DNA from: an uncultured Verrucomicrobia subdivision 3 bacterium
Lineage (GTDB): Bacteria; Verrucomicrobiota; Verrucomicrobiia; Limisphaerales; UBA11358
Direction of reading: 5' to 3'
Length of the DNA: 64,000 bases
Assembly (NCBI GenBank): GCA_903835255.1
Contig: CAILMI010000063.1
Location: 1-64,000, forward strand
Positions 1-64,000 of the stretch are shown piece after piece. Both the position numbers and the translations under genes were made by a program. Within the stretch, counting starts at the first letter, position 1. Every line of letters begins with the position of its first letter. The notes beneath the pieces are model-generated. The model saw only the letters and a program-made list of their open reading frames with translations. It ran no database searches and was not told the origin of the DNA.

Positions 1-620
1 ACGAATTACACGAATTACACGAATTACACGAATTACACGAATTACACGAATTACACGAATTAGGGAAATGTGCCAAAAGCGAGGTCTAACCTGTTTACGC
101 AGGTAGGGCGGGCAGTCCCTTGCACGCCGCGGCTGCCAACCCGCGTCACCGGATGCCCCAGGCCGGCGCGCACGGAGTGTCGCGCCCTACCACCACGCCA
201 AGCCAACGGGTCGCTGGACCCCCACTACAAAGACCAAGACTGAGACACGAATTACACGAATTACACGAATTACACGAATTACACGAATTAGGGAAATGTG
301 CCAAAAGCGAGGTCTAACCTGTTTACGCAGGTAGGGCGGGCAGTCCCTTGCACGCCGGCGGTTGCCAACCCGCGTCACCGGATGCTCCGGGACGGCGCGC
401 ACGGAGTATCGCGCCCTACCACCGCGCCAAACCAGCGGGTCGCTGGACCCCACTATGAAGACAAAGACTGAGACGCGAATTACACGAATTAACACGAATG
501 AGGGAAATGTGCCAAAAGCGAGGTCTAACCTGTTTACGTGGGTAGGGCGGGCAGTCCCCTGCACGCCGCGGTTGCCAACCCGCGTCACCGGATGCCCCGG
601 GACGGCCCAGCCCGGCGCCG
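1..620. repeat. Non-coding field of three tandem repeat units with (ACGAATTAC)n arrays and palindromic-ended modules
   Basis: Each of three consecutive units has a microsatellite of the 9-base word ACGAATTAC (about six copies at 1-61, about four near 246-290, a degenerate pair near 475-500). This is followed by a conserved stretch starting GGGAAATGTGCC at 63, 291 and 502, so the spacing is 228 and 211 bases. Each unit then carries a roughly 90-base module that begins GGTAGGGCG and, in the first two copies, ends CGCCCTACC (102-191 and 330-420). The third copy (541 to about 610) loses its right end where it meets the sigma-factor stop codon. No convincing gene is present: open frames here simply translate the repeat. 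Confidence 0.85.
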
Positions 621-1256
621 TTAGGCGACTTCTTTTTGAATCCGCTCGACCTCTTCTTTGATCAATTCCGTCACGCGATGCTTGGCCAGATAGACTTGGT
701 TGAGGGAGACGACAAAGGTTTGGGCGACCCGCTCGGCCGGCCATTCCTTGTTCACGTAACAATCGAAGAGCTGGTATTGCTGCGGATCCACCCGGCGACG
801 GGCTTTGGCCAGGGCGGCACCGAGCAGATTGGTTTGCCATTCCTCCTCCCACAGACTTTCCAGCTCCGGCGGCACACCACAGGATTCCGCTGATGATGCC
901 CCCTCCCCGGGACCAGGCTCAATAGGCTCCTCGATGAGTTGGACCTGGGCCTGCCGTTTGCGCAACTGATCAGAGATCCGCCAGCGGGTCATGTTCAGCA
1001 GCCAAGCCTTGAAGGAGCCGAGGGCCGGATCGTATTTGAAACCGGGCATGTGCTTGGCGACCGATATCAGGGTGAGCTGCACCACCTCCTCCGCCTCGGT
1101 TTTTGTCATCCCGCGCTTGAGCGCCACGCCATAGATCAGCTGCCAGTAGGTGTCAAAAAAAACCTGCCAGCTGGCCTCATCCTGCCAGTCTTTCAGCCGG
1201 CGCAGCAGCGAGGCGCGCGTTGGAATTAATTCTTCAACCGGTTCCATTACAGCCAT
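621..1256 (-). CDS. ECF-family RNA polymerase sigma factor
   Basis: This 211-residue protein has the two helical regions of an extracytoplasmic-function sigma factor. Region 2 spans about residues 25-100 (WQVFFDTYWQLIYGVA, EAEEVVQLTLISVAKH, then FKAWLLNMTRWRISDQLRKR) and would contact core polymerase and the -10 element. Region 4 (about residues 170-205) is a helix-turn-helix that would read the -35 element. A linker of about 40 residues, rich in Glu, Pro and Gly, joins them. It is transcribed divergently from the FecR-domain gene starting near 1479, which is the usual type of partner for FecI-like sigma factors, so the two probably form a signalling pair (inferred). No separate cytoplasmic anti-sigma gene is visible. 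An in-frame ATG three codons later is an alternative start. The stop codon abuts a truncated intergenic repeat copy. Confidence 0.85.
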   Translation of the reverse strand: MAVMEPVEELIPTRASLLRRLKDWQDEASWQVFFDTYWQLIYGVALKRGMTKTEAEEVVQLTLISVAKHMPGFKYDPALGSFKAWLLNMTRWRISDQLRKRQAQVQLIEEPIEPGPGEGASSAESCGVPPELESLWEEEWQTNLLGAALAKARRRVDPQQYQLFDCYVNKEWPAERVAQTFVVSLNQVYLAKHRVTELIKEEVERIQKEVA

Positions 1257-1379
1257 TTAAAACAAACCAGGAGGGGTCTGGCAATCAATCTCAAAAAATA
1301 TATTTCAGATAATTACCATTGCTAACCTATCCAGACACGGTGCAAGATTTAGAATCTCCATCCACTGCTTACACCTGCC

Positions 1380-1478
1380 CATCAAGCAATCATGGGAGAT
1401 CAAGCAATCATGGGAGATCAAGCAATCATGGGAGATCAAGCAATCATGGGAGATCAAGCAATCATGGGAGATCAAGTG
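1380..1478 (+). repeat. 18-base tandem repeat reiterating an SD-like motif and an in-frame ATG
   Basis: The unit ATGGGAGATCAAGCAATC is repeated head to tail with ATGs at 1392, 1410, 1428, 1446 and 1464; the last unit is altered to GATCAAGTG before a sixth ATG at 1479. A partial unit precedes the first. As 18 is a multiple of three, all six ATGs are in the frame of the FecR-TPR-barrel gene. Each unit also has GGGAG. Upstream of the repeat ATGs this lies 11 bases from the start, but before ATG 1479 the distance is 8 bases, so 1479 has the best ribosome-binding site. Copy-number change would alter leader or N-terminal length without breaking the frame. Confidence 0.85.
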
Positions 1479-4400
1479 ATGGCGGGATTCCCGGTGGCGA
1501 GGCGACCTGGATTGTTCCGGGTTGGGGCTTTTTTGGGGATGCTGATTTGGTCGTTGAATTGTCCGGCCCAGACTTCCGTGCCCGACACCAACGCCATCCG
1601 TATTGTGGAGTTCCAGGGCACAGTGGAGGTGGCATCCGCGGGGGCTGCGGTCTGGACTCCGGTCCACAAACAGCGGTCACTGCATCCCTTGGACCGCATC
1701 CGCACCGCCGCCGCCAGCCGCGTGGCCCTGCGCTGGTCCGACCAGAGCATCGTGTCTTTCGGCGCGTCCACCGAGCTGGAGATCCTGCCGCCGGAGGCAC
1801 CCGGCTCCCAGTCCGGCCTCCACCTGATCCGCGGCCTGCTCTCCTTTTTCCATCGCGATCAGCCCGGCCGCATCCGCGTGCTCACGCGCGGCGCGGTGGC
1901 GGGGGTGGAGGGGACGGAATTCGTGATCGCGGTGAACGACGCCGAGGCCACCACGCTGTCGGTGGTGGATGGCCGAGTGAGATTCGGGAATGACCGGGCC
2001 ACGCTGGTCCTGACCAATGGGCAACAGGCTATCCTGGAATTGGGGCAGGAGCCCGTGCGCACGGCCGGCTTCATCGCCAACAACCTCCTGCAATGGTGCT
2101 TTTATTATCCGGCGGTGCTGGACCCGGGCGAACTGCCGCTCACGGAGGAGGAGCTAAAAACCCTTGCCGCCTCCCTGGAGGCGTATCGCTCCGGCGATGT
2201 GCTGCAGGCGCTGGCCCGCTGCCCCGAGATTCCTGCCGGGGCTTCCGACGGGATGTGGATTTATCTCGCCGCACTGCTGCTGTCGGTGGGCGAGGTGGAA
2301 AAAACCGAGGCGATTCTGTCAGCACATGCCACCTCAGCAGAGCGGTCCTGGCGGCTGTCCCAGGCGCTGCGCCAGCTCATCGCCGCCGTGAAGCGGCAGC
2401 CCCCGGCGATGACCCGTCCGCCGCAGCTCGCATCGGAGTTCCTGGCGCAGTCTTATTATGAGCAAGCGGGCGCCGTGCGCGAACTATCGCTGAAGAAGGC
2501 GCTGGGGCTTGCCAGAGAGGCGGCGGCGCGCGCGCCGGAATCCGGCTTTGCCTGGGAGCGGGTGGCGGAACTGGAGTTCTGTTTTGGGCGCCTGCCGGAG
2601 GCGATGGCCGCGCTGAACCGGAGCCTGTCGCTGGCGCCGCGCAATGCGCAGGCGCTGGCGCTGAGGGGATTCATTCTGTTGGCGCAAAACAAGCCGCGCG
2701 AGGCGCTGGCCCGTTTCAATAAGGCGCTGGCCACCGATGCGGCGCTGGGGAACGCGTGGCTCGGCCGAGGATTGAGCCGCATCCGCACCGGCAACGGCCC
2801 GGGCGGGCGCGAGGACTTGCTGGTGGCCGCCGCGCTGGAGCCGCAGCGCGCCGAGCTGCGGAGCTACCTGGGCAAGGCCTATCTGGCAAAGCGCGACGAC
2901 GCGAACGCGGCCCGGGAGCTGGCGCGGGCAAAGGGGCTCGACCCCAAAGACCCCACCGCCTGGCTGTATTCCGCACTACAGAACCAGCAGAACAACCGGA
3001 TCAACGCCGCCATCCGGGACCTTGAAAAATCTCAGGCGCTGAACGACAACCGCAGCGTATTCCGGTCGCAGCTGCTGCTGGACCAGGACCAGTCGGTACG
3101 CAGCGCAAACCTCGCGAGCATGTATCAGGACGCGGGCATGGCCGACGTGAGCCTCCGCGAAGCCGGGCGAGCGGTGACTTATGACTATGCGAACTACTCC
3201 GCGCACTTGTTTTTGGCCAACAGCTACTCCCAGCTCCGCGCATTGAACTATGGGAACGACCGCTACGGGACACCGTCCACCAGCGAGTTTCTAGTGGCCA
3301 ACCTGCTGGCGCCGGCCAATGCCGGCGTGATGACGCCGCTGATGGCGCAGCAGCCTTACACCCAGCTCTTTGATCAGAACCGGGTCGGCGTGATTTCCGA
3401 ATCCACCTATTTAAGCCGGGGCTCCTGGCAGGAATCCGGCGCGCAGTATGGCGTCTATGACAATTTCAGCTATCTCTTCGAGGCGGACTATTATTCCGAT
3501 CCCGGCCAGACTTGGAACGATTCCGTAGAGAACCAAACCCTCAGTTTGACCGTCAAAAACCAGCTTACCTCCCAGGACAGTTTTTTTGTCTGGGTGCAGC
3601 AGCACCGGCAAACCGCCGAAAATTTACAAGACTATTACGACCCGTCGCTTTTGAAGCCCAGCGATGACCCCCTGCAGCGCCCCCCCAGCCCCAGCCATAG
3701 CGAGCAAACGCAGAATCCGAATCTGCAGGTGGGGTATCACCACGAATGGGGGCCGGGGTCGCACACGCTGTTCCTGGCCTCGCGGTATACGCCGCACCTG
3801 ACCCAGTCCCAAAGCAACACGACCCAGGAAGCGGCGGCCTATTTCGATGGCAGTTTTGGGGGCAACGCTCCGCTCTTTCTCAATGTAAACGCCCAGATTG
3901 ACTGGACGATTCATTCCACCGAACTCCAGCAAATCCTCCAGACCGCCGAGCACACGACCATTGTGGGCACGCGCTTCCAATGGGGCAGCACCCATCTGAA
4001 GAACACGGAAGATTCCAACGGGTCGATCGACTGGAACGGGTGGTGCGGGGGCCTTTTCGGGCAGACTTATCCGATCATGACAGACCAGGACATCGATTTG
4101 AATTTTTATCATTACAACGGCTATGCCTATCACACCTGGCAGATCGCGGACCCGCTGACGCTGACGGCCGGGCTGGATTATGACTGGCTGCAGGAGCCCG
4201 CCAACACGGCCAGCTTACCGGGCACAGACAAGAACAAAACGAAAGCGCAAGTATCGCCCAAAGCCGGATTCATCTGGACCCCTGCGGAACGGACCGTGGT
4301 CCGGAGCGCCTACACCCGGTCCCTGTCGGGATACGGCCTCGCCCAGAGCTTGCGGCTGGAACCGACGGAGGTGGCCGGCTTCAATCAGGCCTTTCGCGAA

Positions 4401-5090
4401 CTGATACCGCCCTCCGTGCTGGGCGATACCAGCGGGTCCACGTTTGACACGGCGGATATTTCCATTGAACAGCGATTTGAAACCGGCACCTACCTGGCCT
4501 TGTCGGGCCAGCTTTACTATTCGCAACTGGACACCCTGCAGGGCGGGTTTGTCCTGAACGAAGAAGACGTAAACAGCGACAATCAACAGCCCAAACCGAG
4601 GGGATTCCAGCAGACCCAGAATTTCTGTGAAAAATCGGTCGTTTTAAGCGTCAACCAGCTTCTGGGCGAACAATGGTCGGCCGGAGCTCTCTACCGGCTC
4701 TCCCAAGCCGAGCTGGATTTGAAATACCCCGAATTCAACTTTCGCGACATGTATAACCTGCGAGAACCTTTCTATATCCGGCAGACATTGGAGAGCGTCC
4801 TGAACACGGTGAACCTGCACGCCAACTGGAACCATCCCTGCGGCCTCTTCTCCGCCCTCGACGGGAGCTGGTATCACCAAAACAATTCAGGCTTCACGCC
4901 GGCGGAACCCGGGGACGATTTCTGGAAATTCAATGCGTTCGCCGGCTACCGGATGTGGCACCGGCGCGTGGAGCTCACGCTCGGGCTGCTGAACATCTTC
5001 GACAAGGGATACAAGTTGGAGCCGCTGAATTTCAACAATGAAACGGCTCACAGCCGGACGTTTCTCGTCCGGGTGCGCATCAACTTCTGA
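1479..5090 (+). CDS. FecR domain - TPR - outer-membrane beta-barrel fusion protein
   Basis: With the start at 1479 the protein has 1203 residues. The start was chosen because it gives a normal signal peptide (MAGFPVARR then a hydrophobic run ending CPAQT) and the best SD spacing; the frame is open 29 codons further up through the 18-base repeat. A FecR-like domain follows (about residues 40-165; motifs LHPLDRIRTAAASRVALRWS and GAVAGVEGTEFVI). Next come tetratricopeptide repeats (about 320-600; for example AWERVAELEFCFGRLPEAMA). The last 580 residues look like a TonB-receptor-type beta-barrel without a plug: alternating aromatic strands and a terminal Phe (FLVRVRINF). It probably sits in the outer membrane with FecR and TPR parts in the periplasm (inferred). 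Its neighbours are a divergent ECF sigma factor and, downstream, a CHASE2 kinase, which suggests envelope signalling. The ligand is unknown. Confidence 0.8.
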   Translation: MAGFPVARRPGLFRVGAFLGMLIWSLNCPAQTSVPDTNAIRIVEFQGTVEVASAGAAVWTPVHKQRSLHPLDRIRTAAASRVALRWSDQSIVSFGASTELEILPPEAPGSQSGLHLIRGLLSFFHRDQPGRIRVLTRGAVAGVEGTEFVIAVNDAEATTLSVVDGRVRFGNDRATLVLTNGQQAILELGQEPVRTAGFIANNLLQWCFYYPAVLDPGELPLTEEELKTLAASLEAYRSGDVLQALARCPEIPAGASDGMWIYLAALLLSVGEVEKTEAILSAHATSAERSWRLSQALRQLIAAVKRQPPAMTRPPQLASEFLAQSYYEQAGAVRELSLKKALGLAREAAARAPESGFAWERVAELEFCFGRLPEAMAALNRSLSLAPRNAQALALRGFILLAQNKPREALARFNKALATDAALGNAWLGRGLSRIRTGNGPGGREDLLVAAALEPQRAELRSYLGKAYLAKRDDANAARELARAKGLDPKDPTAWLYSALQNQQNNRINAAIRDLEKSQALNDNRSVFRSQLLLDQDQSVRSANLASMYQDAGMADVSLREAGRAVTYDYANYSAHLFLANSYSQLRALNYGNDRYGTPSTSEFLVANLLAPANAGVMTPLMAQQPYTQLFDQNRVGVISESTYLSRGSWQESGAQYGVYDNFSYLFEADYYSDPGQTWNDSVENQTLSLTVKNQLTSQDSFFVWVQQHRQTAENLQDYYDPSLLKPSDDPLQRPPSPSHSEQTQNPNLQVGYHHEWGPGSHTLFLASRYTPHLTQSQSNTTQEAAAYFDGSFGGNAPLFLNVNAQIDWTIHSTELQQILQTAEHTTIVGTRFQWGSTHLKNTEDSNGSIDWNGWCGGLFGQTYPIMTDQDIDLNFYHYNGYAYHTWQIADPLTLTAGLDYDWLQEPANTASLPGTDKNKTKAQVSPKAGFIWTPAERTVVRSAYTRSLSGYGLAQSLRLEPTEVAGFNQAFRELIPPSVLGDTSGSTFDTADISIEQRFETGTYLALSGQLYYSQLDTLQGGFVLNEEDVNSDNQQPKPRGFQQTQNFCEKSVVLSVNQLLGEQWSAGALYRLSQAELDLKYPEFNFRDMYNLREPFYIRQTLESVLNTVNLHANWNHPCGLFSALDGSWYHQNNSGFTPAEPGDDFWKFNAFAGYRMWHRRVELTLGLLNIFDKGYKLEPLNFNNETAHSRTFLVRVRINF

Positions 5091-5096
5091 AAGCGG

Positions 5097-5555
5097 TCAT
5101 TGCCAGGTGACTTTCAAGGTCATCGGCTGGCCGTTGGTCGGCGGCGGCAGCGAGCTTTTGACGTAAACCGTCAGCGAATACTGCGCGCCATTGGTCACAG
5201 GAAACGTCACGCTGTTGGTGTCGCACCAGCTTGAAAAACCGCCATTACGCGCCACCCTTGCGACCGAGACATAGGGCGCGGCAAAGCCCGAGGCGTCTGT
5301 GAACGTGCCGCGGATGGTGTTCGTGGGCGGCGTGAGAAAAAACGTGCCGGCGCTGTTGGTCATTCTGGCAAGACCGGTATAGGTGCCGGAACAGCCGATC
5401 CCGCTGCCGCCGGGAGTGGCGTTAAAAACCGCCGATTGCTGGGTGGTGCTGGTTGAGGTCAGCGCAGGGGTTTTGCAGCCGGTGAGGGCCGACAGGGCGA
5501 GCGCCACGGCGGCGCTGAGGACGACCCAAGTTGTTTTTGAAGGGATTGTTTTCAT
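5097..5555 (-). CDS. Small predicted lipoprotein, function unknown
   Basis: This 152-residue protein converges on the FecR-barrel gene, with only six bases between the stops. The start at 5555 gives a clear lipoprotein signal: MKTIPSK, a hydrophobic stretch, then a lipobox LTGC at about residue 30. The frame is open further upstream, but that part is Pro/Arg-rich and overlaps the kinase promoter region. The mature part is Thr/Ser-rich and resembles a single beta-sandwich: it contains GTFTDASGFAAPYVSVARV and ends in alternating strands (QYSLTVYVKSSL, MTLKVTWQ). Two Cys in GIGCSG and SSWCDT could pair. I do not recognise the family. Its position between the FecR-barrel and the CHASE2 kinase makes an envelope role likely, which is inference from position only. 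Confidence 0.65.
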   Translation of the reverse strand: MKTIPSKTTWVVLSAAVALALSALTGCKTPALTSTSTTQQSAVFNATPGGSGIGCSGTYTGLARMTNSAGTFFLTPPTNTIRGTFTDASGFAAPYVSVARVARNGGFSSWCDTNSVTFPVTNGAQYSLTVYVKSSLPPPTNGQPMTLKVTWQ

Positions 5556-5680
5556 GAGAAGAGTTCTGATGGGGTGATACGGTCGGTTCCGGGACAACTG
5601 TTTCCGCTGCCGGCCCGCGTGTAAAGAGAATGAGGTAAAAGAAAAATAGGCTGCGCTCCCGGGCGGCGCCGGTTTAGACT

Positions 5681-7699
5681 GTGCCCGCACAAGTCCGCAT
5701 GAGGTTCGCCATCCACAACCCATCCCTTCGCCGGTCCGTATTCGGCGCGGCTCTGGCCGGGCTGGCGGGCCTGCTGCTCTGGGGCACCTCTCCCGGCGAG
5801 CCGTGGGCCAATGCCAGCTACGATTTCCTGTTCCGGTTCGGTTCGCGCGCCGTCACCAACCGGGTGACGCTCCTCCTGATGGACAATGCGGCCTTCGACC
5901 AGCTCCACCAGGCGCGCGGTCAGCCGTGGGACCGGGCGCTGCACGCGCAGCTGCTGAACCGGCTGGCTGACGACGGCTGCGAGCTGGTGGTGATGGACTC
6001 CTTTTTCCGGGAAGCGCGCGACCCGAAAAAAGACGACGCGCTCGCCGCGGCGATGCGTCGGCAGCGGCATCTGGTGCTCATGGCCGAACAGTCGCAGGTA
6101 ACGCATCCCGGGCTGGTGGGCGCGCAACCCGTGCCGCCGCTGGGAACTTTCCGGGAAGCCGCCGGCCAGCATTGGGGCGTGGCGTGGCTGGACCCGGACC
6201 TCGACGGCATTGTCCGCCGGCAGTGGCCGTTTCCCAATCCGGGGCCGTATCCGAGCCTGCCGTGGATGGCCGCGCAACAGGCGGGCGCCCGGCTCGAGGC
6301 ATCCCCCCAGAAACGCTGGCTGCGGTACTACGGCGCGGCCGGCGCCTGGACGCGCCTGAGCTATCCGTTTGCGCTGGATCGGCCGCCCGGTTATTTCCGG
6401 GGTCAAATCGTCTTCATCGGCACGGCGCCCCACACCACCGTGCCCGGCGGCGAAACGGACAAATTCTCAACTCCCTACACGCGATGGACAGGCGAAGCCT
6501 CCGGCGGCGCGGACATCCTGATCACCGCGTTCCTCAACCTGCTGAACGACGACTCCCTGCAACGTCCGCCGGCGGGAATGGAACTGGCACTGCTGACGCT
6601 GGCAGGAATGATTCTCGGGGCCGGCCTGGGGCGTCTGACACCATGGGCGGCGTGCGGGGTGGCTGCGGTGATTTTCCTGACGGTGACGGTGGCGGGCGTC
6701 TGGCTGAGCCATTTTTCCCACTACTGGTTTCCCTGGCTGATCATCGGCGGCGGACAGCTGCCGTGCGCCCTGGCGTGGGCGGTGGTTACGGGCTGGCGGC
6801 GCGCGCCGGGACCGATCGGGACGGCACGGGACCCCCTGCCGGAGACGCCCGGCTACGAATTTTTTTCCTCGCCCTTTGCGGAGGGAGCTTATGGCAAGGT
6901 ATGGCTGGCGCGGAACGCCGACGGGGAATGGCGGGCTTTGAAGGTCATCTCCCTGGCGCAATTTGACGGCGACGCCGATCCGTACGAACGCGAATTCGAG
7001 GGGATCCGGAAATACCAGCCCGTTTCCGGCCGCCATCCCGGCCTGTTGCGGGTGGATTTTGTCAGCGAAAAAAAGGCGGGCTATTTTTATTACGTCATGG
7101 AGCTGGGCGATGCCATTGCGCCGGGCTGGGAAGAGAATCCCGCGCTGTATCAGCCGCGCAATCTGGTGAGCGAACGGGCCCAGCTGCGGGGCCGCCGGCT
7201 GCCGGTGAGGACGTGCGTGGAGCTAGGGCTCAGCCTGAGCGAGGCCCTCGACTTTCTTCATGGACAGGGCCTGACGCACCGCGACATCAAGCCTCCGAAT
7301 ATTATTTTCGTGGGGGGCCGCCCCAAGCTGGCGGATCTGGGATTAATCACCGGCATCCGGGAGCTGGGGCACGAGGGCACGCTGGTGGGGACGCCCGGCT
7401 ACCTGCCGCCCGCGCCGGAACGGCCCGGCACGGTGCAGGCGGATATCTATTCGCTGGGCATGGTGCTGTACGTGCTGTGCACCGGCCGGGCAGCGGCGCT
7501 GTTTCCGGAGGTGGCCACCACGCTGGTGAGCGCGGGAGAACCGCCAGAATTTCTGCCCCTGAACCACGTCATCCTCAAAGCCTGCCAGCCGCTGCCGGAA
7601 GAGCGCTACGCTTCCGCCGCCAAAATGCGCGCGGCGCTGGAAACCGTTCGCGCCGCCTTGAGCACGGAATCGCCCACCGCCACGCCCTCCGCCGAGTGA
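5681..7699 (+). CDS. CHASE2-domain transmembrane serine/threonine protein kinase
   Basis: This 672-residue receptor kinase (ATG 5699 is a nearly equal alternative start) has an N-terminal membrane segment (about residues 19-40). An extracytoplasmic CHASE2 sensor follows (about 45-290; motifs NRVTLLLMDNAAFDQL, DDGCELVVMDSFFREA and FIGTAPHTTVPGGETDKFSTP). Three closely spaced membrane helices occupy about 305-380. The cytoplasmic kinase domain starts near 390 with a Gly-rich loop FAEGAYGKVWLA, the ATP-anchoring Lys in ALKVIS and the catalytic loop HRDIKPPNIIF near 533. The metal-binding motif is DLG instead of DFG, and GTPGYLPPAPE forms the P+1 region. Catalytic residues are intact, so it should be active. 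It lies next to a FecR-domain protein, so the two may share an envelope-sensing circuit (inferred). Substrates are unknown. Confidence 0.88.
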   Translation: MPAQVRMRFAIHNPSLRRSVFGAALAGLAGLLLWGTSPGEPWANASYDFLFRFGSRAVTNRVTLLLMDNAAFDQLHQARGQPWDRALHAQLLNRLADDGCELVVMDSFFREARDPKKDDALAAAMRRQRHLVLMAEQSQVTHPGLVGAQPVPPLGTFREAAGQHWGVAWLDPDLDGIVRRQWPFPNPGPYPSLPWMAAQQAGARLEASPQKRWLRYYGAAGAWTRLSYPFALDRPPGYFRGQIVFIGTAPHTTVPGGETDKFSTPYTRWTGEASGGADILITAFLNLLNDDSLQRPPAGMELALLTLAGMILGAGLGRLTPWAACGVAAVIFLTVTVAGVWLSHFSHYWFPWLIIGGGQLPCALAWAVVTGWRRAPGPIGTARDPLPETPGYEFFSSPFAEGAYGKVWLARNADGEWRALKVISLAQFDGDADPYEREFEGIRKYQPVSGRHPGLLRVDFVSEKKAGYFYYVMELGDAIAPGWEENPALYQPRNLVSERAQLRGRRLPVRTCVELGLSLSEALDFLHGQGLTHRDIKPPNIIFVGGRPKLADLGLITGIRELGHEGTLVGTPGYLPPAPERPGTVQADIYSLGMVLYVLCTGRAAALFPEVATTLVSAGEPPEFLPLNHVILKACQPLPEERYASAAKMRAALETVRAALSTESPTATPSAE

Positions 7700-7741
7700 A
7701 TCAGCTCCGAGCTCCCCATCCCCAGGGCGGAATGGGCGGAA

Positions 7742-8001
7742 AAAAGTGTGCCAGGTTTCACGCGCCACCTCACTCGTTTCGTCGCCTGACGCTGCGCCCA
7801 ACGCCCGCAAAAATCTCTTCCGCGCCGGTTTTTACCGGTAGGGAGCGCCGCGCTGCGGCGTCCCCGTCGCCGAGCGCAGCGTCAGGCGACGGAAAGTAAT
7901 CAGGCCAGGAAGCTGTCTTGCTCCCGTTCATTCCGCCCTGCCGGGCGGGGGGGCCTCTACAGCAGCGCGATGGACCCTACCTATTTGGGAGTTCGGGTTA
8001 A
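7742..8001 (+). repeat. Dispersed intergenic element, inverted relative to the copy at 16378-16590
   Basis: About 205 bases (7796-8001) closely match the reverse complement of 16378-16590. Shared blocks include TTCCGCGCCGGTTTTT, GGTAGGGA, GCGGCGTCCCCGTCGCCGAG, GCGTCAGGCGACGGAAAG, TTCCGCCCTGCCGGGCGGG and CCCTACCTATTT. The 5' part (7748-7795; TTCACGCGCCACC, CGTCGCCTGACGCTGCGC) instead resembles the element at 47790-47960, so the family is mosaic. The right-hand tail TATTTGGGAGTTCGGGTTAA runs into the adaptor gene and supplies its last codons and its stop. No gene is visible in 7700-7980. Confidence 0.8.
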
Positions 8002-8991
8002 AAACTCCACCTTCGCGCTCAGCTCTGGAGTCAGGAACTTGTCCGGGTCATGAATCTGGACCTTGATCTGCAGGGTGCCTTTAGCGCGATTGGCTTCTGG
8101 CGCAATTTCGGCAACGGTGCCGGCGTAGGTTTTTTCCGGATAGGCCTCCGGGCTGACGCGGCATTTCTGGCCCAGAAAAACCTTAGCCAGATCGGATTCG
8201 TTCATATCAATCTCCACCTGCAAATCCTGGGGATCGGCCAGGGCGATGAGCGCGGTGCTGGGGCCGCGGCCGCCACCGAAACTTTGCGGCATCACCAGCT
8301 CATTCGGATTGACGAGTTTTTCCACCACCACGCCATTGATGGGCGAGCGGATGATGCACCAGTCCACGTAGGTGCGGGCGAGTTCGGCGACGCCTTGGGC
8401 CTCGTGCAGCGCGGCGCGGACGGAATCGAGCTGCAGCCGTGCATCGTCCTCGCTTTGCTTGGATTCAATCCGGGTCAGGGTCAGCTGGCGGGTGCGCTCG
8501 TAATCCAGCTCCCCTTTGGCCACCGCCACCCGGGATTGGGCCACGCGGCCCTCCGCTTCATTCAGCCGCGCGCGATATTCGGCGTCGTCCAGCAGCACGA
8601 CCACCTGCCCGTTAGTGACCGCATCGCCTTTCTTCACGCCAATCCATTTCACCACGCCCAGAAAACGCGGGCTGATCTCAATCCGCTCCCGGTTGATGAT
8701 GTAGCCGCTGACTGTGAGGGCCCCGCGGTCGTCCGCCGGCACCACTGGCGCCGCGGTCGGGGCGATCGAAGGCGCGATCGAAGGCGGGGTCGCCGCGGCC
8801 ATTGCATCAGTGCGGCCCGGACGGGTGATTGTGCGCTGCCCCTCGCTGGACCAGGGTTTCCAGGCCAGCACAGCGGCAAGGATGACCCCCGCCACGCCGA
8901 TGAAAATCCATTTCACGGTGCTGCTGGAGCGGCGGCGGTCCTCAGGAGAGATGTGAAGCTGGGCGACGTTCGATTTCTGTTCTGGGTTCAT
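7981..8991 (-). CDS. HlyD/MacA-family periplasmic adaptor of an ABC efflux system
   Basis: This 336-residue membrane-fusion protein would link an inner-membrane ABC pump to an outer-membrane exit duct. One transmembrane anchor lies at about residues 27-45 (WIFIGVAGVILAAVLAW). It is followed by an Ala/Pro linker with the small repeat PSIAPSIAPTAAP. The lipoyl half-motifs flank a helical hairpin (SGYIINRERIEISPRFLGVV and GDAVTNGQVVVLLDD; returning arm IIRSPINGVVVEKLVNPNEL), and a beta-barrel region follows near 245-320 (DLQVEIDMNESDLAKVFLGQ). It is the last gene of a four-gene minus-strand operon and overlaps the preceding permease stop by four bases (ATGA), so translation is probably coupled. 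Its final residues TRTPK and stop codon lie inside a dispersed intergenic repeat, which may have replaced the original C-terminus. No outer-membrane TolC-like gene is in the window. Confidence 0.88.
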   Translation of the reverse strand: MNPEQKSNVAQLHISPEDRRRSSSTVKWIFIGVAGVILAAVLAWKPWSSEGQRTITRPGRTDAMAAATPPSIAPSIAPTAAPVVPADDRGALTVSGYIINRERIEISPRFLGVVKWIGVKKGDAVTNGQVVVLLDDAEYRARLNEAEGRVAQSRVAVAKGELDYERTRQLTLTRIESKQSEDDARLQLDSVRAALHEAQGVAELARTYVDWCIIRSPINGVVVEKLVNPNELVMPQSFGGGRGPSTALIALADPQDLQVEIDMNESDLAKVFLGQKCRVSPEAYPEKTYAGTVAEIAPEANRAKGTLQIKVQIHDPDKFLTPELSAKVEFLTRTPK

Positions 8992-10151
8992 AAGGATTTG
9001 AGAGCGGCGATGACCGGCAGGCGCGCGGCGCGGAGGGCGGGCAGGAAGGTGCCGGCGAGCCCGACCATCACGGCGAACAGCAGTCCCTCGGCCACGAGGC
9101 GCGGGGTGATGCGGAATTCAAAGACGATTTCGCTAAAGGTCTCGAAGCCCATGGTGGCCGTGGTGTAGCCGTTCCAATAAAACGCCACCGCGCACCCGAG
9201 GGCGCCGCCGATCAAAGCCAGGAAACCGCCTTCGAGCAGCAGCGCTAAGACCACGGAACGCCGGCGAAATCCGAGCACGCGCAAGGTGCCGATCTCCCGC
9301 GTCCGGGAGCCGACGGCCGCATACATGGTGTTCATGGCGGCAAACACGGCGCCGATGGACATCGTCACCGCCAGGAAATTGCCCAGCCATTTGATGGGGG
9401 CGGCGGTCATGGTCTGCTTGCGGTAATAATCCACCTCCCGCTCGGCCTTGAGCTTGAAGCGGCGGTCCGCCTCGATGCGCGCCATCAGCTGTTCGCCCGC
9501 CGCCGCGTCGCGGGGCCGGATGAGAAAGCTGGAGTACATGTCGCGCTCAAACAGGGAGCGGCACTCGTCGGCATCCAGCCAGCATTCCGAATCAAACGCG
9601 CTGCCGCCGCCCTCCAGCCAGCCCACGACGGTGAGCGTGGCGCTGCCGGAGCGGAAGGACTGGCCGATATCAAAGTGCTCAAACCGCCGGGCCAGCTTGG
9701 CGGAAACAACCACCTCGCGGTGCCCGGGCTCGAACCAGCGGCCGGCCGCCAGCCGGACCTGCGGGCGCAGCTCCATGCCGCGCGGCGTGACGCCCCGGAG
9801 AAGGACATTGGCTTCGCCGGCGCCCTGGCGGCGCGGCAGATTGACCAGCACGAGCACATCCGCGGCCATCAGGGGTTCGCCCTGCGGGTTGCGGGCGATT
9901 TCCGGGAGGTAGCGGAGGTCCTGAAAATTCTGGCGAGCGATCAGGCTGGCGGATTCGGCGGTGGACCCTTTGCGGACGACCAGGAGATTGCGGGGGTCGC
10001 CGGTGTTGCCGCTGCTCCGCTCGATGCCGGCGGCGAGGGATTGCAGGAGCACAAAGACGAACACCACCAGGGCGATGCCTAGCACCGTGGCGCTGGTGGA
10101 GCGCCAGCGGACCAGGGCATTGCGAAAGCTGTAGCGGAGGGGTAGCGCCAT
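8988..10151 (-). CDS. MacB/FtsX-type ABC transporter permease (second permease)
   Basis: This is 387 residues from ATG 10151, which lies two bases after the stop of the preceding permease; the frame is open further upstream but only as a shadow of that gene. The N-terminus MALPLRYSFRNALVRWRST and first membrane helix (LGIALVVFVFVLLQSLAAG) are typical of the family. A periplasmic MacB core-like domain follows (about residues 50-255), then three C-terminal helices of the FtsX domain, with the conserved REIGTLRVLGFRRRSV segment after the second helix, ending in AARLPVIAAL. It probably pairs with the 10154-11302 permease as a heterodimer. Such systems move lipoproteins, peptides or antimicrobials, or act as mechanotransducers; this sequence does not show which. 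Confidence 0.88.
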   Translation of the reverse strand: MALPLRYSFRNALVRWRSTSATVLGIALVVFVFVLLQSLAAGIERSSGNTGDPRNLLVVRKGSTAESASLIARQNFQDLRYLPEIARNPQGEPLMAADVLVLVNLPRRQGAGEANVLLRGVTPRGMELRPQVRLAAGRWFEPGHREVVVSAKLARRFEHFDIGQSFRSGSATLTVVGWLEGGGSAFDSECWLDADECRSLFERDMYSSFLIRPRDAAAGEQLMARIEADRRFKLKAEREVDYYRKQTMTAAPIKWLGNFLAVTMSIGAVFAAMNTMYAAVGSRTREIGTLRVLGFRRRSVVLALLLEGGFLALIGGALGCAVAFYWNGYTTATMGFETFSEIVFEFRITPRLVAEGLLFAVMVGLAGTFLPALRAARLPVIAALKSL

Positions 10152-10153
10152 GG

Positions 10154-11302
10154 TCAATCGAGTGTTTTCAACCCTTCCACCACGCTGGTCCGTACCACCG
10201 TCAGCATCGGCCCGAGCGCGGCCAGCACGCCGAGCAGCGCGGCCACCGAAAAGGCCAGGCCCATCATCCGGGGCGTGACCTCGAACATCACGAAGAGCCC
10301 ATTCGTCAGCTTTTGAATATCCAGCTGATGGAACACTACCCAGGCGCCGCCCGCACCCAGCAGGGCGCCGGCCAGCGCCAGCCCGAAACTTTCCGCGAGG
10401 ATGAAGGCGAACAGCTCCCGGCGGCGGAACCCGAGGGCTTTGAGGATGGCCAGCTCGCGGAACCGTTCGCGGATGGCCATGCTCATGGTGCTGACCGTCA
10501 CCAGCAGGAGGGCAAAAACCACCACCACGCTGATGCCGCCGATGAGCGTCTTGATGTTCGCCCACATGGAAACGAAGCCCAGCACAAAGGCGCGCTCGGA
10601 TTCCGCGCGCACCTCCGCGCTGGAATTGGCGAAGGCGCGGTTGATGCGCTCCGTCACCAGGGGCGCCTCCGCGATGGACGCCGCCCGCACCCACCAGGTC
10701 CCGACCGTGCCGGGATTGCCGAGCAGCTCATCCAAATATTTCTGGTGGAACATCAGGTTGCGATCGTCTGCCGTGCCTTGGTAGATGCCGGCGATGGTCA
10801 GGTCCAAGTCGCAGGGATAAATCTGCCCGGTGAACTGCACCCGGTCGCCCACCTTCAGCCCGTAGCGCTCTGCCGTCATCCGGCCCAGAATGCAGGAGGT
10901 CTGGCTGGCGACCCACGCCTCATACTGTTCCTGAGGGATCCGCGCGTCCGCGAGCAGCTCCCGGGTCCGCAGCGGGTCCACGGCAAACTGGGCAAAGCTG
11001 GTGAACTTCTCGTCCCCCTTGTAAAGCCCACCGTAAAAGGTGAACGGGGAGACGGCGGCCACCCCGGGAATTTTTTCAAGCACCTGCCGCTGCCGGGCCG
11101 GGAGGGGCTGCCCCAGCGACACCTTATTGCGGACGATGATGCGCAGAGTGGAGCCCTCGTCGCTGATCGGATTGGTCAGCTCCCGCAACGCGATCTGCAG
11201 GGTGATGAGCAGAAACAGGCTCGCTGCCACGCTCGAAATCGACAGCGCCAGCCGGCGCCGATTGCGGAGGGCGTTCTTGAGAATGAACGAGCTGAGCGTC
11301 AT
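10154..11302 (-). CDS. MacB/FtsX-type ABC transporter permease (first permease)
   Basis: A 382-residue permease with the same architecture as its downstream neighbour. The N-terminal helix (RLALSISSVAASLFLLITLQ) is followed by a periplasmic domain (about residues 45-250). Three C-terminal helices include the conserved MAIRERFRELAILKALGFRR loop, and the end is TSVVEGLKTLD. The C-terminal segment aligns with that of the second permease (RELAILKALGFRRREL against REIGTLRVLGFRRRSV), so the pair probably arose by duplication. It lies 112 bases downstream of the ATPase gene and two bases before the second permease, consistent with one transcript. Cargo is unknown. Confidence 0.88.
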   Translation of the reverse strand: MTLSSFILKNALRNRRRLALSISSVAASLFLLITLQIALRELTNPISDEGSTLRIIVRNKVSLGQPLPARQRQVLEKIPGVAAVSPFTFYGGLYKGDEKFTSFAQFAVDPLRTRELLADARIPQEQYEAWVASQTSCILGRMTAERYGLKVGDRVQFTGQIYPCDLDLTIAGIYQGTADDRNLMFHQKYLDELLGNPGTVGTWWVRAASIAEAPLVTERINRAFANSSAEVRAESERAFVLGFVSMWANIKTLIGGISVVVVFALLLVTVSTMSMAIRERFRELAILKALGFRRRELFAFILAESFGLALAGALLGAGGAWVVFHQLDIQKLTNGLFVMFEVTPRMMGLAFSVAALLGVLAALGPMLTVVRTSVVEGLKTLD

Positions 11303-11414
11303 TTTGAAAAAAGCCCGCCGCTAATGCCGACACAGCCGAGCTCTAATTTCAATGGCTGCCCGGTCTTCCAGGAAGACGCGCGGGATCCGCAGGGAGACGC
11401 CAGTGCGGCAGGAG

Positions 11415-12098
11415 TCATCGGGTCAGCTCCCCTTTTTCCAGATGGATGCTGCGCGAGCCGAACGCGGCTGCCTTAGGATCGTGGGTGACCATGATGACGG
11501 TCTTGCCGGCGGGCCGGCTCAACGATTGCAGAAGCCCCAGGACCTCCTGGGCGGAGCGGGAATCCAGATTGCCGGTGGGCTCATCGGCCACGACAAGCTT
11601 GGGATCGGTGACCAGAGCGCGGGCAATGGCCACGCGCTGCTCCTGTCCGCCGGAAAGCTGCCGGGGCAGATGATGCATCCGATCAGAGAGCCCCACGAGG
11701 TCGAGCACCGCCTCCACCTGCCGGCGGCGCTGCGCGCTGCCCAGGCGCGTGAGCAGCAACGGCAGCTCCACGTTCTCAAACGCGGTCAGCACGGGGATCA
11801 GATTGAATGTCTGGAAGACGAACCCGACGTTTTGATTCCGCCAATCGGCCAGCTCCGATTCATTCAGCTGGGTCACGTCCACGCCCTGAACCAGGCACTC
11901 GCCGCTCGTGGGCCGGTCCACCCCGGCGATGATGTGGAGCAGCGTGGACTTGCCTGAACCGGACGGGCCCATGAGCGTAAGAAACTCCCCCGCCGCGATG
12001 GTAAGGGAGATTTGATTCAGCGCGGTGACCTGGATTTCGCCCTGGGCATAAATCTTGGACAGGTTGCGGACCGTAACAATGGGCTCTGGGATATCCAT
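11415..12098 (-). CDS. LolD/MacB-type ABC transporter ATP-binding protein
   Basis: This 227-residue nucleotide-binding subunit powers the two downstream permeases. Start 12098 ([20 protein letters not shown]) was preferred over an ATG 34 codons upstream because it begins where the family begins. Visible motifs are Walker [12 protein letters not shown] (about residue 42), the Q-loop in [10 protein letters not shown], the ABC signature [15 protein letters not shown], Walker [14 protein letters not shown] and the switch His in [10 protein letters not shown]-type context ([12 protein letters not shown]). [10 protein letters not shown] is typical of the MacB/LolD/FtsE subfamily. It is the promoter-proximal gene of the efflux operon. 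The 125 bases between it and the Fic gene hold no recognisable gene. Confidence 0.92.
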
Positions 12099-12223
12099 TA
12101 ATCCGGAAATCAATAGGGCAACCGCCGACAAAAGGCAATCGCCGCGACGCGGTGCCATCGCTCTCAAAAACGGAAGCGCTACAGAAAACCGGCAACCCAC
12201 CCGGCGGCCGGCGCATCATTAAC

Positions 12224-13387
12224 TCACAAAGGCTGACCGCCTTCGTTCAAGATTTTGAGGTAGGCATCGTACACAAACACTCGATTGCGCCGCTGCCCAG
12301 TCAGTTCCCGGACGATGCCCAAGCCCACAAGAAGCTGCATGGACTTTGTCGCTGTCGGGAAAGTCATCCGACACTCATCTCTGAGATGCCTCAACGTAAT
12401 CGCCGGTCGCTGCCGAAGCGCATGAATGACGCTCAGGGCATTGGCTGAAGCCCGGCCACTCCGCTGGATACGACGGGCGTCTTCCTCGAAGAGCGTAACC
12501 AGTCGACGAGCGGTCTGCACCGCTCCGCTGGCGGTCTGCTCAACCCCTTTCAAAAAAAAATCCACCCATGCCTCCCAGTCGCCGTTACGCCGGACGCGAT
12601 CCAGCAGATCATAATACTCAGCGCGGTGCTGTTTCAGATACAGCGACAGATACAATAAAGGCTCCGCAAGTAAACCACCCTGATGCAAGAGCATGGCAAT
12701 CAGCAGACGGCCAAGGCGGCCATTGCCGTCGAGAAACGGATGAATGCTTTCAAACTGCACATGCGCCAGCGCTGCTTTCAGCAACACCGGCAGACCAGCC
12801 CTGTCATCGTGCAGGAATAGCTCTAAAGCCCCCATGCAGGCGTCCACTTCTTTCGGGGGCGGCGGAACGTAATGCGCGTTACCGGGACGCGTTCCGCCGA
12901 TCCAGTTCTGGCTGCGCCGGAACTCGCCGGGCTGTTTGTCGCTGCCACGCCCTTTCGCCATCAGCACCCCGTGCATCTCCCGAAGCAAACGATTCGATAA
13001 CGGAAAACCTGCCCGCAGTCGTTTCATCCCATGATTGAGGGCGGCGATGTAATTTGAAACCTCCACCACATCATCGACCGGAGAACCCGGAGCCACTTCC
13101 AACTCGAAGAGGAGCAGGTCAGACAGGGAGGACTGCGTCCCCTCGATCTGGGAGGAAAGGACCGCCTCCCGGCGGACGTAGGAATACAGGAACAGATGCG
13201 GATCCGGCAGCAACGTGCTGATGCTGTCCAGCCGCCCCACGGCCAAGGTGGCACGCTCCAGCAGCACCTGACGCCCACCGGCGACCTCTAAAGACGGTAC
13301 GGGCGGCAGCGGCAGCGGCACAAACGCCCGCACCGTTTCACCCGCGATGTTGGTGACGCGAAGCGCACCTGTGGTTGAACGTTTCAT
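12224..13387 (-). CDS. Class II Fic-domain protein (probable AMP-transferase) with C-terminal winged helix
   Basis: This 387-residue Fic protein has the catalytic signature HPFLDGNGRLGR near residue 200, with the active-site His and nucleotide-binding residues intact. An N-terminal inhibitory motif of the S-x-x-x-E-G type (SSQIEG, about residue 78) marks it as a class II, self-inhibited Fic protein; in studied members the Glu blocks productive ATP binding until inhibition is released. The C-terminal 90 residues look like a winged helix (ITLRHLRDECRMTFPTATKS), which suggests DNA binding. The promoter region has a perfect inverted repeat at 13397-13423 that this protein may recognise (inferred). 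Targets are unknown. It is preceded by AT-rich sequence unlike the surrounding GC-rich DNA and has no obvious antitoxin partner, so it is more likely a stand-alone regulator than a toxin. Confidence 0.92.
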   Translation of the reverse strand: MKRSTTGALRVTNIAGETVRAFVPLPLPPVPSLEVAGGRQVLLERATLAVGRLDSISTLLPDPHLFLYSYVRREAVLSSQIEGTQSSLSDLLLFELEVAPGSPVDDVVEVSNYIAALNHGMKRLRAGFPLSNRLLREMHGVLMAKGRGSDKQPGEFRRSQNWIGGTRPGNAHYVPPPPKEVDACMGALELFLHDDRAGLPVLLKAALAHVQFESIHPFLDGNGRLGRLLIAMLLHQGGLLAEPLLYLSLYLKQHRAEYYDLLDRVRRNGDWEAWVDFFLKGVEQTASGAVQTARRLVTLFEEDARRIQRSGRASANALSVIHALRQRPAITLRHLRDECRMTFPTATKSMQLLVGLGIVRELTGQRRNRVFVYDAYLKILNEGGQPL

Positions 13388-13396
13388 AGCCTACAA

Positions 13397-13448
13397 CTTT
13401 AATAAGGATATCACTTATTAAAGCATAGTCTAATTTACTTTAATAAAG
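13397..13448. promoter_or_regulatory. Perfect inverted repeat plus a third half-site upstream of fic: probable operator
   Basis: CTTTAATAAG (13397-13406), seven bases, then its exact reverse complement CTTATTAAAG (13414-13423). A third near-identical half-site, CTTTAATAAAG, follows at 13438-13448. The palindrome begins nine bases upstream of the fic start codon, overlapping where a promoter or leader would be. Three half-sites in an AT-rich patch within GC-rich DNA are typical of a repressor-binding region. Autoregulation by the Fic winged helix is the simplest explanation, but it is inferred. Confidence 0.7.
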
Positions 13449-13623
13449 AAACAGGCTCAGCACCTAGAGCCGTTCTTGGCGACGGTGGGACAGGTGGGGC
13501 GCGTGAGCCTGAACATCGCCCGCCGCCTTTTCTCTTGAATCCGACCGGCAAACCCACAAACTGAAGCCTCGGATTGACCCCTCAAACTGGCTGGAAAACT
13601 GTCACCCTTAAAAATAAACCCCG

Positions 13624-14016
13624 ATGAGACCCCTCTTCCATGCCGTCCTTGTGTTTACCATCTCCATCGCCAGCCTTTCGGCCGGCAACATCTTGTTGAA
13701 GATGGGCATGGACCGTTTCGGTGCGCTGACCGCCTCCGGGGTTCCCACCGTGGAGGCGCTCGTCCGGGCGCCGCAGCTGCCGGCCGGCATCGTGCTCATG
13801 ACCGTGCAGTTCATCGGCACGCTGCTGCTCTTCAAGTGGGGCTGGGAAGCCAGCGTTGTGATCCCGATCATGGGCCTCTGCTATGTAGGCACGGCCATCC
13901 TAGGCAAATGGATGCTCGGCGAACCGGTTAACAACCTCCGCTGGTTCGGGATATTCCTGATCGTCCTCGGCGTCCTCTGCGTCGCACGCTCGGTGACGCC
14001 AGCGAAAGTCCCATGA
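13624..14016 (+). CDS. Small EamA/SMR-like four-helix membrane protein
   Basis: A 130-residue protein with four predicted membrane helices (about residues 5-25, 53-70, 75-95 and 105-122). It has the EamA/SMR pattern: the N-terminal SAGNILLKMGMDRFG and the C-terminal LGEPVNNLRWFGIFLIVLGV. Relatives of this size include small multidrug transporters and the ArnE/ArnF flippase subunits that move lipid-linked aminosugar. The stop overlaps the start of a GT21-type glycosyltransferase by four bases (ATGA), so the two products are probably made together and may handle the same lipid-linked sugar. That is inferred from coupling; no substrate residues can be read from the sequence. Confidence 0.8.
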   Translation: MRPLFHAVLVFTISIASLSAGNILLKMGMDRFGALTASGVPTVEALVRAPQLPAGIVLMTVQFIGTLLLFKWGWEASVVIPIMGLCYVGTAILGKWMLGEPVNNLRWFGIFLIVLGVLCVARSVTPAKVP

Positions 14017-15188
14017 TGCTGTTGTGGCATGCCGCAACCGTTCTGGTCGGACTCCTGGTGCTCGCGGGCCTGGCGTCCGCCCTGCTCGGCCTGCTGGCCG
14101 CCCGCCGCCATTTCGCCCGACCCAACCCGCCCGCCCTCCCCCGCCCCGCCCCCTCCGTCAGCATTCTCAAACCCGTGGAGGGTGCCAGCTCAGAAACCTA
14201 CGAGGCCTTTGCCTCCTTTTGCCGGCTGGATTATCCCGGCCAGGTGGAACTCCTCATTGGCACTGTTCGACCAGACGATCCGGTGGTGTCCGTTGTCCAG
14301 CGGCTGCGCGCGGATTTTCCCGCACACGCCATCCGGCTGGTGTTCGCCCCCCTGCAGGGCACCAACCGCAAGACCAGCATCATGGAAGCCCTGAGACATG
14401 AGGCGACGGGCGACCTGCTGTTTTTCTCGGATGCGGATGTGGCCGCGCCCCCGGATTATTTAAATCAACTCGTGCCCCGGCTAACATCCGCGGAGGTGGG
14501 CTGCCTCACCTGCCTGCCCCGCGGCATCCGGGCGCAGACGCTCGGCGGCCAGCTGATTGCGCTCCATTACGGTTTTAATTACCTGCCGCAATGGATGCTC
14601 GCGCAGGAAACCACCGGCATCCACTGGGCCATCGGCCATACCATGGCCGTGCCCCGCGCCGTGCTGGAACGGCTGGGCGGATTCAAAAACTTCCTGAACC
14701 ATCTGGCCGATGATTACGAGCTGGGCAATCGCGTGTCCCAACTGGGGCTGCGCGTGATCGTGCCGCCGCTCCTCCTGGATTGCGTGGTGCCGGCGGAATC
14801 TTTCGGCGCCGCCTTCACCCGGATGCAGCGGTGGAAACGCACCATCCGCCGCGCGCGCGGCGCCCAATTCCCCGGCGTCGCCCTCACCTACCCGGTTTTT
14901 TGGGCGGCCCTCCTGGTCCTGATCCACCCGCTGGCCGGATGGTCCTGGGGCGTGCTGGCGACGGTGGTGCTGGCCCGCGCACTGCTTGCCGCTGGACTGC
15001 AACCGTTGGTGAAAATGCCCGACTGGCCCCGCGCCGCATGGCTGCTGCCCGTCGTGGATCTTCTGGAGGGAATCACCTTCTTCGGCGCCTATTGCGGCAA
15101 CCGGATCACCTGGGCCGGCCGCCATTACAAGCTGCTCCCCGATGGGACCTTGGAACCGGCACACCCTGACAGGCAGAGCGGTCAGTAA
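14013..15188 (+). CDS. GT21-type glycosyltransferase (ceramide glucosyltransferase / HpnI-like)
   Basis: This 391-residue integral-membrane GT-A enzyme has an N-terminal helix (residues 5-30), then the nucleotide-sugar domain with SILKPVEG, a first Asp in the RPDDPVV region, and the metal-binding DAD in LLFFSDADVAAPPDY (about 145). The acceptor-side Asp lies in HLADDYELGNRV, and the QxxRW motif is QRWKRT. C-terminal hydrophobic segments (about 290-340) anchor the enzyme. This arrangement is that of bacterial ceramide-glucosyltransferase-like proteins, including HpnI, which transfers GlcNAc in bacteriohopanetetrol cyclitol-ether synthesis. No hopanoid genes are nearby, so the lipid acceptor could be a hopanoid, sphingolipid or other lipid. 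It is coupled to the preceding EamA-like gene. Confidence 0.85.
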   Translation: MMLLWHAATVLVGLLVLAGLASALLGLLAARRHFARPNPPALPRPAPSVSILKPVEGASSETYEAFASFCRLDYPGQVELLIGTVRPDDPVVSVVQRLRADFPAHAIRLVFAPLQGTNRKTSIMEALRHEATGDLLFFSDADVAAPPDYLNQLVPRLTSAEVGCLTCLPRGIRAQTLGGQLIALHYGFNYLPQWMLAQETTGIHWAIGHTMAVPRAVLERLGGFKNFLNHLADDYELGNRVSQLGLRVIVPPLLLDCVVPAESFGAAFTRMQRWKRTIRRARGAQFPGVALTYPVFWAALLVLIHPLAGWSWGVLATVVLARALLAAGLQPLVKMPDWPRAAWLLPVVDLLEGITFFGAYCGNRITWAGRHYKLLPDGTLEPAHPDRQSGQ

Positions 15189-15250
15189 CCGGACCTCCCC
15201 CCGCATTCTTTCTGTTCATCCAGACCATTCTGTCTCATTTTATCCGCACT

Positions 15251-16339
15251 GTGAACGACAGCCCCCTTCCATCCCCGGACAGTTCCGCGCCCGCCGCGCC
15301 CCATCGCCGGCGCGTGCGCTATTCCGGGCGAAACCCCCGCCGGTTCGAGGAGAAATATAAGGAACGCGATCCTCAGCGCTACGCCGACACCGTCGCCAAA
15401 GTTCTCGCGTCCGGCAAGACGCCTGCCGGCACCCACCGGCCGATCATGGTCGGAGAAATCCTGGCGACGCTCGCGCCCCAACCCGGCGACCTGGCCGTGG
15501 ATTGCACGCTGGGCTACGGCGGTCATGCCCGGGAAATTCTCGCCCGGCTCCAGCCCGGCGGCCGCCTGATTGGATTGGACGCCGATCCGGTGGAATTGCC
15601 CAAGACCGAGGCCCGCCTGCGCGCCAGCGGGTTTGGTCCGGAAACCTTCACCGCCATCCGCAGTAACTTTGCCGGGCTGCCGCAGGCGCTGGCAGACAAG
15701 GGACCGCTGGCGGAGGCGCCCGCCGCCGCCCCGCTCCAGGCCGACTGCCTGCTGGCCGACCTCGGAGTGTCGTCCATGCAAATTGACGATCCGGTGCGGG
15801 GATTTTCCGTGAAGGCCAACGGCCCGCTCGACATGCGCATGAACCCGCACCGCGGATTTCCCGCATCGGCCCTGCTGGAGCGCACTTCTCCCGCCGCCCT
15901 AACAAAACTGCTCCAGGAAAATGCCGACGAGCCCCAGGCGCGCGAACTAGCGGAAGCCCTCGCCGGGAAAAAAATCCTCACCACCCAATCCCTCGCCGCC
16001 GCCATCCGAAACGCCTTGCCGCGATTTCATCCGGAGGATCTCGACCTCACCGTGCGCCGGGTATTTCAAGCCCTGCGCATCGAGGTCAACGACGAGTTCT
16101 CCGCTCTGGAAAACCTCCTGCGCCATCTCCCGGCCTGCCTGAAGCCCGGCGGGCGCGCGGCAATCCTGACATTCCATTCCGGCGAGGATCGGCGGGTAAA
16201 GAAGGCGTTCGAGGCCGGCTGGCGCGAGGGCATTTATACCGAAATCGCCCAGGAAGTGATCCGCCCCACACCTGAGGAGCGCCGGGAGAATCCGCGGTCC
16301 GCACCCGCAAAACTCCGCTGGGCGCGACGGGCGGGATAA
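15251..16339 (+). CDS. rsmH: RsmH/MraW-family 16S rRNA (cytosine-1402-N4)-methyltransferase
   Basis: A 362-residue SAM-dependent methyltransferase that in characterised members N4-methylates C1402 of 16S rRNA. Family motifs are the SAM-binding DCTLGYGGHA, GLDADP, SNFAGLPQAL, LLADLGVSSMQIDDPVRGFS, DMRMNP, the long helical insertion (LLERTSPAALTKLLQENADE), FQALRIEVNDEFSALENLL and AILTFHSGEDRRVKKAF. A basic N-terminal extension of about 55 residues (RYSGRNPRRFEEKYKE, then GKTPAGTHRPIM) precedes the usual start. The gene sits between a glycosyltransferase and a PaaK-like gene, away from any cell-wall division cluster where mraW usually lies, so a paralogue elsewhere in the genome is possible. Confidence 0.9.
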   Translation: MNDSPLPSPDSSAPAAPHRRRVRYSGRNPRRFEEKYKERDPQRYADTVAKVLASGKTPAGTHRPIMVGEILATLAPQPGDLAVDCTLGYGGHAREILARLQPGGRLIGLDADPVELPKTEARLRASGFGPETFTAIRSNFAGLPQALADKGPLAEAPAAAPLQADCLLADLGVSSMQIDDPVRGFSVKANGPLDMRMNPHRGFPASALLERTSPAALTKLLQENADEPQARELAEALAGKKILTTQSLAAAIRNALPRFHPEDLDLTVRRVFQALRIEVNDEFSALENLLRHLPACLKPGGRAAILTFHSGEDRRVKKAFEAGWREGIYTEIAQEVIRPTPEERRENPRSAPAKLRWARRAG

Positions 16340-16377
16340 CCTGGGCCGGGGAAAGAGTGTCAGGGCGCGACGCACCC

Positions 16378-16680
16378 CCCGAACTCCGAAATAGGTAGGG
16401 GCCATCGCGCTGCGATGCCCCCGCCCGGCAGGGCGGAACGAACGGGATCAGACATCCGCCTTTCCTGATTGCTTTCCGTCGCCTGACGCTGCGCTCGGCG
16501 ACGGGGACGCCGCAGCGCGGCAGTCCCTACCTGTAAAAAAACCGGCGCGGAAGGGAGTTTTGGGGGCGTCGGGCGTTTATTCCAAGCCCCTTCCTGACGT
16601 CCGCTGAACCCGGGTGAGGTCCGCTGCGCGCTGATCCAGCCATGCAGGCGAGAACTCCTATTTCGGAATTCGGGTTTAAA
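16378..16680. repeat. Dispersed intergenic element flanked by inverted copies of a 20-base tail
   Basis: The 340 bases between rsmH and the PaaK-like gene hold no gene. Bases 16378-16590 match the reverse complement of 7796-8001. The outer ends are inverted copies of one tail: CCGAACTCCGAAATAGGTAG on the left and TTTCGGAATTCGGGTTTAAA on the right (16661-16680). The internal module is bounded by GGTAGGGG and CCCTACC and has several palindromic blocks, such as GCATCGCGCTGCGATG-like and CCCGCCCGGCAGGGCGG sequences, so it should fold strongly as RNA or single-stranded DNA. Confidence 0.8.
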
Positions 16681-16781
16681 TGAAGTCAGGCGGTCCGACA
16701 TCGGACCCGAGCCCAGAAAAATATTCCCTCCAAGGCATCCAACGGGATTTCCATTTTAAAAGGTCCGTGTATATTGCGGCC

Positions 16782-18047
16782 ATGCTGGCAACTCCAGAAC
16801 TCATTCGCGAAAGCGGACAATGGTCGCGACTCGAAGAACACCTCGCCCAAATGCGGGAGGTGCCCCTTTACCGCGACTGTCTGGCAGCCCACGCGCTGAG
16901 CCTTGGGACGGCGGAGAGCAATCCCGATTTCCAGCGGCTGCCGCTGATGGGCAAACCGGAGATGCGCCGGGACTTTCCGCATAACTTCCTGCTGCCCGGC
17001 CAAACGCTGGAGCACCTGCTGTCCGGCAACCGGGTAGAGCTGGAACACACCTCCGGCACCTCGTCGGAACGGCTGCCGGTGATTTTTGGCCGGGGCTGGT
17101 GGAATGCGCAGGAGGAAAGGGCGCTGCGCCTGAATGCCCGGGTCGCCGGCGTGCTGAACGACCATCCTGCCGCCCGCCGCGCCACACTCACCTCGCCGTC
17201 CTGCAACGGGCTCACCTGCCCCACGGTCTGGATGTCCCGCGACCAGCGCACCCAGGGCAACACGCTGTTCGTAAACCTGGCCCGCATCCCCTTCCTGCTC
17301 GGCGAACCGGAGCTGGCGCACATGGCGGCGGAAATCGCCGACTGGTCCCCGCAATTTCTCGATGTGGATCCAGTGCACGGCGCGCGGTTCGCACTCTACT
17401 GCGAACAGCACGGCCTCCGCTTTCCATCGCTGAAATTCATCCTGTGCAGCTACGAATTCGTCAGCGTGGTGCACCGGCGGATTCTGGAGCGCGCGTTCGG
17501 CGTGCCCACGTTCAACCTCTATGGCTCCACGGAAACCGGCCACCTGCTCATGGAAAACGAGCGCGGCGAAATGGTGTCGGGCTACGACACCGCCTTCCTG
17601 GAAATCGTGGACGAAGATGCCGATGGCATCGGCGACCTGGCCGTCACGACGCTGACGAATGAGTACATGCCGCTGCTCCGCTACCGCATTGGCGACCTCG
17701 TGGAACGGCGCCTCCTGCCCTACGGAACCCGCTACACCGTCCACGGACGCGCCCGCGATGCGCTCAAAGCAGACGACGGGCGCCGGGTGACGACCTGGCA
17801 GGTGGACCAGTGTTTTGCGGGCGCGACGGGCATCGCCCACTACGAACTGCGTCAGCGGGAAAATGGCGAGAGCGTCCTGCGATTCGTGCCGGACGGTTCC
17901 GGACCGGAAGAGGAAACCCTGCGCGCGGTGACCGCCCGCTTGGAATCCCTGCTGAAGATTCCATCTCCCCTCCGGACTGAATCGACGCCGGTCTTGTTGC
18001 CCACGCCCTCCGGAAAATTCAGGCTCACCGCCCCCAAGACCGATTAA
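16782..18047 (+). CDS. PaaK-like adenylate-forming enzyme (phenylacetate-CoA ligase family)
   Basis: About 421 residues from ATG 16782; an upstream in-frame ATG at 16680 lies in the dispersed repeat and is less likely. It is related to phenylacetate-CoA ligases, which activate a carboxylate as acyl-AMP before thioester transfer. Visible motifs are the Ser/Thr/Gly-rich ATP loop (EHTSGTSSERLP), the adenine-binding NLYGSTETGH, the ribose-contacting Asp in RYRIGDLVERR, and the flexible linker before the C-terminal subdomain (YTVHGRARDALK). The C-terminal part ends LPTPSGKFRL with the expected catalytic Lys. The substrate is unknown. Relatives often serve in capsule or natural-product loading as well as aromatic catabolism; nothing nearby decides this. 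Confidence 0.8.
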   Translation: MLATPELIRESGQWSRLEEHLAQMREVPLYRDCLAAHALSLGTAESNPDFQRLPLMGKPEMRRDFPHNFLLPGQTLEHLLSGNRVELEHTSGTSSERLPVIFGRGWWNAQEERALRLNARVAGVLNDHPAARRATLTSPSCNGLTCPTVWMSRDQRTQGNTLFVNLARIPFLLGEPELAHMAAEIADWSPQFLDVDPVHGARFALYCEQHGLRFPSLKFILCSYEFVSVVHRRILERAFGVPTFNLYGSTETGHLLMENERGEMVSGYDTAFLEIVDEDADGIGDLAVTTLTNEYMPLLRYRIGDLVERRLLPYGTRYTVHGRARDALKADDGRRVTTWQVDQCFAGATGIAHYELRQRENGESVLRFVPDGSGPEEETLRAVTARLESLLKIPSPLRTESTPVLLPTPSGKFRLTAPKTD

Positions 18048-18757
18048 ATCGGAATCCCGAGGTTAGCTGGGGCAGCGCGCGGAACCTGTCATGCGGGCGC
18101 GAACTCCTATGGCAGTTAAACCCGACTTCCGAAGTGGGCCAGCCTCTCGCGGCCCTGTGAACCAAGCGCCTCCTCTCCACGCCCTCTCCTCCATTTGATG
18201 GAAGAGAGGGAGTGCAGGCAGCGACGCCTCGCCGTTGGATCCCCATCTTAGGATTGGCGAGCCTCTTTTTCGGAATTCGGATTAAACTTAACCTTGGCAC
18301 ATCGGCGGTAGACCGGGCAGTCCTCTGCCCGCCGCGATTGCCAAACCACGTCACCTTAGGTCCCGGGACGGCGCGCACGGAGTGACGCGCCCTACCTAAG
18401 AGCGATTCCGCGAGGGAGGTGACCGGTCCTTAGGTCGATCAATCCGGATCCAGGCATCCTTCATCCACCCGAATGTTTCCGGTCTGCTCTTGCTACTGAA
18501 GCCGGGGTAATAACAAAGCGATCCGCTTGCGCAAAACAATCCGCGGGTAGGGCGGGCAGTCCTCGGCCCGCCGCCGTTTCCAATCCACGCGTGCGGGTTT
18601 ACCGCGTCGGCGCGCACAGAGTCACGCGCCCTACCTGCCCCACAGCTGCCAAGAACTACTGTATTTCGGGGTCGGGTTCAATTCAGCCCTCCTTCCGGCT
18701 CATAAAAAAACCTCCGTCCGGAGAGATCCGGGACGGAGGTAAGAAAGATAAGGGCAA
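18048..18757. repeat. 710-base non-coding region with two GGTAG...CCCTACC modules and three tail copies
   Basis: No gene is supported here. Two roughly 90-base modules, 18307-18396 and 18546-18635, belong to the same family as those at 102, 330 and 541 (shared GGGCAGTCC, CCGCGATTGCCAA-like and GGCGCGCACGGAGTGACGCGCCCTACC elements). Copies of the TTTCGGAATTCGGGTTTAAA tail are present at about 18115-18136 (inverted), 18268-18288 and 18663-18682. An internal hairpin around 18175-18210 (CTCTCCTCCATTTGATGGAAGAGAGG) is also visible. Transcription from both sides appears to end in this region. Confidence 0.75.
18704..18739 (-). terminator. Rho-independent terminator for the small membrane-protein pair
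   Basis: CCTCCGTCCGG (18711-18721) pairs with CCGGGACGGAGG (18728-18739) around a six-base loop with one bulge. On the minus strand it is followed by seven T residues (the A-run at 18704-18710). It lies 18 bases beyond the stop codon of the 18758-19096 gene. Confidence 0.88.
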
Positions 18758-19096
18758 TTACTTTTTACGGGCCGGTGCGGGGGCGGCCGGTGCGGCAGCA
18801 AGAGGAATCCCGTATTTTTTAAGGATGGGCTGAAAGTCGGGATGCGTTGCCCCGAACGCGCTCAATTCCTTGACGAAATTCTGAATGTTTTGCCCGTTTT
18901 GGGTGTAGGCCTGGATGATTTGGGTGGCCTGCGGTTTGACGGCCGCAATGTCCCGTCGCGTCAGACTGGCCTGACGGTACAGAAACACCGTCAAGGTGCC
19001 GCTGACGATGATCAGGGCCAGCAGCAGGGTGAAGGACTGGCGGCGCAGAGCGGCGATCTGTCCCTGGATTTCGGAGCTGGAAGCAGTTTCGTTCAT
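18758..19096 (-). CDS. Small single-pass membrane protein, paralogue of its upstream neighbour
   Basis: A 112-residue protein: a short polar N-terminus (MNETASSSEIQGQIAALRRQ), one membrane helix (about residues 21-41), then a helical exported region and an Ala/Pro-rich basic tail (APAPARKK). It aligns with the adjacent 87-residue protein: both have LTR right after the helix, then QAT, a hydrophilic helix, a HPDFQPILKK / SPELTKLL motif and an AAP-KK tail. The two genes are 21 bases apart with a terminator after this one, so they form a bicistronic unit. The function is unknown. The simple form (anchor plus short helical domain) suggests a scaffold or sensor subunit, which is a guess. Confidence 0.75.
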   Translation of the reverse strand: MNETASSSEIQGQIAALRRQSFTLLLALIIVSGTLTVFLYRQASLTRRDIAAVKPQATQIIQAYTQNGQNIQNFVKELSAFGATHPDFQPILKKYGIPLAAAPAAPAPARKK

Positions 19097-19117
19097 GGCG
19101 ATAAATGGGGCTGAAGA

Positions 19118-19381
19118 TTACTTTTTAGCCGGAGCGGCAGCCGTCTGGGCGGCGTTCAGGAGCTTGGTGAGTTCGGGACTGGGGGACTTCTGATTGTAGG
19201 CGGCCACGTCGCCTGCCAGCGCCTGCACCTGCATGAGGCCGTTGTTGGCGACGGTCGCCTGAACGGTCAGCGACCGGAATTCACGCGTGAGAAAAATGGT
19301 TTGCAGGGCAAAAACCACACCGGCCACCGCCAGCACGCCCAGAAAAAACGTCAGAAGGGTATTGGTCATTTCAGATTTCAT
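19118..19381 (-). CDS. Small single-pass membrane protein (first gene of paralogous pair)
   Basis: An 87-residue protein with a short N-terminus (MKSEMTNT; a second ATG at codon 5 is also possible), one membrane helix (about residues 8-29, LLTFFLGVLAVAGVVFALQTIF), then LTREFRSLTVQATVANNGL and a helical region ending in AAAPAKK. It is paralogous to the downstream protein. It is transcribed divergently from the LeuC-family gene, so the 125 bases before 19507 probably hold two promoters. I do not recognise a named family. Confidence 0.72.
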   Translation of the reverse strand: MKSEMTNTLLTFFLGVLAVAGVVFALQTIFLTREFRSLTVQATVANNGLMQVQALAGDVAAYNQKSPSPELTKLLNAAQTAAAPAKK

Positions 19382-19506
19382 ACGGGTGCTGCCACTGTAG
19401 CGACTCGCCGCCGGATGTCCACTGCGTTTTTTTGAATTCTTTTGCCCGCGCCCGCTGTTTTGTTCTGTTGAAATCAGGGGGCGCTTCGGCTAATTTCCAC
19501 AGAATT

Positions 19507-20883
19507 ATGACGCTGACTGAAAAAATCCTCGCGCGCGCCGCCGGCAAAACCTCGGCGCAGGCCGGCGACAATCTCTGGGTGAATGCGGACGTGCTGATGA
19601 CGCACGACGTCTGCGGACCGGGCACCATTGGCGTGTTCAAGCGCGAATTCGGCCAGGCCGCAAAAGTCTGGGATAAAAATAAAATTGTCATCATCCCGGA
19701 CCATTACATTTTCACCGCCGACTCGAAGTCCAACCGCAACGTGGACATCCTGCGCGATTTTTCCCGCGAGCAAGGCATCGAATATTTCTACGATGTGATC
19801 GATGACGCCAACGGGCACTGGGTCTTCGACGCCGCCAAGGGCAACATGAAGCGCCAGTACGGGTCGCGCTACGCCGGGGTGTGCCACACGGCCCTGCCCC
19901 AGAAAGGCCACACGCGCCCGGGCGAAATTCTTTTCGGTACTGATTCGCACACCTGCATGGCCGGGGCGTTCAACCAGTTCGCCACCGGCATCGGCAACAC
20001 CGACGCGGGGTTTGTGATGGGCACCGGCAAGCTGCTCCTCAAGGTGCCCGAATCCATGCATTTCCGGCTCGAAGGCCGGCTCCAGCCCGGCGTCATGGCC
20101 AAGGACATCATCCTCCATTGCATCGGCGAGATCGGGTTCGACGGCGCCACCTACCGCGCCCTGCAGTTTGACGGCGAAGGCGCGCTAAACCTCTCGATCG
20201 ACGACCGCATGACCATCGCCAATATGGCCATCGAGGCGGGCGGCAAAAATGCGATGTTTGAATTCGACTCCCGCACGGCGGAATACGTGGATGCCCGGGT
20301 CAAATTGAACGGGACCAAATCTACCTACGAACCTGTCCTGCGCGATAAGAACGAAAAATTCGTTTACGAACATGTGGTGGACCTGAGCCAGCTCGAACCT
20401 ACCGTGGCGTGCCACCCCGATCCGGGCCAGCGCAAGAAGGCTCGGGACATGGGCGACACCCGGCTCGACCGGGCCTATGTCGGTTCCTGCACCGGCGGCA
20501 AGACGAGCGACTTCGTGGAATTTGCCCGGGTCCTGCGCGGGAAGAAAGTTGTGATCGACACCTTCGGCGTGCCTGCGACTCCGGAGATCGTGCGCGATTT
20601 GCAGTCCACCTATTGGGGCAACACGACCATCTGGGAGGTGCTCGTCAATGCGGGGGTGCAGATGACGGAGAACGCCGGCTGCGCCGCGTGCCTGGGCGGC
20701 CCGGTGGACACGTTCGGCCGCATCAATAAATCCGGCATCAAATGCATCAGCGCAACCAACCGCAACTTCCCCGGCCGCATGGGCGACAAGGAATCGCAGG
20801 TGTTCCTCGCCTCGCCCATGACTGTGGCCGCGAGCGCGCTGACCGGCAGGGTCACCGACCCGCGCGACCATTTGGGGAATTGA
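19507..20883 (+). CDS. Aconitase-family large subunit (LeuC / homoaconitase-like dehydratase)
   Basis: This 458-residue protein (start MTLTEKILARAAGK at 19507; the open frame 25 codons upstream lacks similarity) belongs to the 3-isopropylmalate/homoaconitate dehydratase large-subunit group. These [4Fe-4S] enzymes isomerise a hydroxy-acid through dehydration and rehydration. Seen are VNADVLMTHDVCGPG, the substrate region GTDSHTCMAGAFNQFATGIG, and the three cluster Cys in VGSCTGGKTSD and CAACLGGP. A distinctive feature is the central region with YVDARVKLNGTKSTYEPVLR, typical of the methanogen-like type. The C-terminus has NRNFPGRMGDKESQVFLASP. The small subunit (LeuD) that normally follows is not in this window, so the enzyme must be assembled from separate loci. 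Leucine biosynthesis, lysine/2-oxo-acid elongation or another hydroxy-acid pathway is possible. Confidence 0.85.
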   Translation: MTLTEKILARAAGKTSAQAGDNLWVNADVLMTHDVCGPGTIGVFKREFGQAAKVWDKNKIVIIPDHYIFTADSKSNRNVDILRDFSREQGIEYFYDVIDDANGHWVFDAAKGNMKRQYGSRYAGVCHTALPQKGHTRPGEILFGTDSHTCMAGAFNQFATGIGNTDAGFVMGTGKLLLKVPESMHFRLEGRLQPGVMAKDIILHCIGEIGFDGATYRALQFDGEGALNLSIDDRMTIANMAIEAGGKNAMFEFDSRTAEYVDARVKLNGTKSTYEPVLRDKNEKFVYEHVVDLSQLEPTVACHPDPGQRKKARDMGDTRLDRAYVGSCTGGKTSDFVEFARVLRGKKVVIDTFGVPATPEIVRDLQSTYWGNTTIWEVLVNAGVQMTENAGCAACLGGPVDTFGRINKSGIKCISATNRNFPGRMGDKESQVFLASPMTVAASALTGRVTDPRDHLGN

Positions 20884-21022
20884 GAAAACCCTTAAGGCCA
20901 GCCTGAGAAAGGCAGCGTCGGTCCTCCGGGCTGACGCAGACTGTGGTTTCCGCCCGGCGGAACGGCGCGCGCCTTGGCGACCTTGTCGCCTTGGCGGTTC
21001 ATTCGAACGGCATGGTTCCGGC

Positions 21023-21910
21023 TCAGAGCTTTTTACCGGTCAGCTTTTCGTATGCTTCCAGATACTTCGCGCTGGTTTTGGCGACCACCTCGTCCGGCAG
21101 AATCGGGCCGGGCGGAGTTTTATCCCACGTCAGCGTTTCGAGATAGTCGCGGACAAATTGCTTATCGAAGCTCGGCTGGCCTTTGCCGGGCGCGTATTGA
21201 CTGGCAGGCCAGAACCGGGAGGAATCCGGCGTGAGCACCTCATCGATCAGGATGAGCTTGCCCTCGAACACGCCAAACTCAAATTTCGTGTCGGCAATGA
21301 TGATGCCGCGCTGGCGGGCGTAATCCCGTCCCGCCTTGTAAATCATCAGGCTCCAATCGCGCGCCTGCGTGGCCAGCTCCTTGCCGACGATCTGGCACGC
21401 CTGCTCGAAGTTAATATTTTCGTCGTGCCCCTCCTCGGCTTTGGTGGAGGGCGTGAAGATGGGCTCAGGCAGCTCCGAGGAATCCACCAACCCGGCGGGC
21501 AGCGAGATGCCGCAGACGGTCTGGGATTTCTTATATTCCTTAAGGCCGCTGCCGGAAAGATAGCCGCGCACGATGCATTCGATCGCCAGAGGCTTGGCCT
21601 TCTTCACAATCATGCTGCGGCGCGCCAGCTGCGAGGCAAACGGCTGAAGATTTTTCGGCAGCGGATCCTCCGCTTGGGCCAGCAGATGATTGGGCACGAG
21701 CGAAGCAAATTTCTCGAACCAGAAATGGGAGATCTGCGTGAGCACCTCGCCCTTGCGGGGGATGCCGTTGGGCAGGATGACGTCGAAGGCCGAGATGCGG
21801 TCGCTGGCGACCAGCAGGAAACTGTCGCCGAGATCGTAGACTTCCCGCACCTTGCCGGAGCGGACTTTTTTGATACCTGGCAAGTCGAGCTGGAGAATTG
21901 TTTCGTTCAT
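21023..21910 (-). CDS. purC: Phosphoribosylaminoimidazole-succinocarboxamide synthase (SAICAR synthetase)
   Basis: A 295-residue enzyme of de novo purine synthesis that ligates aspartate to CAIR using ATP. Motifs are the N-terminal GKVREVYDLGDSFLLVASDR, SAFDVILPNGIPRKGEVLTQ, the central IECIVRGYLSGSGLKEY, TPSTKAEEGHDENI with substrate-binding residues, DTKFEFG, and EVLTPDSSRFWPASQY. The length matches the longer, yeast-Ade1-like bacterial form rather than the roughly 240-residue form. It is the distal member of a minus-strand run (UvrC, small conserved protein, PurC), although the 129-base gap upstream could hold its own promoter. No other purine genes are nearby. Confidence 0.95.
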   Translation of the reverse strand: MNETILQLDLPGIKKVRSGKVREVYDLGDSFLLVASDRISAFDVILPNGIPRKGEVLTQISHFWFEKFASLVPNHLLAQAEDPLPKNLQPFASQLARRSMIVKKAKPLAIECIVRGYLSGSGLKEYKKSQTVCGISLPAGLVDSSELPEPIFTPSTKAEEGHDENINFEQACQIVGKELATQARDWSLMIYKAGRDYARQRGIIIADTKFEFGVFEGKLILIDEVLTPDSSRFWPASQYAPGKGQPSFDKQFVRDYLETLTWDKTPPGPILPDEVVAKTSAKYLEAYEKLTGKKL

Positions 21911-22039
21911 GGCGCGGAAATTAAAGCCCCGGGACCCAAGTTAAAAGCCAAAAGTAGGAACACGCCAGCGAGCAGGCCTGGCCCTCACTTTTTTCTTTGA
22001 TCCAAGGGCGCCATCACCATCAATCCGGAGGCCGAACAC

Positions 22040-22444
22040 TCAGGCTACCGGACGTTCCACCAGCTTGATGGAAAGCGGGATGTTCCCCTGTGATTTCTCA
22101 TCCAACCGCACATCCACGGAATACAGCCCGGCCTCGGCGAACTTCAGCTGCTGGATGTTCACGATGAAATTGCGCGTGAGAAAATGGACCTCATCGGGCA
22201 GCGCGACCCCCACGGGGATCTCGATGGGCGGCATGATGGCGCGGCCGTCGGCGTTGACGAAGTTCAGCTTGAGCTGGTGGGCGCCCTCGTCGCCGGACAT
22301 GAACGTGACGCGCAGAGCGACGGCGCATTGGGGATGCACCGCGGGCAGCTGCGGAGCGTAGATGGTGTCAAAGGCGCCCAGCAGGTTGAGCTTGCCATTG
22401 TCTTCGGTTGCCGCGTCGCAGAGCACCGCCACTTGAATGTTCAT
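22040..22444 (-). CDS. Small conserved beta-rich protein (DUF6941-like), function unknown
   Basis: This 134-residue protein starts at 22444 (MNIQVAVLCDAATEDNGKLN), 22 bases after the uvrC stop; an ATG 12 codons upstream would overlap uvrC. It has no signal peptide or membrane helix. The sequence reads as one beta-sandwich: LLGAFDTIYAPQLPAVHPQC, then VALRVTFMSGDEGAHQLKLN, EIPVGVALPDEVHFLTRNFI, and AGLYSVDVRLDEKSQGNIPL. It resembles a small widespread family, probably DUF6941, which is my recollection of the family and needs a profile search. Nothing indicates a catalytic role. Confidence 0.7.
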   Translation of the reverse strand: MNIQVAVLCDAATEDNGKLNLLGAFDTIYAPQLPAVHPQCAVALRVTFMSGDEGAHQLKLNFVNADGRAIMPPIEIPVGVALPDEVHFLTRNFIVNIQQLKFAEAGLYSVDVRLDEKSQGNIPLSIKLVERPVA

Positions 22445-22466
22445 GGATCCGATTAAGCCATGAATG

Positions 22467-23993
22467 TCACGGGTTGACACGCACTTCTTTTGGGGCTCCG
22501 AGCGTCCGGGCGTCCAGAAAAGCCTTCAATTCCGCGGCCGCACGCCCGCCGAAACCGGGGACCTCCGCCAGCTGCTCCCGCGTGGCCTGCTTGAGCCGCT
22601 GCACCGAGCCGAATTTTTTAAGGAGCGCTTTTTTGCGCTGCTCGCCGATGCCGGGAAATTCGTCCAGCACGCTCTCGGATATTTTTTTAAGCCGGAGCTG
22701 GGCATTGTAGGAATTGGCGACGCGATGGCATTCGTCGCGCAGACGCTGCAGCAGCTTCACCGCCGGATGATCCAGGCCCAAGCGCAGCGGCTCGCTGCGG
22801 CCGGGCAGATAAATCTCCTCGAACTCCTTGGCCAGCCCGATGGCCGGGATGCGTTCCAGCCCGAGTTTTTTCAATTCGGCGCAAGCCATGCCCAGCTGGC
22901 CTTTGCCGCCGTCGATCAGGATCAGGTCGGGCATCGGCTTGGACTCGCGCTTCAGCCGCCCGTAGCGGCGGCCGACCACCTCCGCCATGCTGGCAAAGTC
23001 GTCCTGCCCCTCCACCGTCTTGATTTTAAACCGGCGGTAGTTGGCGCGATCCGGACGTCCGTTCTTAAAACTCACCAGCGATGCCACGGCGAACGTGCCG
23101 CTGATGTTTGAGATGTCAAACCCCTCGATCCGCTGGGGCGGCGCGGGCAGTCCCAGAATGGTCGCGAGCTCCACCAGATCGTTTTCCGGGTGGAGCGACA
23201 GCGGCAGCGTGTAGGGCACGCGGGCGAACTTGTCCGTTTTCTTCCAGGTGTCGTTCAGGTCCCGGATGAGATCGCGCAGCTCGGCGGCGCGCTCGAACTG
23301 ATGCGCGGCAGCGGCCTTTTTCATCTCCGCCTCAAGCTGCCCCTGCATCTCGCGGCATCGGCCCTCGAGAAAATGGCAGGCGGCGGTGACCTGCTCGAGG
23401 TATTGCTCGCGCGTGACGTTGCCGACGCAGGGGGCGGTGCAGTGCTTGAGATGCCCGTAGAGGCAATGCTTGTAATCGGCCGGGCCGGGGGTGAACACGC
23501 GGCAGCCGCGCAGGTTGAATTGCTTCCGCGCGAGCGCCACGGCATTGCGCAGACCGACTGAATTGACAAACGGGCCGAAGTAGCGCGCGCCGTCCTCCTT
23601 TTTCATCCGGGTGAAGGTGAAATGGGGGATGGGGTCGTTCAGGTTCACCTTAAGCATCAGGAATCGCTTGTCGTCCCGCAGGCTCACATTGAAACGCGGC
23701 TTGAACTCCTTGATCAGCTTGCTTTCCAGCAGCAGCGCCTCGGGCTCGCTGCGCACAACGTGGATATCAAAATCACAGATGGCCTCGACCAGCGCGTTGA
23801 ATTTGAGGTCCCAGCCTTGGCGGCGGCGGGATTGGAAATACTGGCTGACGCGCTTGCGCAGATCGCGGGCCTTGCCCACATAGATGACCGTGCCGAAGCG
23901 GTCCTTGTGCAAATAAACGCCGGGCTTGTGCGGCACGGCGCTCAGTTTTTTGCGGATGGCTTCGGAGACAGGCACGCGCTGAATTTCAGGCAA
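22467..23993 (-). CDS. uvrC: UvrABC system protein C (excinuclease nuclease subunit)
   Basis: A 508-residue nuclease subunit that makes both incisions in nucleotide excision repair. The N-terminal GIY-YIG nuclease domain (about residues 20-100) has KPGVYLHKDRFGTVIYVGKA and the catalytic Glu in EPEALLLESKLIK. The Cys-containing segment CLYGHLKHCTAPC follows (about 170), then the UVR motif (KAAAAHQFERAAELRDLIRD). The RNase-H-like C-terminal nuclease has IEGFDISNISG, DLILIDGGKGQL and a conserved DECHRVAN. The last 60 residues form helix-hairpin-helix repeats (FPGIGEQRKKALLKKFGS, VPGFGGRAAAELK). It is about 90 residues shorter than the common roughly 600-residue form, with the loss in the middle, but all catalytic motifs are present. 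Confidence 0.95.
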   Translation of the reverse strand: MPEIQRVPVSEAIRKKLSAVPHKPGVYLHKDRFGTVIYVGKARDLRKRVSQYFQSRRRQGWDLKFNALVEAICDFDIHVVRSEPEALLLESKLIKEFKPRFNVSLRDDKRFLMLKVNLNDPIPHFTFTRMKKEDGARYFGPFVNSVGLRNAVALARKQFNLRGCRVFTPGPADYKHCLYGHLKHCTAPCVGNVTREQYLEQVTAACHFLEGRCREMQGQLEAEMKKAAAAHQFERAAELRDLIRDLNDTWKKTDKFARVPYTLPLSLHPENDLVELATILGLPAPPQRIEGFDISNISGTFAVASLVSFKNGRPDRANYRRFKIKTVEGQDDFASMAEVVGRRYGRLKRESKPMPDLILIDGGKGQLGMACAELKKLGLERIPAIGLAKEFEEIYLPGRSEPLRLGLDHPAVKLLQRLRDECHRVANSYNAQLRLKKISESVLDEFPGIGEQRKKALLKKFGSVQRLKQATREQLAEVPGFGGRAAAELKAFLDARTLGAPKEVRVNP

Positions 23994-24053
23994 AGCCGCC
24001 CGGGGCGCAAAGAAATTCGGGGCGCGAAGGGGTCGAACCGGGCGAAAGTTGCG

Positions 24054-24680
24054 TCAGGATTTTTTCTTCAGGTGCCGGTGGACGAAGAAATAATAGAGAC
24101 CGCCCAGGGCCACCATCCCGCCCGCCAGCCAGAGGGTGATGCGATGGTATTCCCCCTTCATCAGCGATTCGTCCTGGCCCATCTTCACCCCCAGCCAGCA
24201 CAGCACCGCGCACCAGATTGCCGAGCCGAGCAGCGTGTAGAGGGAATACTTGAGATAGCTCATCCGCACAATGCCCGCCGGGATGCCGATGAGATGCCGC
24301 ACCACCGGAAGCAGCCGCGAAATGAAGATGCCCATGGACCCGTAATGCGCCGCCCAGCGTTCTGCGCCCTCGATTTTGTCGGCGGAGAGGAAGGCATATT
24401 TGCCAAAGCGCACGAGCAGCGGCCGCCCCGCCAGCCGCGAGACCCAATACATCGCGGTGGCGCCCATCCAGGAACCGAGGGTGCCCGCCAGCACAATGCC
24501 CCAGAGCGACAGCGGGATCTGTCCGGTGTGGGCCAGGTGGGCGGCCGGGGGGATTACAATTTCGCTGGGCAGCGGAAAAAGAGAACTTTCCAACGCCATC
24601 ATAAACGCAACGAGCAGATAGCCGCCCGATTGCAGCGCGTGCAAATACCAGTCGTTCAGACTTTGGATGAGATGATGCAT
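24054..24680 (-). CDS. DedA/VTT-family inner-membrane protein
   Basis: A 208-residue polytopic membrane protein of the DedA (SNARE-associated/VTT) family; members are linked to membrane homeostasis and to undecaprenyl-phosphate or phospholipid translocation. Family motifs are ALESSLFPLPSEIVIPPAA (residues about 28-46), the Gly-rich LAGTLGSWMGATAMYWVSRL, FGKYAFLSADKIEGAERW, and the re-entrant-loop motif FISRLLPVVRHLIGIPAGI with the conserved Arg pair. A basic C-terminal tail (VHRHLKKKS) should be cytoplasmic. It lies between uvrC and a uracil-DNA glycosylase on the same strand, with gaps of 60 and 164 bases. Confidence 0.92.
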   Translation of the reverse strand: MHHLIQSLNDWYLHALQSGGYLLVAFMMALESSLFPLPSEIVIPPAAHLAHTGQIPLSLWGIVLAGTLGSWMGATAMYWVSRLAGRPLLVRFGKYAFLSADKIEGAERWAAHYGSMGIFISRLLPVVRHLIGIPAGIVRMSYLKYSLYTLLGSAIWCAVLCWLGVKMGQDESLMKGEYHRITLWLAGGMVALGGLYYFFVHRHLKKKS

Positions 24681-24759
24681 GAGGACGTGTTTATAGCCGG
24701 AAAACAGGGTGCAGGGACAGGATTAAATCCATTTCAGATTTTTAACCGACAGAAACCCC

Positions 24760-24830
24760 AAGGGCGAAGTTCGCGAAGCGGCGGAGAACAAAACCTTTTG
24801 AGTTCTTTGCGCTCCTTGCGGCTGAAGCTC
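24760..24830. repeat. Short intergenic repeat motif (GCGAAG / TTTGCGCTCCTTGCGG type)
   Basis: The sequence has GGGCGAAGTTCGCGAAGCGG followed by AGTTCTTTGCGCTCCTTGCG, that is, two runs of near-heptameric GCGAAGT / CTTTGCG words in opposite orientation. Such words recur in intergenic DNA of several phyla; here they fill the gap between the DedA and uracil-DNA-glycosylase genes. I see no gene in 24681-24844. Confidence 0.4.
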
Positions 24831-24844
24831 TTTTTCCGGATTTT

Positions 24845-25711
24845 TTACGCCTTTAAAAAGAAACCCCGCTGTTTGTCGCTGATGGGCATCCCCACTTTTT
24901 CCATCACCTGCAGGAGATCCTCCCAGACCTTGCGTTTTTCCTGCAGCGACGGATTGCGCAATAGGTAAGCCGGGTGATAGGTCGGCATGAGCGGTGTGCC
25001 GCGGTGACTCTGCCACTGCCCGCGCAATTTAGAGATGGGGGCGGTCTTGCCGAGCAACCCTTCCACCGCCGTCGCGCCCAAGGCCACGATGACCTGCGGG
25101 CGGATCAGATCAATCTGTTCATACAGATACGGGAGGCAGGCGGCGGTCTCTTCGGGGGTGGGCTTGCGGTTGTCGGCGGATGAACCGGGCATGGCAGGAC
25201 GGCATTTCAAGAGGGTCGTAATATAGACCTCTGCGCGGGAAAGTCCGGCGGCCTGAAGGATCTTAGTGAACAGCTGTCCGGCCTCGCCCACGAACGGCTC
25301 GCCCTGCGTCTCCTCCTCCGCGCCCGGGGCCTCGCCCACGAACAAAATGGACGCTTCCAGGCTGCCCGCCCCGAACACCACCTGCTGGCGCGAGGCGGCC
25401 AACTGGGGGCATCTCACGCAGGCCAGCGCCCGCTCGCGCAAGGCCGCATAGGCGGCAACCTTTTCAGCCGGAGATCGGGCGGCAGCCGCAGCGAGGGGGA
25501 TTTCCGGCATCGGAACGGACTTGGTGGCCGGCGGACGGACCTGCCCCAAGGGTTTGAGAGGGGCAGCGGAAACTTTGGGGGCAGCAGAGGGCGGCCGGGC
25601 CAGCGCCCGCAGGGTTTCAGGCGTCACAGCGAGATGCCGCACGCCGCGCGCTTTCAACCCCTCAACATGCTGAAGGGTGGCGTCGAGCAATTGCCGGTAA
25701 CGGTCGGACAT
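24845..25711 (-). CDS. Family 4 uracil-DNA glycosylase ([4Fe-4S] type)
   Basis: A 288-residue base-excision enzyme removing uracil from DNA. The C-terminal 200 residues carry the family-4 pattern: cluster Cys pair CVRCPQL (about residues 97-100), the active-site motif ILFVGEAPGAEEETQGEPFV and GEAGQLFTKIL, the second cluster pair in TTLLKCRPAM and AACLPYL, and the DNA-contacting HPAYLLRNPS. About 75 N-terminal residues are extra: a helix (MSDRYRQLLDATLQHVEGLK) and a Pro/Ala linker, an arrangement known in bacterial relatives annotated as phage-polymerase-related. It is divergent from the decayed GH2 gene at 25814. Confidence 0.9.
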   Translation of the reverse strand: MSDRYRQLLDATLQHVEGLKARGVRHLAVTPETLRALARPPSAAPKVSAAPLKPLGQVRPPATKSVPMPEIPLAAAAARSPAEKVAAYAALRERALACVRCPQLAASRQQVVFGAGSLEASILFVGEAPGAEEETQGEPFVGEAGQLFTKILQAAGLSRAEVYITTLLKCRPAMPGSSADNRKPTPEETAACLPYLYEQIDLIRPQVIVALGATAVEGLLGKTAPISKLRGQWQSHRGTPLMPTYHPAYLLRNPSLQEKRKVWEDLLQVMEKVGMPISDKQRGFFLKA

Positions 25712-25813
25712 GAAACCATCCTAACGGCTCGGCACTGAAGCGCAACCTGACATCCACAGTTGGGGGGATTGTGCTGGGCCCAACTTTGCCGGATGCTGGC
25801 CCTCATCATTCCT

Positions 25814-26336
25814 ATGCGAACATCGCAAATCCTCCTGGCTGCAATCACTTTTTTGCTGCTCACCGTGCAGCCCCTGCGCGCGCACGCGCGTCTGGATCAT
25901 CCCCTTCACCGCCAGCCATCTTAAGGCGGTCGCCCGAAATGAAAGGAAAGCTGTTGCGACCAACGAGCTGCGTACCGCCGGGGCGCCGGCGAAAATTGTG
26001 CTCGCCACCCCCCGCAAAAAACTCGGGACGAATTGGGACACCCTCGCCCTGGTCACTGCCACCCTCGTGGATAAAAAAGGCGTGAGGGTTCCCGGCGCGG
26101 AAGACCTCATCACCTTCAACATCTCCGGTCCGGGGAAGATCACCGCCGTGAACAATGGCGGGAACGCCAGCCATGAGCCGTTTCAGGCCAACAAACGGGG
26201 GGCCATCCAAGGCCGGTGCGTGGCCTTCATCCGGGCCGGGCCCGGATCCGGAACAATAGTACTGACTGCATCTGCCCCGGGTCTGATGGATGGCTCTCTT
26301 TCCATCCGGACCCCGCCCTCCTCCCCGAGGGAATGA
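25814..26336 (+). pseudogene. Remnant of a secreted GH2 glycosidase: signal peptide joined out of frame to the C-terminal end
   Basis: ATG 25814 opens a perfect signal peptide (MRTSQILLAAITFLLLTVQ, then PLRAHA), but the frame stops about 12 codons later. Starting at 25890 in another frame is an open stretch to the stop at 26334-26336. It encodes the last roughly 148 residues of a family-2 beta-galactosidase-like enzyme: VWIIPFTASHLKAVARNERK, TNELRTAGAPAKIVLA, then LVTATLVDKKGVRVPGAEDL, FNISGPGKITAVNNGG and GTIVLTASAPGL. The catalytic barrel is missing entirely. The simplest reading is a large internal deletion plus a frame shift. Bases 26337-26448 contain nothing recognisable. Confidence 0.8.
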
Positions 26337-26448
26337 TATGCGACGATTCCTCAAATCAACCCGAGGGCAAGACGCCCCTCTCTACGGCAGGCGCGGACGC
26401 CCGCCACCTTATTTTCAGACAGGCTCTAAGGTCCCGGCGGGCGCAGGG

Positions 26449-27069
26449 TCACTTGCCCCCTGCCCTGCGGAGAAAGGCCGGCTTGGACTTCAGACCCAGC
26501 TTGGACTTTAATAATTCAAGGAACCCCTTTTTCTTTTGGGAGGGCGCTGCCGGAAACGGCTCGCAGGGGTGACTGCAGCGCACACAGAGAAAATGGGGCC
26601 GCCCCCCCTTGCGCCGCATCACTTTCACGCACCCATTGCACATCAGCTCCTTGCATTCCGTGCACCGGAAGGTCGCCGGCGCTTGCAGATGGCGCGGGCA
26701 GGAAATCTGACCGCCCGGCAACACCCCCGGCGGCGGGGGCACTTGGGAAGGACGCTCAAACTGAGGAATGGCGATGGGGGCATCCGTGGATTCCACCCCT
26801 AATTCGATGTCTCCCACCCTCAAGGTCTGCCCGGATTCCAGCCGCGCCTCCCGGACCGGCGTCCCGTTGATAAAAGTGCCATTGGTGGAACCTCCGTCAC
26901 GGACATCCACGCCGGACGCCGTCAGGATGAGGTCGCAGTGCCGGGTGGAAACGGTGGGGTGATCCAGGCACAGCTCGCATTCCGGGCCCCGCCCGACGCG
27001 GTTCACGCCCAGCCTCAAGACCAGGGCTCGCTCCCCAAATCCTTTTGTTTTAATCAGCAGCCGGGCCAT
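26449..27069 (-). CDS. FHA-domain protein with C-terminal Cys/His zinc-binding segment
   Basis: This 206-residue protein has an N-terminal forkhead-associated domain (about residues 1-95), the phosphothreonine-recognition module. Its key loops are VNRVGRGPECELCLDHPTVS, STRHCDL and GGSTNGTFINGTPV, all with the residues needed for phosphopeptide binding. A Pro-rich linker (VPPPPGVLPGG) leads to a B-box-like Cys/His cluster (CPRHLQAPATFRCTECKELM, then CNGCVKVMRRKG, FLCVRCSH) that probably binds zinc. The basic tail is KKKGFLELLKSKLGLKSK. Together these suggest an adaptor that docks on a phosphorylated partner, and a receptor kinase is present at 5681-7699; a link between the two is speculative. 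Confidence 0.88.
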   Translation of the reverse strand: MARLLIKTKGFGERALVLRLGVNRVGRGPECELCLDHPTVSTRHCDLILTASGVDVRDGGSTNGTFINGTPVREARLESGQTLRVGDIELGVESTDAPIAIPQFERPSQVPPPPGVLPGGQISCPRHLQAPATFRCTECKELMCNGCVKVMRRKGGRPHFLCVRCSHPCEPFPAAPSQKKKGFLELLKSKLGLKSKPAFLRRAGGK

Positions 27070-27218
27070 GATTGAATTCCTTTCAGAAACCGAATTGAAC
27101 TCTAGGGAGCGGAAGAAGGAGCGTCGAGGGAAAACGCCGCCAAACCAATACCGGAATCATCACGGCGTCCGGCAGAAGCACAAGCCAGGCGGAGCGGTCC
27201 CGCCGAGCGAGGGGAAAT

Positions 27219-27605
27219 TCAGGGGGAAGCCGGCGGGCGGAGCGGGTTGGTGGCAAACGCAAATTCCGCCACGGGCTTGCCGCCAATCACATGTTCCTGG
27301 AGGATGCGTTCCAGCACGGCTGGCGTGCAATCGTGATACCAGACGCCCTCGGGGTAGACGACCGCAATCGGTCCGCGCACGCACACGCGCAGACAGCTGG
27401 CCTTGGTGCGGTAAACCTGCGGCTCCAGGCCCGTGAGGTTCAGCTCCTTCAGTCGGCGCTTGAGAAACTCCCACGCGTCCAGGCTGACCTGCCCGGCACA
27501 GCATTTCGACTCAGCCGCGGCGGCGCACAGGAAGATATGGCGCCGGACTTTTTCAAGCCCGAGAGCCTCCACCGCGGTCCGGAGTTGAGGATTCAGGGAG
27601 GACAT
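27219..27605 (-). CDS. Thioredoxin-like [2Fe-2S] ferredoxin-domain protein
   Basis: A 128-residue protein starting [20 protein letters not shown] at 27605; the frame is open further up but overlaps the nuclease gene. It has the thioredoxin-like [2Fe-2S] ferredoxin pattern: [16 protein letters not shown] near the N-terminus, and later [20 protein letters not shown] with the second Cys pair, then [20 protein letters not shown]. These four or five Cys would bind the cluster. Members are cytosolic electron carriers or are fused to hydrogenase and nitrogenase-associated proteins; this free form has no visible redox partner nearby. It lies 61 bases downstream of the beta-CASP nuclease stop. Confidence 0.85.
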
Positions 27606-27666
27606 CCGCACAACGCCCCCCGGCCAACGGAGCCTTCGCGCCCGCTGCCGGGGAGTGAAACTTTCC

Positions 27667-29112
27667 TCAGACCTGCACGGCCACGCCGGGCTGCGGCTGA
27701 ATGATTTTGATTTTGGGATGGCGCGAGCGAATCTGCTCCTCGAACCAGGCGCGGGAATCGTCGTCGCCGTGGCCGAGCAGAATCGCGCGCGGCGAAACCT
27801 GCCCGACAAAATCCAGCAGGTCTTCCCGGTTCGCGTGCGCGGTCAGGTCAAAATCCTGGATTTCGCACCGGCGGGTGATCTGCCCCGCGCTGGGGCTGAA
27901 GACAAACGTCTCGCCCTGTTTCGCAGCCTTCAAACGTCCGCCGGGGGTGCTGGGGTCGGCATAGCCCACGAAGAAAATCGCGTGCTTCTCGTCCCCGGCC
28001 ATCCGCATGGCCAGATTATGCGCCGCCGTGTTCTCGCTCATCATACCGGCAGTGATGACGAAAATCTTGCCGCCGGTCAGCTTCATGTTCTCCGACTGGC
28101 CTTTTTCCAGCACCTGAAGATTCAAGGCCTGATTCAATTGAAGGTTGGTGTGCTGCCGGTGCGTGCGGTGCGCCTCCAAGTCATAGATCTCGGTGAACAC
28201 GCGGCCCAATCCGCCGATGAAAATCGGCTGGGGCTTGAGCTTGCCCTCGCGCATCAGCAGCGCCAGCAGCGCCAGGATCTCCTGGGTGCGCCCGAGCGCG
28301 AAGGCCGGGATCAGGACGCTGCCCTTGCGCTTGAGCGCGTTGTGAATGGCCTCCACCAGCCGCTCAATTTCCTTCTCCCGCGTGAACTCCTTGGGCACCG
28401 GACGGTTGCCCCGGGTCGTCTCCATGATCAGCACATCGGCCTTCACATCCTCAAACCGCGCCGCGCGCAGGATGGTCTGGTCGTGAAAACACACGTCGCC
28501 GGTGAAGAAAAGCGTCTCCTTCTTGCCGCGCACCATCACGCCGGCCGAACCGAGCGTGTGCCCGGCGTCGAAAAACTCCAGCGTCGGCGAGGCGAACCCC
28601 GCGCGCAGCTTGTTGAACGACGCCCACTCCACCTCGCGGTTGTACTTGAAGGCCTGAAAACGGGCGGCGATGTCATCCACCTCGTCGTGGGTGTAGAGAG
28701 GGTAATCGCGGATGCCCAGCTCATCGCGCTGCCGCGTCATGACGTTCACGGAGTTGTGCAGCACGCGTTCGATGATGAAATAGCTCAGCTCGCTCATCAG
28801 CACATGCGCCTTGGGAAAGCGGCGCAGCGCCACCGGCAGCGACCCCACATGGTCGTGATGGCAGTGCGAGACCACGATGGCATCCACGTCGTTGTTGCCA
28901 GCCCGCTCGAACAGCGGCAGGCCGTCGCGGCCCTCGCGTTTGGGGTGCATCCCGGCATCCAGCAGCAGGCGGTGCTCGTCCAACTCCACGAGCCACGAGC
29001 TGGCTCCGATATCCGTGTCCGGATTCAAATTAGTAATATTCACCGTCTGATTGAACCACAAATGGGCACCGAGGGACACAGTTAATTCAGGAAAGTGAAC
29101 ACGGCCCCACAA
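27667..29112 (-). CDS. Metallo-beta-lactamase / beta-CASP exoribonuclease-like protein
   Basis: This 481-residue protein has the metallo-beta-lactamase fold with inserted beta-CASP domain found in CPSF73-like and RNase J-like nucleases. Metal-binding motifs are [20 protein letters not shown] (motif 2), the His in [12 protein letters not shown], and the Asp in [10 protein letters not shown] (motif 4). The beta-CASP part shows [33 protein letters not shown] and [19 protein letters not shown]. It ends with [20 protein letters not shown] and [20 protein letters not shown], the C-terminal His motifs. It is probably an RNA-processing or decay enzyme. The start is uncertain: the first 26 residues before [18 protein letters not shown] are not conserved-looking, so translation may begin later. 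Confidence 0.88.
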
Positions 29113-29326
29113 TGGGGACGTCTGAAATCAATTCTCCCGGGTTGCGCCATCGAATGGACTTGCCCTTCAGCGGGAATCGGGCAAAATGAATTTTCGATGA
29201 CGTGAGCGGGTAAATTCAAGGCGTTCGGCCTGACTCAATCCTGATTCAAGTTATCCAGTACGGCCTGCCCCCTAGGGACTGTCGAGCGGCGACGGACGGC
29301 GATGCGGGGCGGGTTGATTTGAGGTT

Positions 29327-29403
29327 CGGGGCGTAGCGTAGCCTGGTAGCGCGCTTGTTTCGGGTACAAGAGGTCGTGGGTTCGAATCCCACCGCCCCGA
29401 CCA
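29327..29403 (+). tRNA. tRNA-Pro (anticodon CGG)
   Basis: The acceptor stem CGGGGCG (29327-29333) pairs with CGCCCCG (29393-29399), followed by discriminator A and an encoded CCA at 29401-29403. The D-arm contains AGCCTGGTAGC, the anticodon stem CTTGT/ACAAG holds loop TTCGGGT giving anticodon CGG, and the T-arm is GTGGGTTCGAATCCCAC. Total length is 77 bases. The 214 bases upstream (29113-29326) hold no gene and presumably include its promoter. Confidence 0.96.
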
Positions 29404-29489
29404 TTCTTCCAGACTTTCACAGCTGCCGGAGTTTCCGGGTCCCCTTTCAAAACCACTGGGGCGACGTCTTTTTCAATCACGGCCCTGGA

Positions 29490-30584
29490 TCACCGGCTGC
29501 GAGTCGGCACGGGGACATCGACAAGCGGGCGGCGAAAGACCCACTGCATCCCCCGCATAAAACGCTCACGGATATTATCGGAGTGCCGCCCGGGCGGCTC
29601 ATAAAAGGCACAGCGCCCGGGGCGCGTCCTCAGCACGTCGTATATTTTCTGGGCGCCGACATTGGCCCGAAATTCGTCCAGAGAAGCGCCCTCCAGATAA
29701 ATGCTCTGCCGAGCATCAAAGGCTTCCGGGTTTTTTTGGACGATCGTCAACGGATCATTGTCCAGCCAGAGCTGCCAGATTTCCGGACGAAAGTTTCCTG
29801 CAGAATCAAAAAGCCAACTGAACTCCCCGCCCTGAGGAAGCGGGCGGGGGGCATAAGCGGCAGACAACCCGAACAGATACTTAAGGGAGCCATTGGTGGG
29901 CATCGGCGACTGTCCCGCGGCAATTTTAAGAATTTCCGTCAGCGGCACATTCGTGACGGCCGGCACCAGGACCAGGGGAAGATGGCTGACGGGGAAATCA
30001 GAATCCGGGCTGAGCGCAATCACGGCATCGAAGAGGGTTTGATGGGAGCTTCCCAGCCGCAAGGCGCCGAAGCCGCCGCTGGAATGACCGGCCAGGATGC
30101 GTCGCACCCCATGGGTGGGCGCGGCGTGCAACGCCTCCACAGCGGAGACAATTTCATTGCAGACATAATCCTCATAATTGCCCTGGGCGGCGGAATTGAG
30201 ATACTGGCTCCCCCCCCAGCGGGTTCCGCCGTCCACCATGGCGATAATCACCGGCTCGATTTCATCGGCAATTTTTTGAGTCAATTTCAACCAGGCGTTG
30301 GAATTTTGAATGAAGCTTTTTTGGATATTATTCCCATAGCCGGGCAGATAATAAACCACCGGCAGCCGGGCGCCCGGCGTCGCTTGCGCGGGCAGGAAAA
30401 CCGGAATCTTCCGCAGGGTCGGATCGTGGAGCGGATTATTTTTCAGGAAGCGGCTCTCAATCGACAACACCTCCAGACGCGCTTCCGCAGCCGCACCGCA
30501 CACCCCCGACGCGACAACAAAGAGCAGGCAACCCAGATATACTATTTTGAAACCGCGATGGGCCGTGGATTTAAGTCGTTTCAT
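29490..30584 (-). CDS. Secreted esterase D / feruloyl-esterase-like alpha/beta hydrolase
   Basis: This 364-residue protein has a signal peptide (KIVYLGCLLFVVASGVCGAA) and an esterase-D-type alpha/beta-hydrolase domain. Seen are LPVVYYLPGYGNNIQKSF (oxyanion strand), VIIAMVDGGTRWGGSQYLN, the nucleophile elbow ILAGHSSGGFGALRLG (Ser near residue 167) and ALSPDSDF. The final third carries candidate Asp and His, the latter in PPGRHSDNIRERF. Relatives remove acetyl, feruloyl or other acyl esters from polysaccharides. It is the last gene of the carbohydrate locus, 12 bases after the GH79 gene, and so probably acts on the same glycan in the periplasm (inferred). No convincing terminator is visible before the tRNA gene. 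Confidence 0.82.
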   Translation of the reverse strand: MKRLKSTAHRGFKIVYLGCLLFVVASGVCGAAAEARLEVLSIESRFLKNNPLHDPTLRKIPVFLPAQATPGARLPVVYYLPGYGNNIQKSFIQNSNAWLKLTQKIADEIEPVIIAMVDGGTRWGGSQYLNSAAQGNYEDYVCNEIVSAVEALHAAPTHGVRRILAGHSSGGFGALRLGSSHQTLFDAVIALSPDSDFPVSHLPLVLVPAVTNVPLTEILKIAAGQSPMPTNGSLKYLFGLSAAYAPRPLPQGGEFSWLFDSAGNFRPEIWQLWLDNDPLTIVQKNPEAFDARQSIYLEGASLDEFRANVGAQKIYDVLRTRPGRCAFYEPPGRHSDNIRERFMRGMQWVFRRPLVDVPVPTRSR

Positions 30585-30596
30585 GATTAAAAAATG

Positions 30597-32117
30597 TCAT
30601 TGGGGAATGAACCGGATAATAATAGCACGGGCGGAGGGAAGTTCCATTTGAAAACGGCCCGGATGGCTGCCGCTCCTATTAAAATCTTCCTGCCGGACCC
30701 ATTTTTCATCCCAATGCCCGTCTTCCATGACGCCGGCGCCGCCAAGGGTGCACCCCCGACTCGCGGCGATATCATTGTTGGAAACGGCCAGATCCATCGT
30801 TTCGACCGCTTTAAAAAAACCGTTTTTGAATTCGATCCGCAGCGGAACCGGGCGGGCAGCGGCATCATATGCCTTGTTGATCGCCGTGACATAAAGAGTG
30901 CGGTCATCGCCCAGCACGGCATACAGAGCCAGGTTGCGTTGGGATGGATTGGAAAGGGTGACAGGAATCATCCGGCCATGTCCGCCCAGATCAAATGCCT
31001 TGATCGCATGGCCCAGGGGCCGGACTTCATAGCCATTCGCCGTTGAACAAAAAGCGGTGTATTTGGAGGTCAGCAGAATGCTTCCCGCGGCGACCCGGTC
31101 GCCGGTATGAAAATTCAGGCCGGAGGCGCCGCGCGCCGCCCACCAATGCATGAAATCCAGCCCCCACAATGCCGAGGCAAAGGTGTTGCTCACATTGGTT
31201 GCCCCCCCGTTGTAATAATTATTCACTTCCTCGAGCCGGTAAGGCAGGCCGTTGGAAAGCGACATCGGCACAAAACCGTCATAGAGGCTCTGATAGGTCT
31301 GGATGAATTCATCGGACAGCATCCGGCTTCGCCCTATTTCCGGGGTCGGCACTTTACCGCCCGCCCCGCCGGCATACAGATGTTCCGTGATCAGCGCCAC
31401 GTGGTTGGAATTCCCAAACTCAGCGATAAAATGACGTGCCCACTCTGGATCCTTGTGAATGCCCGGCCCGCAGAAGCGGACCTCGGGCACAGCGGCAATG
31501 ATCGCATCAGAAAATTTCCTCCAATCGCGCGCAAAATTGGAATAGGTGAAACGCTCGGCACCAGCCCCCATGCGCTCGCTGTTGGGGCGATTGTCGACGG
31601 CCGTAACAGGATAAGCGCTGGACTCCTGGCCAATGGAAAAAGAGTCCACCAGCGGCGCATACCGGTCCATCATGTATTTCACGGTTTGAGCCGCCACCTG
31701 CGGGTCTCCTTTGTAAAGCTGCAGGCCGTAAATCACTTTCACACCCGCTTTTTGGGCGAAACCAAAAAGGCTGTCCCAGTCAGCCGGACCTGGCAGTTTT
31801 TTGGCGTCCCGGTCGGATGTATTGCCGCCGATGCGCAGGCTTTTGATGCCGAGCGTATGGAACAGCGTGACCAACGGCAGATTATCCGCACGAAAATAGC
31901 GCAGGCCATTTGTATCCGGCATCAATAACTGGGCTTCAAAACTCAAGCCGCTGAAACAGGGCGAAATCTCTGCACCCGGATGCGCCAGGTCCACCAGGGC
32001 GGTGACGAGGGACGGCTCAGCGGCGGCGCGCGCCTGCGGAGGGCTGGCTGCCACCACCAAGGATAAAAGGGACAGGCCCAAGCAACGGACCATCGATTGA
32101 TTCAGTTTTTTATTCAT
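30597..32117 (-). CDS. GH79-type glycoside hydrolase (beta-glucuronidase-like)
   Basis: This 506-residue secreted enzyme (start 32117, MNKKLNQSMVRCLGLSLLSL, then a signal-peptide end at ARA) overlaps the preceding gene by eight bases. GH79 features are CFSGLSFEAQLL, LRIGGNTSDR, the likely acid/base Glu in DSFSIGQESSAY (about residue 165) and the likely nucleophile Glu in YRLEEVNNYYNGG (about 297). A TIM-barrel runs to about residue 345, followed by a C-terminal beta-domain ending LPSARAIIIRFIPQ. The family includes exo-beta-glucuronidases active on 4-O-methyl-glucuronic acid of arabinogalactan, as well as heparanases and hyaluronidases. Here it would remove a uronic acid side group. The acid/base motif is GQES rather than the common GNEP-like form, so activity should be tested, not assumed. 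Confidence 0.8.
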   Translation of the reverse strand: MNKKLNQSMVRCLGLSLLSLVVAASPPQARAAAEPSLVTALVDLAHPGAEISPCFSGLSFEAQLLMPDTNGLRYFRADNLPLVTLFHTLGIKSLRIGGNTSDRDAKKLPGPADWDSLFGFAQKAGVKVIYGLQLYKGDPQVAAQTVKYMMDRYAPLVDSFSIGQESSAYPVTAVDNRPNSERMGAGAERFTYSNFARDWRKFSDAIIAAVPEVRFCGPGIHKDPEWARHFIAEFGNSNHVALITEHLYAGGAGGKVPTPEIGRSRMLSDEFIQTYQSLYDGFVPMSLSNGLPYRLEEVNNYYNGGATNVSNTFASALWGLDFMHWWAARGASGLNFHTGDRVAAGSILLTSKYTAFCSTANGYEVRPLGHAIKAFDLGGHGRMIPVTLSNPSQRNLALYAVLGDDRTLYVTAINKAYDAAARPVPLRIEFKNGFFKAVETMDLAVSNNDIAASRGCTLGGAGVMEDGHWDEKWVRQEDFNRSGSHPGRFQMELPSARAIIIRFIPQ

Positions 32118-34545
32118 AATGGAAAAGCGCTGTGGCCGAGCAGTCACGGTCGGCTACCAGCCGGACCCAATAGGCGGAAAAGGCATCCGGAAAATCGTAT
32201 TGGAGGGTCTGACCGGGATTCACCGATAATTCCTTGTAAACAATCCAGGTTCCCGTCCCGGTGATATCCACTTCCATGCGGAACACCACTGGCGTGGCAG
32301 CGTCATGCGAAAGCTTCAGGCTTTTTTGATCGTAGCCGGTCATGAGATACGCATCTGAAGGCAGGCCCGATTGGACCGAGGTGTGATTCCACGGCCCGCC
32401 GCTGCCGCGCGGCTTGCCCAGCTGCCAGAGATCGTCCACCGCACCGACCCAGAGCGCGCACCGACCCTCGTCAGAGCGAATGATGTGTTCGCCGCCAGCA
32501 TCCTCGCGGACCCCGCTCAGGACCAGCAGACCGCGATAGCTCGCGTAATCCTGGATGTGCCGGTTGTGCGTGGCGATGGGGCGAATCCCCCCAAAGCCGC
32601 CCGCGCTCTCCGCTGGCAATTCATAAAAAGTCCCAAAGGCATTGAACAAGTCGCGTTCGGTGACCACCTCGCGGCAGACCCGCTCTCCCTCGCCCGCGCC
32701 GGGAAGCTCAAAGGATGCGTCGCCCCGGGGCAGACGCCATCGACGCCCGTTCTCCACGCAAATCACAGAGGCCGCATCCACGGTCAAAAAATGGCGCGGG
32801 ATGGAAAGATTAGTTTTAGCCCAGGCCACGCTCGCCGGGTCGTTCGTCCGCCGCAGGCGCAAATCGGCGCCGAGCTCATAGCAGGAGGAGGCGCCGTCGG
32901 AGGCGATGCACTGCAGCGTGCGAGCGTTCCCGCCCCGCGGGTGCAGCAGCCCGCGGCTGACATTGGTTTCACCGGGACGCGCCAGCCCGGAAAAAATCTC
33001 GGCGGCATCCGCAGTGCGGGAGTCGTCATTGTGATAATGAAAAAATGCGGTGAAACGACTGCAATCGCGGCTGGGCTTGATTCTTATCCACGCGCCGGTT
33101 TCTTGGGTTTTAAACTGAATCCAACTCGAACCCCGCGCCGGCACTTCGATCTCGCGCAGTGTTTCCCACTCCCCGCTTCCCCTTTTATCCACTTCCAGAC
33201 TGCAGGTGACCGGCTCCGGATTATCATGGCTTAAAAAAAGCGTGCGGTGTGTGAAGCCAGCAAAAAGGAAGGGGTCAGAAACGGCATCCGCCGTCACTGG
33301 CTCATCGAGCCAGACCGCGCCCCGGCCGATTGCCGGACCCCATTCATCGAGTTGCCCGGGCCTGATCAACTGGAGGTTGGACTGCGATTGTCCGGCCTGC
33401 GCAAGACTGCCCTTCATTCCCCGTCGGACTTCCAAGCGGGTGGCGTCGTCGCAGCCCAGGACAATGCGATCTTTCCAACGGCAAAAATCGCCAATGACTT
33501 TCAGATAGGCGGAGCGCGGGGCGATGCCTGCGGAACGAGTGGCGCAGAATATTTTAGGAAAATGCCAGAACGCGCCATGCATGGTCATCAGCAGATCCTC
33601 CTCGCCAATGTCGCGGATGCGCGGCCACTCCGTAAACCAGCCATGGGCGCCATCATAGGCATGGCTCGCCTTGGGCAGCCGGTAGCTGTGCCAGGCGCCG
33701 CGATCGAGGCACATTAAAATCAGAGACCGGGAATCCCAGCCGAGGCTCCAGAGGGGATCGCTGTCCGGATGCGGATTCCCATAAATTCCGCCCGGGCCGG
33801 TGACCTCGGTGAATTGGGTGCGGCGCAGGAGCTGCCAGTCTTCCCCGGGGCGATGCCATTCCGCGAGGGCGCCGCTCGGGGAGGCGGGGTTCGTTTCTGC
33901 CGCCCGCCCGCGCTGGCCGTTTTGGGCATACACCACGCGGCCTTGTCCAGAGTAAAGCCCTTTGCCGTGGTATCCGGGCAGAGCGGAGATGACGGCGCCG
34001 GGATGAAGTTCGGCCCTGGATCCCGGCGGAGGCGGATTGTTATCTTTGATCCGACCGGCGACTTCCAGAGTATGAACATCGACCTCGTAAAGCCCCTCCT
34101 CCATGGTGGCAAATAAAATTTTATTCGTGGGATCGTTCAAATCACGGGCATTGGCCGTCAGGCGGCCGGGCATGAATGGAGGCGGAATCACGCGAACATG
34201 GCGGCGCGGATCAATCCAGTAAGGCCCGAGGATGAGCTGCTCCGACTCCCGATGAATCATGCGGTTCGCTGGCGTGCCGCCGACACTTTCCGGGCGGATA
34301 ATCTGTTCCAGTTCCGGAGTGATCTCATACAGTTTATCCGATGACCCGAAGGGCCGATGCGGGGCATAGGTGACCACCCACAGCCGGTCCGCCCAAGGAA
34401 CCACCGCCCCCGTGCCGCATTCCCCTTCCTCATTAAACATGGCGAGACTCGGATAGATTCCCGAAAGGCTTAAAGGTTCTACCGCCACCGCCGTGCGGAC
34501 CGCGACTGCAATCAACGCAGACAGTAAAAGCGCGCTGCAATTCAT
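32110..34545 (-). CDS. Secreted propeller-like protein with duplicated roughly 70-residue module, function unknown
   Basis: An 811-residue protein starting at 34545 (MNCSALLLSALIAVAVRTAV, signal peptide). The N-terminal 420 residues read as repeated beta-strands with Trp and Gly turns (WADRLWVVTYAPHRPFGSSD; KILFATMEEGLYEVDVHTLE; DSRSLILMCLDRGAWHSYRL), consistent with a beta-propeller. Two copies of a module follow, at about residues 435-503 and 741-811. Both have LxLSHD, then PV, EVD-x-x-G-x-G-x-W, a Phe strand, A-x-W-x-R and RDCS-x-x-x-x-FHY. Between them lie strands with FYELPAESAGGFGG and IRSDEGRCALWVGAVDDLW. No catalytic motif is recognised. Its place between two secreted glycan genes suggests glycan binding or an unclassified hydrolase or lyase (inferred). 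It ends inside the GH79 gene's start. Confidence 0.75.
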   Translation of the reverse strand: MNCSALLLSALIAVAVRTAVAVEPLSLSGIYPSLAMFNEEGECGTGAVVPWADRLWVVTYAPHRPFGSSDKLYEITPELEQIIRPESVGGTPANRMIHRESEQLILGPYWIDPRRHVRVIPPPFMPGRLTANARDLNDPTNKILFATMEEGLYEVDVHTLEVAGRIKDNNPPPPGSRAELHPGAVISALPGYHGKGLYSGQGRVVYAQNGQRGRAAETNPASPSGALAEWHRPGEDWQLLRRTQFTEVTGPGGIYGNPHPDSDPLWSLGWDSRSLILMCLDRGAWHSYRLPKASHAYDGAHGWFTEWPRIRDIGEEDLLMTMHGAFWHFPKIFCATRSAGIAPRSAYLKVIGDFCRWKDRIVLGCDDATRLEVRRGMKGSLAQAGQSQSNLQLIRPGQLDEWGPAIGRGAVWLDEPVTADAVSDPFLFAGFTHRTLFLSHDNPEPVTCSLEVDKRGSGEWETLREIEVPARGSSWIQFKTQETGAWIRIKPSRDCSRFTAFFHYHNDDSRTADAAEIFSGLARPGETNVSRGLLHPRGGNARTLQCIASDGASSCYELGADLRLRRTNDPASVAWAKTNLSIPRHFLTVDAASVICVENGRRWRLPRGDASFELPGAGEGERVCREVVTERDLFNAFGTFYELPAESAGGFGGIRPIATHNRHIQDYASYRGLLVLSGVREDAGGEHIIRSDEGRCALWVGAVDDLWQLGKPRGSGGPWNHTSVQSGLPSDAYLMTGYDQKSLKLSHDAATPVVFRMEVDITGTGTWIVYKELSVNPGQTLQYDFPDAFSAYWVRLVADRDCSATALFHYE

Positions 34546-34564
34546 GGGCTTAAGGATGAAAAGC

Positions 34565-37500
34565 CTAAGGCGAGCGAAGACGAAAGAAGACCGCCGAAGA
34601 GGCCGGCTGGAGGTTGGCCGACCATTCATTGGTCAGCTGCGAACCCGGCACATCCACCCAATTATTGCCCAGGCCAAGCCCCAGGGAATTGGTCTGCGAC
34701 TGCAAGCACCAGCCGGTATAATTAAACGGCCACTGCAGCTGCAGCGCGGCGCCAGAGACGGTGCAGATCAAATTGGTTGGCGGCAGAATCAGCGCGGCGG
34801 GATAGAGATTAAATTGCTGGCTGGGGCCCCCGCTGAACGACTGCTGAATCAAGCGCGTTCCGGGCGCTGTGCCGGCCGCGTCCAGAGACAGTCCGCTCAG
34901 GCGGTTGATGAACTGATAACAACCATTGCCCGCTGAGACAGGCAGCCACTGATCACTTTGCAATGCGCCGAAGGTCTGCTGGAGGACGGAGGCGCCGCTG
35001 TTGGTGGAGGCGCCGCTCACGTTCATGACCTTGGCGCTGTTTTTATTTTTAATCTGATAATAGCCACGGTCAGCCGGAGTCAGCTGCCACTGATCACTGG
35101 CCAGCGAATTTGCAAACCCCAAAATGACGGCCGCACCATTGGCCGTGGACGCATTGGTCACGACGGCGAACAGGAAGCTATTGGCGTCCTGAAAGCGGCC
35201 GTAGCCCTCCTCATCGATCGAGTTAAAAAACACCTCATTTCCGGAGCTCCCCAGGCTGTTGACGGCTCCCACCTGGTAATTCTGGGAGTAATAATTCTGG
35301 GTGCCATAATTCTGCGACTGGATGGCGGCGTTCACCAGGGTGTTATTAAAAAAGAAATTGTGCGACGTGAGGCTATTGGCGGGAGTGGATCCATTCCGCA
35401 GACCATTGCCGCCTGAACACCAGTTGCCGACAATCGTGTTGTATTGGACGGGAGTGTTGGTGATGGCATTGTTGTAAAGATTGACCCCCTTGTTCGTGAT
35501 ATTATTAAAAATGTTGCCCAGCACGACATTATAAGAAGCACCCTGCTCAACGAAAACGCCTTCGCGAAGCAGATCATGGCAATAATTAAACTTCACAACG
35601 GCGCCACTGGTAAATGAATCACAGTCCACACCGTCCATATTGACTGCGCTCACATCATTGGCAGAAATCAGGCACTTGCCTGCCGACTGCTGGAGCCAGA
35701 TGCCGCGCGCCGAGCCATTGGTAAGGGTGCAGCGCGTCACCGCCATGGGTGTAATGTTGCCATTGTACCGAATCAAATCCGTAGACCCGCGCACCAGGGG
35801 AGACCCGAAGTTTTGCAAGCGCACGGCATCCACCTGAGCCATGAACGCACCATTAAAGGAGATGCCGTCCAAGTTTGTCTGATTGCCGCCGTCAATGATC
35901 CCGCCGGAAATGGAAATATAACCGGACGAAGTCCCATTGCTAATGACGCATCCGGCGGTGGTGGCGCCGCTCACCTGCAGGGTTCCATTCAGCAAGACAC
36001 AGGTCCTTGAGTAGAGTACCAGCGGCGCGGCTCCGACGGGGAAAGTGCCGTTCAGATGGAGCACGATGACGTCGTCAGGGTTGGCGGCCATCGCACTCAA
36101 GTATTGCGACTGGACACTGTCAATCGTGGCCGAGCTGATGACCACATCCGTGCGCCCCTTCGCATTGACGATGGCATTGGTATGCTGATTATGAATCAGC
36201 GGGGGGTAAAAATAATATTGGTCCGGGGCGGTCAGAGGTGACTGATAGGCCAGAATTTTGTCTCGGGCGCTCGCGGCACCCACATAATTCGTGGCATTCC
36301 CCTCCTTGAAAAGCGTGTCGATGAACACATTCTGGCTGCCGATGGAATTCACTCCCGCCCGCGCATTGCCGCCCAGCGAACAGGACACAATCAGGGTATT
36401 GGTCCCATCCGCCAGAATCCCGGTGCCATTGAGGTTGCAGGTGTTGTTGGCAATGACGTTGTCGCTGCCGCTGAGAAAGCCGATGCCGGTGCCATTGCTG
36501 TTGCAGATATTATTGGCAAACGTGCTGCGGGCGCAGCCGATAGAAATGCCGGTCGCATTTTGATGGCAATAATTCTCCAGGCACACGGCCTGCGTCGCAT
36601 TGGACACGGAGATGCCGGCGCTGTTGGTGCAACCGGACACCTCGCACCGGGTGACGGTCAGCTCATTGTCAAAATTGGTCTTCCCGTTGCCGTTCATCGC
36701 AATGCCATCCAGCCCGCAATTCACGACCGTCACCCGGTCCACGTTGACCCGGTCTGCTGCGGGCACAAAAATGCCATTGATGTTCGCGCCGCTTCCGTCG
36801 AGCCATCCGCCCGCAACGGATACATTGGTCGAGCCCGCGGCGATTTGGATCAAGGGAGCGGTCACGGCAGCAGTGGTCGCCTTGATCACCGCGCCGCTGG
36901 CCACCAGGCATTCGCGCGAGCCCAGAACAAGGCCCGCGCTGCCCACCCAATACGTCGCATTATTGGTCAGCCGAATCACGATGTAGGAATTGGGGAAGTT
37001 GCCGCGGGTCGTATTGATCAAAGACTGGACCGTGGCGATGGAACCTGAGGTGTCATTGATGGTCTTGACGCCACTGTCTCCGGCGGGATTTTCGATGAAG
37101 GTGTTCGTGGGCACCGTGTAGAGCATGCGACCCGCGCCCTGAAGCGCCATAGCGACCGAGTTCAAGGAACAATCTAAAGGGGAAACGCCTTCGCTTTCGG
37201 CGGATGGAAGACTTTCGCAACCCGACAGCGCGGTCACGGCATAAACATAAATCAGGTTGGGATTGCTGACGCTCGTGTCGGCATAGGCGTTGGCGTTTGT
37301 AACTGTGACAATCGAAGCCCAAGTCTGATCGCCACTCAATTTTCGATAAACACTATAGCGGGTCACCCCGCTGACGGCTCCCCAGCTGACGGTGATGGAA
37401 CCACACGCGGGGCTGACCGCGGTGATCGAAGGCGCGGCGGGCGGAACGCACGGCACGCTTCCCAAAGCAAAATCCCAGGATGAGGCCAAGGCAACGCCGG

Positions 37501-39136
37501 ACGCCGTGTATTGATCCGCGGACACGGTGGCGAGAAAATTAGTTGTCGCCGCACCGTTGTAACCCACCAGCACGGCATCGCCCGCGGGTGAAAAACCCGT
37601 TCCATCTACGGTGAGGGTCGCCACAGTGCCGGCGGAAACCGAACTCGTGATCGTCCAGTCAAAATTGGTGAACAAGGTTGTTTGAGGCGACGGGCTCCCA
37701 CCAAAAGTGCCCGGCTCATGGGGCGTGACGCTGAGGGTGGTGGGGCCGCTATAAGCAGTCAGATTAAGCGAGACCGGACGGTAATGGCTATTCAGTCCTA
37801 TCGGGAAACTTGCCGCTCCCGCTCCTGCGTAAATCCGGGCCATGGGACCGTTCACCATGGAATGGGACGAGGCACCGCCGGTATAATTGGCTGAACTACC
37901 GAGGGTCAGCAGATTGCTCGAGGTGGTGGTTAATGGGCCGCTGGCCAAAGCCAAAATGCCGCTCACCGTGCAGCTACTGCTTAAAACCAAGCCGCTGGCA
38001 TTCGTGAGCGTCAGATTTTTGACTGTCGCCGGCAGACCAGTGCCCGCGACCTGCGCAGCGGAGCCGGCGTAGGTGTAATATGCCGCCGAATCGAACGTCC
38101 GGATTGCCGTCTGGACGTTGCCGCTGGCAGAGGAGGCATTAATGCCACTGGGGTCGGTGATCTGCACCCCCCCGTCGGCCGCAAGGAGGAACGATCCAGA
38201 TCCCGTCACATTGTTGCCATTGAAATTGAGAGTGGCGCCCGCATTGACCGATGCTGTGCCGGTGACCGCGACCGGCGCACTTAAGGCAAGCACGCCTCCG
38301 GTGTTCGCGTTGGTGAAATTAGCGACCGTGGCGGGCATCCCCAATGTTTTTTGATTCGTTGCGCCATTGAAAACATAGTTGGCACTCACGGATAAGGTGA
38401 CCGCCCCCGCCCCCCCATTCACCTGAATTGCGCCCAAATTGCCGTTGGTGATGCCATTGGCGTTGGCGGTGATCAGGGTCGCCCCCGCTGCCAGGCTGAA
38501 CTGGCATGATGAATTGTTCAGATTAATGACATTGGTTCCGGTGATCAGGGTTCCATTGACAAATAAACCGATGGACGACCCTGTCGCCGTCGCCCTGAAA
38601 ATCAGCCCGGACGCGTTCGTGATTCCCGTTAAATCCAGCGTGGTGCCGGAATAATTCGTGATCCCGATTTTCGTATTGGCGCTGGAAAGATCCGCGGAGC
38701 CGACCCATCGAGAGTCACCGGCAAAAAGGATATTGAACTGGCCGGCGGACGACGACTGGGCGACAGCTCCATTGTTGGTAAAATTGCCGGACAATTTTAA
38801 AACCCGGGTGCTGGTTGTGTTGGTCGCCGCAATCGTCCCCGAGGCATTGACCGTGAGCGTTTTAGCCGAGCTGGGGGCCGCCGATGTCCCATCCACAATC
38901 ACTTTGGTTCCGGACAGCACCACTGCGTCATCGCTGATGGTGGGCACCCCATTTACCCCGGACGCATTGGTCCATGTCGTCGAGGAGCTCCAATTGGCCC
39001 CGCCCGCCGCCGTGTTCGTGCTAAAGTAAACAGCCGCATCCGCATCCGGACGGAAGAGGAAAAAAGCGGAACAAAGACTGCCCCAGAACAAGAGGGGAAA
39101 ATGGCGGGCGGCACCCGTGATTCGACATTTCTTCAT
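34565..39136 (-). CDS. Giant secreted protein: beta-strand repeats, FN3, two beta-helices, ricin-type lectin, VFFRL C-terminal module
   Basis: 1523 residues from 39136 (MKKCRITGAARHFPLLFWGS, signal peptide to about 33). Layout by position: residues about 35-560 are Ser/Thr/Asn/Ala-rich beta-strand repeats (such as GSFLLAADGGVQITDPSG). A fibronectin-III-like domain covers 565-650 (APSITAVSPACGSITVSWGA). Right-handed parallel beta-helices cover about 695-990 and 1010-1300, with short Asn/Gly/Cys rungs (NNICNSNGTGIGFLSGSDNV). A ricin-type beta-trefoil covers about 1310-1445 (repeated SDQWQLTPA / SDQWLPVSA motifs). A C-terminal module with GWCLQSQTNSLGLGLGNNW ends VFFRLRSP. It may be a surface-attached polysaccharide-binding or lyase-like protein. 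Its beta-helix part is paralogous to the 44699-46756 protein. No clear lyase active site is identified. It is very low in charged residues compared with neighbouring enzymes. Confidence 0.82.
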   Translation of the reverse strand: MKKCRITGAARHFPLLFWGSLCSAFFLFRPDADAAVYFSTNTAAGGANWSSSTTWTNASGVNGVPTISDDAVVLSGTKVIVDGTSAAPSSAKTLTVNASGTIAATNTTSTRVLKLSGNFTNNGAVAQSSSAGQFNILFAGDSRWVGSADLSSANTKIGITNYSGTTLDLTGITNASGLIFRATATGSSIGLFVNGTLITGTNVINLNNSSCQFSLAAGATLITANANGITNGNLGAIQVNGGAGAVTLSVSANYVFNGATNQKTLGMPATVANFTNANTGGVLALSAPVAVTGTASVNAGATLNFNGNNVTGSGSFLLAADGGVQITDPSGINASSASGNVQTAIRTFDSAAYYTYAGSAAQVAGTGLPATVKNLTLTNASGLVLSSSCTVSGILALASGPLTTTSSNLLTLGSSANYTGGASSHSMVNGPMARIYAGAGAASFPIGLNSHYRPVSLNLTAYSGPTTLSVTPHEPGTFGGSPSPQTTLFTNFDWTITSSVSAGTVATLTVDGTGFSPAGDAVLVGYNGAATTNFLATVSADQYTASGVALASSWDFALGSVPCVPPAAPSITAVSPACGSITVSWGAVSGVTRYSVYRKLSGDQTWASIVTVTNANAYADTSVSNPNLIYVYAVTALSGCESLPSAESEGVSPLDCSLNSVAMALQGAGRMLYTVPTNTFIENPAGDSGVKTINDTSGSIATVQSLINTTRGNFPNSYIVIRLTNNATYWVGSAGLVLGSRECLVASGAVIKATTAAVTAPLIQIAAGSTNVSVAGGWLDGSGANINGIFVPAADRVNVDRVTVVNCGLDGIAMNGNGKTNFDNELTVTRCEVSGCTNSAGISVSNATQAVCLENYCHQNATGISIGCARSTFANNICNSNGTGIGFLSGSDNVIANNTCNLNGTGILADGTNTLIVSCSLGGNARAGVNSIGSQNVFIDTLFKEGNATNYVGAASARDKILAYQSPLTAPDQYYFYPPLIHNQHTNAIVNAKGRTDVVISSATIDSVQSQYLSAMAANPDDVIVLHLNGTFPVGAAPLVLYSRTCVLLNGTLQVSGATTAGCVISNGTSSGYISISGGIIDGGNQTNLDGISFNGAFMAQVDAVRLQNFGSPLVRGSTDLIRYNGNITPMAVTRCTLTNGSARGIWLQQSAGKCLISANDVSAVNMDGVDCDSFTSGAVVKFNYCHDLLREGVFVEQGASYNVVLGNIFNNITNKGVNLYNNAITNTPVQYNTIVGNWCSGGNGLRNGSTPANSLTSHNFFFNNTLVNAAIQSQNYGTQNYYSQNYQVGAVNSLGSSGNEVFFNSIDEEGYGRFQDANSFLFAVVTNASTANGAAVILGFANSLASDQWQLTPADRGYYQIKNKNSAKVMNVSGASTNSGASVLQQTFGALQSDQWLPVSAGNGCYQFINRLSGLSLDAAGTAPGTRLIQQSFSGGPSQQFNLYPAALILPPTNLICTVSGAALQLQWPFNYTGWCLQSQTNSLGLGLGNNWVDVPGSQLTNEWSANLQPASSAVFFRLRSP

Positions 39137-39157
39137 ATAAAAAGATGTAAAAACTAA

Positions 39158-39182
39158 GGGGCAAAGCCTGAAGCTTTGCCCC
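39158..39182 (-). terminator. Perfect 10-bp hairpin with T-rich flank, between pseudopilin and giant beta-helix gene
   Basis: GGGGCAAAGC, loop CTGAA, GCTTTGCCCC: a perfect stem 28 bases after the pseudopilin stop. On the minus strand the 3' flank is TTAGTTTTTACATC, so it should act as a terminator or an attenuator before the downstream gene, which starts 22 bases further on. Confidence 0.75.
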
Positions 39183-39209
39183 TCGGCGAAAAAATCACCA
39201 AAAACCGGC

Positions 39210-39944
39210 TTAATAATTCTTTGTGCCAATCACTTTCTTGGACTGGGTATGGCCATCAAAATAACCATAGTTGCGGACTCCGCCGTGAACCGGAGTGCTG
39301 GGCAAGGCATTCACACCGCCCGGTTCCGGCCAGGCATTCCCCGAGCCCACCGCGTCCACATCCACCAGGAACCACACATCCGTCAGCGGCTTCAAGTTTG
39401 AAATCGCATTTATCTTTTTGGGCGGATAGGGGCCGCTTCCATAAGCCGGATATCCGAAGGGATCCATCGCCACTCCTAACGCGTTGGTCAGACCGTTGGC
39501 GATGGGATCTGTCCGCAGATACATCTTCACAGTCAAGTTGGTCGGCGATGTGTTGGCGTTATACCGGCTAAATCCCGGGCACGTAAACGCCGGCGCGGCG
39601 CGCAATGTCGAATCCGGGGCTTTATACCCCAGATACGTGGCCAAATAATAAATCAAGTTCTGCATGGAACTTTGAGTGTTGTCGTACGCCGCGTTCTGGC
39701 CCTGCCAAAGGCCGAATGAAGACCCCTCCCCCGGCGGCAAAAAATTATTGTTGTCGTCAATAAACATCTGCAACGCCAGATGCGTTTGGTGAAAGTTAGA
39801 CAGGCACCCCGTCTGCGCCGCCTTCTGCTTGGCTTTGGAGAGCGCCGGCAACAGCATGGCCGCCAGAATGGCGATGATGGCAATCACCACCAAGAGCTCA
39901 ATCAGCGTGAAGGCTGAAACAAATTTCCCTTTCATTATTTTCAT
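39210..39944 (-). CDS. Type II secretion-type pseudopilin with H-X9-DG motif
   Basis: A 244-residue protein with a classical prepilin leader: [20 protein letters not shown] with the cleavage/methylation site before Phe (SA-FTLIE) and the hydrophobic helix [20 protein letters not shown]. The C-terminal domain ends with [13 protein letters not shown], an exact H-X9-DG motif, characteristic of the large pseudopilin expansions in Planctomycetes, Lentisphaerae and Verrucomicrobia. Mature parts show a Cys pair candidate (TGCLSNF, FTCPGF). It would be cleaved by a prepilin peptidase encoded elsewhere and assemble in a short pseudopilus or act as an anchored surface protein. The gene is isolated between two strong hairpins, which suggests it is expressed separately from, or more strongly than, the neighbouring giants. 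Confidence 0.92.
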
Positions 39945-39965
39945 TTTAAAAACTTAAACTGCAGT

Positions 39966-40006
39966 GCCGCGGGTGTGCCGCATCAGCTGATCCGGCACAC
40001 CCCGGC
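39966..40006. terminator. Long hairpin between the PATR-repeat giant and the pseudopilin gene
   Basis: GCCGCGGGTGTGCCG pairs with CGGCACACCCCGGC (one bulge), and the intervening ATCAGCTGAT is itself palindromic, extending the stem. It is followed by TTTTTT on the plus strand and by the weaker TTTAAGTTTTTAAA on the minus strand. As genes on both sides are minus-strand, it probably ends or attenuates the upstream transcript, or it stabilises mRNA ends. Confidence 0.65.
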
Positions 40007-40015
40007 AAACTTTTT

Positions 40016-43000
40016 TCAAGGATAAACAAGGCGATAAAACACCGTCGGGATTGCGGGATCCACCGTATTGGTAAGCGGGGGCACCGGGGTGGGTGTCACC
40101 GCCGACCAGTTGGTGGTCAAGCCGGTGGTTAACCCATTGGTTTGGACCTGCAGACGCCATCCCTGTCCGGCGGGCCAATTCAGCACCAGCTGGCTGCCGC
40201 TGACAGAATAGGTGATGTTCGTCGGATTCGGCGTCGTTGTCGGCACGGTGAGGACTTGGATTGTCCCATCAATCGCCAGCTTATTTGTCCACGTGTAATC
40301 CGACGGCAAGTTTAACGTGGTGAATCCAGCCGCGGCGCCCGTGTTGCTCAGCAGCTTGAAGGTATCGCCCACGTTCAGCGCCGGGCCCAGATTGGTCACC
40401 GTCAGGGTGCTGGAGGAAATGGACTGCGTGCCCGTGACCACGAGATAATCATTCGTTGCCACCGCGTTGGTCGTGTTGATGCGGAAAGAGGCGCTGGCGC
40501 CCGCATTCAGGGTCAAATCATTCCCAACGGTTAACACGCCAATGCTGGCGCCGCCCGGAGCAAGCTTGGTCCCTGAGCGCAAGGCAACCGGCCCTGCAAA
40601 AGAACCGTTTCCAGCCAGGGTTCCATTGCTGACCACGGTGGACCCCGTATACGTATTGACGCCATTCAGCGTGAGCGAACCGGAGCCCGCTTTGATAAGG
40701 TCGGCCGCCCCGCCTACAAGCGCGTTGGTGATCGTCAGATTATAGGCGCCGCAATCCAGGGTGTTCGTATTTGCGACGTTGACGGTGCCTGCCCCCGCAA
40801 AAAAGTTTGCCAAGGTGCCATTGTATCCGCCCGCCCCCAAGGCCACCACGCTTCCCCCATTTAAGTTTAAAACAACATTCGGAGCGGCCGCGGGCGTTGT
40901 GATGTTGGCTGCAACCGTCCGCAACGTGCCTCCATTCAGAGTGATGGTATTATGCCGATACACGCCGGCATTGGCCGTTGAATCCGAACAGAGCTCCAGC
41001 TGATTGGAAATATTGAGAGAGCCGCCGTTGATCGTCAGGGTGCTGTACATGTCAACCCCACCCAGAGCGGAGGAAGAAGTCATGGTTCCTCCGACAGCGC
41101 CAAAACCCGCTCGATTCAGGTTGACGGTGCCGTCATTGACCGTAAATGTGGCGGCCCCCTTGTAACCGATATCCACGCGACTCCCAGGATCCGGCACATT
41201 TAAAGTTCCGCTGTTAACGGTCAGGCTGTAGGAATTGACGGTGTTTCCGCTTTCATGCAGATAAACCACATCTCCCGCCCACCCCAGTAAATTGACAGTG
41301 CCGCCATTCAATTCAAATGAGCAGTCCGTACTGTTGTTGGCATTTCCCACGGAAAGGCCGGTCACATTCAGAACCGCGCCATTCGACACAATCATGCTGC
41401 CTCCAGAACCGCCAGCGCTGCCCAACAGAATGGTCCGCGTCATGTTCAGGTTGGTGTAGGTCCAATTCGCTGAGCTGGCAACCGCCAGGGTGCCGCCGGC
41501 CACGGAAAGACGACCGTAAGGGGTGCTGGCGGAGAGAGTGCCGGTGAGCGTGAGCGCATTGCCATTCGTTTTCACAAGTCCTCCAAAATTGGTGATATTC
41601 CCGCCCGGCAATACCAGGTTAGACACCTCCGTATCCAGAAAGAGCACGTTGGTTCCCGCATTAATGGAGCTGTTCAAAGTAATGGGCTGGGTGCCCCGAT
41701 TACGTAAGTATCCGCCATTGGTCCCCAGGGTAATCGGGGTCGTCCAGCTGGTCAGATTACTACGGTTGAACGTCAGAGCCGAGGCATTTGAAATAATCAC
41801 ATTGGCGCTGGCCCCCAAGTTTCCACTCGCGCCGCCGGTGCCAATCTGCAGCTCGCCGTAATTGATGATGGTGTCGCCGGTGTACGTATTATTTGTGGCG
41901 AGAACCAGCATTCCCTGGCCTCCATACGTTTTCGTAAGGCTGCCACTGCCGCCAATCGGGGTGTTGATGGTGAAGGTATACGTTCCCGAGGCGCTCCCGA
42001 AACTTCCCCCATTCGTGCCCAGAGTAATGCCGCGGTTCGTATTGGAAATGGATACGTTGCCGGTGGAGCGGAGCGTCCCGCCATTGAGAACCAACTGATT
42101 TGTATTCAGAGTGGCCGGATTGGTGCCGAGATTTGCTTCGCTGTCAATCCAGGTGGTTCCGCCCATGAGCGTGAGCGGCTGGGTGAGCAGCCCGGCGTTG
42201 GTCACCCAAACAGACCCCGCCATCACCGTCACCGGGGCCGCGTTCGTCCCCACGATGGCAATGTTGCCGTAATGATTCGTGTCCACTTGGAACGAGTTGG
42301 TGCCCGTGATATTCCCCGCCAATGTCAGCATCTGATTCGTGGCGGCATCAAACTGCGTATTCGCTGCCAGAACAAGATCCGCATTGATGACATGGCTTCC
42401 AATGGTGGCTTGCACCACCGCATTGGTGTTCACAGCCGACAAGGTGACCGCACCCGGGCCATTGAGGGTGTAGGCGTTGTTATTGGCAAATTTGAGTTTT
42501 TTAACCGTGTGCCCCACATCATTGCCGACCGCGCGAGGGGTGGTGATATAGCTTCCGAACAGAGCGTCATTGCCGCTGTTGTTCGGCACAAGGAGCGTCC
42601 AGTTGGCAAGGGTGGACCAGGACCCATCCGCATCCACTCCCCACTGGTTAATCGTGCCATTCACGCCCACAACCACCTGAATGGCCGAGCCGGTATTCGT
42701 GAAGACGTATGTTGTCCCATCCGCAGGATTATTCACCGCCAGATTGGCGACATTGCCCACCAAAGATCCCGAGAAACTAAACAGGGTATAGGTTCCGGGA
42801 GTCGAAAACGGGCTGGTGGTGCCTTCCACATACAGATTAATGCGGGCGCCATTAAGGGTGAGCCCGCCGGAATTGGCCACGGAGAAGGAATCATTCGCGC
42901 CAGAGCCAAACTGAAAGTTGGCATAGCCCCCGGCGGCGGTGGATCCTAGCGTCAACGCATTGACGTTCATTGTGGTGCCGCCCGACAACGACAGGGAACC

Positions 43001-44536
43001 GATGGCGCCCCCGTCCGCCACCGTGATAGTGGGGCTCGAGGCCAAAGTGCCAGCATTGAAACCCAAAGTGGCTCCATTGCTGACAGTGATAGAGGAGGCG
43101 GTGGAGAACGTGCTCGCCAACGCCAGCGTGCCCTGTTTCACCAGCGTTGCGTTGGTGTAGGTATTGACGCCCGCCAACGTGGTGACGCCACTGCCAGTCA
43201 AGGAAAGACCACCGTCGCCCCCCGACCCGGTTAACAAGTTGGCATTGATGGTCATCGCCTGACCGTTATTATCCAAACTCGCTCCCCCCGCATAAATTGT
43301 GACGGGCAGATTTGCATCCAGAAGGTTGTTGCCCTGGACCGAGTTCAAGCTGGAAGCGGCCTGGAGCGTGCCGCCATAGAAGTTAATCCCCCCGGAAATA
43401 ACGCCCGCCGTGGCCGTGGCGAGCTTCCAATTCACAACGGTACTAAATGTTCCGTTGGTATAAATATTAATAAAACCCGCCGCGTTGTTTGAGGGGGCAA
43501 ATGGCAGAAACTGGGTGGTAATGCTCTGCCCCCCCGTGTTGGGGTAGGCAAAGGTGCCATTGACCACATCCACAATTCCAGTGGAGTTCTGGATGGCGCC
43601 AATCTTCAACCAAATTGTCGATGCCCCCGCCCCTGTGAAATCGTTCGTAAAATAACCCGCGGAGGTGGAATCCCCAATGACAATGCGACCATTGCCCGCC
43701 GCAGTCGTCCCCTGACCGCCGAGTTGAAGGCGCCCCCTCAGGGTAAAATTAGCATTGCTGCGGACCACCAGCTTGGCCTCATAACCCGGAGACACATCGC
43801 CTACGGTGAGATAACCGCTGGTGTTTAATCCTTCACTGGCGTTAAGATAGACGGTCAGGTTTGCCTGCTTATTCCCCCCGCTGGGATTGCCCCCGATCTG
43901 CCACCGCCCGTTGGAAGTATTGGCAAAATTGGCAACGTTCACATTGGCGGTTGCCGTGACCCCATTCGTGAGGGCTTGAAAGACAAAGCGGCCATTGGAA
44001 GCTGCGCCAGTGCCGATATTCAGAATGGCATTTGTATTTGCCACATAATTAATGGTTCCCGGTGTGCCCAGAGTCGAGTTAACGGTGGCATTTAGATTGA
44101 GCGTCACACCCGAACCAATCAGGAAATTAGCAGTCGGAGAGCTGGCTGAAGTGCCAAAGGAAACGGTTCCGTTTGTGAGGGTATAAGAACTGGTCGCGCC
44201 ATTTACTTTATATTGAAAAACGGCATTTGAAAAAAGGGAACTGGAATTATAGAAATCCTTGTTAGTGTTACTGCCTACAACCACCGCGATACCGCCTAAA
44301 TCCGTCACCGCGCTGGTGATACTATTAGTCACGCCGAAGAGCACTGTGTCTCCAAATCCCGGCGCGGACCCAGGCGTCGGCGACCAGTTGCCTGCCGTCG
44401 CCCAGGCGCTGGACGAGGCGCCCGTCCAGTTATAAATGGTCGCCTTGGCTACGGGAACGGCCGAGAGAAGCAGGGCCAGCCCCAATGCGGCTCGAACGAG
44501 AATCGTCTGAAGTGTCTTTAAGATGTGGGTGCGCAT
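40016..44536 (-). CDS. Giant secreted protein with autotransporter-associated beta-strand (PATR) repeats
   Basis: 1506 residues from 44536 (MRTHILKTLQTILVRAALGL, signal peptide ending VAKA). The frame is open 37 codons upstream without similarity. The body is built of PATR-type units, for example GSLTKTYGGQGMLVLATNNT followed by YTGDTIINYGELQIG, and SGSLTLNGVNTYTGSTVVSN followed by GTLAGNGSFAG. These fold as a long beta-solenoid passenger. There is no C-terminal autotransporter barrel. Instead the end has a fold module with GWRLQVQTNGLTTGLTTNW and terminates VFYRLVYP, the same module as in the 34565-39136 protein. Such a shared end, without a barrel, suggests a sorting or anchoring domain read by a dedicated export route (inferred). 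Composition is rich in Asn, Thr, Gly and Ala, with few Lys. Its function is likely adhesion or coat formation. Confidence 0.85.
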   Translation of the reverse strand: MRTHILKTLQTILVRAALGLALLLSAVPVAKATIYNWTGASSSAWATAGNWSPTPGSAPGFGDTVLFGVTNSITSAVTDLGGIAVVVGSNTNKDFYNSSSLFSNAVFQYKVNGATSSYTLTNGTVSFGTSASSPTANFLIGSGVTLNLNATVNSTLGTPGTINYVANTNAILNIGTGAASNGRFVFQALTNGVTATANVNVANFANTSNGRWQIGGNPSGGNKQANLTVYLNASEGLNTSGYLTVGDVSPGYEAKLVVRSNANFTLRGRLQLGGQGTTAAGNGRIVIGDSTSAGYFTNDFTGAGASTIWLKIGAIQNSTGIVDVVNGTFAYPNTGGQSITTQFLPFAPSNNAAGFINIYTNGTFSTVVNWKLATATAGVISGGINFYGGTLQAASSLNSVQGNNLLDANLPVTIYAGGASLDNNGQAMTINANLLTGSGGDGGLSLTGSGVTTLAGVNTYTNATLVKQGTLALASTFSTASSITVSNGATLGFNAGTLASSPTITVADGGAIGSLSLSGGTTMNVNALTLGSTAAGGYANFQFGSGANDSFSVANSGGLTLNGARINLYVEGTTSPFSTPGTYTLFSFSGSLVGNVANLAVNNPADGTTYVFTNTGSAIQVVVGVNGTINQWGVDADGSWSTLANWTLLVPNNSGNDALFGSYITTPRAVGNDVGHTVKKLKFANNNAYTLNGPGAVTLSAVNTNAVVQATIGSHVINADLVLAANTQFDAATNQMLTLAGNITGTNSFQVDTNHYGNIAIVGTNAAPVTVMAGSVWVTNAGLLTQPLTLMGGTTWIDSEANLGTNPATLNTNQLVLNGGTLRSTGNVSISNTNRGITLGTNGGSFGSASGTYTFTINTPIGGSGSLTKTYGGQGMLVLATNNTYTGDTIINYGELQIGTGGASGNLGASANVIISNASALTFNRSNLTSWTTPITLGTNGGYLRNRGTQPITLNSSINAGTNVLFLDTEVSNLVLPGGNITNFGGLVKTNGNALTLTGTLSASTPYGRLSVAGGTLAVASSANWTYTNLNMTRTILLGSAGGSGGSMIVSNGAVLNVTGLSVGNANNSTDCSFELNGGTVNLLGWAGDVVYLHESGNTVNSYSLTVNSGTLNVPDPGSRVDIGYKGAATFTVNDGTVNLNRAGFGAVGGTMTSSSALGGVDMYSTLTINGGSLNISNQLELCSDSTANAGVYRHNTITLNGGTLRTVAANITTPAAAPNVVLNLNGGSVVALGAGGYNGTLANFFAGAGTVNVANTNTLDCGAYNLTITNALVGGAADLIKAGSGSLTLNGVNTYTGSTVVSNGTLAGNGSFAGPVALRSGTKLAPGGASIGVLTVGNDLTLNAGASASFRINTTNAVATNDYLVVTGTQSISSSTLTVTNLGPALNVGDTFKLLSNTGAAAGFTTLNLPSDYTWTNKLAIDGTIQVLTVPTTTPNPTNITYSVSGSQLVLNWPAGQGWRLQVQTNGLTTGLTTNWSAVTPTPVPPLTNTVDPAIPTVFYRLVYP

Positions 44537-44698
44537 AACTATGAATGATGGGTGTTGTTGGGACTCGGTTATGATTTCTGAGGTTATAATCTCGGAACGG
44601 GATTGCGAATTCAACCGGACGCGCATTAAGCTTCCATCATTTGACATTAAGAGGGAATCACGCCGTACCGAGCAGTCCTGCCACCATTTACCTGAATT

Positions 44699-46756
44699 TC
44701 AGCGCAGCGCGGGCGGCGTTGCAAAATAAGCGCCTGCCGGATTCCACGGCGCCGCGGGTCGGTCCGCACCGCCCCGGATCACGGTCTGCGAAAAGAAATT
44801 GTTCGTGGCGTGCGAATTTCCCATCGCCACATCCACGTCGCGATTGTCGCCGCAGACATTGTTGAAGAAAAAATTGGCGCACGCCGTCCGGTCAGCGGCC
44901 CGCCCTCCCACGCTGAGGCCTTTCACATTGCCCCGGCACTCATTCGCCGCAACGACATTGGGCCCCGTGTTCCCCGCCACTTCTTCGTTCCAGACATGAA
45001 CGCCGGAGCGGTAGTTTCCAGTCAGCCCATTGCCGAACACGAGATTATTGGCGATGGCTTCCTCGATGAACACCCCATGCCGGCGGTTCCCGGTGCAGAT
45101 GTTGAACAGCACATTGCAATCCACCGCATGCGCATCCACGTCGATGCCGTCCTGCTGATTTCCCACACACGTGTTGCCAATGGCGTGGATATCCCCCGCC
45201 ACATGCATCCAGATGCCGCGCCCGCCGCTGTCCGCAATGGTGCAGCCATTGATAAACAAGGGCGCATGAGATTCCCGGCCCTTGGTGCGCACCCCGTCCC
45301 GCACCGCGCCTTTGAGGGTCACCCCGTCAATCACCGCCGCGCTGGGATTGGTGGCATTGATGCCGTGCAGCACCTGATGCCCCCCATCCAGCGTGCCGCC
45401 TGAGAAGGAGCAGTAGCCGTCCGGCGATAAGCGGACGACCTGGGTGACGGCCTCGCCCTTTTGGTAAACCGGATCCCGTTCCGCCCCGAGATCCGCGCGG
45501 ATGGAGCCGTCCAAAATCACACACGTATTGGCCGCTAGCTCCAAGCCCGCCGGCTCATGCGAAATAAAATACCCCTGCAAATGCGCCACCACCACATCGC
45601 CCTGGTGATCCGCTTTTGCCTGGCGCAAACTCTCGGACGCACTTCTCAAATCCGCCGGCGCGTACCGGTTGGTCCCACCCACGAGGGTCAGATCAAACCG
45701 GCCCAAACCTGGAACAATGGCCCGGTTCGTGTGCGGATGATTAAATGTCGGGGGATTGAAATACTTCAGCGGCGGCACCGTGGCCGCCCCCCGCAAACCA
45801 GGGTTGTTTACCAGCAGATTATCGCCCGCTCCGGGAAGGCATTGGACGATTGCGGCGAGACGATTGTCATAAAACTCATTGCGCTGACCCCCGACCCTCA
45901 CAAGGCCGGCCTTTCCGAGGCTCCGGTTTCCGTTGATGAGGTTGCCGGCGCTGTTGGTGGCGAGCATCAGGAGAATATCATTTTCATAAAACGTGTTGCG
46001 AGCCAGCACGCCGTGGTCCGATGCGCTGATCACGCCGGTTTGATTCCCGATTAAATCGTTGCCCGCAATAACGCTGCGCGCGGACTCCGCGGTGATCGCC
46101 GCTCCGGGAATAGCCCGAAATTCATTATCCAGGCACATGAAGCCCGCCGTCTGCGACACTATCAGGCCAGCGCCGCCGCCCTGAATAAGGCAGCGGGTGA
46201 GGCTGCCGGCGTCGCGGACCGCCCCGGCATCACGGCCTTTGTAATCCACGGCTGCGACGCCGCAGTCGCGAATCGAAAGATGATCCAGATTGACCTTGCC
46301 ACAATCAACGACCGCAATGCCGGTAATCATCCGTCCCTTTCCATCCATCGCCCCCCTGTCCGGACCGCTGGAAGAGACGGAAACAAATTCAGCATGGTCG
46401 ATCTGCAGCAGGCTTGAGGCGGTGGCGTCCGCGTTCGCAGTCAGGCCCGCTCCGCTGTCCAGCACCAGGCACATGCGCGAACCCAGACGCAGGGGAGCAC
46501 TGCCCACGGAGAGCGTGCCGGTCAGCTGGAGGACCAGCACGGCGCCGGGCTGAGATCGGCGGGCCGAATCAATTTGTAATTGGGCGGCCTCAACGGTGCC
46601 GGCGGAAAGAGTGAGCCTCCTGACAGCCTCTTTGGGACTGATGATGTACGGCGACTCTGGAGGCGTGAAAAAGCGCTCCGTCGCCCCCACCGATCCAGCG
46701 AAAAGGAGCAGCGCCAGCGCCTGTGGAATACAAGAAATTCGGTAAAGAGTGATCAT
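44699..46756 (-). CDS. Secreted right-handed parallel beta-helix protein
   Basis: A 685-residue protein with a signal peptide (ISCIPQALALLLFAGSVGA) whose start codon overlaps the stop of the preceding GH43/GH117-like gene (ATGA). It consists of two beta-helix halves with PbH1-type rungs: ITGIAVVDCGKVNLDHLSIR, VIAGNDLIGNQTGVISASDH, then ILDGSIRADLG, GIWMHVAGDIHAIGNTCVGN and NLVFGNGLTGNYRSGVHVWN. The sequence order parallels residues about 695-1300 of the giant protein at 34565 (shared GSxPLxLGSRxCLV, PPxxxxxHTNxIV and DVxVxHLxGxF blocks), so they are paralogues. Beta-helix proteins include polysaccharide lyases and epimerases (NosD/mannuronan-epimerase-like), but no conserved catalytic residues can be assigned here. 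It lacks the C-terminal VFxRL module. Confidence 0.82.
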   Translation of the reverse strand: MITLYRISCIPQALALLLFAGSVGATERFFTPPESPYIISPKEAVRRLTLSAGTVEAAQLQIDSARRSQPGAVLVLQLTGTLSVGSAPLRLGSRMCLVLDSGAGLTANADATASSLLQIDHAEFVSVSSSGPDRGAMDGKGRMITGIAVVDCGKVNLDHLSIRDCGVAAVDYKGRDAGAVRDAGSLTRCLIQGGGAGLIVSQTAGFMCLDNEFRAIPGAAITAESARSVIAGNDLIGNQTGVISASDHGVLARNTFYENDILLMLATNSAGNLINGNRSLGKAGLVRVGGQRNEFYDNRLAAIVQCLPGAGDNLLVNNPGLRGAATVPPLKYFNPPTFNHPHTNRAIVPGLGRFDLTLVGGTNRYAPADLRSASESLRQAKADHQGDVVVAHLQGYFISHEPAGLELAANTCVILDGSIRADLGAERDPVYQKGEAVTQVVRLSPDGYCSFSGGTLDGGHQVLHGINATNPSAAVIDGVTLKGAVRDGVRTKGRESHAPLFINGCTIADSGGRGIWMHVAGDIHAIGNTCVGNQQDGIDVDAHAVDCNVLFNICTGNRRHGVFIEEAIANNLVFGNGLTGNYRSGVHVWNEEVAGNTGPNVVAANECRGNVKGLSVGGRAADRTACANFFFNNVCGDNRDVDVAMGNSHATNNFFSQTVIRGGADRPAAPWNPAGAYFATPPALR

Positions 46757-47976
46757 GGGTGGGTTGAGTTTTGTTTTTTAAATTGAGGAGTGCTCCCCTT
46801 CCATTCCAATTCGGCGCAGGAAAGATGCCACGTCTTTCCCCGGTCGTTATTGCCTTGGAAGAAAAGATAGCTGCGCCCGTCGTCATCGGCAAAAAAACCA
46901 GGATGGCCGCTCTCGCTTGAATTCCATTCGCCCGCCGCGCCATTCGGCAGCAGCGGTAAATGGGACTGCCGCTCCCAGCGGACGCCGTCCCGACTCGTGG
47001 CCACGCCAATCTGCTGCGGATCGTTATTAAAGCCGCCGGCGTAAAACATCACCAAGGTATCCCCGCGCTTCGCGATTGCGGGCGCTTCAATACAGCGGGT
47101 TTCCCACGGCAGTTCAGGCTTCAGAATCGGGCGGTCGCATACTTGCGTCCACGTTTCGCGGCTGTAATCCGAGCGGAGGGGCGCGGAGGCCACACCCAGC
47201 ATCTGGGTGACTCCCGCGGCATCCCGCGTGGCAAAATACAGGAGCAGCCGATCCCCCTCCGGTATCACTTCCGCATCAATGGCCCTTCCATTGTTCCACT
47301 CTCCCGTGGGATAAAACACTGGATTGGACGCATCCCGAACAAAGTGGATTCCGTCCGCAGAAACCGCGTGACAGATGGCATCCTTTGGGAAATTGCCATA
47401 CGTCTGATAAAATAAATGAACGTTGCCGTCCAGCACCCGCGCGCCGGGCGCGCATAATCCGTTCGCATCGCACGCCTGCGCCGGCAGCAGCTCGCCGGTT
47501 TTCTTCCAATCCACCAGGTTGGTGCTCTCGGCAATCCCGATATTCCAGCCTTTGGGCGCATTGGTTTGGGCCAGCTCGGTCCCGAAGGGGGGCAGAGAGA
47601 AATACATCAGATAGCGTCCGCCAAAGCGAACCACGCTCGGATCTTTAGAGAGCGGGCGCCCCAGGCGCGTGGCATCCGCCCACTTGAAGAGCGGATGGTT
47701 TTCAGCGACAGGCGCGACGTTTTCTGCAGCGCGCAGGATTGCCGGCAGCAGCAAGCCAAAAAGGATTAAAGCCGAATTCCGAAGCGAGCCTTTGCGGAAA
47801 ACTGGAGGGACAGCGCGCTGCGCTGTCCCCGCCCGCGCGGAGCGGGCGGAACAACCTGTGCCAGGGTTCACGCGCCACCCCCTCGTTGCGTCGCCTGGCG
47901 CGGCGCTCGGCGACCGGGACGGCGCAGCGCCATCCCTGCCCCATTTTTGAATTCGGTTTAAAAGGAGCCCATTCAT
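46753..47976 (-). CDS. GH43/GH117-like five-bladed propeller glycosidase with repeat-derived N-terminus
   Basis: From ATG 47976 the product is 407 residues. Residues about 75-407 resemble the GH43/GH117/GH32 propeller group: LSKDPSVVRFGGRYLMYFSL, IGIAESTNLVDWKKTGELLP, NVHLFYQTYGNFPKDAICHA, and CIEAPAIAKRGDTLVMFYAG, with Asp in KDPSV and Glu in IEAPA at positions expected for catalytic residues. The normal signal peptide (SLRNSALILFGLLLPAILRA) has no ATG, GTG or TTG in front of it. The preceding 50 codons are a copy of the dispersed GC-rich element (47790-47960). Either the element supplies a chimeric N-terminus, which would probably block export, or the gene is silenced. Downstream overlap with the beta-helix gene is ATGA; upstream the FAD-oxidoreductase gene is 11 bases away. 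Confidence 0.72.
   Translation of the reverse strand: MNGLLLNRIQKWGRDGAAPSRSPSAAPGDATRGWRVNPGTGCSARSARAGTAQRAVPPVFRKGSLRNSALILFGLLLPAILRAAENVAPVAENHPLFKWADATRLGRPLSKDPSVVRFGGRYLMYFSLPPFGTELAQTNAPKGWNIGIAESTNLVDWKKTGELLPAQACDANGLCAPGARVLDGNVHLFYQTYGNFPKDAICHAVSADGIHFVRDASNPVFYPTGEWNNGRAIDAEVIPEGDRLLLYFATRDAAGVTQMLGVASAPLRSDYSRETWTQVCDRPILKPELPWETRCIEAPAIAKRGDTLVMFYAGGFNNDPQQIGVATSRDGVRWERQSHLPLLPNGAAGEWNSSESGHPGFFADDDGRSYLFFQGNNDRGKTWHLSCAELEWKGSTPQFKKQNSTHP
47790..47965 (+). repeat. Dispersed GC-rich element overlapping the 5' end of the GH43/GH117-like gene
   Basis: Bases 47835-47885 match 7748-7795 (GTGCCAGGGTTCACGCGCCACC, CGTCGCCTGGCGC) and the end ATTTTTGAATTCGGTTTAAA matches the 20-base tail found at 16661 and elsewhere. 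Internal palindromes (GGGACAGCGCGCTGCGCTGTCCCC, CGCCCGCGCGGAGCGGGCGG) are perfect or nearly so. Confidence 0.75.
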
Positions 47977-47987
47977 ATCCAAGGCAC

Positions 47988-49619
47988 TCAAATGGGCCGC
48001 TCCAGCCTTTGATTTAAGCTCAGCAATTTGTTCCGGAGCTGGCGATAGTCCACCTGCTGAACAGAGACCCGATCCCGCACCGCCATCCCCGCTGCGACCC
48101 CGGCAGATTCGCCCAGAATCATCCACACCGGCTCCATGCGGATGGAGGTCATGGCAATATGACTGGCAGAGACGCACACTGGCACAATCAGGTTACTGCA
48201 TTCCTCCGGCTTCGGGATGATGGCCCGGTATGGAATCTTATAAATCCCCCGGTGCGCTTCCTCCAAGTAAAGCATCGAGTAGAAGCCGCCTTGCAGCGCC
48301 ACTTTTCCATTGAGCGGGTAGGTCGCATAGGGCCACTCGTCCACACCGTAGGACGCCAGACCCACGGAATCGTCCGGGTCCGTTTCACCCGCCATGTCCT
48401 TCTGCGTGATAACGTAAGAGGATTTCATCCGCCGGGCTTCACGCACGTAGAGCTGATGCGGCCACCCGCCGGTTTCGTCAAAGATACCGGGCTGAAAACC
48501 GACTTTGAGCGCGAGCTCCTTGAGCTTCGCCGGCACGGACGGGTCCGTCCTGAGAAAATGGGTCATGCCGCCCATGAAATCCTGTTCCGCTTTCCAGATG
48601 CGCGCGCGCGTCGCATAATTCCCGTCGGGATAGCCCGCATTGCTGCCGTAATTTGTCGGCGCAAGCAATGCGCGCGCCAGGTTGCCCTGGCCGACGGAAT
48701 GAATGCGCCCGCCAGATTCCTCAAACTCACCGAGCTTTCTCATGCGCCGGCCCACATCTATCTTTGCCCTATTTAGAAACCCGCGGCGATACAGTTCAAA
48801 GCGGCGCGGATCGTAATCTTCCGGCAGCGGAATCGGCAGCCGTTCGCCGTCCTCAACCATCTTCCAGCGAAAGCCATAGCCCATCGTCAATGAATCCGCG
48901 CTGCCTTCCGGCGCCATCGGGATGTCTTGCAGCAACGGCAGCAGCCCGCTCTTCGGGTCTCCCGGTTTGATGTAGGGATCGATGTCGTAGACAGCCATCG
49001 GGGATTGCACGCCGGCCAGGGATTCCAGGTAGGCACCGCGCGCCTCGCGCCCGAACGCATAGGACACCCCGGCCCGCGCCATCAGATCCCCCTCGTAACT
49101 GCCATCGATAAACACGGTCGCCGCGATACGCTGCGCTCCGCGCACCGTCGGCTCCGCCACAGGGCACCCCCGCTTATCCGGCGGCGCGCCATCCAGCGTG
49201 ATGCTCGTGATGGTCGTGCTCACCCGCTGGACCGAGGCGACGCGATGCTCGAAAAGGACGGGAATGGAATGCTGCTTCAGCAACGCTGCAAAGGCAGCGC
49301 GATATTGGGCGTCATTATAATCGTGTTTTAGAATGGGGCGCGCCGATCCACCGACCGCCTGCTCGCGCCCCCAATCCACATGCATCAGCCCCCCACCCGT
49401 CATGCCTCCCAACCAGCGGGAGGGCTCGACAATCATAACGCGGGCGCCTTCGCGCGCGGCTGCCACCGCCGCCATAATCCCACTCGCGGTCGCGCCATAG
49501 ACACAGACATCCACCTGAACAGGCTGTCTCTCGGCATTTCCGCCCAGCGAAACAAACGGCGACGCCAGAAGCGAGCTGCCGCTCAATACAAGGAATTTTC
49601 GGCGATTGATGGGATTCAT
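47988..49619 (-). CDS. Secreted FAD-dependent oxidoreductase (twin-arginine-type signal)
   Basis: A 543-residue protein with an N-terminal NRRKFLVLSG motif followed by a hydrophobic stretch, consistent with twin-arginine export of a folded cofactor-containing protein. The FAD-binding Rossmann motif is VDVCVYGATASGIMAAVAAA, then VMIVEPSRWLGGMTGGGLMH (the second FAD loop). FIDGSYEGDLMARAGVSYAF and the C-terminal VPVCVSASHIAMTSIRMEPV, then ILGESAGVAAGMAV, are typical of the PF12831-type oxidoreductases common in Verrucomicrobia and Bacteroidetes glycan loci. The reaction is unknown; possible roles are oxidising a sugar, or a ketoreduction needed for non-hydrolytic glycoside cleavage. It overlaps the preceding GH2 stop by four bases, so it belongs to the same operon. 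Confidence 0.82.
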   Translation of the reverse strand: MNPINRRKFLVLSGSSLLASPFVSLGGNAERQPVQVDVCVYGATASGIMAAVAAAREGARVMIVEPSRWLGGMTGGGLMHVDWGREQAVGGSARPILKHDYNDAQYRAAFAALLKQHSIPVLFEHRVASVQRVSTTITSITLDGAPPDKRGCPVAEPTVRGAQRIAATVFIDGSYEGDLMARAGVSYAFGREARGAYLESLAGVQSPMAVYDIDPYIKPGDPKSGLLPLLQDIPMAPEGSADSLTMGYGFRWKMVEDGERLPIPLPEDYDPRRFELYRRGFLNRAKIDVGRRMRKLGEFEESGGRIHSVGQGNLARALLAPTNYGSNAGYPDGNYATRARIWKAEQDFMGGMTHFLRTDPSVPAKLKELALKVGFQPGIFDETGGWPHQLYVREARRMKSSYVITQKDMAGETDPDDSVGLASYGVDEWPYATYPLNGKVALQGGFYSMLYLEEAHRGIYKIPYRAIIPKPEECSNLIVPVCVSASHIAMTSIRMEPVWMILGESAGVAAGMAVRDRVSVQQVDYRQLRNKLLSLNQRLERPI

Positions 49620-52600
49620 GGCGTTGGCGTGAATGAGTTCGTGAAAGGTTCCAGAGCAAAAGTGAACTGATAAGCCTTATCTGCCGGCAGCATATACTTG
49701 TCGAGCGGCCGCGCGCCCCAGCCTTGGACACCGCCCAGACCCATCTGCTCCGCATCCAAGGTGAGCGTGAGAAAATCCCGGGGCACAAGCCGATACGGAT
49801 GCGTGGCCGCCTCCAGATCGGCTGCGGTCCACGGCCAGAGATTCAACCCGAACGGAGCAGCGATGCCGAGCACCGTCAGCCCATAACCCTCCGCGGAGGT
49901 GAAACTCGCGCGCCGCACCTCACTGCGGTAGCCGGTTTCCTGCGGCGGCAAATAGGCGTGATTCCAGGTCAGCGCATCCGCTTTAAAATACCCAAAACGC
50001 ACGGCTTCTTTCCGGTCCGGGTAACTTTCGTCCGGCCCCAAGCCCAGCCATTGGATGCGGTGCAAATCTGAAACCAGACCGCACTCCATTCCCACGCGAG
50101 GGATTTTATTCGTCGGCGACAAGGCGCCGAGTGGCGAAAGATAAACGGAGGCACAGACAATAATTTTTCCGGCAGCATCGATCTGATACGTCAGGGTCGC
50201 GTGACTGGACGCGACGGGAATTCCGACCTCAGCGCTGACCGTGACCGTGCCATCCGCATGGGTTCTGGCTGAAACGCCGGTTGCCATCGATTGCTCGCCC
50301 GCCTCGCGCCATGCGCCCAGGATCTCGGGCATTTTCCAGCCGCGATCATTGGTCACCGGCGGCCGCCAGAAGCAAAGGCGCAAGGGACGAGCCATCAGCT
50401 CGCGACCGCTATAAATCAGGCTTTCAATCATCCCGCTTTTTTTGCCAATGCGAACACTGAAGCCAGCGTTGCCAAGGGTGATCGCCTGTTCTGTTTCCAC
50501 CTGATTGAGCTGCCCGGCCTTCAACTCGGGCGCCCTCAAAGCGGGATCAGCATCCAGCGCCAGCTGGTCCCATGCGACGACAAATCCGGCCTCGGCCCAC
50601 GGCGTGGATTGAGCGAGCGCAAAGCGGACCGTCAGGTGGCGCGCCGTTCCGCTGAACGGTGGCGGAATCAAAATTTCGCGTGACTCCCCCGGCGCACACG
50701 CCAGAGGGGGCAATTTTCCTTTTGCGACAACCACGCCTTGATCCGTCCATTCCCATGACGCGACAAAGTTCTTCAAGTCCGTGAAGGCGTGATGATTTTC
50801 AATGCGGATTTTTCCATGCGGTAAATCCACCGCCCGGACCCGGAGGGGCTGGCCCACCTTCGCGACTTCAAAATAATGGGGCTTGGGAGCGCGATCTGAT
50901 TCCAGCAAACCGTTTAGGACAAAATACCCGTCATTGGGTTTATCCCCGTAGTCACCGCCCACGGCATAAAAGGCAGGCGCAGCTGATTTGGATTGCACGC
51001 TGAGAAACGGAACAGGCCTGTTGCTCGCGAGCGCAGTGGCCAGGCCCTTGTCAGCCCAGTCCCAGATAAATCCCCCTATCAACATGGGATTGCGCTCGAT
51101 GACGTCCCAGTAGTCCTGATAGTTGCCGAGATTATTGCCGCCGCCCCACGCATATTCGTTCATGAGGAAAGGCTTGCCGGAGGGATAGCGTCCGTGCTGT
51201 CGCAATGCGGCTTTTTCATCGTGCTCGCCCTTGCGCACCGCCTTGCCTTGCACGTGGAGTTTCAGCCATTCGGGCGTGGGGTAGGTCTGGCTGTCCACAT
51301 CGCAGGGTGCATTCATATCGGCGTATTGAATAGGCCGACGCTCGCTGTCGAGCCGGCGTACTTCCTCCGCCATGCTTTCAAAAGCCCGGCCATAGCCCGC
51401 CTCGTTGCCGAGCGACCACATCACCACGCTGGGATGGCTGCGTTCGCGGATCACGAGCCGCCGCATCCGCTCCACCGATGCGGGCTGCCACTCGGGCAAA
51501 TCCCCCGGCAGGACGCATTTGTGATAGGACAGCCCATGCGACTCCATATTCGCCTCGCTTAAAACCATCAGCCCCAGCTCATCGCAGCACTCCACAAAGC
51601 GCGGGTCATTTGGATAATGCGACGTCCGAACGGCATTCAGGTTGGCCCGCTTCATCATTCGGACATCCTCGCGCATCATCGCCTCATCCACGACATAGCC
51701 GGTGACGGGATTCCAATCGTGCCGGTTCACGCCGCGAATTTTCAGAGCCTGGCCGTTGAGAGTGAATTCCCCCTGCTTGAGCTCCACTTTGCGGAAGCCA
51801 ATGCGCACCGCAACGGCTTCAATCGTTTTGCCCTCCTGCAATAACTCCACCACCGCGGTGTAAAGCGCAGGGGCTTCAAACGACCATTTCTCAGGGGCGT
51901 GAAGCAGAGCGGAAGCAGTCAGCCATTCGACTTCGCTCCCCGCCGCCAATGTGCCGGGCAGCGCCGATTCCATACGAAATCCGGGAACCGCTTTTCCTTT
52001 CGGATTCAGCAAAGAAAGCCGGACGGCAATGGAATCCGCCGGGGCGCGGCTATCATTCTGAATCTGGCAGCGGAGCTTGACCGCCGCGTTGCTCAGCGCG
52101 CCGTCGAGTTCGGATTCCACCGCCACATCCCAGAGATGCACGCTGGGCCTCGTGAATAAAAAAACATCCCGGAAAATTCCACTCAAGCGCCAGATATCCT
52201 GATCCTCCAGATAGCTGCCATCCGAGTGTCGCAGCACCTGGAGGGCAATGAGGTTTTTGCCCGGATGCACCGCGGAAGTGATGTCAAACTCCGCTGCGAG
52301 CCGCGAATCCTCACTGTAACCCATGCACTTGCCATTGACCCAGACTTTCAGGCACGACCCCGCCGCTCCGACGTGAAGATAAACGCGCTGCCTGGCCCAG
52401 TCCTCCGGCACCTCCACCCAGCGGCGATACGAACTCACGGGGTTGCGGTCGGCAAAAAAAGTCCAGTCGGGAGGCGGGTCGCCCATCACACGCGGCGGAT
52501 CCACCTTGAACGGATAATCATAATTTACGTAAAGCGGCGTGCCGTAGCCGAACAGCTCCACGCAGCCCGGGACCGAAATGGTTTTCCAAAGGCGATCGTC

Positions 52601-52918
52601 ATAGAGCGGCGATTCAAAACCGACCGGACTTTTGGCAGGATGATTTACCCAGGAAAATTTCCAGTCCCCGCTGATGCAGCGCAGCCACGGGGAATTTCCG
52701 GAAGCGCCCGGCGCCGCTGCGGCAGAACGGGCGGCGGGATACGGCCAGGTCATCGCCCGCGGCGGCATCCGGTTGACTTCGTACACCAAGGGGTTTTCCC
52801 ATGCGTCCGGGGGGATGGCCTGGGGACTGGGAGAGGGTGCCGCAAAACCATTTAATGCCGCGGCAACAATGAATAATAATCCAGATTTCATGGCGATAGA
52901 AACAGACCTGCGACTCAT
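49616..52918 (-). CDS. LacZ-type GH2 beta-galactosidase, secreted
   Basis: About 1100 residues from 52918 (MSRRSVSIAMKSGLLFIVAA, signal peptide; GAAGAG-like SD GAAGAG four bases before; ATGs at 52945 and 52891 are alternatives). It has the five-domain plan of E. coli LacZ: jelly-roll sugar-binding domain with LKVWVNGKCMGYSEDSRLAA, an immunoglobulin-like domain, a TIM barrel beginning at about 420 (IRGVNRHDWNPVTGYVVDEA), the acid/base Glu in VMWSLGNEAGYG (about 504), the nucleophile Glu in LMNEYAWGGGN (about 586), and the C-terminal small-domain strand pattern ending WGARPLDKYMLPADKAYQF. All catalytic residues are intact. Substrate probably has terminal beta-galactose. It lies 40 bases after the sulfatase stop and is coupled to the FAD gene by ATGA. 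A second GH2 (59498) in the locus is different. Confidence 0.9.
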   Translation of the reverse strand: MSRRSVSIAMKSGLLFIVAAALNGFAAPSPSPQAIPPDAWENPLVYEVNRMPPRAMTWPYPAARSAAAAPGASGNSPWLRCISGDWKFSWVNHPAKSPVGFESPLYDDRLWKTISVPGCVELFGYGTPLYVNYDYPFKVDPPRVMGDPPPDWTFFADRNPVSSYRRWVEVPEDWARQRVYLHVGAAGSCLKVWVNGKCMGYSEDSRLAAEFDITSAVHPGKNLIALQVLRHSDGSYLEDQDIWRLSGIFRDVFLFTRPSVHLWDVAVESELDGALSNAAVKLRCQIQNDSRAPADSIAVRLSLLNPKGKAVPGFRMESALPGTLAAGSEVEWLTASALLHAPEKWSFEAPALYTAVVELLQEGKTIEAVAVRIGFRKVELKQGEFTLNGQALKIRGVNRHDWNPVTGYVVDEAMMREDVRMMKRANLNAVRTSHYPNDPRFVECCDELGLMVLSEANMESHGLSYHKCVLPGDLPEWQPASVERMRRLVIRERSHPSVVMWSLGNEAGYGRAFESMAEEVRRLDSERRPIQYADMNAPCDVDSQTYPTPEWLKLHVQGKAVRKGEHDEKAALRQHGRYPSGKPFLMNEYAWGGGNNLGNYQDYWDVIERNPMLIGGFIWDWADKGLATALASNRPVPFLSVQSKSAAPAFYAVGGDYGDKPNDGYFVLNGLLESDRAPKPHYFEVAKVGQPLRVRAVDLPHGKIRIENHHAFTDLKNFVASWEWTDQGVVVAKGKLPPLACAPGESREILIPPPFSGTARHLTVRFALAQSTPWAEAGFVVAWDQLALDADPALRAPELKAGQLNQVETEQAITLGNAGFSVRIGKKSGMIESLIYSGRELMARPLRLCFWRPPVTNDRGWKMPEILGAWREAGEQSMATGVSARTHADGTVTVSAEVGIPVASSHATLTYQIDAAGKIIVCASVYLSPLGALSPTNKIPRVGMECGLVSDLHRIQWLGLGPDESYPDRKEAVRFGYFKADALTWNHAYLPPQETGYRSEVRRASFTSAEGYGLTVLGIAAPFGLNLWPWTAADLEAATHPYRLVPRDFLTLTLDAEQMGLGGVQGWGARPLDKYMLPADKAYQFTFALEPFTNSFTPTP

Positions 52919-52958
52919 ATTGCTCTTCAAATATCCCCGCTTCATTTTTATGAATAGG

Positions 52959-54437
52959 TCATTCCGCGCGATTTTCAGAATGAATTGTTTTTGAGGCAGT
53001 CCGGTAATCCGGGTTGAGCGCCGGCATTTGAGCGCCCACCTGCTTGCGCCAGTCGCGGAGGAGCGCGGAGAGCCTGGCGGCCTGGGATGGATTCTCTCGC
53101 GCAAGATCGCGCTGTTCACCGAGGTCGTTTTTGAGGTCGTACAATTCGACGCGACGGTCCTCGTACCACTCGATGAGCTTGAAATTGCCGACGCGCACGG
53201 CTCCATGGGGCGGCCCGCCCTGGTTGCTGTAATGAGGATAATGCCAAAACAGCGGACGCTCAGGCAAGCTCCCCCCCTTGAGCAACGGGCCAATACTTTC
53301 GCCATCCACGTGTTGCGCCGGGCGTAAGGGCAATCCCACCATTTCGAGAAGGGTGGGATAATAATCCATGGACATCACCTGCCCGTGGCTGACGCTGCCC
53401 GGCGGAATCACTCCAGGCCACCGAATCAGAAGCGGCTCTCGAACCCCGCCCTCATACCCCCAGCCTTTTCCGGCACGCAAAGGCAGGTTGGAAGTGGGCA
53501 TCCCTTCGGCAGTGGAAAGCCCGCCGTTATCTGAAGTAAAGATGACAATGGTGTTGGTCTCCAAATTCAATTCCTGAAGCTTGGCGAGAACGCGGCCGAC
53601 ACTGTCGTCCAGACTTTCCACCATTGCAGCATACGCGGGCTGATTCTGGATCTGCCGCACCGGACAGCCATGGTCCGTCAAAAATTCCGGAGCGGTCTGG
53701 GGAATCCGCGCCGCCTTGGCCTTATATTTCTCCACCACCTCGGGCTTGGCCTCCAAGGGCGTGTGCACGGCATATTCCGAAAAATAAAGTAAAAATGGAT
53801 TTTTCTGCCGCGCGGCGTCCTCCATAAATTTCAGCGCTTCTTCCGTCAAACGTTCGGTCAGGTATTCGCCTGCCGGACCCTCGGGCAAATTCGGGAGATG
53901 ATACGGGCTGAAATACGATGGAGGATGCCCGGCCCCACAGCCGGCACTATTGAGATCAAAACCTTGATGCTGCGGCCAATAAAGGGCGGAGTCGCCCAGA
54001 TGCCATTTACCGACGAATGCGGTCTGATAGCCGGCGTCTTTCAATGCTTCCGCCAGCGTCACCTCTTCCAGCGGGAGAAACATCTGAAAATCCGGGCGGC
54101 TCAGCTTTTGATCCGGCCGGTTCGGACGACCGCTCAGCCAGTCGGTGAGATGCAAACGCGCCGGATATTTGCCGGTTACAATGCTGGCGCGGGTGGGCGA
54201 ACAGACGTTGCCCGCCGCATAGGCATCGGTGAAGCGCATCCCCTGTTTTGCCAGCGAATCCAGATGCGGCGTCTCGTAATAGGTGCTCCCGTAACATCCC
54301 AGATCAGCCCAGCCAAGATCATCGGCCAGAATGAAAACAATGTTCGGCCGGTCCGCGGCCAATCCCGGCAACGTCCCGCCCCAGACCCCGAAACCGGATA
54401 GGATGAGCCAGAGCACGTAACGCATGGCTGATTTCAT
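52959..54437 (-). CDS. Type I sulfatase, secreted (formylglycine site CSPTR)
   Basis: A 492-residue arylsulfatase-A-like enzyme with a signal peptide (residues 1-27). The formylglycine precursor is C79 in NVCSPTRASIVTGKYPAR, so it needs an anaerobic or aerobic maturase encoded elsewhere. Metal-binding residues occur in PNIVFILADDLGWADLGCYG and in TIVIFTSDNGGLS. The phosphate/sulfate-binding Lys and His lie in AFVGKWHLGDSALYWPQHQG. It would remove sulfate esters from the polysaccharide or oligosaccharides in the periplasm. It overlaps the PhoD-like stop by four bases and is followed by the LacZ-type GH2. It is the only sulfatase in the window, which argues for a lightly sulfated substrate instead of a heavily sulfated fucoidan. 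Confidence 0.93.
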   Translation of the reverse strand: MKSAMRYVLWLILSGFGVWGGTLPGLAADRPNIVFILADDLGWADLGCYGSTYYETPHLDSLAKQGMRFTDAYAAGNVCSPTRASIVTGKYPARLHLTDWLSGRPNRPDQKLSRPDFQMFLPLEEVTLAEALKDAGYQTAFVGKWHLGDSALYWPQHQGFDLNSAGCGAGHPPSYFSPYHLPNLPEGPAGEYLTERLTEEALKFMEDAARQKNPFLLYFSEYAVHTPLEAKPEVVEKYKAKAARIPQTAPEFLTDHGCPVRQIQNQPAYAAMVESLDDSVGRVLAKLQELNLETNTIVIFTSDNGGLSTAEGMPTSNLPLRAGKGWGYEGGVREPLLIRWPGVIPPGSVSHGQVMSMDYYPTLLEMVGLPLRPAQHVDGESIGPLLKGGSLPERPLFWHYPHYSNQGGPPHGAVRVGNFKLIEWYEDRRVELYDLKNDLGEQRDLARENPSQAARLSALLRDWRKQVGAQMPALNPDYRTASKTIHSENRAE

Positions 54438-55957
54438 TGATGTGCCGCCGCCTTCTCAAAAACAACCGCGCCGGCCACATCATTAAGCTGAAGCAGGAGC
54501 GTGGGATGAGCTCCATTGGTTTGGACGGCGCCGGAAAGAAAACCGCCGTGCCGGATGCGCAGAAAAAGATGTTCCGGGCGGGGCTTGTCTTCGTCCCAGC
54601 CGGCAGCGTGGGCATCGCTTGCAGCCCCGACACTCCATTCCTCGACAGCATTCAATTTATCGCGCGAAACATATTGCCAGTGGCGATCGCCGGTAATGAC
54701 TGTAAGGTTTTTTTGGCCAGCGAACAGGTTGCGGATCTTCAGACTTTCCGCCGAATAACCGGCATTGGATAAATTATCATTCTTCGTCTCCCGATCCGGC
54801 CCGACAATGGGCGTGGGCGTGAGGACAACGCGGAATGTCGCGTCGGACCCGGCCAGCGTGCTCTCAAGCCACGCCACTTGTTCCGCGCCAAGAAGGATCG
54901 GTGAATTCGTGCGATCCGCCTCACGCGAGCTGCGGGTTTCACGCCCTTCGAGCAGCCAGATCTCCAGATGTTTTCCCCAGCGAATGGTGCGATACGGAGG
55001 AAGCGACTGAGCCGTCTGTTCCCGGAATAAAGCCAGCCCATCTCCAAAAGTAAAATCGCCCGTCCGATCGCCGGGATGGCAGTCATCCGCCAGCGTGTCG
55101 TGGTCATCCCTCATGAAATAGCTGCCGACCTGACGGTAAAACTCGCGGAGCGCAGGCAGGCTGAACATTCTCGCCCAGTGATAGCGGGCAAGGTCGAGGG
55201 TGAGCGCGTGCACGGGCCCGTGATCGTAATAGACCGCATCCCCGGTATTCACAAAAAAATCCGGTTGAAGCTTAATCATCGATGGATAAATCTTGAAGCC
55301 GTCGGGCGAATCTCTGTCTTCGTATTGCTGACAGGTCATCACACAGAATCTCACGTCCGCAGACACAGCGGGCGCCGGAGCGGTCCGAAAGCCGCCATGG
55401 ATGACACTCGCGAATGTGTCAGCGGAATTTTTTCGGGCCTGAACTTCAACTGCGTAATGCGTGCCAGGCTGAAGATCAGAAAGCCCAAAGATTTTTGTAA
55501 AATCGCGCTCAGGACTCACCGGCAGCCACTCCGTTTCGCTCCACGCCTCGCTGCCAGCCATTCGGTAGCGGACGCGCGTCTGCCCCGCCGCGCCCACGGC
55601 GGCGCCCCGGATTGAACCCCGATCCGAACCCTTTGCAAAACTCACCACGGGCTTTCCGTTTGTGAAAAGGGCGTTGTCCTTGATCGCGAGTTCCGACCCC
55701 GTGGTTTTATCGAACACGCGCAGCACCGGCAGCGGGCGGGCATCGCCTGCGCGCACCGCATCGCGCGTCACCCGCGTCCAGATGGAAACCGTCGAAGACG
55801 TCGGATCAGAAATTTTGATGCCGGTGGCTTGATAGGCGCGGCTGGTAGTGCCCGGCGAAGTCACGCAACTTGTCAAGGGGAGTACACCCAACATCACGCA
55901 TACCAGCAACCCTCTTTGCGCGCGCCACTGGAACAGGCTGGTTGCCCCGCTCCTCAT
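54434..55957 (-). CDS. PhoD-like metallophosphatase, predicted lipoprotein
   Basis: A 507-residue protein with a lipoprotein signal (lipobox LTSC near residue 31) and a PhoD-like fold. After an N-terminal beta-domain (FN3-like, DPTSSTVSIWTRVTRD, FGLSDLQPGTHYAVEVQA) the metallo core shows MTCQQYEDRD, NTGDAVYYDHGP (metal Asp), MRDDHDTLADDC and ITGDRHWQY, with the conserved His/Asp ligands. PhoD enzymes are alkaline phosphodiesterases or phosphatases needing Fe and Ca. In this locus it could remove phosphate from the glycan or from a teichoic-acid-like substrate, or it may not be related to the sugar at all. It is coupled by ATGA to GH29 upstream and sulfatase downstream. Confidence 0.85.
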   Translation of the reverse strand: MRSGATSLFQWRAQRGLLVCVMLGVLPLTSCVTSPGTTSRAYQATGIKISDPTSSTVSIWTRVTRDAVRAGDARPLPVLRVFDKTTGSELAIKDNALFTNGKPVVSFAKGSDRGSIRGAAVGAAGQTRVRYRMAGSEAWSETEWLPVSPERDFTKIFGLSDLQPGTHYAVEVQARKNSADTFASVIHGGFRTAPAPAVSADVRFCVMTCQQYEDRDSPDGFKIYPSMIKLQPDFFVNTGDAVYYDHGPVHALTLDLARYHWARMFSLPALREFYRQVGSYFMRDDHDTLADDCHPGDRTGDFTFGDGLALFREQTAQSLPPYRTIRWGKHLEIWLLEGRETRSSREADRTNSPILLGAEQVAWLESTLAGSDATFRVVLTPTPIVGPDRETKNDNLSNAGYSAESLKIRNLFAGQKNLTVITGDRHWQYVSRDKLNAVEEWSVGAASDAHAAGWDEDKPRPEHLFLRIRHGGFLSGAVQTNGAHPTLLLQLNDVAGAVVFEKAAAHQ

Positions 55958-57366
55958 TTTTCGACGGACAGCGCCCCTTGAACGGTCATTAAAACAGTGG
56001 AGGATATTTTATCCGGCGCGGCTTCCGGAAGGAGAATAGTGGTGCCGCCAGCCGACTGAACCGTCTTCAATGGCTTGGGCGGAGCGCCAACGAGCAGCGC
56101 GGCGGATTCAACCTTGTTCGTCAACCCCGGCACGAACAGCCTCCCGTCTTTAGGCCAGTCAAAAACGTGCAGGTAGAGAAGGGTTCTCCCGTCCGCAACT
56201 TTTTTCGTGCAGCGCCCCCACTCCAGCTTGCTGAAGGGACTCGCGGTGGTGCCATAGATGGCAGGTCCGTTGAGCTTCATCCATTGCCCCACCTCGCGCA
56301 GGCGTTCAACCGATGGAGCCGGAATGCTGCCCTCGCCCGTCGGACCGATGTTCAGCAGAAAATTTCCGCCCTTGCTCGCGATGTCCACCAGGTTGCGGAT
56401 CAATTCAGATGCCGGCTTCCAATCGTGGTCGTCTTTCTTAAAACCCCAGTGACGGTTGAGCGTCATGCAGCTTTCCCACGGCAGCGGATTGCCGTCGGCG
56501 GGAATGGTCTGCTCCTCCACGGTGTAGTCGCCGAGATGGTAGCCGAGGCGCGAATTCACGACGCAATCCGGCTGCAGCTTGCGGATCAGCTCCAGCAGCT
56601 CCCGGCTCTGCGCCGCGGTATTTTTTTCCGGCGTATCGAACCACAGCACATCGATCGGCCCATACTGGGTGAGCAATTCCCTCACCTGCGGCTTGACCTT
56701 GCGCTCAAAATATTTAGCAAAATCTTTTTTACCTTCGTCCGGAAAATCCCAGGTGTTGCTGCGGCGGAACCCGTCCGCCTTGACGTCCGTCGGCACATCC
56801 GGATCATGCCAGTCGCGTCCGTAGGAATAATACACCCCGAATTTAATGCCTTGCCTGCGGCAGGCCGCCGCAAGCTCGCTCACCGGATCGCGGGCAAACG
56901 GGGTGCGTTTGACAATGTTATAACCATCACTCGGGCTGGCGAACATGGCGAAGCCATCATGATGCTTGGCGGTAAGAATCAGATATTTCATGCCCGCATT
57001 TTTCGCAATGGCCACCCAGTCATCCGCATTGAATTGCACCGGATTGAACACGTCGGCAAGCTGCGCGTATTCGGCGATGGGAATCTTCAGCTTCAGCATC
57101 ATGTGCTCGGACTGACCGTCCCTGCCCTTCCAGAAGCAACCGTCCTGCGCATAAAGCCCCCAGTGAATGAACATCCCAAAGCGCGCATCGCTCCACCATT
57201 GCATCCGCTTTTCCACGGCCGCGGGCGATTCCAAATTAAGGGGCGCATGCCCGGCATGCATATCACCGGTGTCAGGAGTGCCGTCGGGATTGGTCTGCGC
57301 GAAGGACGTCACTCCCATCGCCGCCAGCAGCGCCCCGAATAAAAAGAGGCATTTTTTTGTTTTCAT
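55954..57366 (-). CDS. GH29 alpha-L-fucosidase, secreted
   Basis: This 470-residue enzyme has a signal peptide (LFLFGALLAAMGVTSFAQT) and a GH29 catalytic barrel: WWSDARFGMFIHWGLYAQDG, TAKHHDGFAMFASPSDGYNI, KFGVYYSYGRDWHDPDVPTD, and the nucleophile Asp in IDVLWFDTPEKNTAA (about residue 243). A short C-terminal beta-domain (LYLHVFDWPKDGRLFVPGL) follows. It would release terminal alpha-L-fucose. It is paralogous to the next fucosidase in the catalytic part but lacks the SGNH extension. It overlaps the preceding gene by four bases. Confidence 0.93.
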   Translation of the reverse strand: MKTKKCLFLFGALLAAMGVTSFAQTNPDGTPDTGDMHAGHAPLNLESPAAVEKRMQWWSDARFGMFIHWGLYAQDGCFWKGRDGQSEHMMLKLKIPIAEYAQLADVFNPVQFNADDWVAIAKNAGMKYLILTAKHHDGFAMFASPSDGYNIVKRTPFARDPVSELAAACRRQGIKFGVYYSYGRDWHDPDVPTDVKADGFRRSNTWDFPDEGKKDFAKYFERKVKPQVRELLTQYGPIDVLWFDTPEKNTAAQSRELLELIRKLQPDCVVNSRLGYHLGDYTVEEQTIPADGNPLPWESCMTLNRHWGFKKDDHDWKPASELIRNLVDIASKGGNFLLNIGPTGEGSIPAPSVERLREVGQWMKLNGPAIYGTTASPFSKLEWGRCTKKVADGRTLLYLHVFDWPKDGRLFVPGLTNKVESAALLVGAPPKPLKTVQSAGGTTILLPEAAPDKISSTVLMTVQGALSVEK

Positions 57367-59501
57367 TTCAGGGGCTCGCTCAACTGGGCCATGATTGCAC
57401 CCGCCACTTTTTCAGCAAGAAACTTGTAGCCGGCGTCGTTGAAGTGGACATTGTTCGGGTTTTGGAATTCGGCGAGCCTCGGCTGGATGGGGGAGCAAAG
57501 GTCGTCGATCGGAATTCCGTGCTGCCTCATGATGCCATCGGCGATGCGGTTCACCTCCGCGCACTGTTCCGGTGAAAACTTCTCAGCGTTGCCCGCGCTC
57601 GCCGGCGGGGTCGTCCGCGCCCAGATTAATTTCGCCCCGGTCTTCTCCAGTCGGATGACAATCTGCTCCAAGTTGGTGGCGTAGGTTGCGGCCGGCAGAT
57701 TCCGGTCATGGATCCCAAAGTTGAAATGGATGACATCCCAGTGCCCGCCGCCGAGCCAGGCATCCAATTTCCTCACCCCCAGCGTCGTCGCGCCGCAATT
57801 GGCAGGGGCGCGATGGACATTGGCCCTGCCCGCCAGGTCGCGCCGAACATCCAGCGTGTAACCGCGGGAGATGGAGTCGCCAATCAGCAGAACGCGCGGC
57901 AGCGCGGGATCATCCTTCACATAATCCCACGCGGTCACCTTGCCGGCGCGCTTGTCATTTTTGTAATACGGCAGATAGAAATCGCCGAGGTTTTCCTCAA
58001 GCACTTTTTCCCACTCCAGCTCCCCGGGCGACATCGCCGCCTTGCGCTCGGCGTCGGCGGCCGGGTCGAAAGCCACTTTTTTGGAAGTCTTGGCAAATTC
58101 GATGCAGAGAACCGATGCGATTTTATCCGGCGGAATCGCGGGCAAGTCCAGAATCACCCCCGCATCGGTCTGCGCATAATTCACTTTTGTCTTGTTCGCT
58201 AAAATCCAAACTTTTTGCACTTTATCCTGCATCGGCGGGAGTTGAAATTTGCCATTCTTCGGCCAGTCAAAAATAAATAAATAAAGCTTTCCCGCCTTGC
58301 TGGTGCAGCGCCAGTCCCAGGTGGAAATAAATTTGAAATTACCCCTCCAGTCCTTCTCTGTTTCGCTAAACTTGCCATGCACATCACTGAAGGGCGTCGG
58401 ACCGGTGCCGTAGATTGCGTCGCCGTTGACTTTCATCCAGGCGCCGATTTCCGCCAGCGCCTCGGAGCTGGGCGACGGGATCAGCCCCTCGCTCGTCGGC
58501 CCCACATTGAGCAAATAATTGCCGCCTTTGCTGGCGATATCGCACAGGTTGCGGATGAGCATCTCCGGAGATTTCCAATCCTGGTCATCGCGCTTGTACC
58601 CCCAGGTGCCGTTCATGGTCATGCACGTCTCCCAATCCCGACCGGGGTAGCCTTGCGCCGGGATATATTGCTCGGGCGTCTCGGTGTCGCAACGGAGACC
58701 GCCGCCGAGGCGATTGTTCATGATGATGTCAGGCTTCAGGGCGTGAACGGCACTGTAAAGCCTCTCCGCACGGTTGGTGGTCATGTTTTTAGGGGTATCC
58801 CACCAGAGCACCGCGGGAAATTCACCGTAGCGGGAAAGCAGTTCCTTCACCTGCGGCACGGCGATGGTGTCGATGTAATCGTCCATGTCATGCTCCTGCG
58901 CCTGATCCCAATTGCGGTTTCCGGTTGAGCCGCCGTTGTTCCAATCCTGCGCCTGTGAATAATAAAAACCCAGCTTGATGCCCTGCCGACGACAGGCCTC
59001 GGCCAGCTCCTGCAACGGGTCGCGATGCCACGGCGTGGCGTCGGTGATGTTCCATTTGCTGACCTTGGAGGGAAACATCGCGAAGCCGTCGTGATGCTTG
59101 GCGGTGATGACGATGTATTTCATCCCGGCATCCTTGGCGATTTTGACCCAGGCCTCGGCGTCAAATTTGACCGGGTTAAAATCTTTTGCGAAAGACTGGT
59201 ATTCCGCCATGGGGATCTTGGCCCGATACATGATCCACTCACCGGCGTTAGTCACTGCGCGGCCATGATAAATCCCGGCCGGCACTGAATAGACGCCCCA
59301 ATGGATGAACATTCCGAACTTCGCCTCGCGCCACCACTCCATGCGCCTGGCTTTGGCCTCAGGCGATTCGGCGGCCATCCGGTTCAGCGCGGACGGCGCG
59401 CCGGCGGCAGGGGTTGCCGGAACCGGGTTCGTTTGAGCTTGAGCGATGACAGCGATCGAAACGAGCAGCGAGGCGGCGAACGTATTTAATAATTTTTTCA
59501 T
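57363..59501 (-). CDS. GH29 alpha-L-fucosidase fused to an SGNH/GDSL esterase domain
   Basis: A 712-residue secreted fusion (signal peptide MKKLLNTFAASLLVSIAVIA, then QAQ). The N-terminal GH29 domain (about residues 50-460) has WWREAKFGMFIHWGVYSVPA, TAKHHDGFAMFPSKV, and the nucleophile Asp in AVLWWDTPKNM (about 233). After a linker (about 490-535) comes a C-terminal SGNH hydrolase: VLLIGDSISRGYTLDV (nucleophile Ser), the oxyanion Gly/Asn in FNFGIHDRNLP, and the catalytic His in NNVHFNDAGYKFLAEKVAG. The two activities on one chain suggest removal of an acyl group and fucose from the same residue, for example O-acetylated fucose. It is coupled by ATGA to GH2 upstream and GH29 downstream. Confidence 0.9.
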   Translation of the reverse strand: MKKLLNTFAASLLVSIAVIAQAQTNPVPATPAAGAPSALNRMAAESPEAKARRMEWWREAKFGMFIHWGVYSVPAGIYHGRAVTNAGEWIMYRAKIPMAEYQSFAKDFNPVKFDAEAWVKIAKDAGMKYIVITAKHHDGFAMFPSKVSKWNITDATPWHRDPLQELAEACRRQGIKLGFYYSQAQDWNNGGSTGNRNWDQAQEHDMDDYIDTIAVPQVKELLSRYGEFPAVLWWDTPKNMTTNRAERLYSAVHALKPDIIMNNRLGGGLRCDTETPEQYIPAQGYPGRDWETCMTMNGTWGYKRDDQDWKSPEMLIRNLCDIASKGGNYLLNVGPTSEGLIPSPSSEALAEIGAWMKVNGDAIYGTGPTPFSDVHGKFSETEKDWRGNFKFISTWDWRCTSKAGKLYLFIFDWPKNGKFQLPPMQDKVQKVWILANKTKVNYAQTDAGVILDLPAIPPDKIASVLCIEFAKTSKKVAFDPAADAERKAAMSPGELEWEKVLEENLGDFYLPYYKNDKRAGKVTAWDYVKDDPALPRVLLIGDSISRGYTLDVRRDLAGRANVHRAPANCGATTLGVRKLDAWLGGGHWDVIHFNFGIHDRNLPAATYATNLEQIVIRLEKTGAKLIWARTTPPASAGNAEKFSPEQCAEVNRIADGIMRQHGIPIDDLCSPIQPRLAEFQNPNNVHFNDAGYKFLAEKVAGAIMAQLSEPLK

Positions 59502-62500
59502 GAGCGAGTTTCAGCAAAAACACCCGGGCCGCCCCCGTTTTTTCCGCCCACAACAGGCACCCTGCGTTTGCCATTCTTTTCATTCAATGCCGGGCCGGCT
59601 AATAAGCGACGCGCGAAAAGATGGGCCGCCGGATTCGTGGCCACACAATGAGCCAGTTCAATCTGACAAACAATCCAACGCCCATGCCCATCCCGACGCT
59701 CCACTGCTGCCGGGGTATATCCCCAGGGCCGCAACCAACCGCCGTCGCCGCTTTGAAGGACCGGCGCCCAATCCGAACCTTCCAGCACCGTGTGGAGGAG
59801 AGGCGCCCCGTGCCCCAGCGTTTCAAAATGCCAGAACTTGAAATCGTCCGGCTGGAAACCTTCCACCAGGGGATGGCCTGTGGCGCGAGAGACAAAATGG
59901 CGCGGCCCCATGCCCGCTTTGCGCACATTTAGTTTAACCCCTCCCAATTGGTATTCGCCCACCGACAAGTTTAAAAATACAGCAGTGGCTCCCTGCCGGA
60001 CGGCGGCATCGATCCGCTCAGCCCGCTGGAGATAATCCGCCGGGTTGGCGATCAGCAGCACCCCTTTCTCCTTCGGCGGCTGGGTTAATATCTCCAGCCC
60101 CAGCCCGCCCACCACTTTTTCGAGCAGCGGCGTCTGCCGCGGAAGCCAGACTTGAATTTCTTTAGACAACGGCTTCGGAAATACTTTCAGCGTGAGAACC
60201 GAGTCATGCAGCGCCGAGCCATCGGCGGCGACCAGGGTCGCCCCCAGCTCAATCTGGCCGCGGTCGGCGGTGTCAGGGATGGCCACCGGAATCACACCCT
60301 GACCGCGCGGCGCGCAGGCTTCAATGCTGGCCGGCACCTGGCCCTGTGCAATCACCTTGCCTTGCCAGCGCACGTCATAAAGCACGCGGCATCCAGCCGG
60401 GACACCCTCGCGATCATTGCAGATCCATAATTCCACCGGCACGGTCTCCCCGCTCCACACCTGCATGCGATCGCTTCGCAGAGAGACCGCAAGGGGGGCT
60501 AATGCATCCCGATATTCAAACCACGCCTGCTTCGGCACGCGATCCACATCCATGATCGACTTCATCCAGCCGCACGGCCATGCATCTATAAAAAGATGGA
60601 TGGCAAAGGTGTTCATGTCCGATTTTCGGCGAAACGCTTCCGTCATGAACCGGGTGATCCAAGCCTGATGCTGCTGGCTGGCCTCAATCCATTCCCGCGC
60701 GGTGCGCGGCGTTTCGTACCAGAGATAATGAAAATTCCAGCTCTGAGATTTAGAGATGATTTTGGGCGTCCACGGCGCATCGGGCGACGCCGGCTTCCAG
60801 GCGGGAGGATAATATCTATTCATCACCCCGTAGGAATCAAGCCCCTCCGCCCCGAACTCGCCGCAGCCATAATGCCAGCCGGGCTTCACAGGCATCCAGT
60901 CGCCGCGATGCAGCGCCCCCAGATCAACGCCATGCCCGATATACCAGCCGCAATAACAATGATTGTCCGGCATGCCGATGGTTGCGGGCGGGTCGTAATC
61001 GCCGTCCACGCATTTACAAACGCGGTCGGGATTTTCCTGCAGAACCGCTTCCGTGCTGAGACGGAACATCCGTTCAATTTCCGGGCGCTCAAGAAACCGG
61101 TGCGGCTGGCTTGCCGCCGCAGGCCGGGGCTCATTGATGAAGGAGACAAGAATGCTCGAGGGATGCGCGCGGACATGGCGCTCCATCAGACTGGACTGGC
61201 GCACAATCTCCAGCAATTGATTGCGCCGCACGGTGGCGAACATCGGCATGTCGGTCTGCAGCATGAGCCCAAGACGGTCGCACCATTCGTAGACCTCCTT
61301 GTGAACCGGCCGCTGCGTCAGGCGAAGAAAATTCATGTTCGTCAACTTCGCCAGCAGGATGTCATCGCGGAGCTGCCCGAAATCCCCCTTCATCACGCAC
61401 CGCTCCAGATGCCCCATGGTGTTGGCTCCGCGAAGCCGGATTTCTCGTCCATTGAGAAAAAATTTGCCCTTGGGATTTGACTGCTCATCCTGCGCGAAGG
61501 TCCGCATTCCAAACTGCTGTTTCCTGACATCCAGCACCGCGCCCCGGGCATCCAAAAGCTTCACCTGCGCCTGATACAACCAGGGCGCATCCAGATCCCA
61601 CAGCCGCGCGTCCGGCAACGGCAGCCGGATGGCGAGATAATTCCGACCCAGCCCCATGCGCGCCGGAATTTCCTCAGCGTGATCGCCGTCCAGATCGCCA
61701 AAGCCGCGCACCGTCTTGCCCACGGCATGGTGGACCGCGTCCCGATGCACGACGGCTTCAAAATTCTGACCAAACACTGAAACCAAAACGGCGATATCCT
61801 CGCTCGGATTTTGACCCTGATTCTCCACCTCAACGCGGATCTCTACAGCCTTCTGATCCACCAGCGGGCGCACCCAAAGATCGCCGATCTGCATGTGGGC
61901 GCGGCCTTCCATCACCACGCGATTGTAGATGCCCATGCCCGCCGGACAGTGATGCCAGCCCAGCACCGGATCATCGTAGCCAAGCCCGGTGGCCGCGTAG
62001 ATTTTGTCCCCATTCACCGCCTGGCCCGTCTCGTGACTGCCCAGCATGGTAAAATCATTTTCAACGCGGACCACCAGAACATTGCCCTGAGCCCGGGCCA
62101 CGCCGGTGCAGTTAAATTCAAACTCATCAAAGAAACCCTCGTGCTGACCCACGCAGACGTCGTTGAGATAGACCTGGCACTTATAATCCACGCCCGCAAA
62201 ACGGAGCGCCACGCAGTCGCGGCGCACCACTTCCGGCGGCAGGTCAAAGGTCGCGCGATACAGCGTCGCAGCCTTGCCCAGAGGCGGACCGTAGTGCGGA
62301 ATCGTCACCGTTTCCCAGTTGCCCCCACCCGCGAGGGCCTCATCAAATCGGGCCCTGTCCGCCGGCTGCTCGATGCGCCACTGAAACGTGTCCAAGGAGA
62401 AACGGGCTCGGGTCGCCGGCAATGCCGGGGCGAGATCAGCCAGAAACGGGCTCATGCGCGCGCGCATCTCCTCCAGCGCAGCGGACAGTTCTTCCGCCGT

Positions 62501-62671
62501 CTGGATTTTTTGGCTCAAGGGGCGGGAGAACGCCGCCGACCCGCTCCGGAGCGGCAACGGTGTTTCCGGCGCCAGCGCCCGGCTGGGCTGCGCCAGACCG
62601 GGGCGCAGCGGCACGGGGGCCATCGTCGCGATTTCTGCAAAGGCATCCTGTAAAGGCTCACGGTTATTCAT
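59498..62671 (-). CDS. GH2 glycoside hydrolase without signal peptide
   Basis: A 1057-residue family-2 enzyme. Unlike the other hydrolases it has no signal peptide: it begins MNNREPLQDAFAEIATMAPV with a polar, Pro-rich 80-residue region, so it is probably cytoplasmic. Sugar-binding domain strands (LYRATFDLPPEVVRRDCVAL, VYLNDVCVGQHEGFFDEFEF) are followed by the barrel with RGANTMGHLERCVMKGDFG. The likely acid/base Glu is in ILVSFINEPRP (about residue 514) and the nucleophile Glu in HYGCGEFGAEGLDSY (about 603). It also has an MPVKPGWH turn. The C-terminal 250 residues form extra beta domains. The specificity could be beta-glucuronidase, beta-galactosidase or beta-mannosidase-like; this is not readable. 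It is 17 bases from the transporter gene, as expected if it cleaves the imported saccharide. Confidence 0.88.
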   Translation of the reverse strand: MNNREPLQDAFAEIATMAPVPLRPGLAQPSRALAPETPLPLRSGSAAFSRPLSQKIQTAEELSAALEEMRARMSPFLADLAPALPATRARFSLDTFQWRIEQPADRARFDEALAGGGNWETVTIPHYGPPLGKAATLYRATFDLPPEVVRRDCVALRFAGVDYKCQVYLNDVCVGQHEGFFDEFEFNCTGVARAQGNVLVVRVENDFTMLGSHETGQAVNGDKIYAATGLGYDDPVLGWHHCPAGMGIYNRVVMEGRAHMQIGDLWVRPLVDQKAVEIRVEVENQGQNPSEDIAVLVSVFGQNFEAVVHRDAVHHAVGKTVRGFGDLDGDHAEEIPARMGLGRNYLAIRLPLPDARLWDLDAPWLYQAQVKLLDARGAVLDVRKQQFGMRTFAQDEQSNPKGKFFLNGREIRLRGANTMGHLERCVMKGDFGQLRDDILLAKLTNMNFLRLTQRPVHKEVYEWCDRLGLMLQTDMPMFATVRRNQLLEIVRQSSLMERHVRAHPSSILVSFINEPRPAAASQPHRFLERPEIERMFRLSTEAVLQENPDRVCKCVDGDYDPPATIGMPDNHCYCGWYIGHGVDLGALHRGDWMPVKPGWHYGCGEFGAEGLDSYGVMNRYYPPAWKPASPDAPWTPKIISKSQSWNFHYLWYETPRTAREWIEASQQHQAWITRFMTEAFRRKSDMNTFAIHLFIDAWPCGWMKSIMDVDRVPKQAWFEYRDALAPLAVSLRSDRMQVWSGETVPVELWICNDREGVPAGCRVLYDVRWQGKVIAQGQVPASIEACAPRGQGVIPVAIPDTADRGQIELGATLVAADGSALHDSVLTLKVFPKPLSKEIQVWLPRQTPLLEKVVGGLGLEILTQPPKEKGVLLIANPADYLQRAERIDAAVRQGATAVFLNLSVGEYQLGGVKLNVRKAGMGPRHFVSRATGHPLVEGFQPDDFKFWHFETLGHGAPLLHTVLEGSDWAPVLQSGDGGWLRPWGYTPAAVERRDGHGRWIVCQIELAHCVATNPAAHLFARRLLAGPALNEKNGKRRVPVVGGKNGGGPGVFAETRS

Positions 62672-62688
62672 GCTTCAAAATAGTCATT

Positions 62689-64000
62689 TCAGATCCCGCC
62701 GCCGGCCGCTTGGCCGGGGGGCGTGTAATCCCTATCCCCGCCGAGTTTTTTCCAGTGGCGGAATAGAGACACGCAGGCGGCAAAAGCCAACAAAACGCTG
62801 ACACCGCACCAGGCAAAGATGAATCGATAGTCGCGAACGCTCTCGAGGCACCAGCCGCACAGCACCGGCGCGAGCACCGCTCCCACCAAACCAAAAATCT
62901 GGTTGGCGCTAAAAAACTGACCGTATTTTTCACGCGGCAGCAGGCGCGGGTAGAGCGCAAGATAAGACCCCAGATAAATGGCGCTGGCCGCCTGATTCAG
63001 GATGAAGCACACCCGCAGGCTGCTTTCGGAATGGACAAAATAATAGCAGCCGAGAAAGCTCACGCCGGTGAGAAAGGCACCCACCAGGATGACCCGAAGC
63101 GGGTGGAACCGGTCCACGAAAGGGCCGACCAGGAGAAAAATGGGGATCTGCACAATGAACGTCCACCCTTTCACCTTGCCAAACTGATCCAGCGTAAGAC
63201 CCAGCGTGTCGGCGTAGCCGGGCTGACCGGCCTGAGTCGCAAAAAAGATCATAAACGTTTGAAATGGCACGAGCGATGCCCAGAAAAAAAAGGGGATTAA
63301 ATAGAGATTGAGATAAAAGCGCTGGGAGAAGGATTCCTTGAAAAAAATCTTAAGACTCCCCCACACCCCGCCCCCCTGCTTGGGCGGCGGCGCCGGATAA
63401 TCCCCCTCCCGGACGCGCCAGACCAGCAGGCTGAAAGCGGTCGCATAGAGCAGGGCCGCCAGCGCATAGACATGCAGCGTGTGGTGCTCCACCCAGCCCA
63501 AAATCCAGCGGTTGAAGGCAAAGCTTCCAAACGCACCGATCGCTCGATAGCTGCCGATGAATTTTCCCATGACCTCTTTGGGAATGACGTCGGCAAACAG
63601 AAATTGGTACACCTGCAAGACATAGGTGTTGAAGACGACAAAGAGGCCGGCGGCGAAAGCGATCCAGACAAGGGTGCAAGCGGCCGTGGTGGCACCCGAC
63701 CCCAAGAGCGGCAGCAGCAACCGGTGCATGAGCTCGCCCGCAGGCTTGGCAGCCCCCAGCAGCACTAGGCTCAACACCACGGGAGCCAGACTCCATAGCA
63801 AAAAAGGGCGACGGCGTCCCAGGGGGCCCCGGTGGCGGTCGCTCTGCATGCCGACAAGGGGCCCCATCAGGATTGCGATAAAGGCAGGCAGGCTATTGGC
63901 AATCAGGCCAACGACGCGATCATTTGCCCCCTCCCAGCGCAGCTGCAGCGGGACCACATTCGGCAGCAGCGACTCCATGATTACGAGACAGAAGTCTCCC
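62689..64000 (-). CDS. MFS / GPH-like sugar transporter (5' end beyond the window)
   Basis: The frame is open from the right edge of the window (GDFCLVI precedes MESLLPNVVPLQ), so the first residues, including the first helix, lie outside and the 429-residue part starting at Met 63978 is incomplete. The visible region has about 11 membrane segments, with MFS signatures such as GMQSDRHRGPLGRRRPFLLW between helices 2 and 3, and a central cytoplasmic loop (PAPPPKQGGGVWGSLKIFFK). Helices 7-12 follow (LTLDQFGKVKGWTFIVQIPI, FVDRFHPLRVILVGAFLTGV). This matches the GPH/SLC45-like sugar-cation symporter type. It is the visible promoter-proximal gene of the carbohydrate operon; its substrate is presumably a mono- or oligosaccharide released by the enzymes. 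Confidence 0.85.
   Translation of the reverse strand, partial: GDFCLVIMESLLPNVVPLQLRWEGANDRVVGLIANSLPAFIAILMGPLVGMQSDRHRGPLGRRRPFLLWSLAPVVLSLVLLGAAKPAGELMHRLLLPLLGSGATTAACTLVWIAFAAGLFVVFNTYVLQVYQFLFADVIPKEVMGKFIGSYRAIGAFGSFAFNRWILGWVEHHTLHVYALAALLYATAFSLLVWRVREGDYPAPPPKQGGGVWGSLKIFFKESFSQRFYLNLYLIPFFFWASLVPFQTFMIFFATQAGQPGYADTLGLTLDQFGKVKGWTFIVQIPIFLLVGPFVDRFHPLRVILVGAFLTGVSFLGCYYFVHSESSLRVCFILNQAASAIYLGSYLALYPRLLPREKYGQFFSANQIFGLVGAVLAPVLCGWCLESVRDYRFIFAWCGVSVLLAFAACVSLFRHWKKLGGDRDYTPPGQAAGGGI

Follow-up and report, generated by a model that had tools for sequence, protein, structure and literature searches.

A verrucomicrobial FecR-TPR-barrel protein encoded beside a CHASE2 Ser/Thr kinase and an ECF sigma factor: a probable variant of the NsrA-type receptor module

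NsrA of Sinorhizobium meliloti is an outer-membrane receptor for a plant signal, with its barrel in residues 600-1200, on which the CHASE2 cyclase CyaK depends to perceive that signal (PMC7529298, PMC10463352, PMC13001267). A periplasmic FecR protein also lies beside a CHASE2 sensor in the BiofilmReg operon of Burkholderia, where FecR is joined to LysM and not to a TPR-barrel, and the output is two-component (CHASE2 histidine kinase and response regulator); operons with LysM-FecR and a CHASE2 histidine kinase are published for Burkholderiales and Pseudomonas, including P. aeruginosa, and CHASE2 is described as a common sensor domain whose signals are unknown (PMC5192318). In the ECF43 group (EcfP/PknT, EcfK/PknS) an ECF sigma factor is encoded beside a membrane Ser/Thr kinase, with no anti-sigma factor seen, and is activated by threonine phosphorylation (PMC8999054, PMC13147305), the acidic DAED-type motif of region 2.2 being replaced by a phosphorylatable Thr (PMC8999054). 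FecI/FecR/FecA systems, finally, bring together a FecR domain, a TonB-receptor-type barrel and an ECF sigma factor in one locus.

The locus described here shares features with each of these. It lies in a window of 64,000 nucleotides (the whole stretch of DNA analysed; bases 1-64000 of contig C63) from a soil/freshwater Verrucomicrobium whose genome of 3.17 Mb is 97% complete, and whose close relatives are metagenome-assembled genomes labelled Limisphaerales or Verrucomicrobia subdivision 3. The kind of receptor is known from NsrA; what is new is the Ser/Thr kinase and ECF sigma factor in place of the usual cAMP-making enzyme. This combination of FecR-TPR-barrel, sigma factor and kinase is not a product of chance, because the architecture and its neighbours were found again in dozens of genomes. 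Computation establishes the anatomy of the locus, its NsrA-type homology, the pairing with CHASE2 and the association of sigma factor with kinase.

Anatomy of the fusion protein and its neighbours

The genes follow one another in the order ECF sigma factor (621-1247/1256, divergent), fusion (1479-5090), small secreted protein (5097-5555, reverse strand) and CHASE2 Ser/Thr kinase (5699-7699), with the features collected in Table 1. The longest reading frame for the fusion spans 1392-5090 of the forward strand (1232 aa). ATG 1479 is nevertheless most likely the true start, since the region ahead of it (window 1381-1476) is a tandem array, missing from relatives, of 5.3 perfect copies of the unit ATCAAGCAATCATGGGAG, each with an in-frame ATG. 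This is possibly an expression-tuning repeat. Further upstream, at the contig end and adjoining the sigma gene, a 228-bp unit containing ACGAATTAC arrays is repeated about 2.7 times (positions 1-606).

Table 1. Features of the locus, in window coordinates.
Feature	Position	Strand	Basis or remark
ECF sigma factor	621..1256	-	Pfam, TIGR; start probably ATG 1247 (MEPVEELIPTRAS), as in relatives
Promoter-like site TTGCCA-N17-TTTAAA	1256..1284	-	8 nt before ATG 1247
18-bp tandem repeat, 5.3 copies	1381..1476	+	just 5' of fusion start; relatives without it
FecR-TPR-barrel outer-membrane protein (NsrA-like), 1203 aa	1479..5090	+	Pfam, AlphaFold, fold search, profile comparison
Probable signal peptide	1479..1568	+	inferred from sequence
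FecR domain (PF04773)	1692..1982	+	Pfam
TPR-type helical array	2070..3347	+	Pfam, AlphaFold
22-strand plugless TonB-receptor-like beta barrel	3381..5087	+	Pfam, AlphaFold, fold search
Small secreted protein or lipoprotein (LTGC)	5097..5555	-	predicted all-beta; conserved, between the fusion and CHASE2 genes
CHASE2 Ser/Thr kinase	5681..7699	+	start probably ATG 5699; HRDIKPPN and DLG motifs intact
CHASE2 sensor domain	5765..6610	+	profile match
Transmembrane segments after CHASE2	6572..6706	+	two by hydropathy, a third probable just beyond
Protein kinase domain	6881..7492	+	PF00069 match

Pfam profiles identify a FecR domain (E 1.5e-11), TPRs at about residues 387-555 of the 1232-aa frame (best match TPR_14, 25.3 bits and above cut-off; TPR_9 reaches 28.5 bits, below its own cut-off) and a TonB_dep_Rec_b-barrel domain (PF00593, E 1.6e-8) in the fusion, whose C-terminal residue is F. 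Plug, STN and FecR_N gave no Pfam match at E <= 1, all 19-residue hydropathy windows fell short of the hydrophobicity of a transmembrane helix, and the chain showed no cytoplasmic anti-sigma part. An AlphaFold model with 16 orthologues (mean pLDDT 67.6) consists of a beta region at residues 10-148, a helical array at 168-593 and 22 strands at 605-1172, in our count of the DSSP line; its FecR part is poorly modelled, so that the FecR call rests on Pfam. The best fold matches in the PDB are the TonB-dependent receptors Fiu, FhuE, OprC and FecA, and a Foldseek comparison with viral structures added nothing.

The kinase retains conserved catalytic HRD, DxG and Lys motifs and, with its CHASE2 domain and transmembrane segments, is a Hanks-type Ser/Thr kinase with CHASE2. 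In two metagenome genomes the corresponding gene (L037:12739-14735, L039:17010-19024) is spread over two reading frames, through a frameshift or an assembly error. The sigma factor matches Sigma70_r2 (E 8e-10) and TIGR02937 (64 bits over cut-off). The original prediction had seen a FecR domain, a TPR array and a plugless barrel on one chain that lacked a visible anti-sigma part, with an ECF sigma gene divergent to it and a CHASE2 Ser/Thr kinase gene downstream, and had suggested that the barrel itself might bear the signalling domain of the periplasm. All of this is borne out: by the Pfam domains and the lack of a plug match, by the AlphaFold barrel and its receptor-like PDB matches, by the missing FecR_N and transmembrane helix, by the two agreeing sigma profiles and by the CHASE2 and Pkinase domains of the neighbour.

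CHASE2 as partner of FecR-TPR-barrel and other FecR proteins

The fusion occurs in 28/59 near relatives and in 132/320 genomes of the order. We inspected the flanks of about 100 loci, classing neighbours with profiles made from the window's own genes, and found a CHASE2 gene within 6.5 kb of the fusion in 64 of the 91 full-length verrucomicrobial loci. Its output domain is a cyclase in 33, a Ser/Thr kinase in 22 and a histidine kinase in five; one further locus has kinase and cyclase on one chain, and three are cut by a contig end. That composite, L136:10531-13671, joins Ser/Thr kinase, CHASE2 and cyclase in a single protein directly 3' of the FecR-TPR-barrel gene. CHASE2 is thus the usual partner of the fusion and the output is exchangeable, although the pairing is not strict, given that 27/91 loci have no CHASE2 gene within 6.5 kb (15 of these with 5 kb visible on both sides).

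Profile comparison aligned the verrucomicrobial with the rhizobial fusions from the FecR domain to the end of the barrel (hhalign probability 99.7, E 1.7e-26, 1,016 columns). On pSymB of S. meliloti 1021, the only CHASE2 gene of the replicon, a cyclase, begins 3 nt after the FecR-TPR-barrel gene, and all 4/4 rhizobial megaplasmids have a single CHASE2 gene adjoining such a gene. Garnerone et al. (2018) reportedly placed nsrA immediately upstream of cyaK; as the replicon record has no gene table, the case for the pSymB gene being nsrA, made from replicon, size, domains and neighbour, is strong but indirect. Two Sinorhizobium megaplasmids carry second FecR-TPR-barrel genes besides the NsrA-type pair (L076:5848-9438, L078:5848-9438), with no CHASE2 gene nearby. 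The window thus has in common with NsrA-CyaK a protein of about 1,200 aa that combines FecR, TPRs and a barrel (the last in residues 600-1200), colinear homology over the full length and a CHASE2 enzyme encoded next door. It differs in having a Ser/Thr kinase and ECF sigma factor where NsrA-CyaK has an adenylate cyclase with Clr, and in an extra secreted protein; identity is about 19-25%. On account of the kinase output, a cyclase being present in 33 of the relatives' loci, we file the window as a variant of the NsrA/CHASE2 architecture and not as a member of NsrA-CyaK.

The most general outcome of the analysis extends beyond barrel proteins. Across 17 genomes, a FecR-domain gene lies no more than 10 kb from 28 of the 31 CHASE2 genes, where 0.36 would be expected from chance placement, and these FecR proteins are mostly without a barrel. 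In all, CHASE2 and FecR genes number two each in the genome of the window and form two adjacent pairs; in the second (C64:51242-54447, equivalent to L171:4243-7448), a 285-aa FecR-domain protein is encoded directly 5' of a CHASE2 cyclase. We suggest tentatively, at somewhat less than an even chance, that periplasmic FecR is the dedicated input to CHASE2 across phyla, and that in Verrucomicrobia it would link an outer-membrane receptor through CHASE2 and a Ser/Thr kinase to an ECF sigma factor, a path in which neither TonB-type cell-surface signalling nor an anti-sigma factor takes part.

The divergent sigma factor and its link to the kinase output

CHASE2 is the constant partner of the fusion, and the sigma factor goes only with the kinase-output version. 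Counting loci with both flanks visible, an ECF sigma gene lies within 3 kb at 19/20 testable kinase loci as against 1/30 with other outputs (Fisher p 1.3e-11). The sole exception among the latter, L104, has a convergently oriented gene for another type of ECF, and one close relative, L032, has the kinase and no sigma factor. Four genomes (G033, G054, G057, G170) each hold a kinase-type and an other-type locus, with a sigma gene only at the former, and sigma also tracks kinase in L052, L058 and L118, which are separate lineages whose gene orders differ. The tree contains several changes of kinase state, but just four contrasts on its supported branches are independent (three agree, one has no difference, p 0.25), so that shared ancestry adds to the strength of the 19/20 versus 1/30 table. 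A different ECF type adjoins the kinase in L114 and L127. This second type (LCxxYWYPLYAYxRRxGH...) is found at L114:3726-4475, L127:8930-9700 and L120:1983-2798, where its neighbour is a CHASE2 kinase or a WD40 kinase, and it suggests that ECF factors were recruited more than once by these kinases.

As in ECF43, a kinase gene accompanies the sigma gene, here with the fusion gene between the two. Region 2.2 reads EAEEVVQLT in the window, however, and the acidic EAEE/EAQD residues, typically lacking in ECF43, are kept in the family; we therefore rejected the sigma factor as an ECF43 member. The EcfP switch is for the same reason not simply transferable, and the sigma factor, unlike EcfP, may be independent of phosphorylation. 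The sensor also differs, being a CHASE2 domain with an outer-membrane partner.

In about 14 relatives the sequence TTGCCA-N16/17-CATTA(C) occurs, as a rule 8-9 nt 5' of the sigma start codon, whereas two shifted spacings used as controls gave one match each; the -10 element of the window (TTTAAA) has diverged from this consensus. The motif is consistent with a conserved promoter whose transcript is leaderless; this may be the sigma factor's own promoter or could be a weak housekeeping one. A search for TTGCCA-N17-CATTA in 32 genomes returned 49 matches against 27 with shifted spacing; a single promoter with the conserved sequence was found per genome and the excess is mostly the sigma gene's own promoter, so that no regulon emerged. 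No second site at the fusion, secreted protein or kinase genes was convincing when scored with a matrix.

A candidate signalling route and its alternatives

We consider it probable that the locus encodes an envelope-spanning module of the NsrA/CHASE2 kind, in which the FecR domain of an outer-membrane receptor passes the signal to CHASE2 and the ECF sigma factor is the target of the kinase. The barrel, predicted in fold and assigned a function by analogy with NsrA, would sit in the outer membrane and recognise an external ligand; the TPR array and FecR domain would relay its state to the CHASE2 domain that the inner-membrane neighbour exposes in the periplasm, as gene linkage and the NsrA-CyaK precedent suggest. 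CHASE2 would govern an exchangeable cytoplasmic output, here the Hanks-type kinase, and the kinase would act on the genetically linked sigma factor, putatively by phosphorylation. The sigma factor would then redirect RNA polymerase, probably to its own promoter among others, giving autoregulation. The kinase, which the original prediction had raised as the possible true output, is the likely one, and the sigma and kinase neighbours are kept in relatives. The frame that this prediction took from FecR regulators contacting a TonB-dependent receptor was the wrong one: the FecR-CHASE2 pairing and the colinearity with the NsrA-type receptor show that FecR here is no remnant of a FecI/FecR/FecA relay.

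A condensed form of that relay, with the fusion as an anti-sigma/receptor hybrid acting directly on the sigma factor, would account for a FecR domain, a TonB-receptor-type barrel and an ECF sigma factor side by side. It is very unlikely: the cytoplasmic anti-sigma region, inner-membrane helix, plug and STN are all missing (for which we also rejected a FecIRA remnant), the partner is a CHASE2 enzyme, the sigma factor is absent from cyclase- and histidine-kinase-type relatives of the fusion, and FecR-CHASE2 gene pairs occur even without any barrel. Highly improbable, too, is an exporter of polysaccharide or protein of the BcsC/PgaA type whose activity the CHASE2 enzyme regulates. The barrel does directly follow the TPR array as in such exporters, but it has 22 strands and a TonB-receptor fold instead of a 16-strand exporter barrel, with no BCSC_C or PgaA match, and we discarded this assignment; polysaccharide genes are not among the most frequent neighbour families, and the FecR domain would be left unexplained.

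Receptor and CHASE2 kinase might instead form a module whose kinase has other targets, the sigma factor being constitutive or otherwise controlled. The retained acidic core-binding motif, the single conserved promoter per genome with no regulon visible, and the kinase without sigma in L032 would all sit well with this reading, which we regard as unlikely in view of how closely sigma tracks kinase output, including in L052, L058 and L118, and of L114 and L127, where another type of ECF adjoins the kinase. That the genes are merely independent neighbours in conserved synteny is scarcely credible. The members do come from one order, with few independent contrasts; yet swapped outputs, changed gene orders, recurrence in Alphaproteobacteria and the LysM-FecR operons of Burkholderiales and Pseudomonas (PMC5192318) indicate that the pairing is under selection.

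With near one-to-one pairing to FecR proteins that are anchored in the outer membrane by a barrel or linked to LysM (Burkholderia), the question of what CHASE2 senses would become directly testable: its signal may be a partner protein and not a free ligand. Cyclase, histidine kinase and Ser/Thr kinase outputs would be interchangeable behind one receptor, and kinase-activated sigma factors would, through the kinase/sigma version, come to include a system with an outer-membrane receptor.

The small secreted protein, a gene overlooked in the original prediction, belongs to a family present at 18 loci, some members having an Ig domain. Its fold model is all-beta and of low confidence, with no structural match below E 0.001; its conservation is consistent with a putative role as an accessory or ligand-side component. 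Large secreted proteins also recur near fusion loci, mostly those of cyclase or histidine-kinase type, and are a possible surface partner or ligand. L098:4987-11604, which has related reading frames in 16 other loci, combines Ig and SBBP beta-propeller domains.
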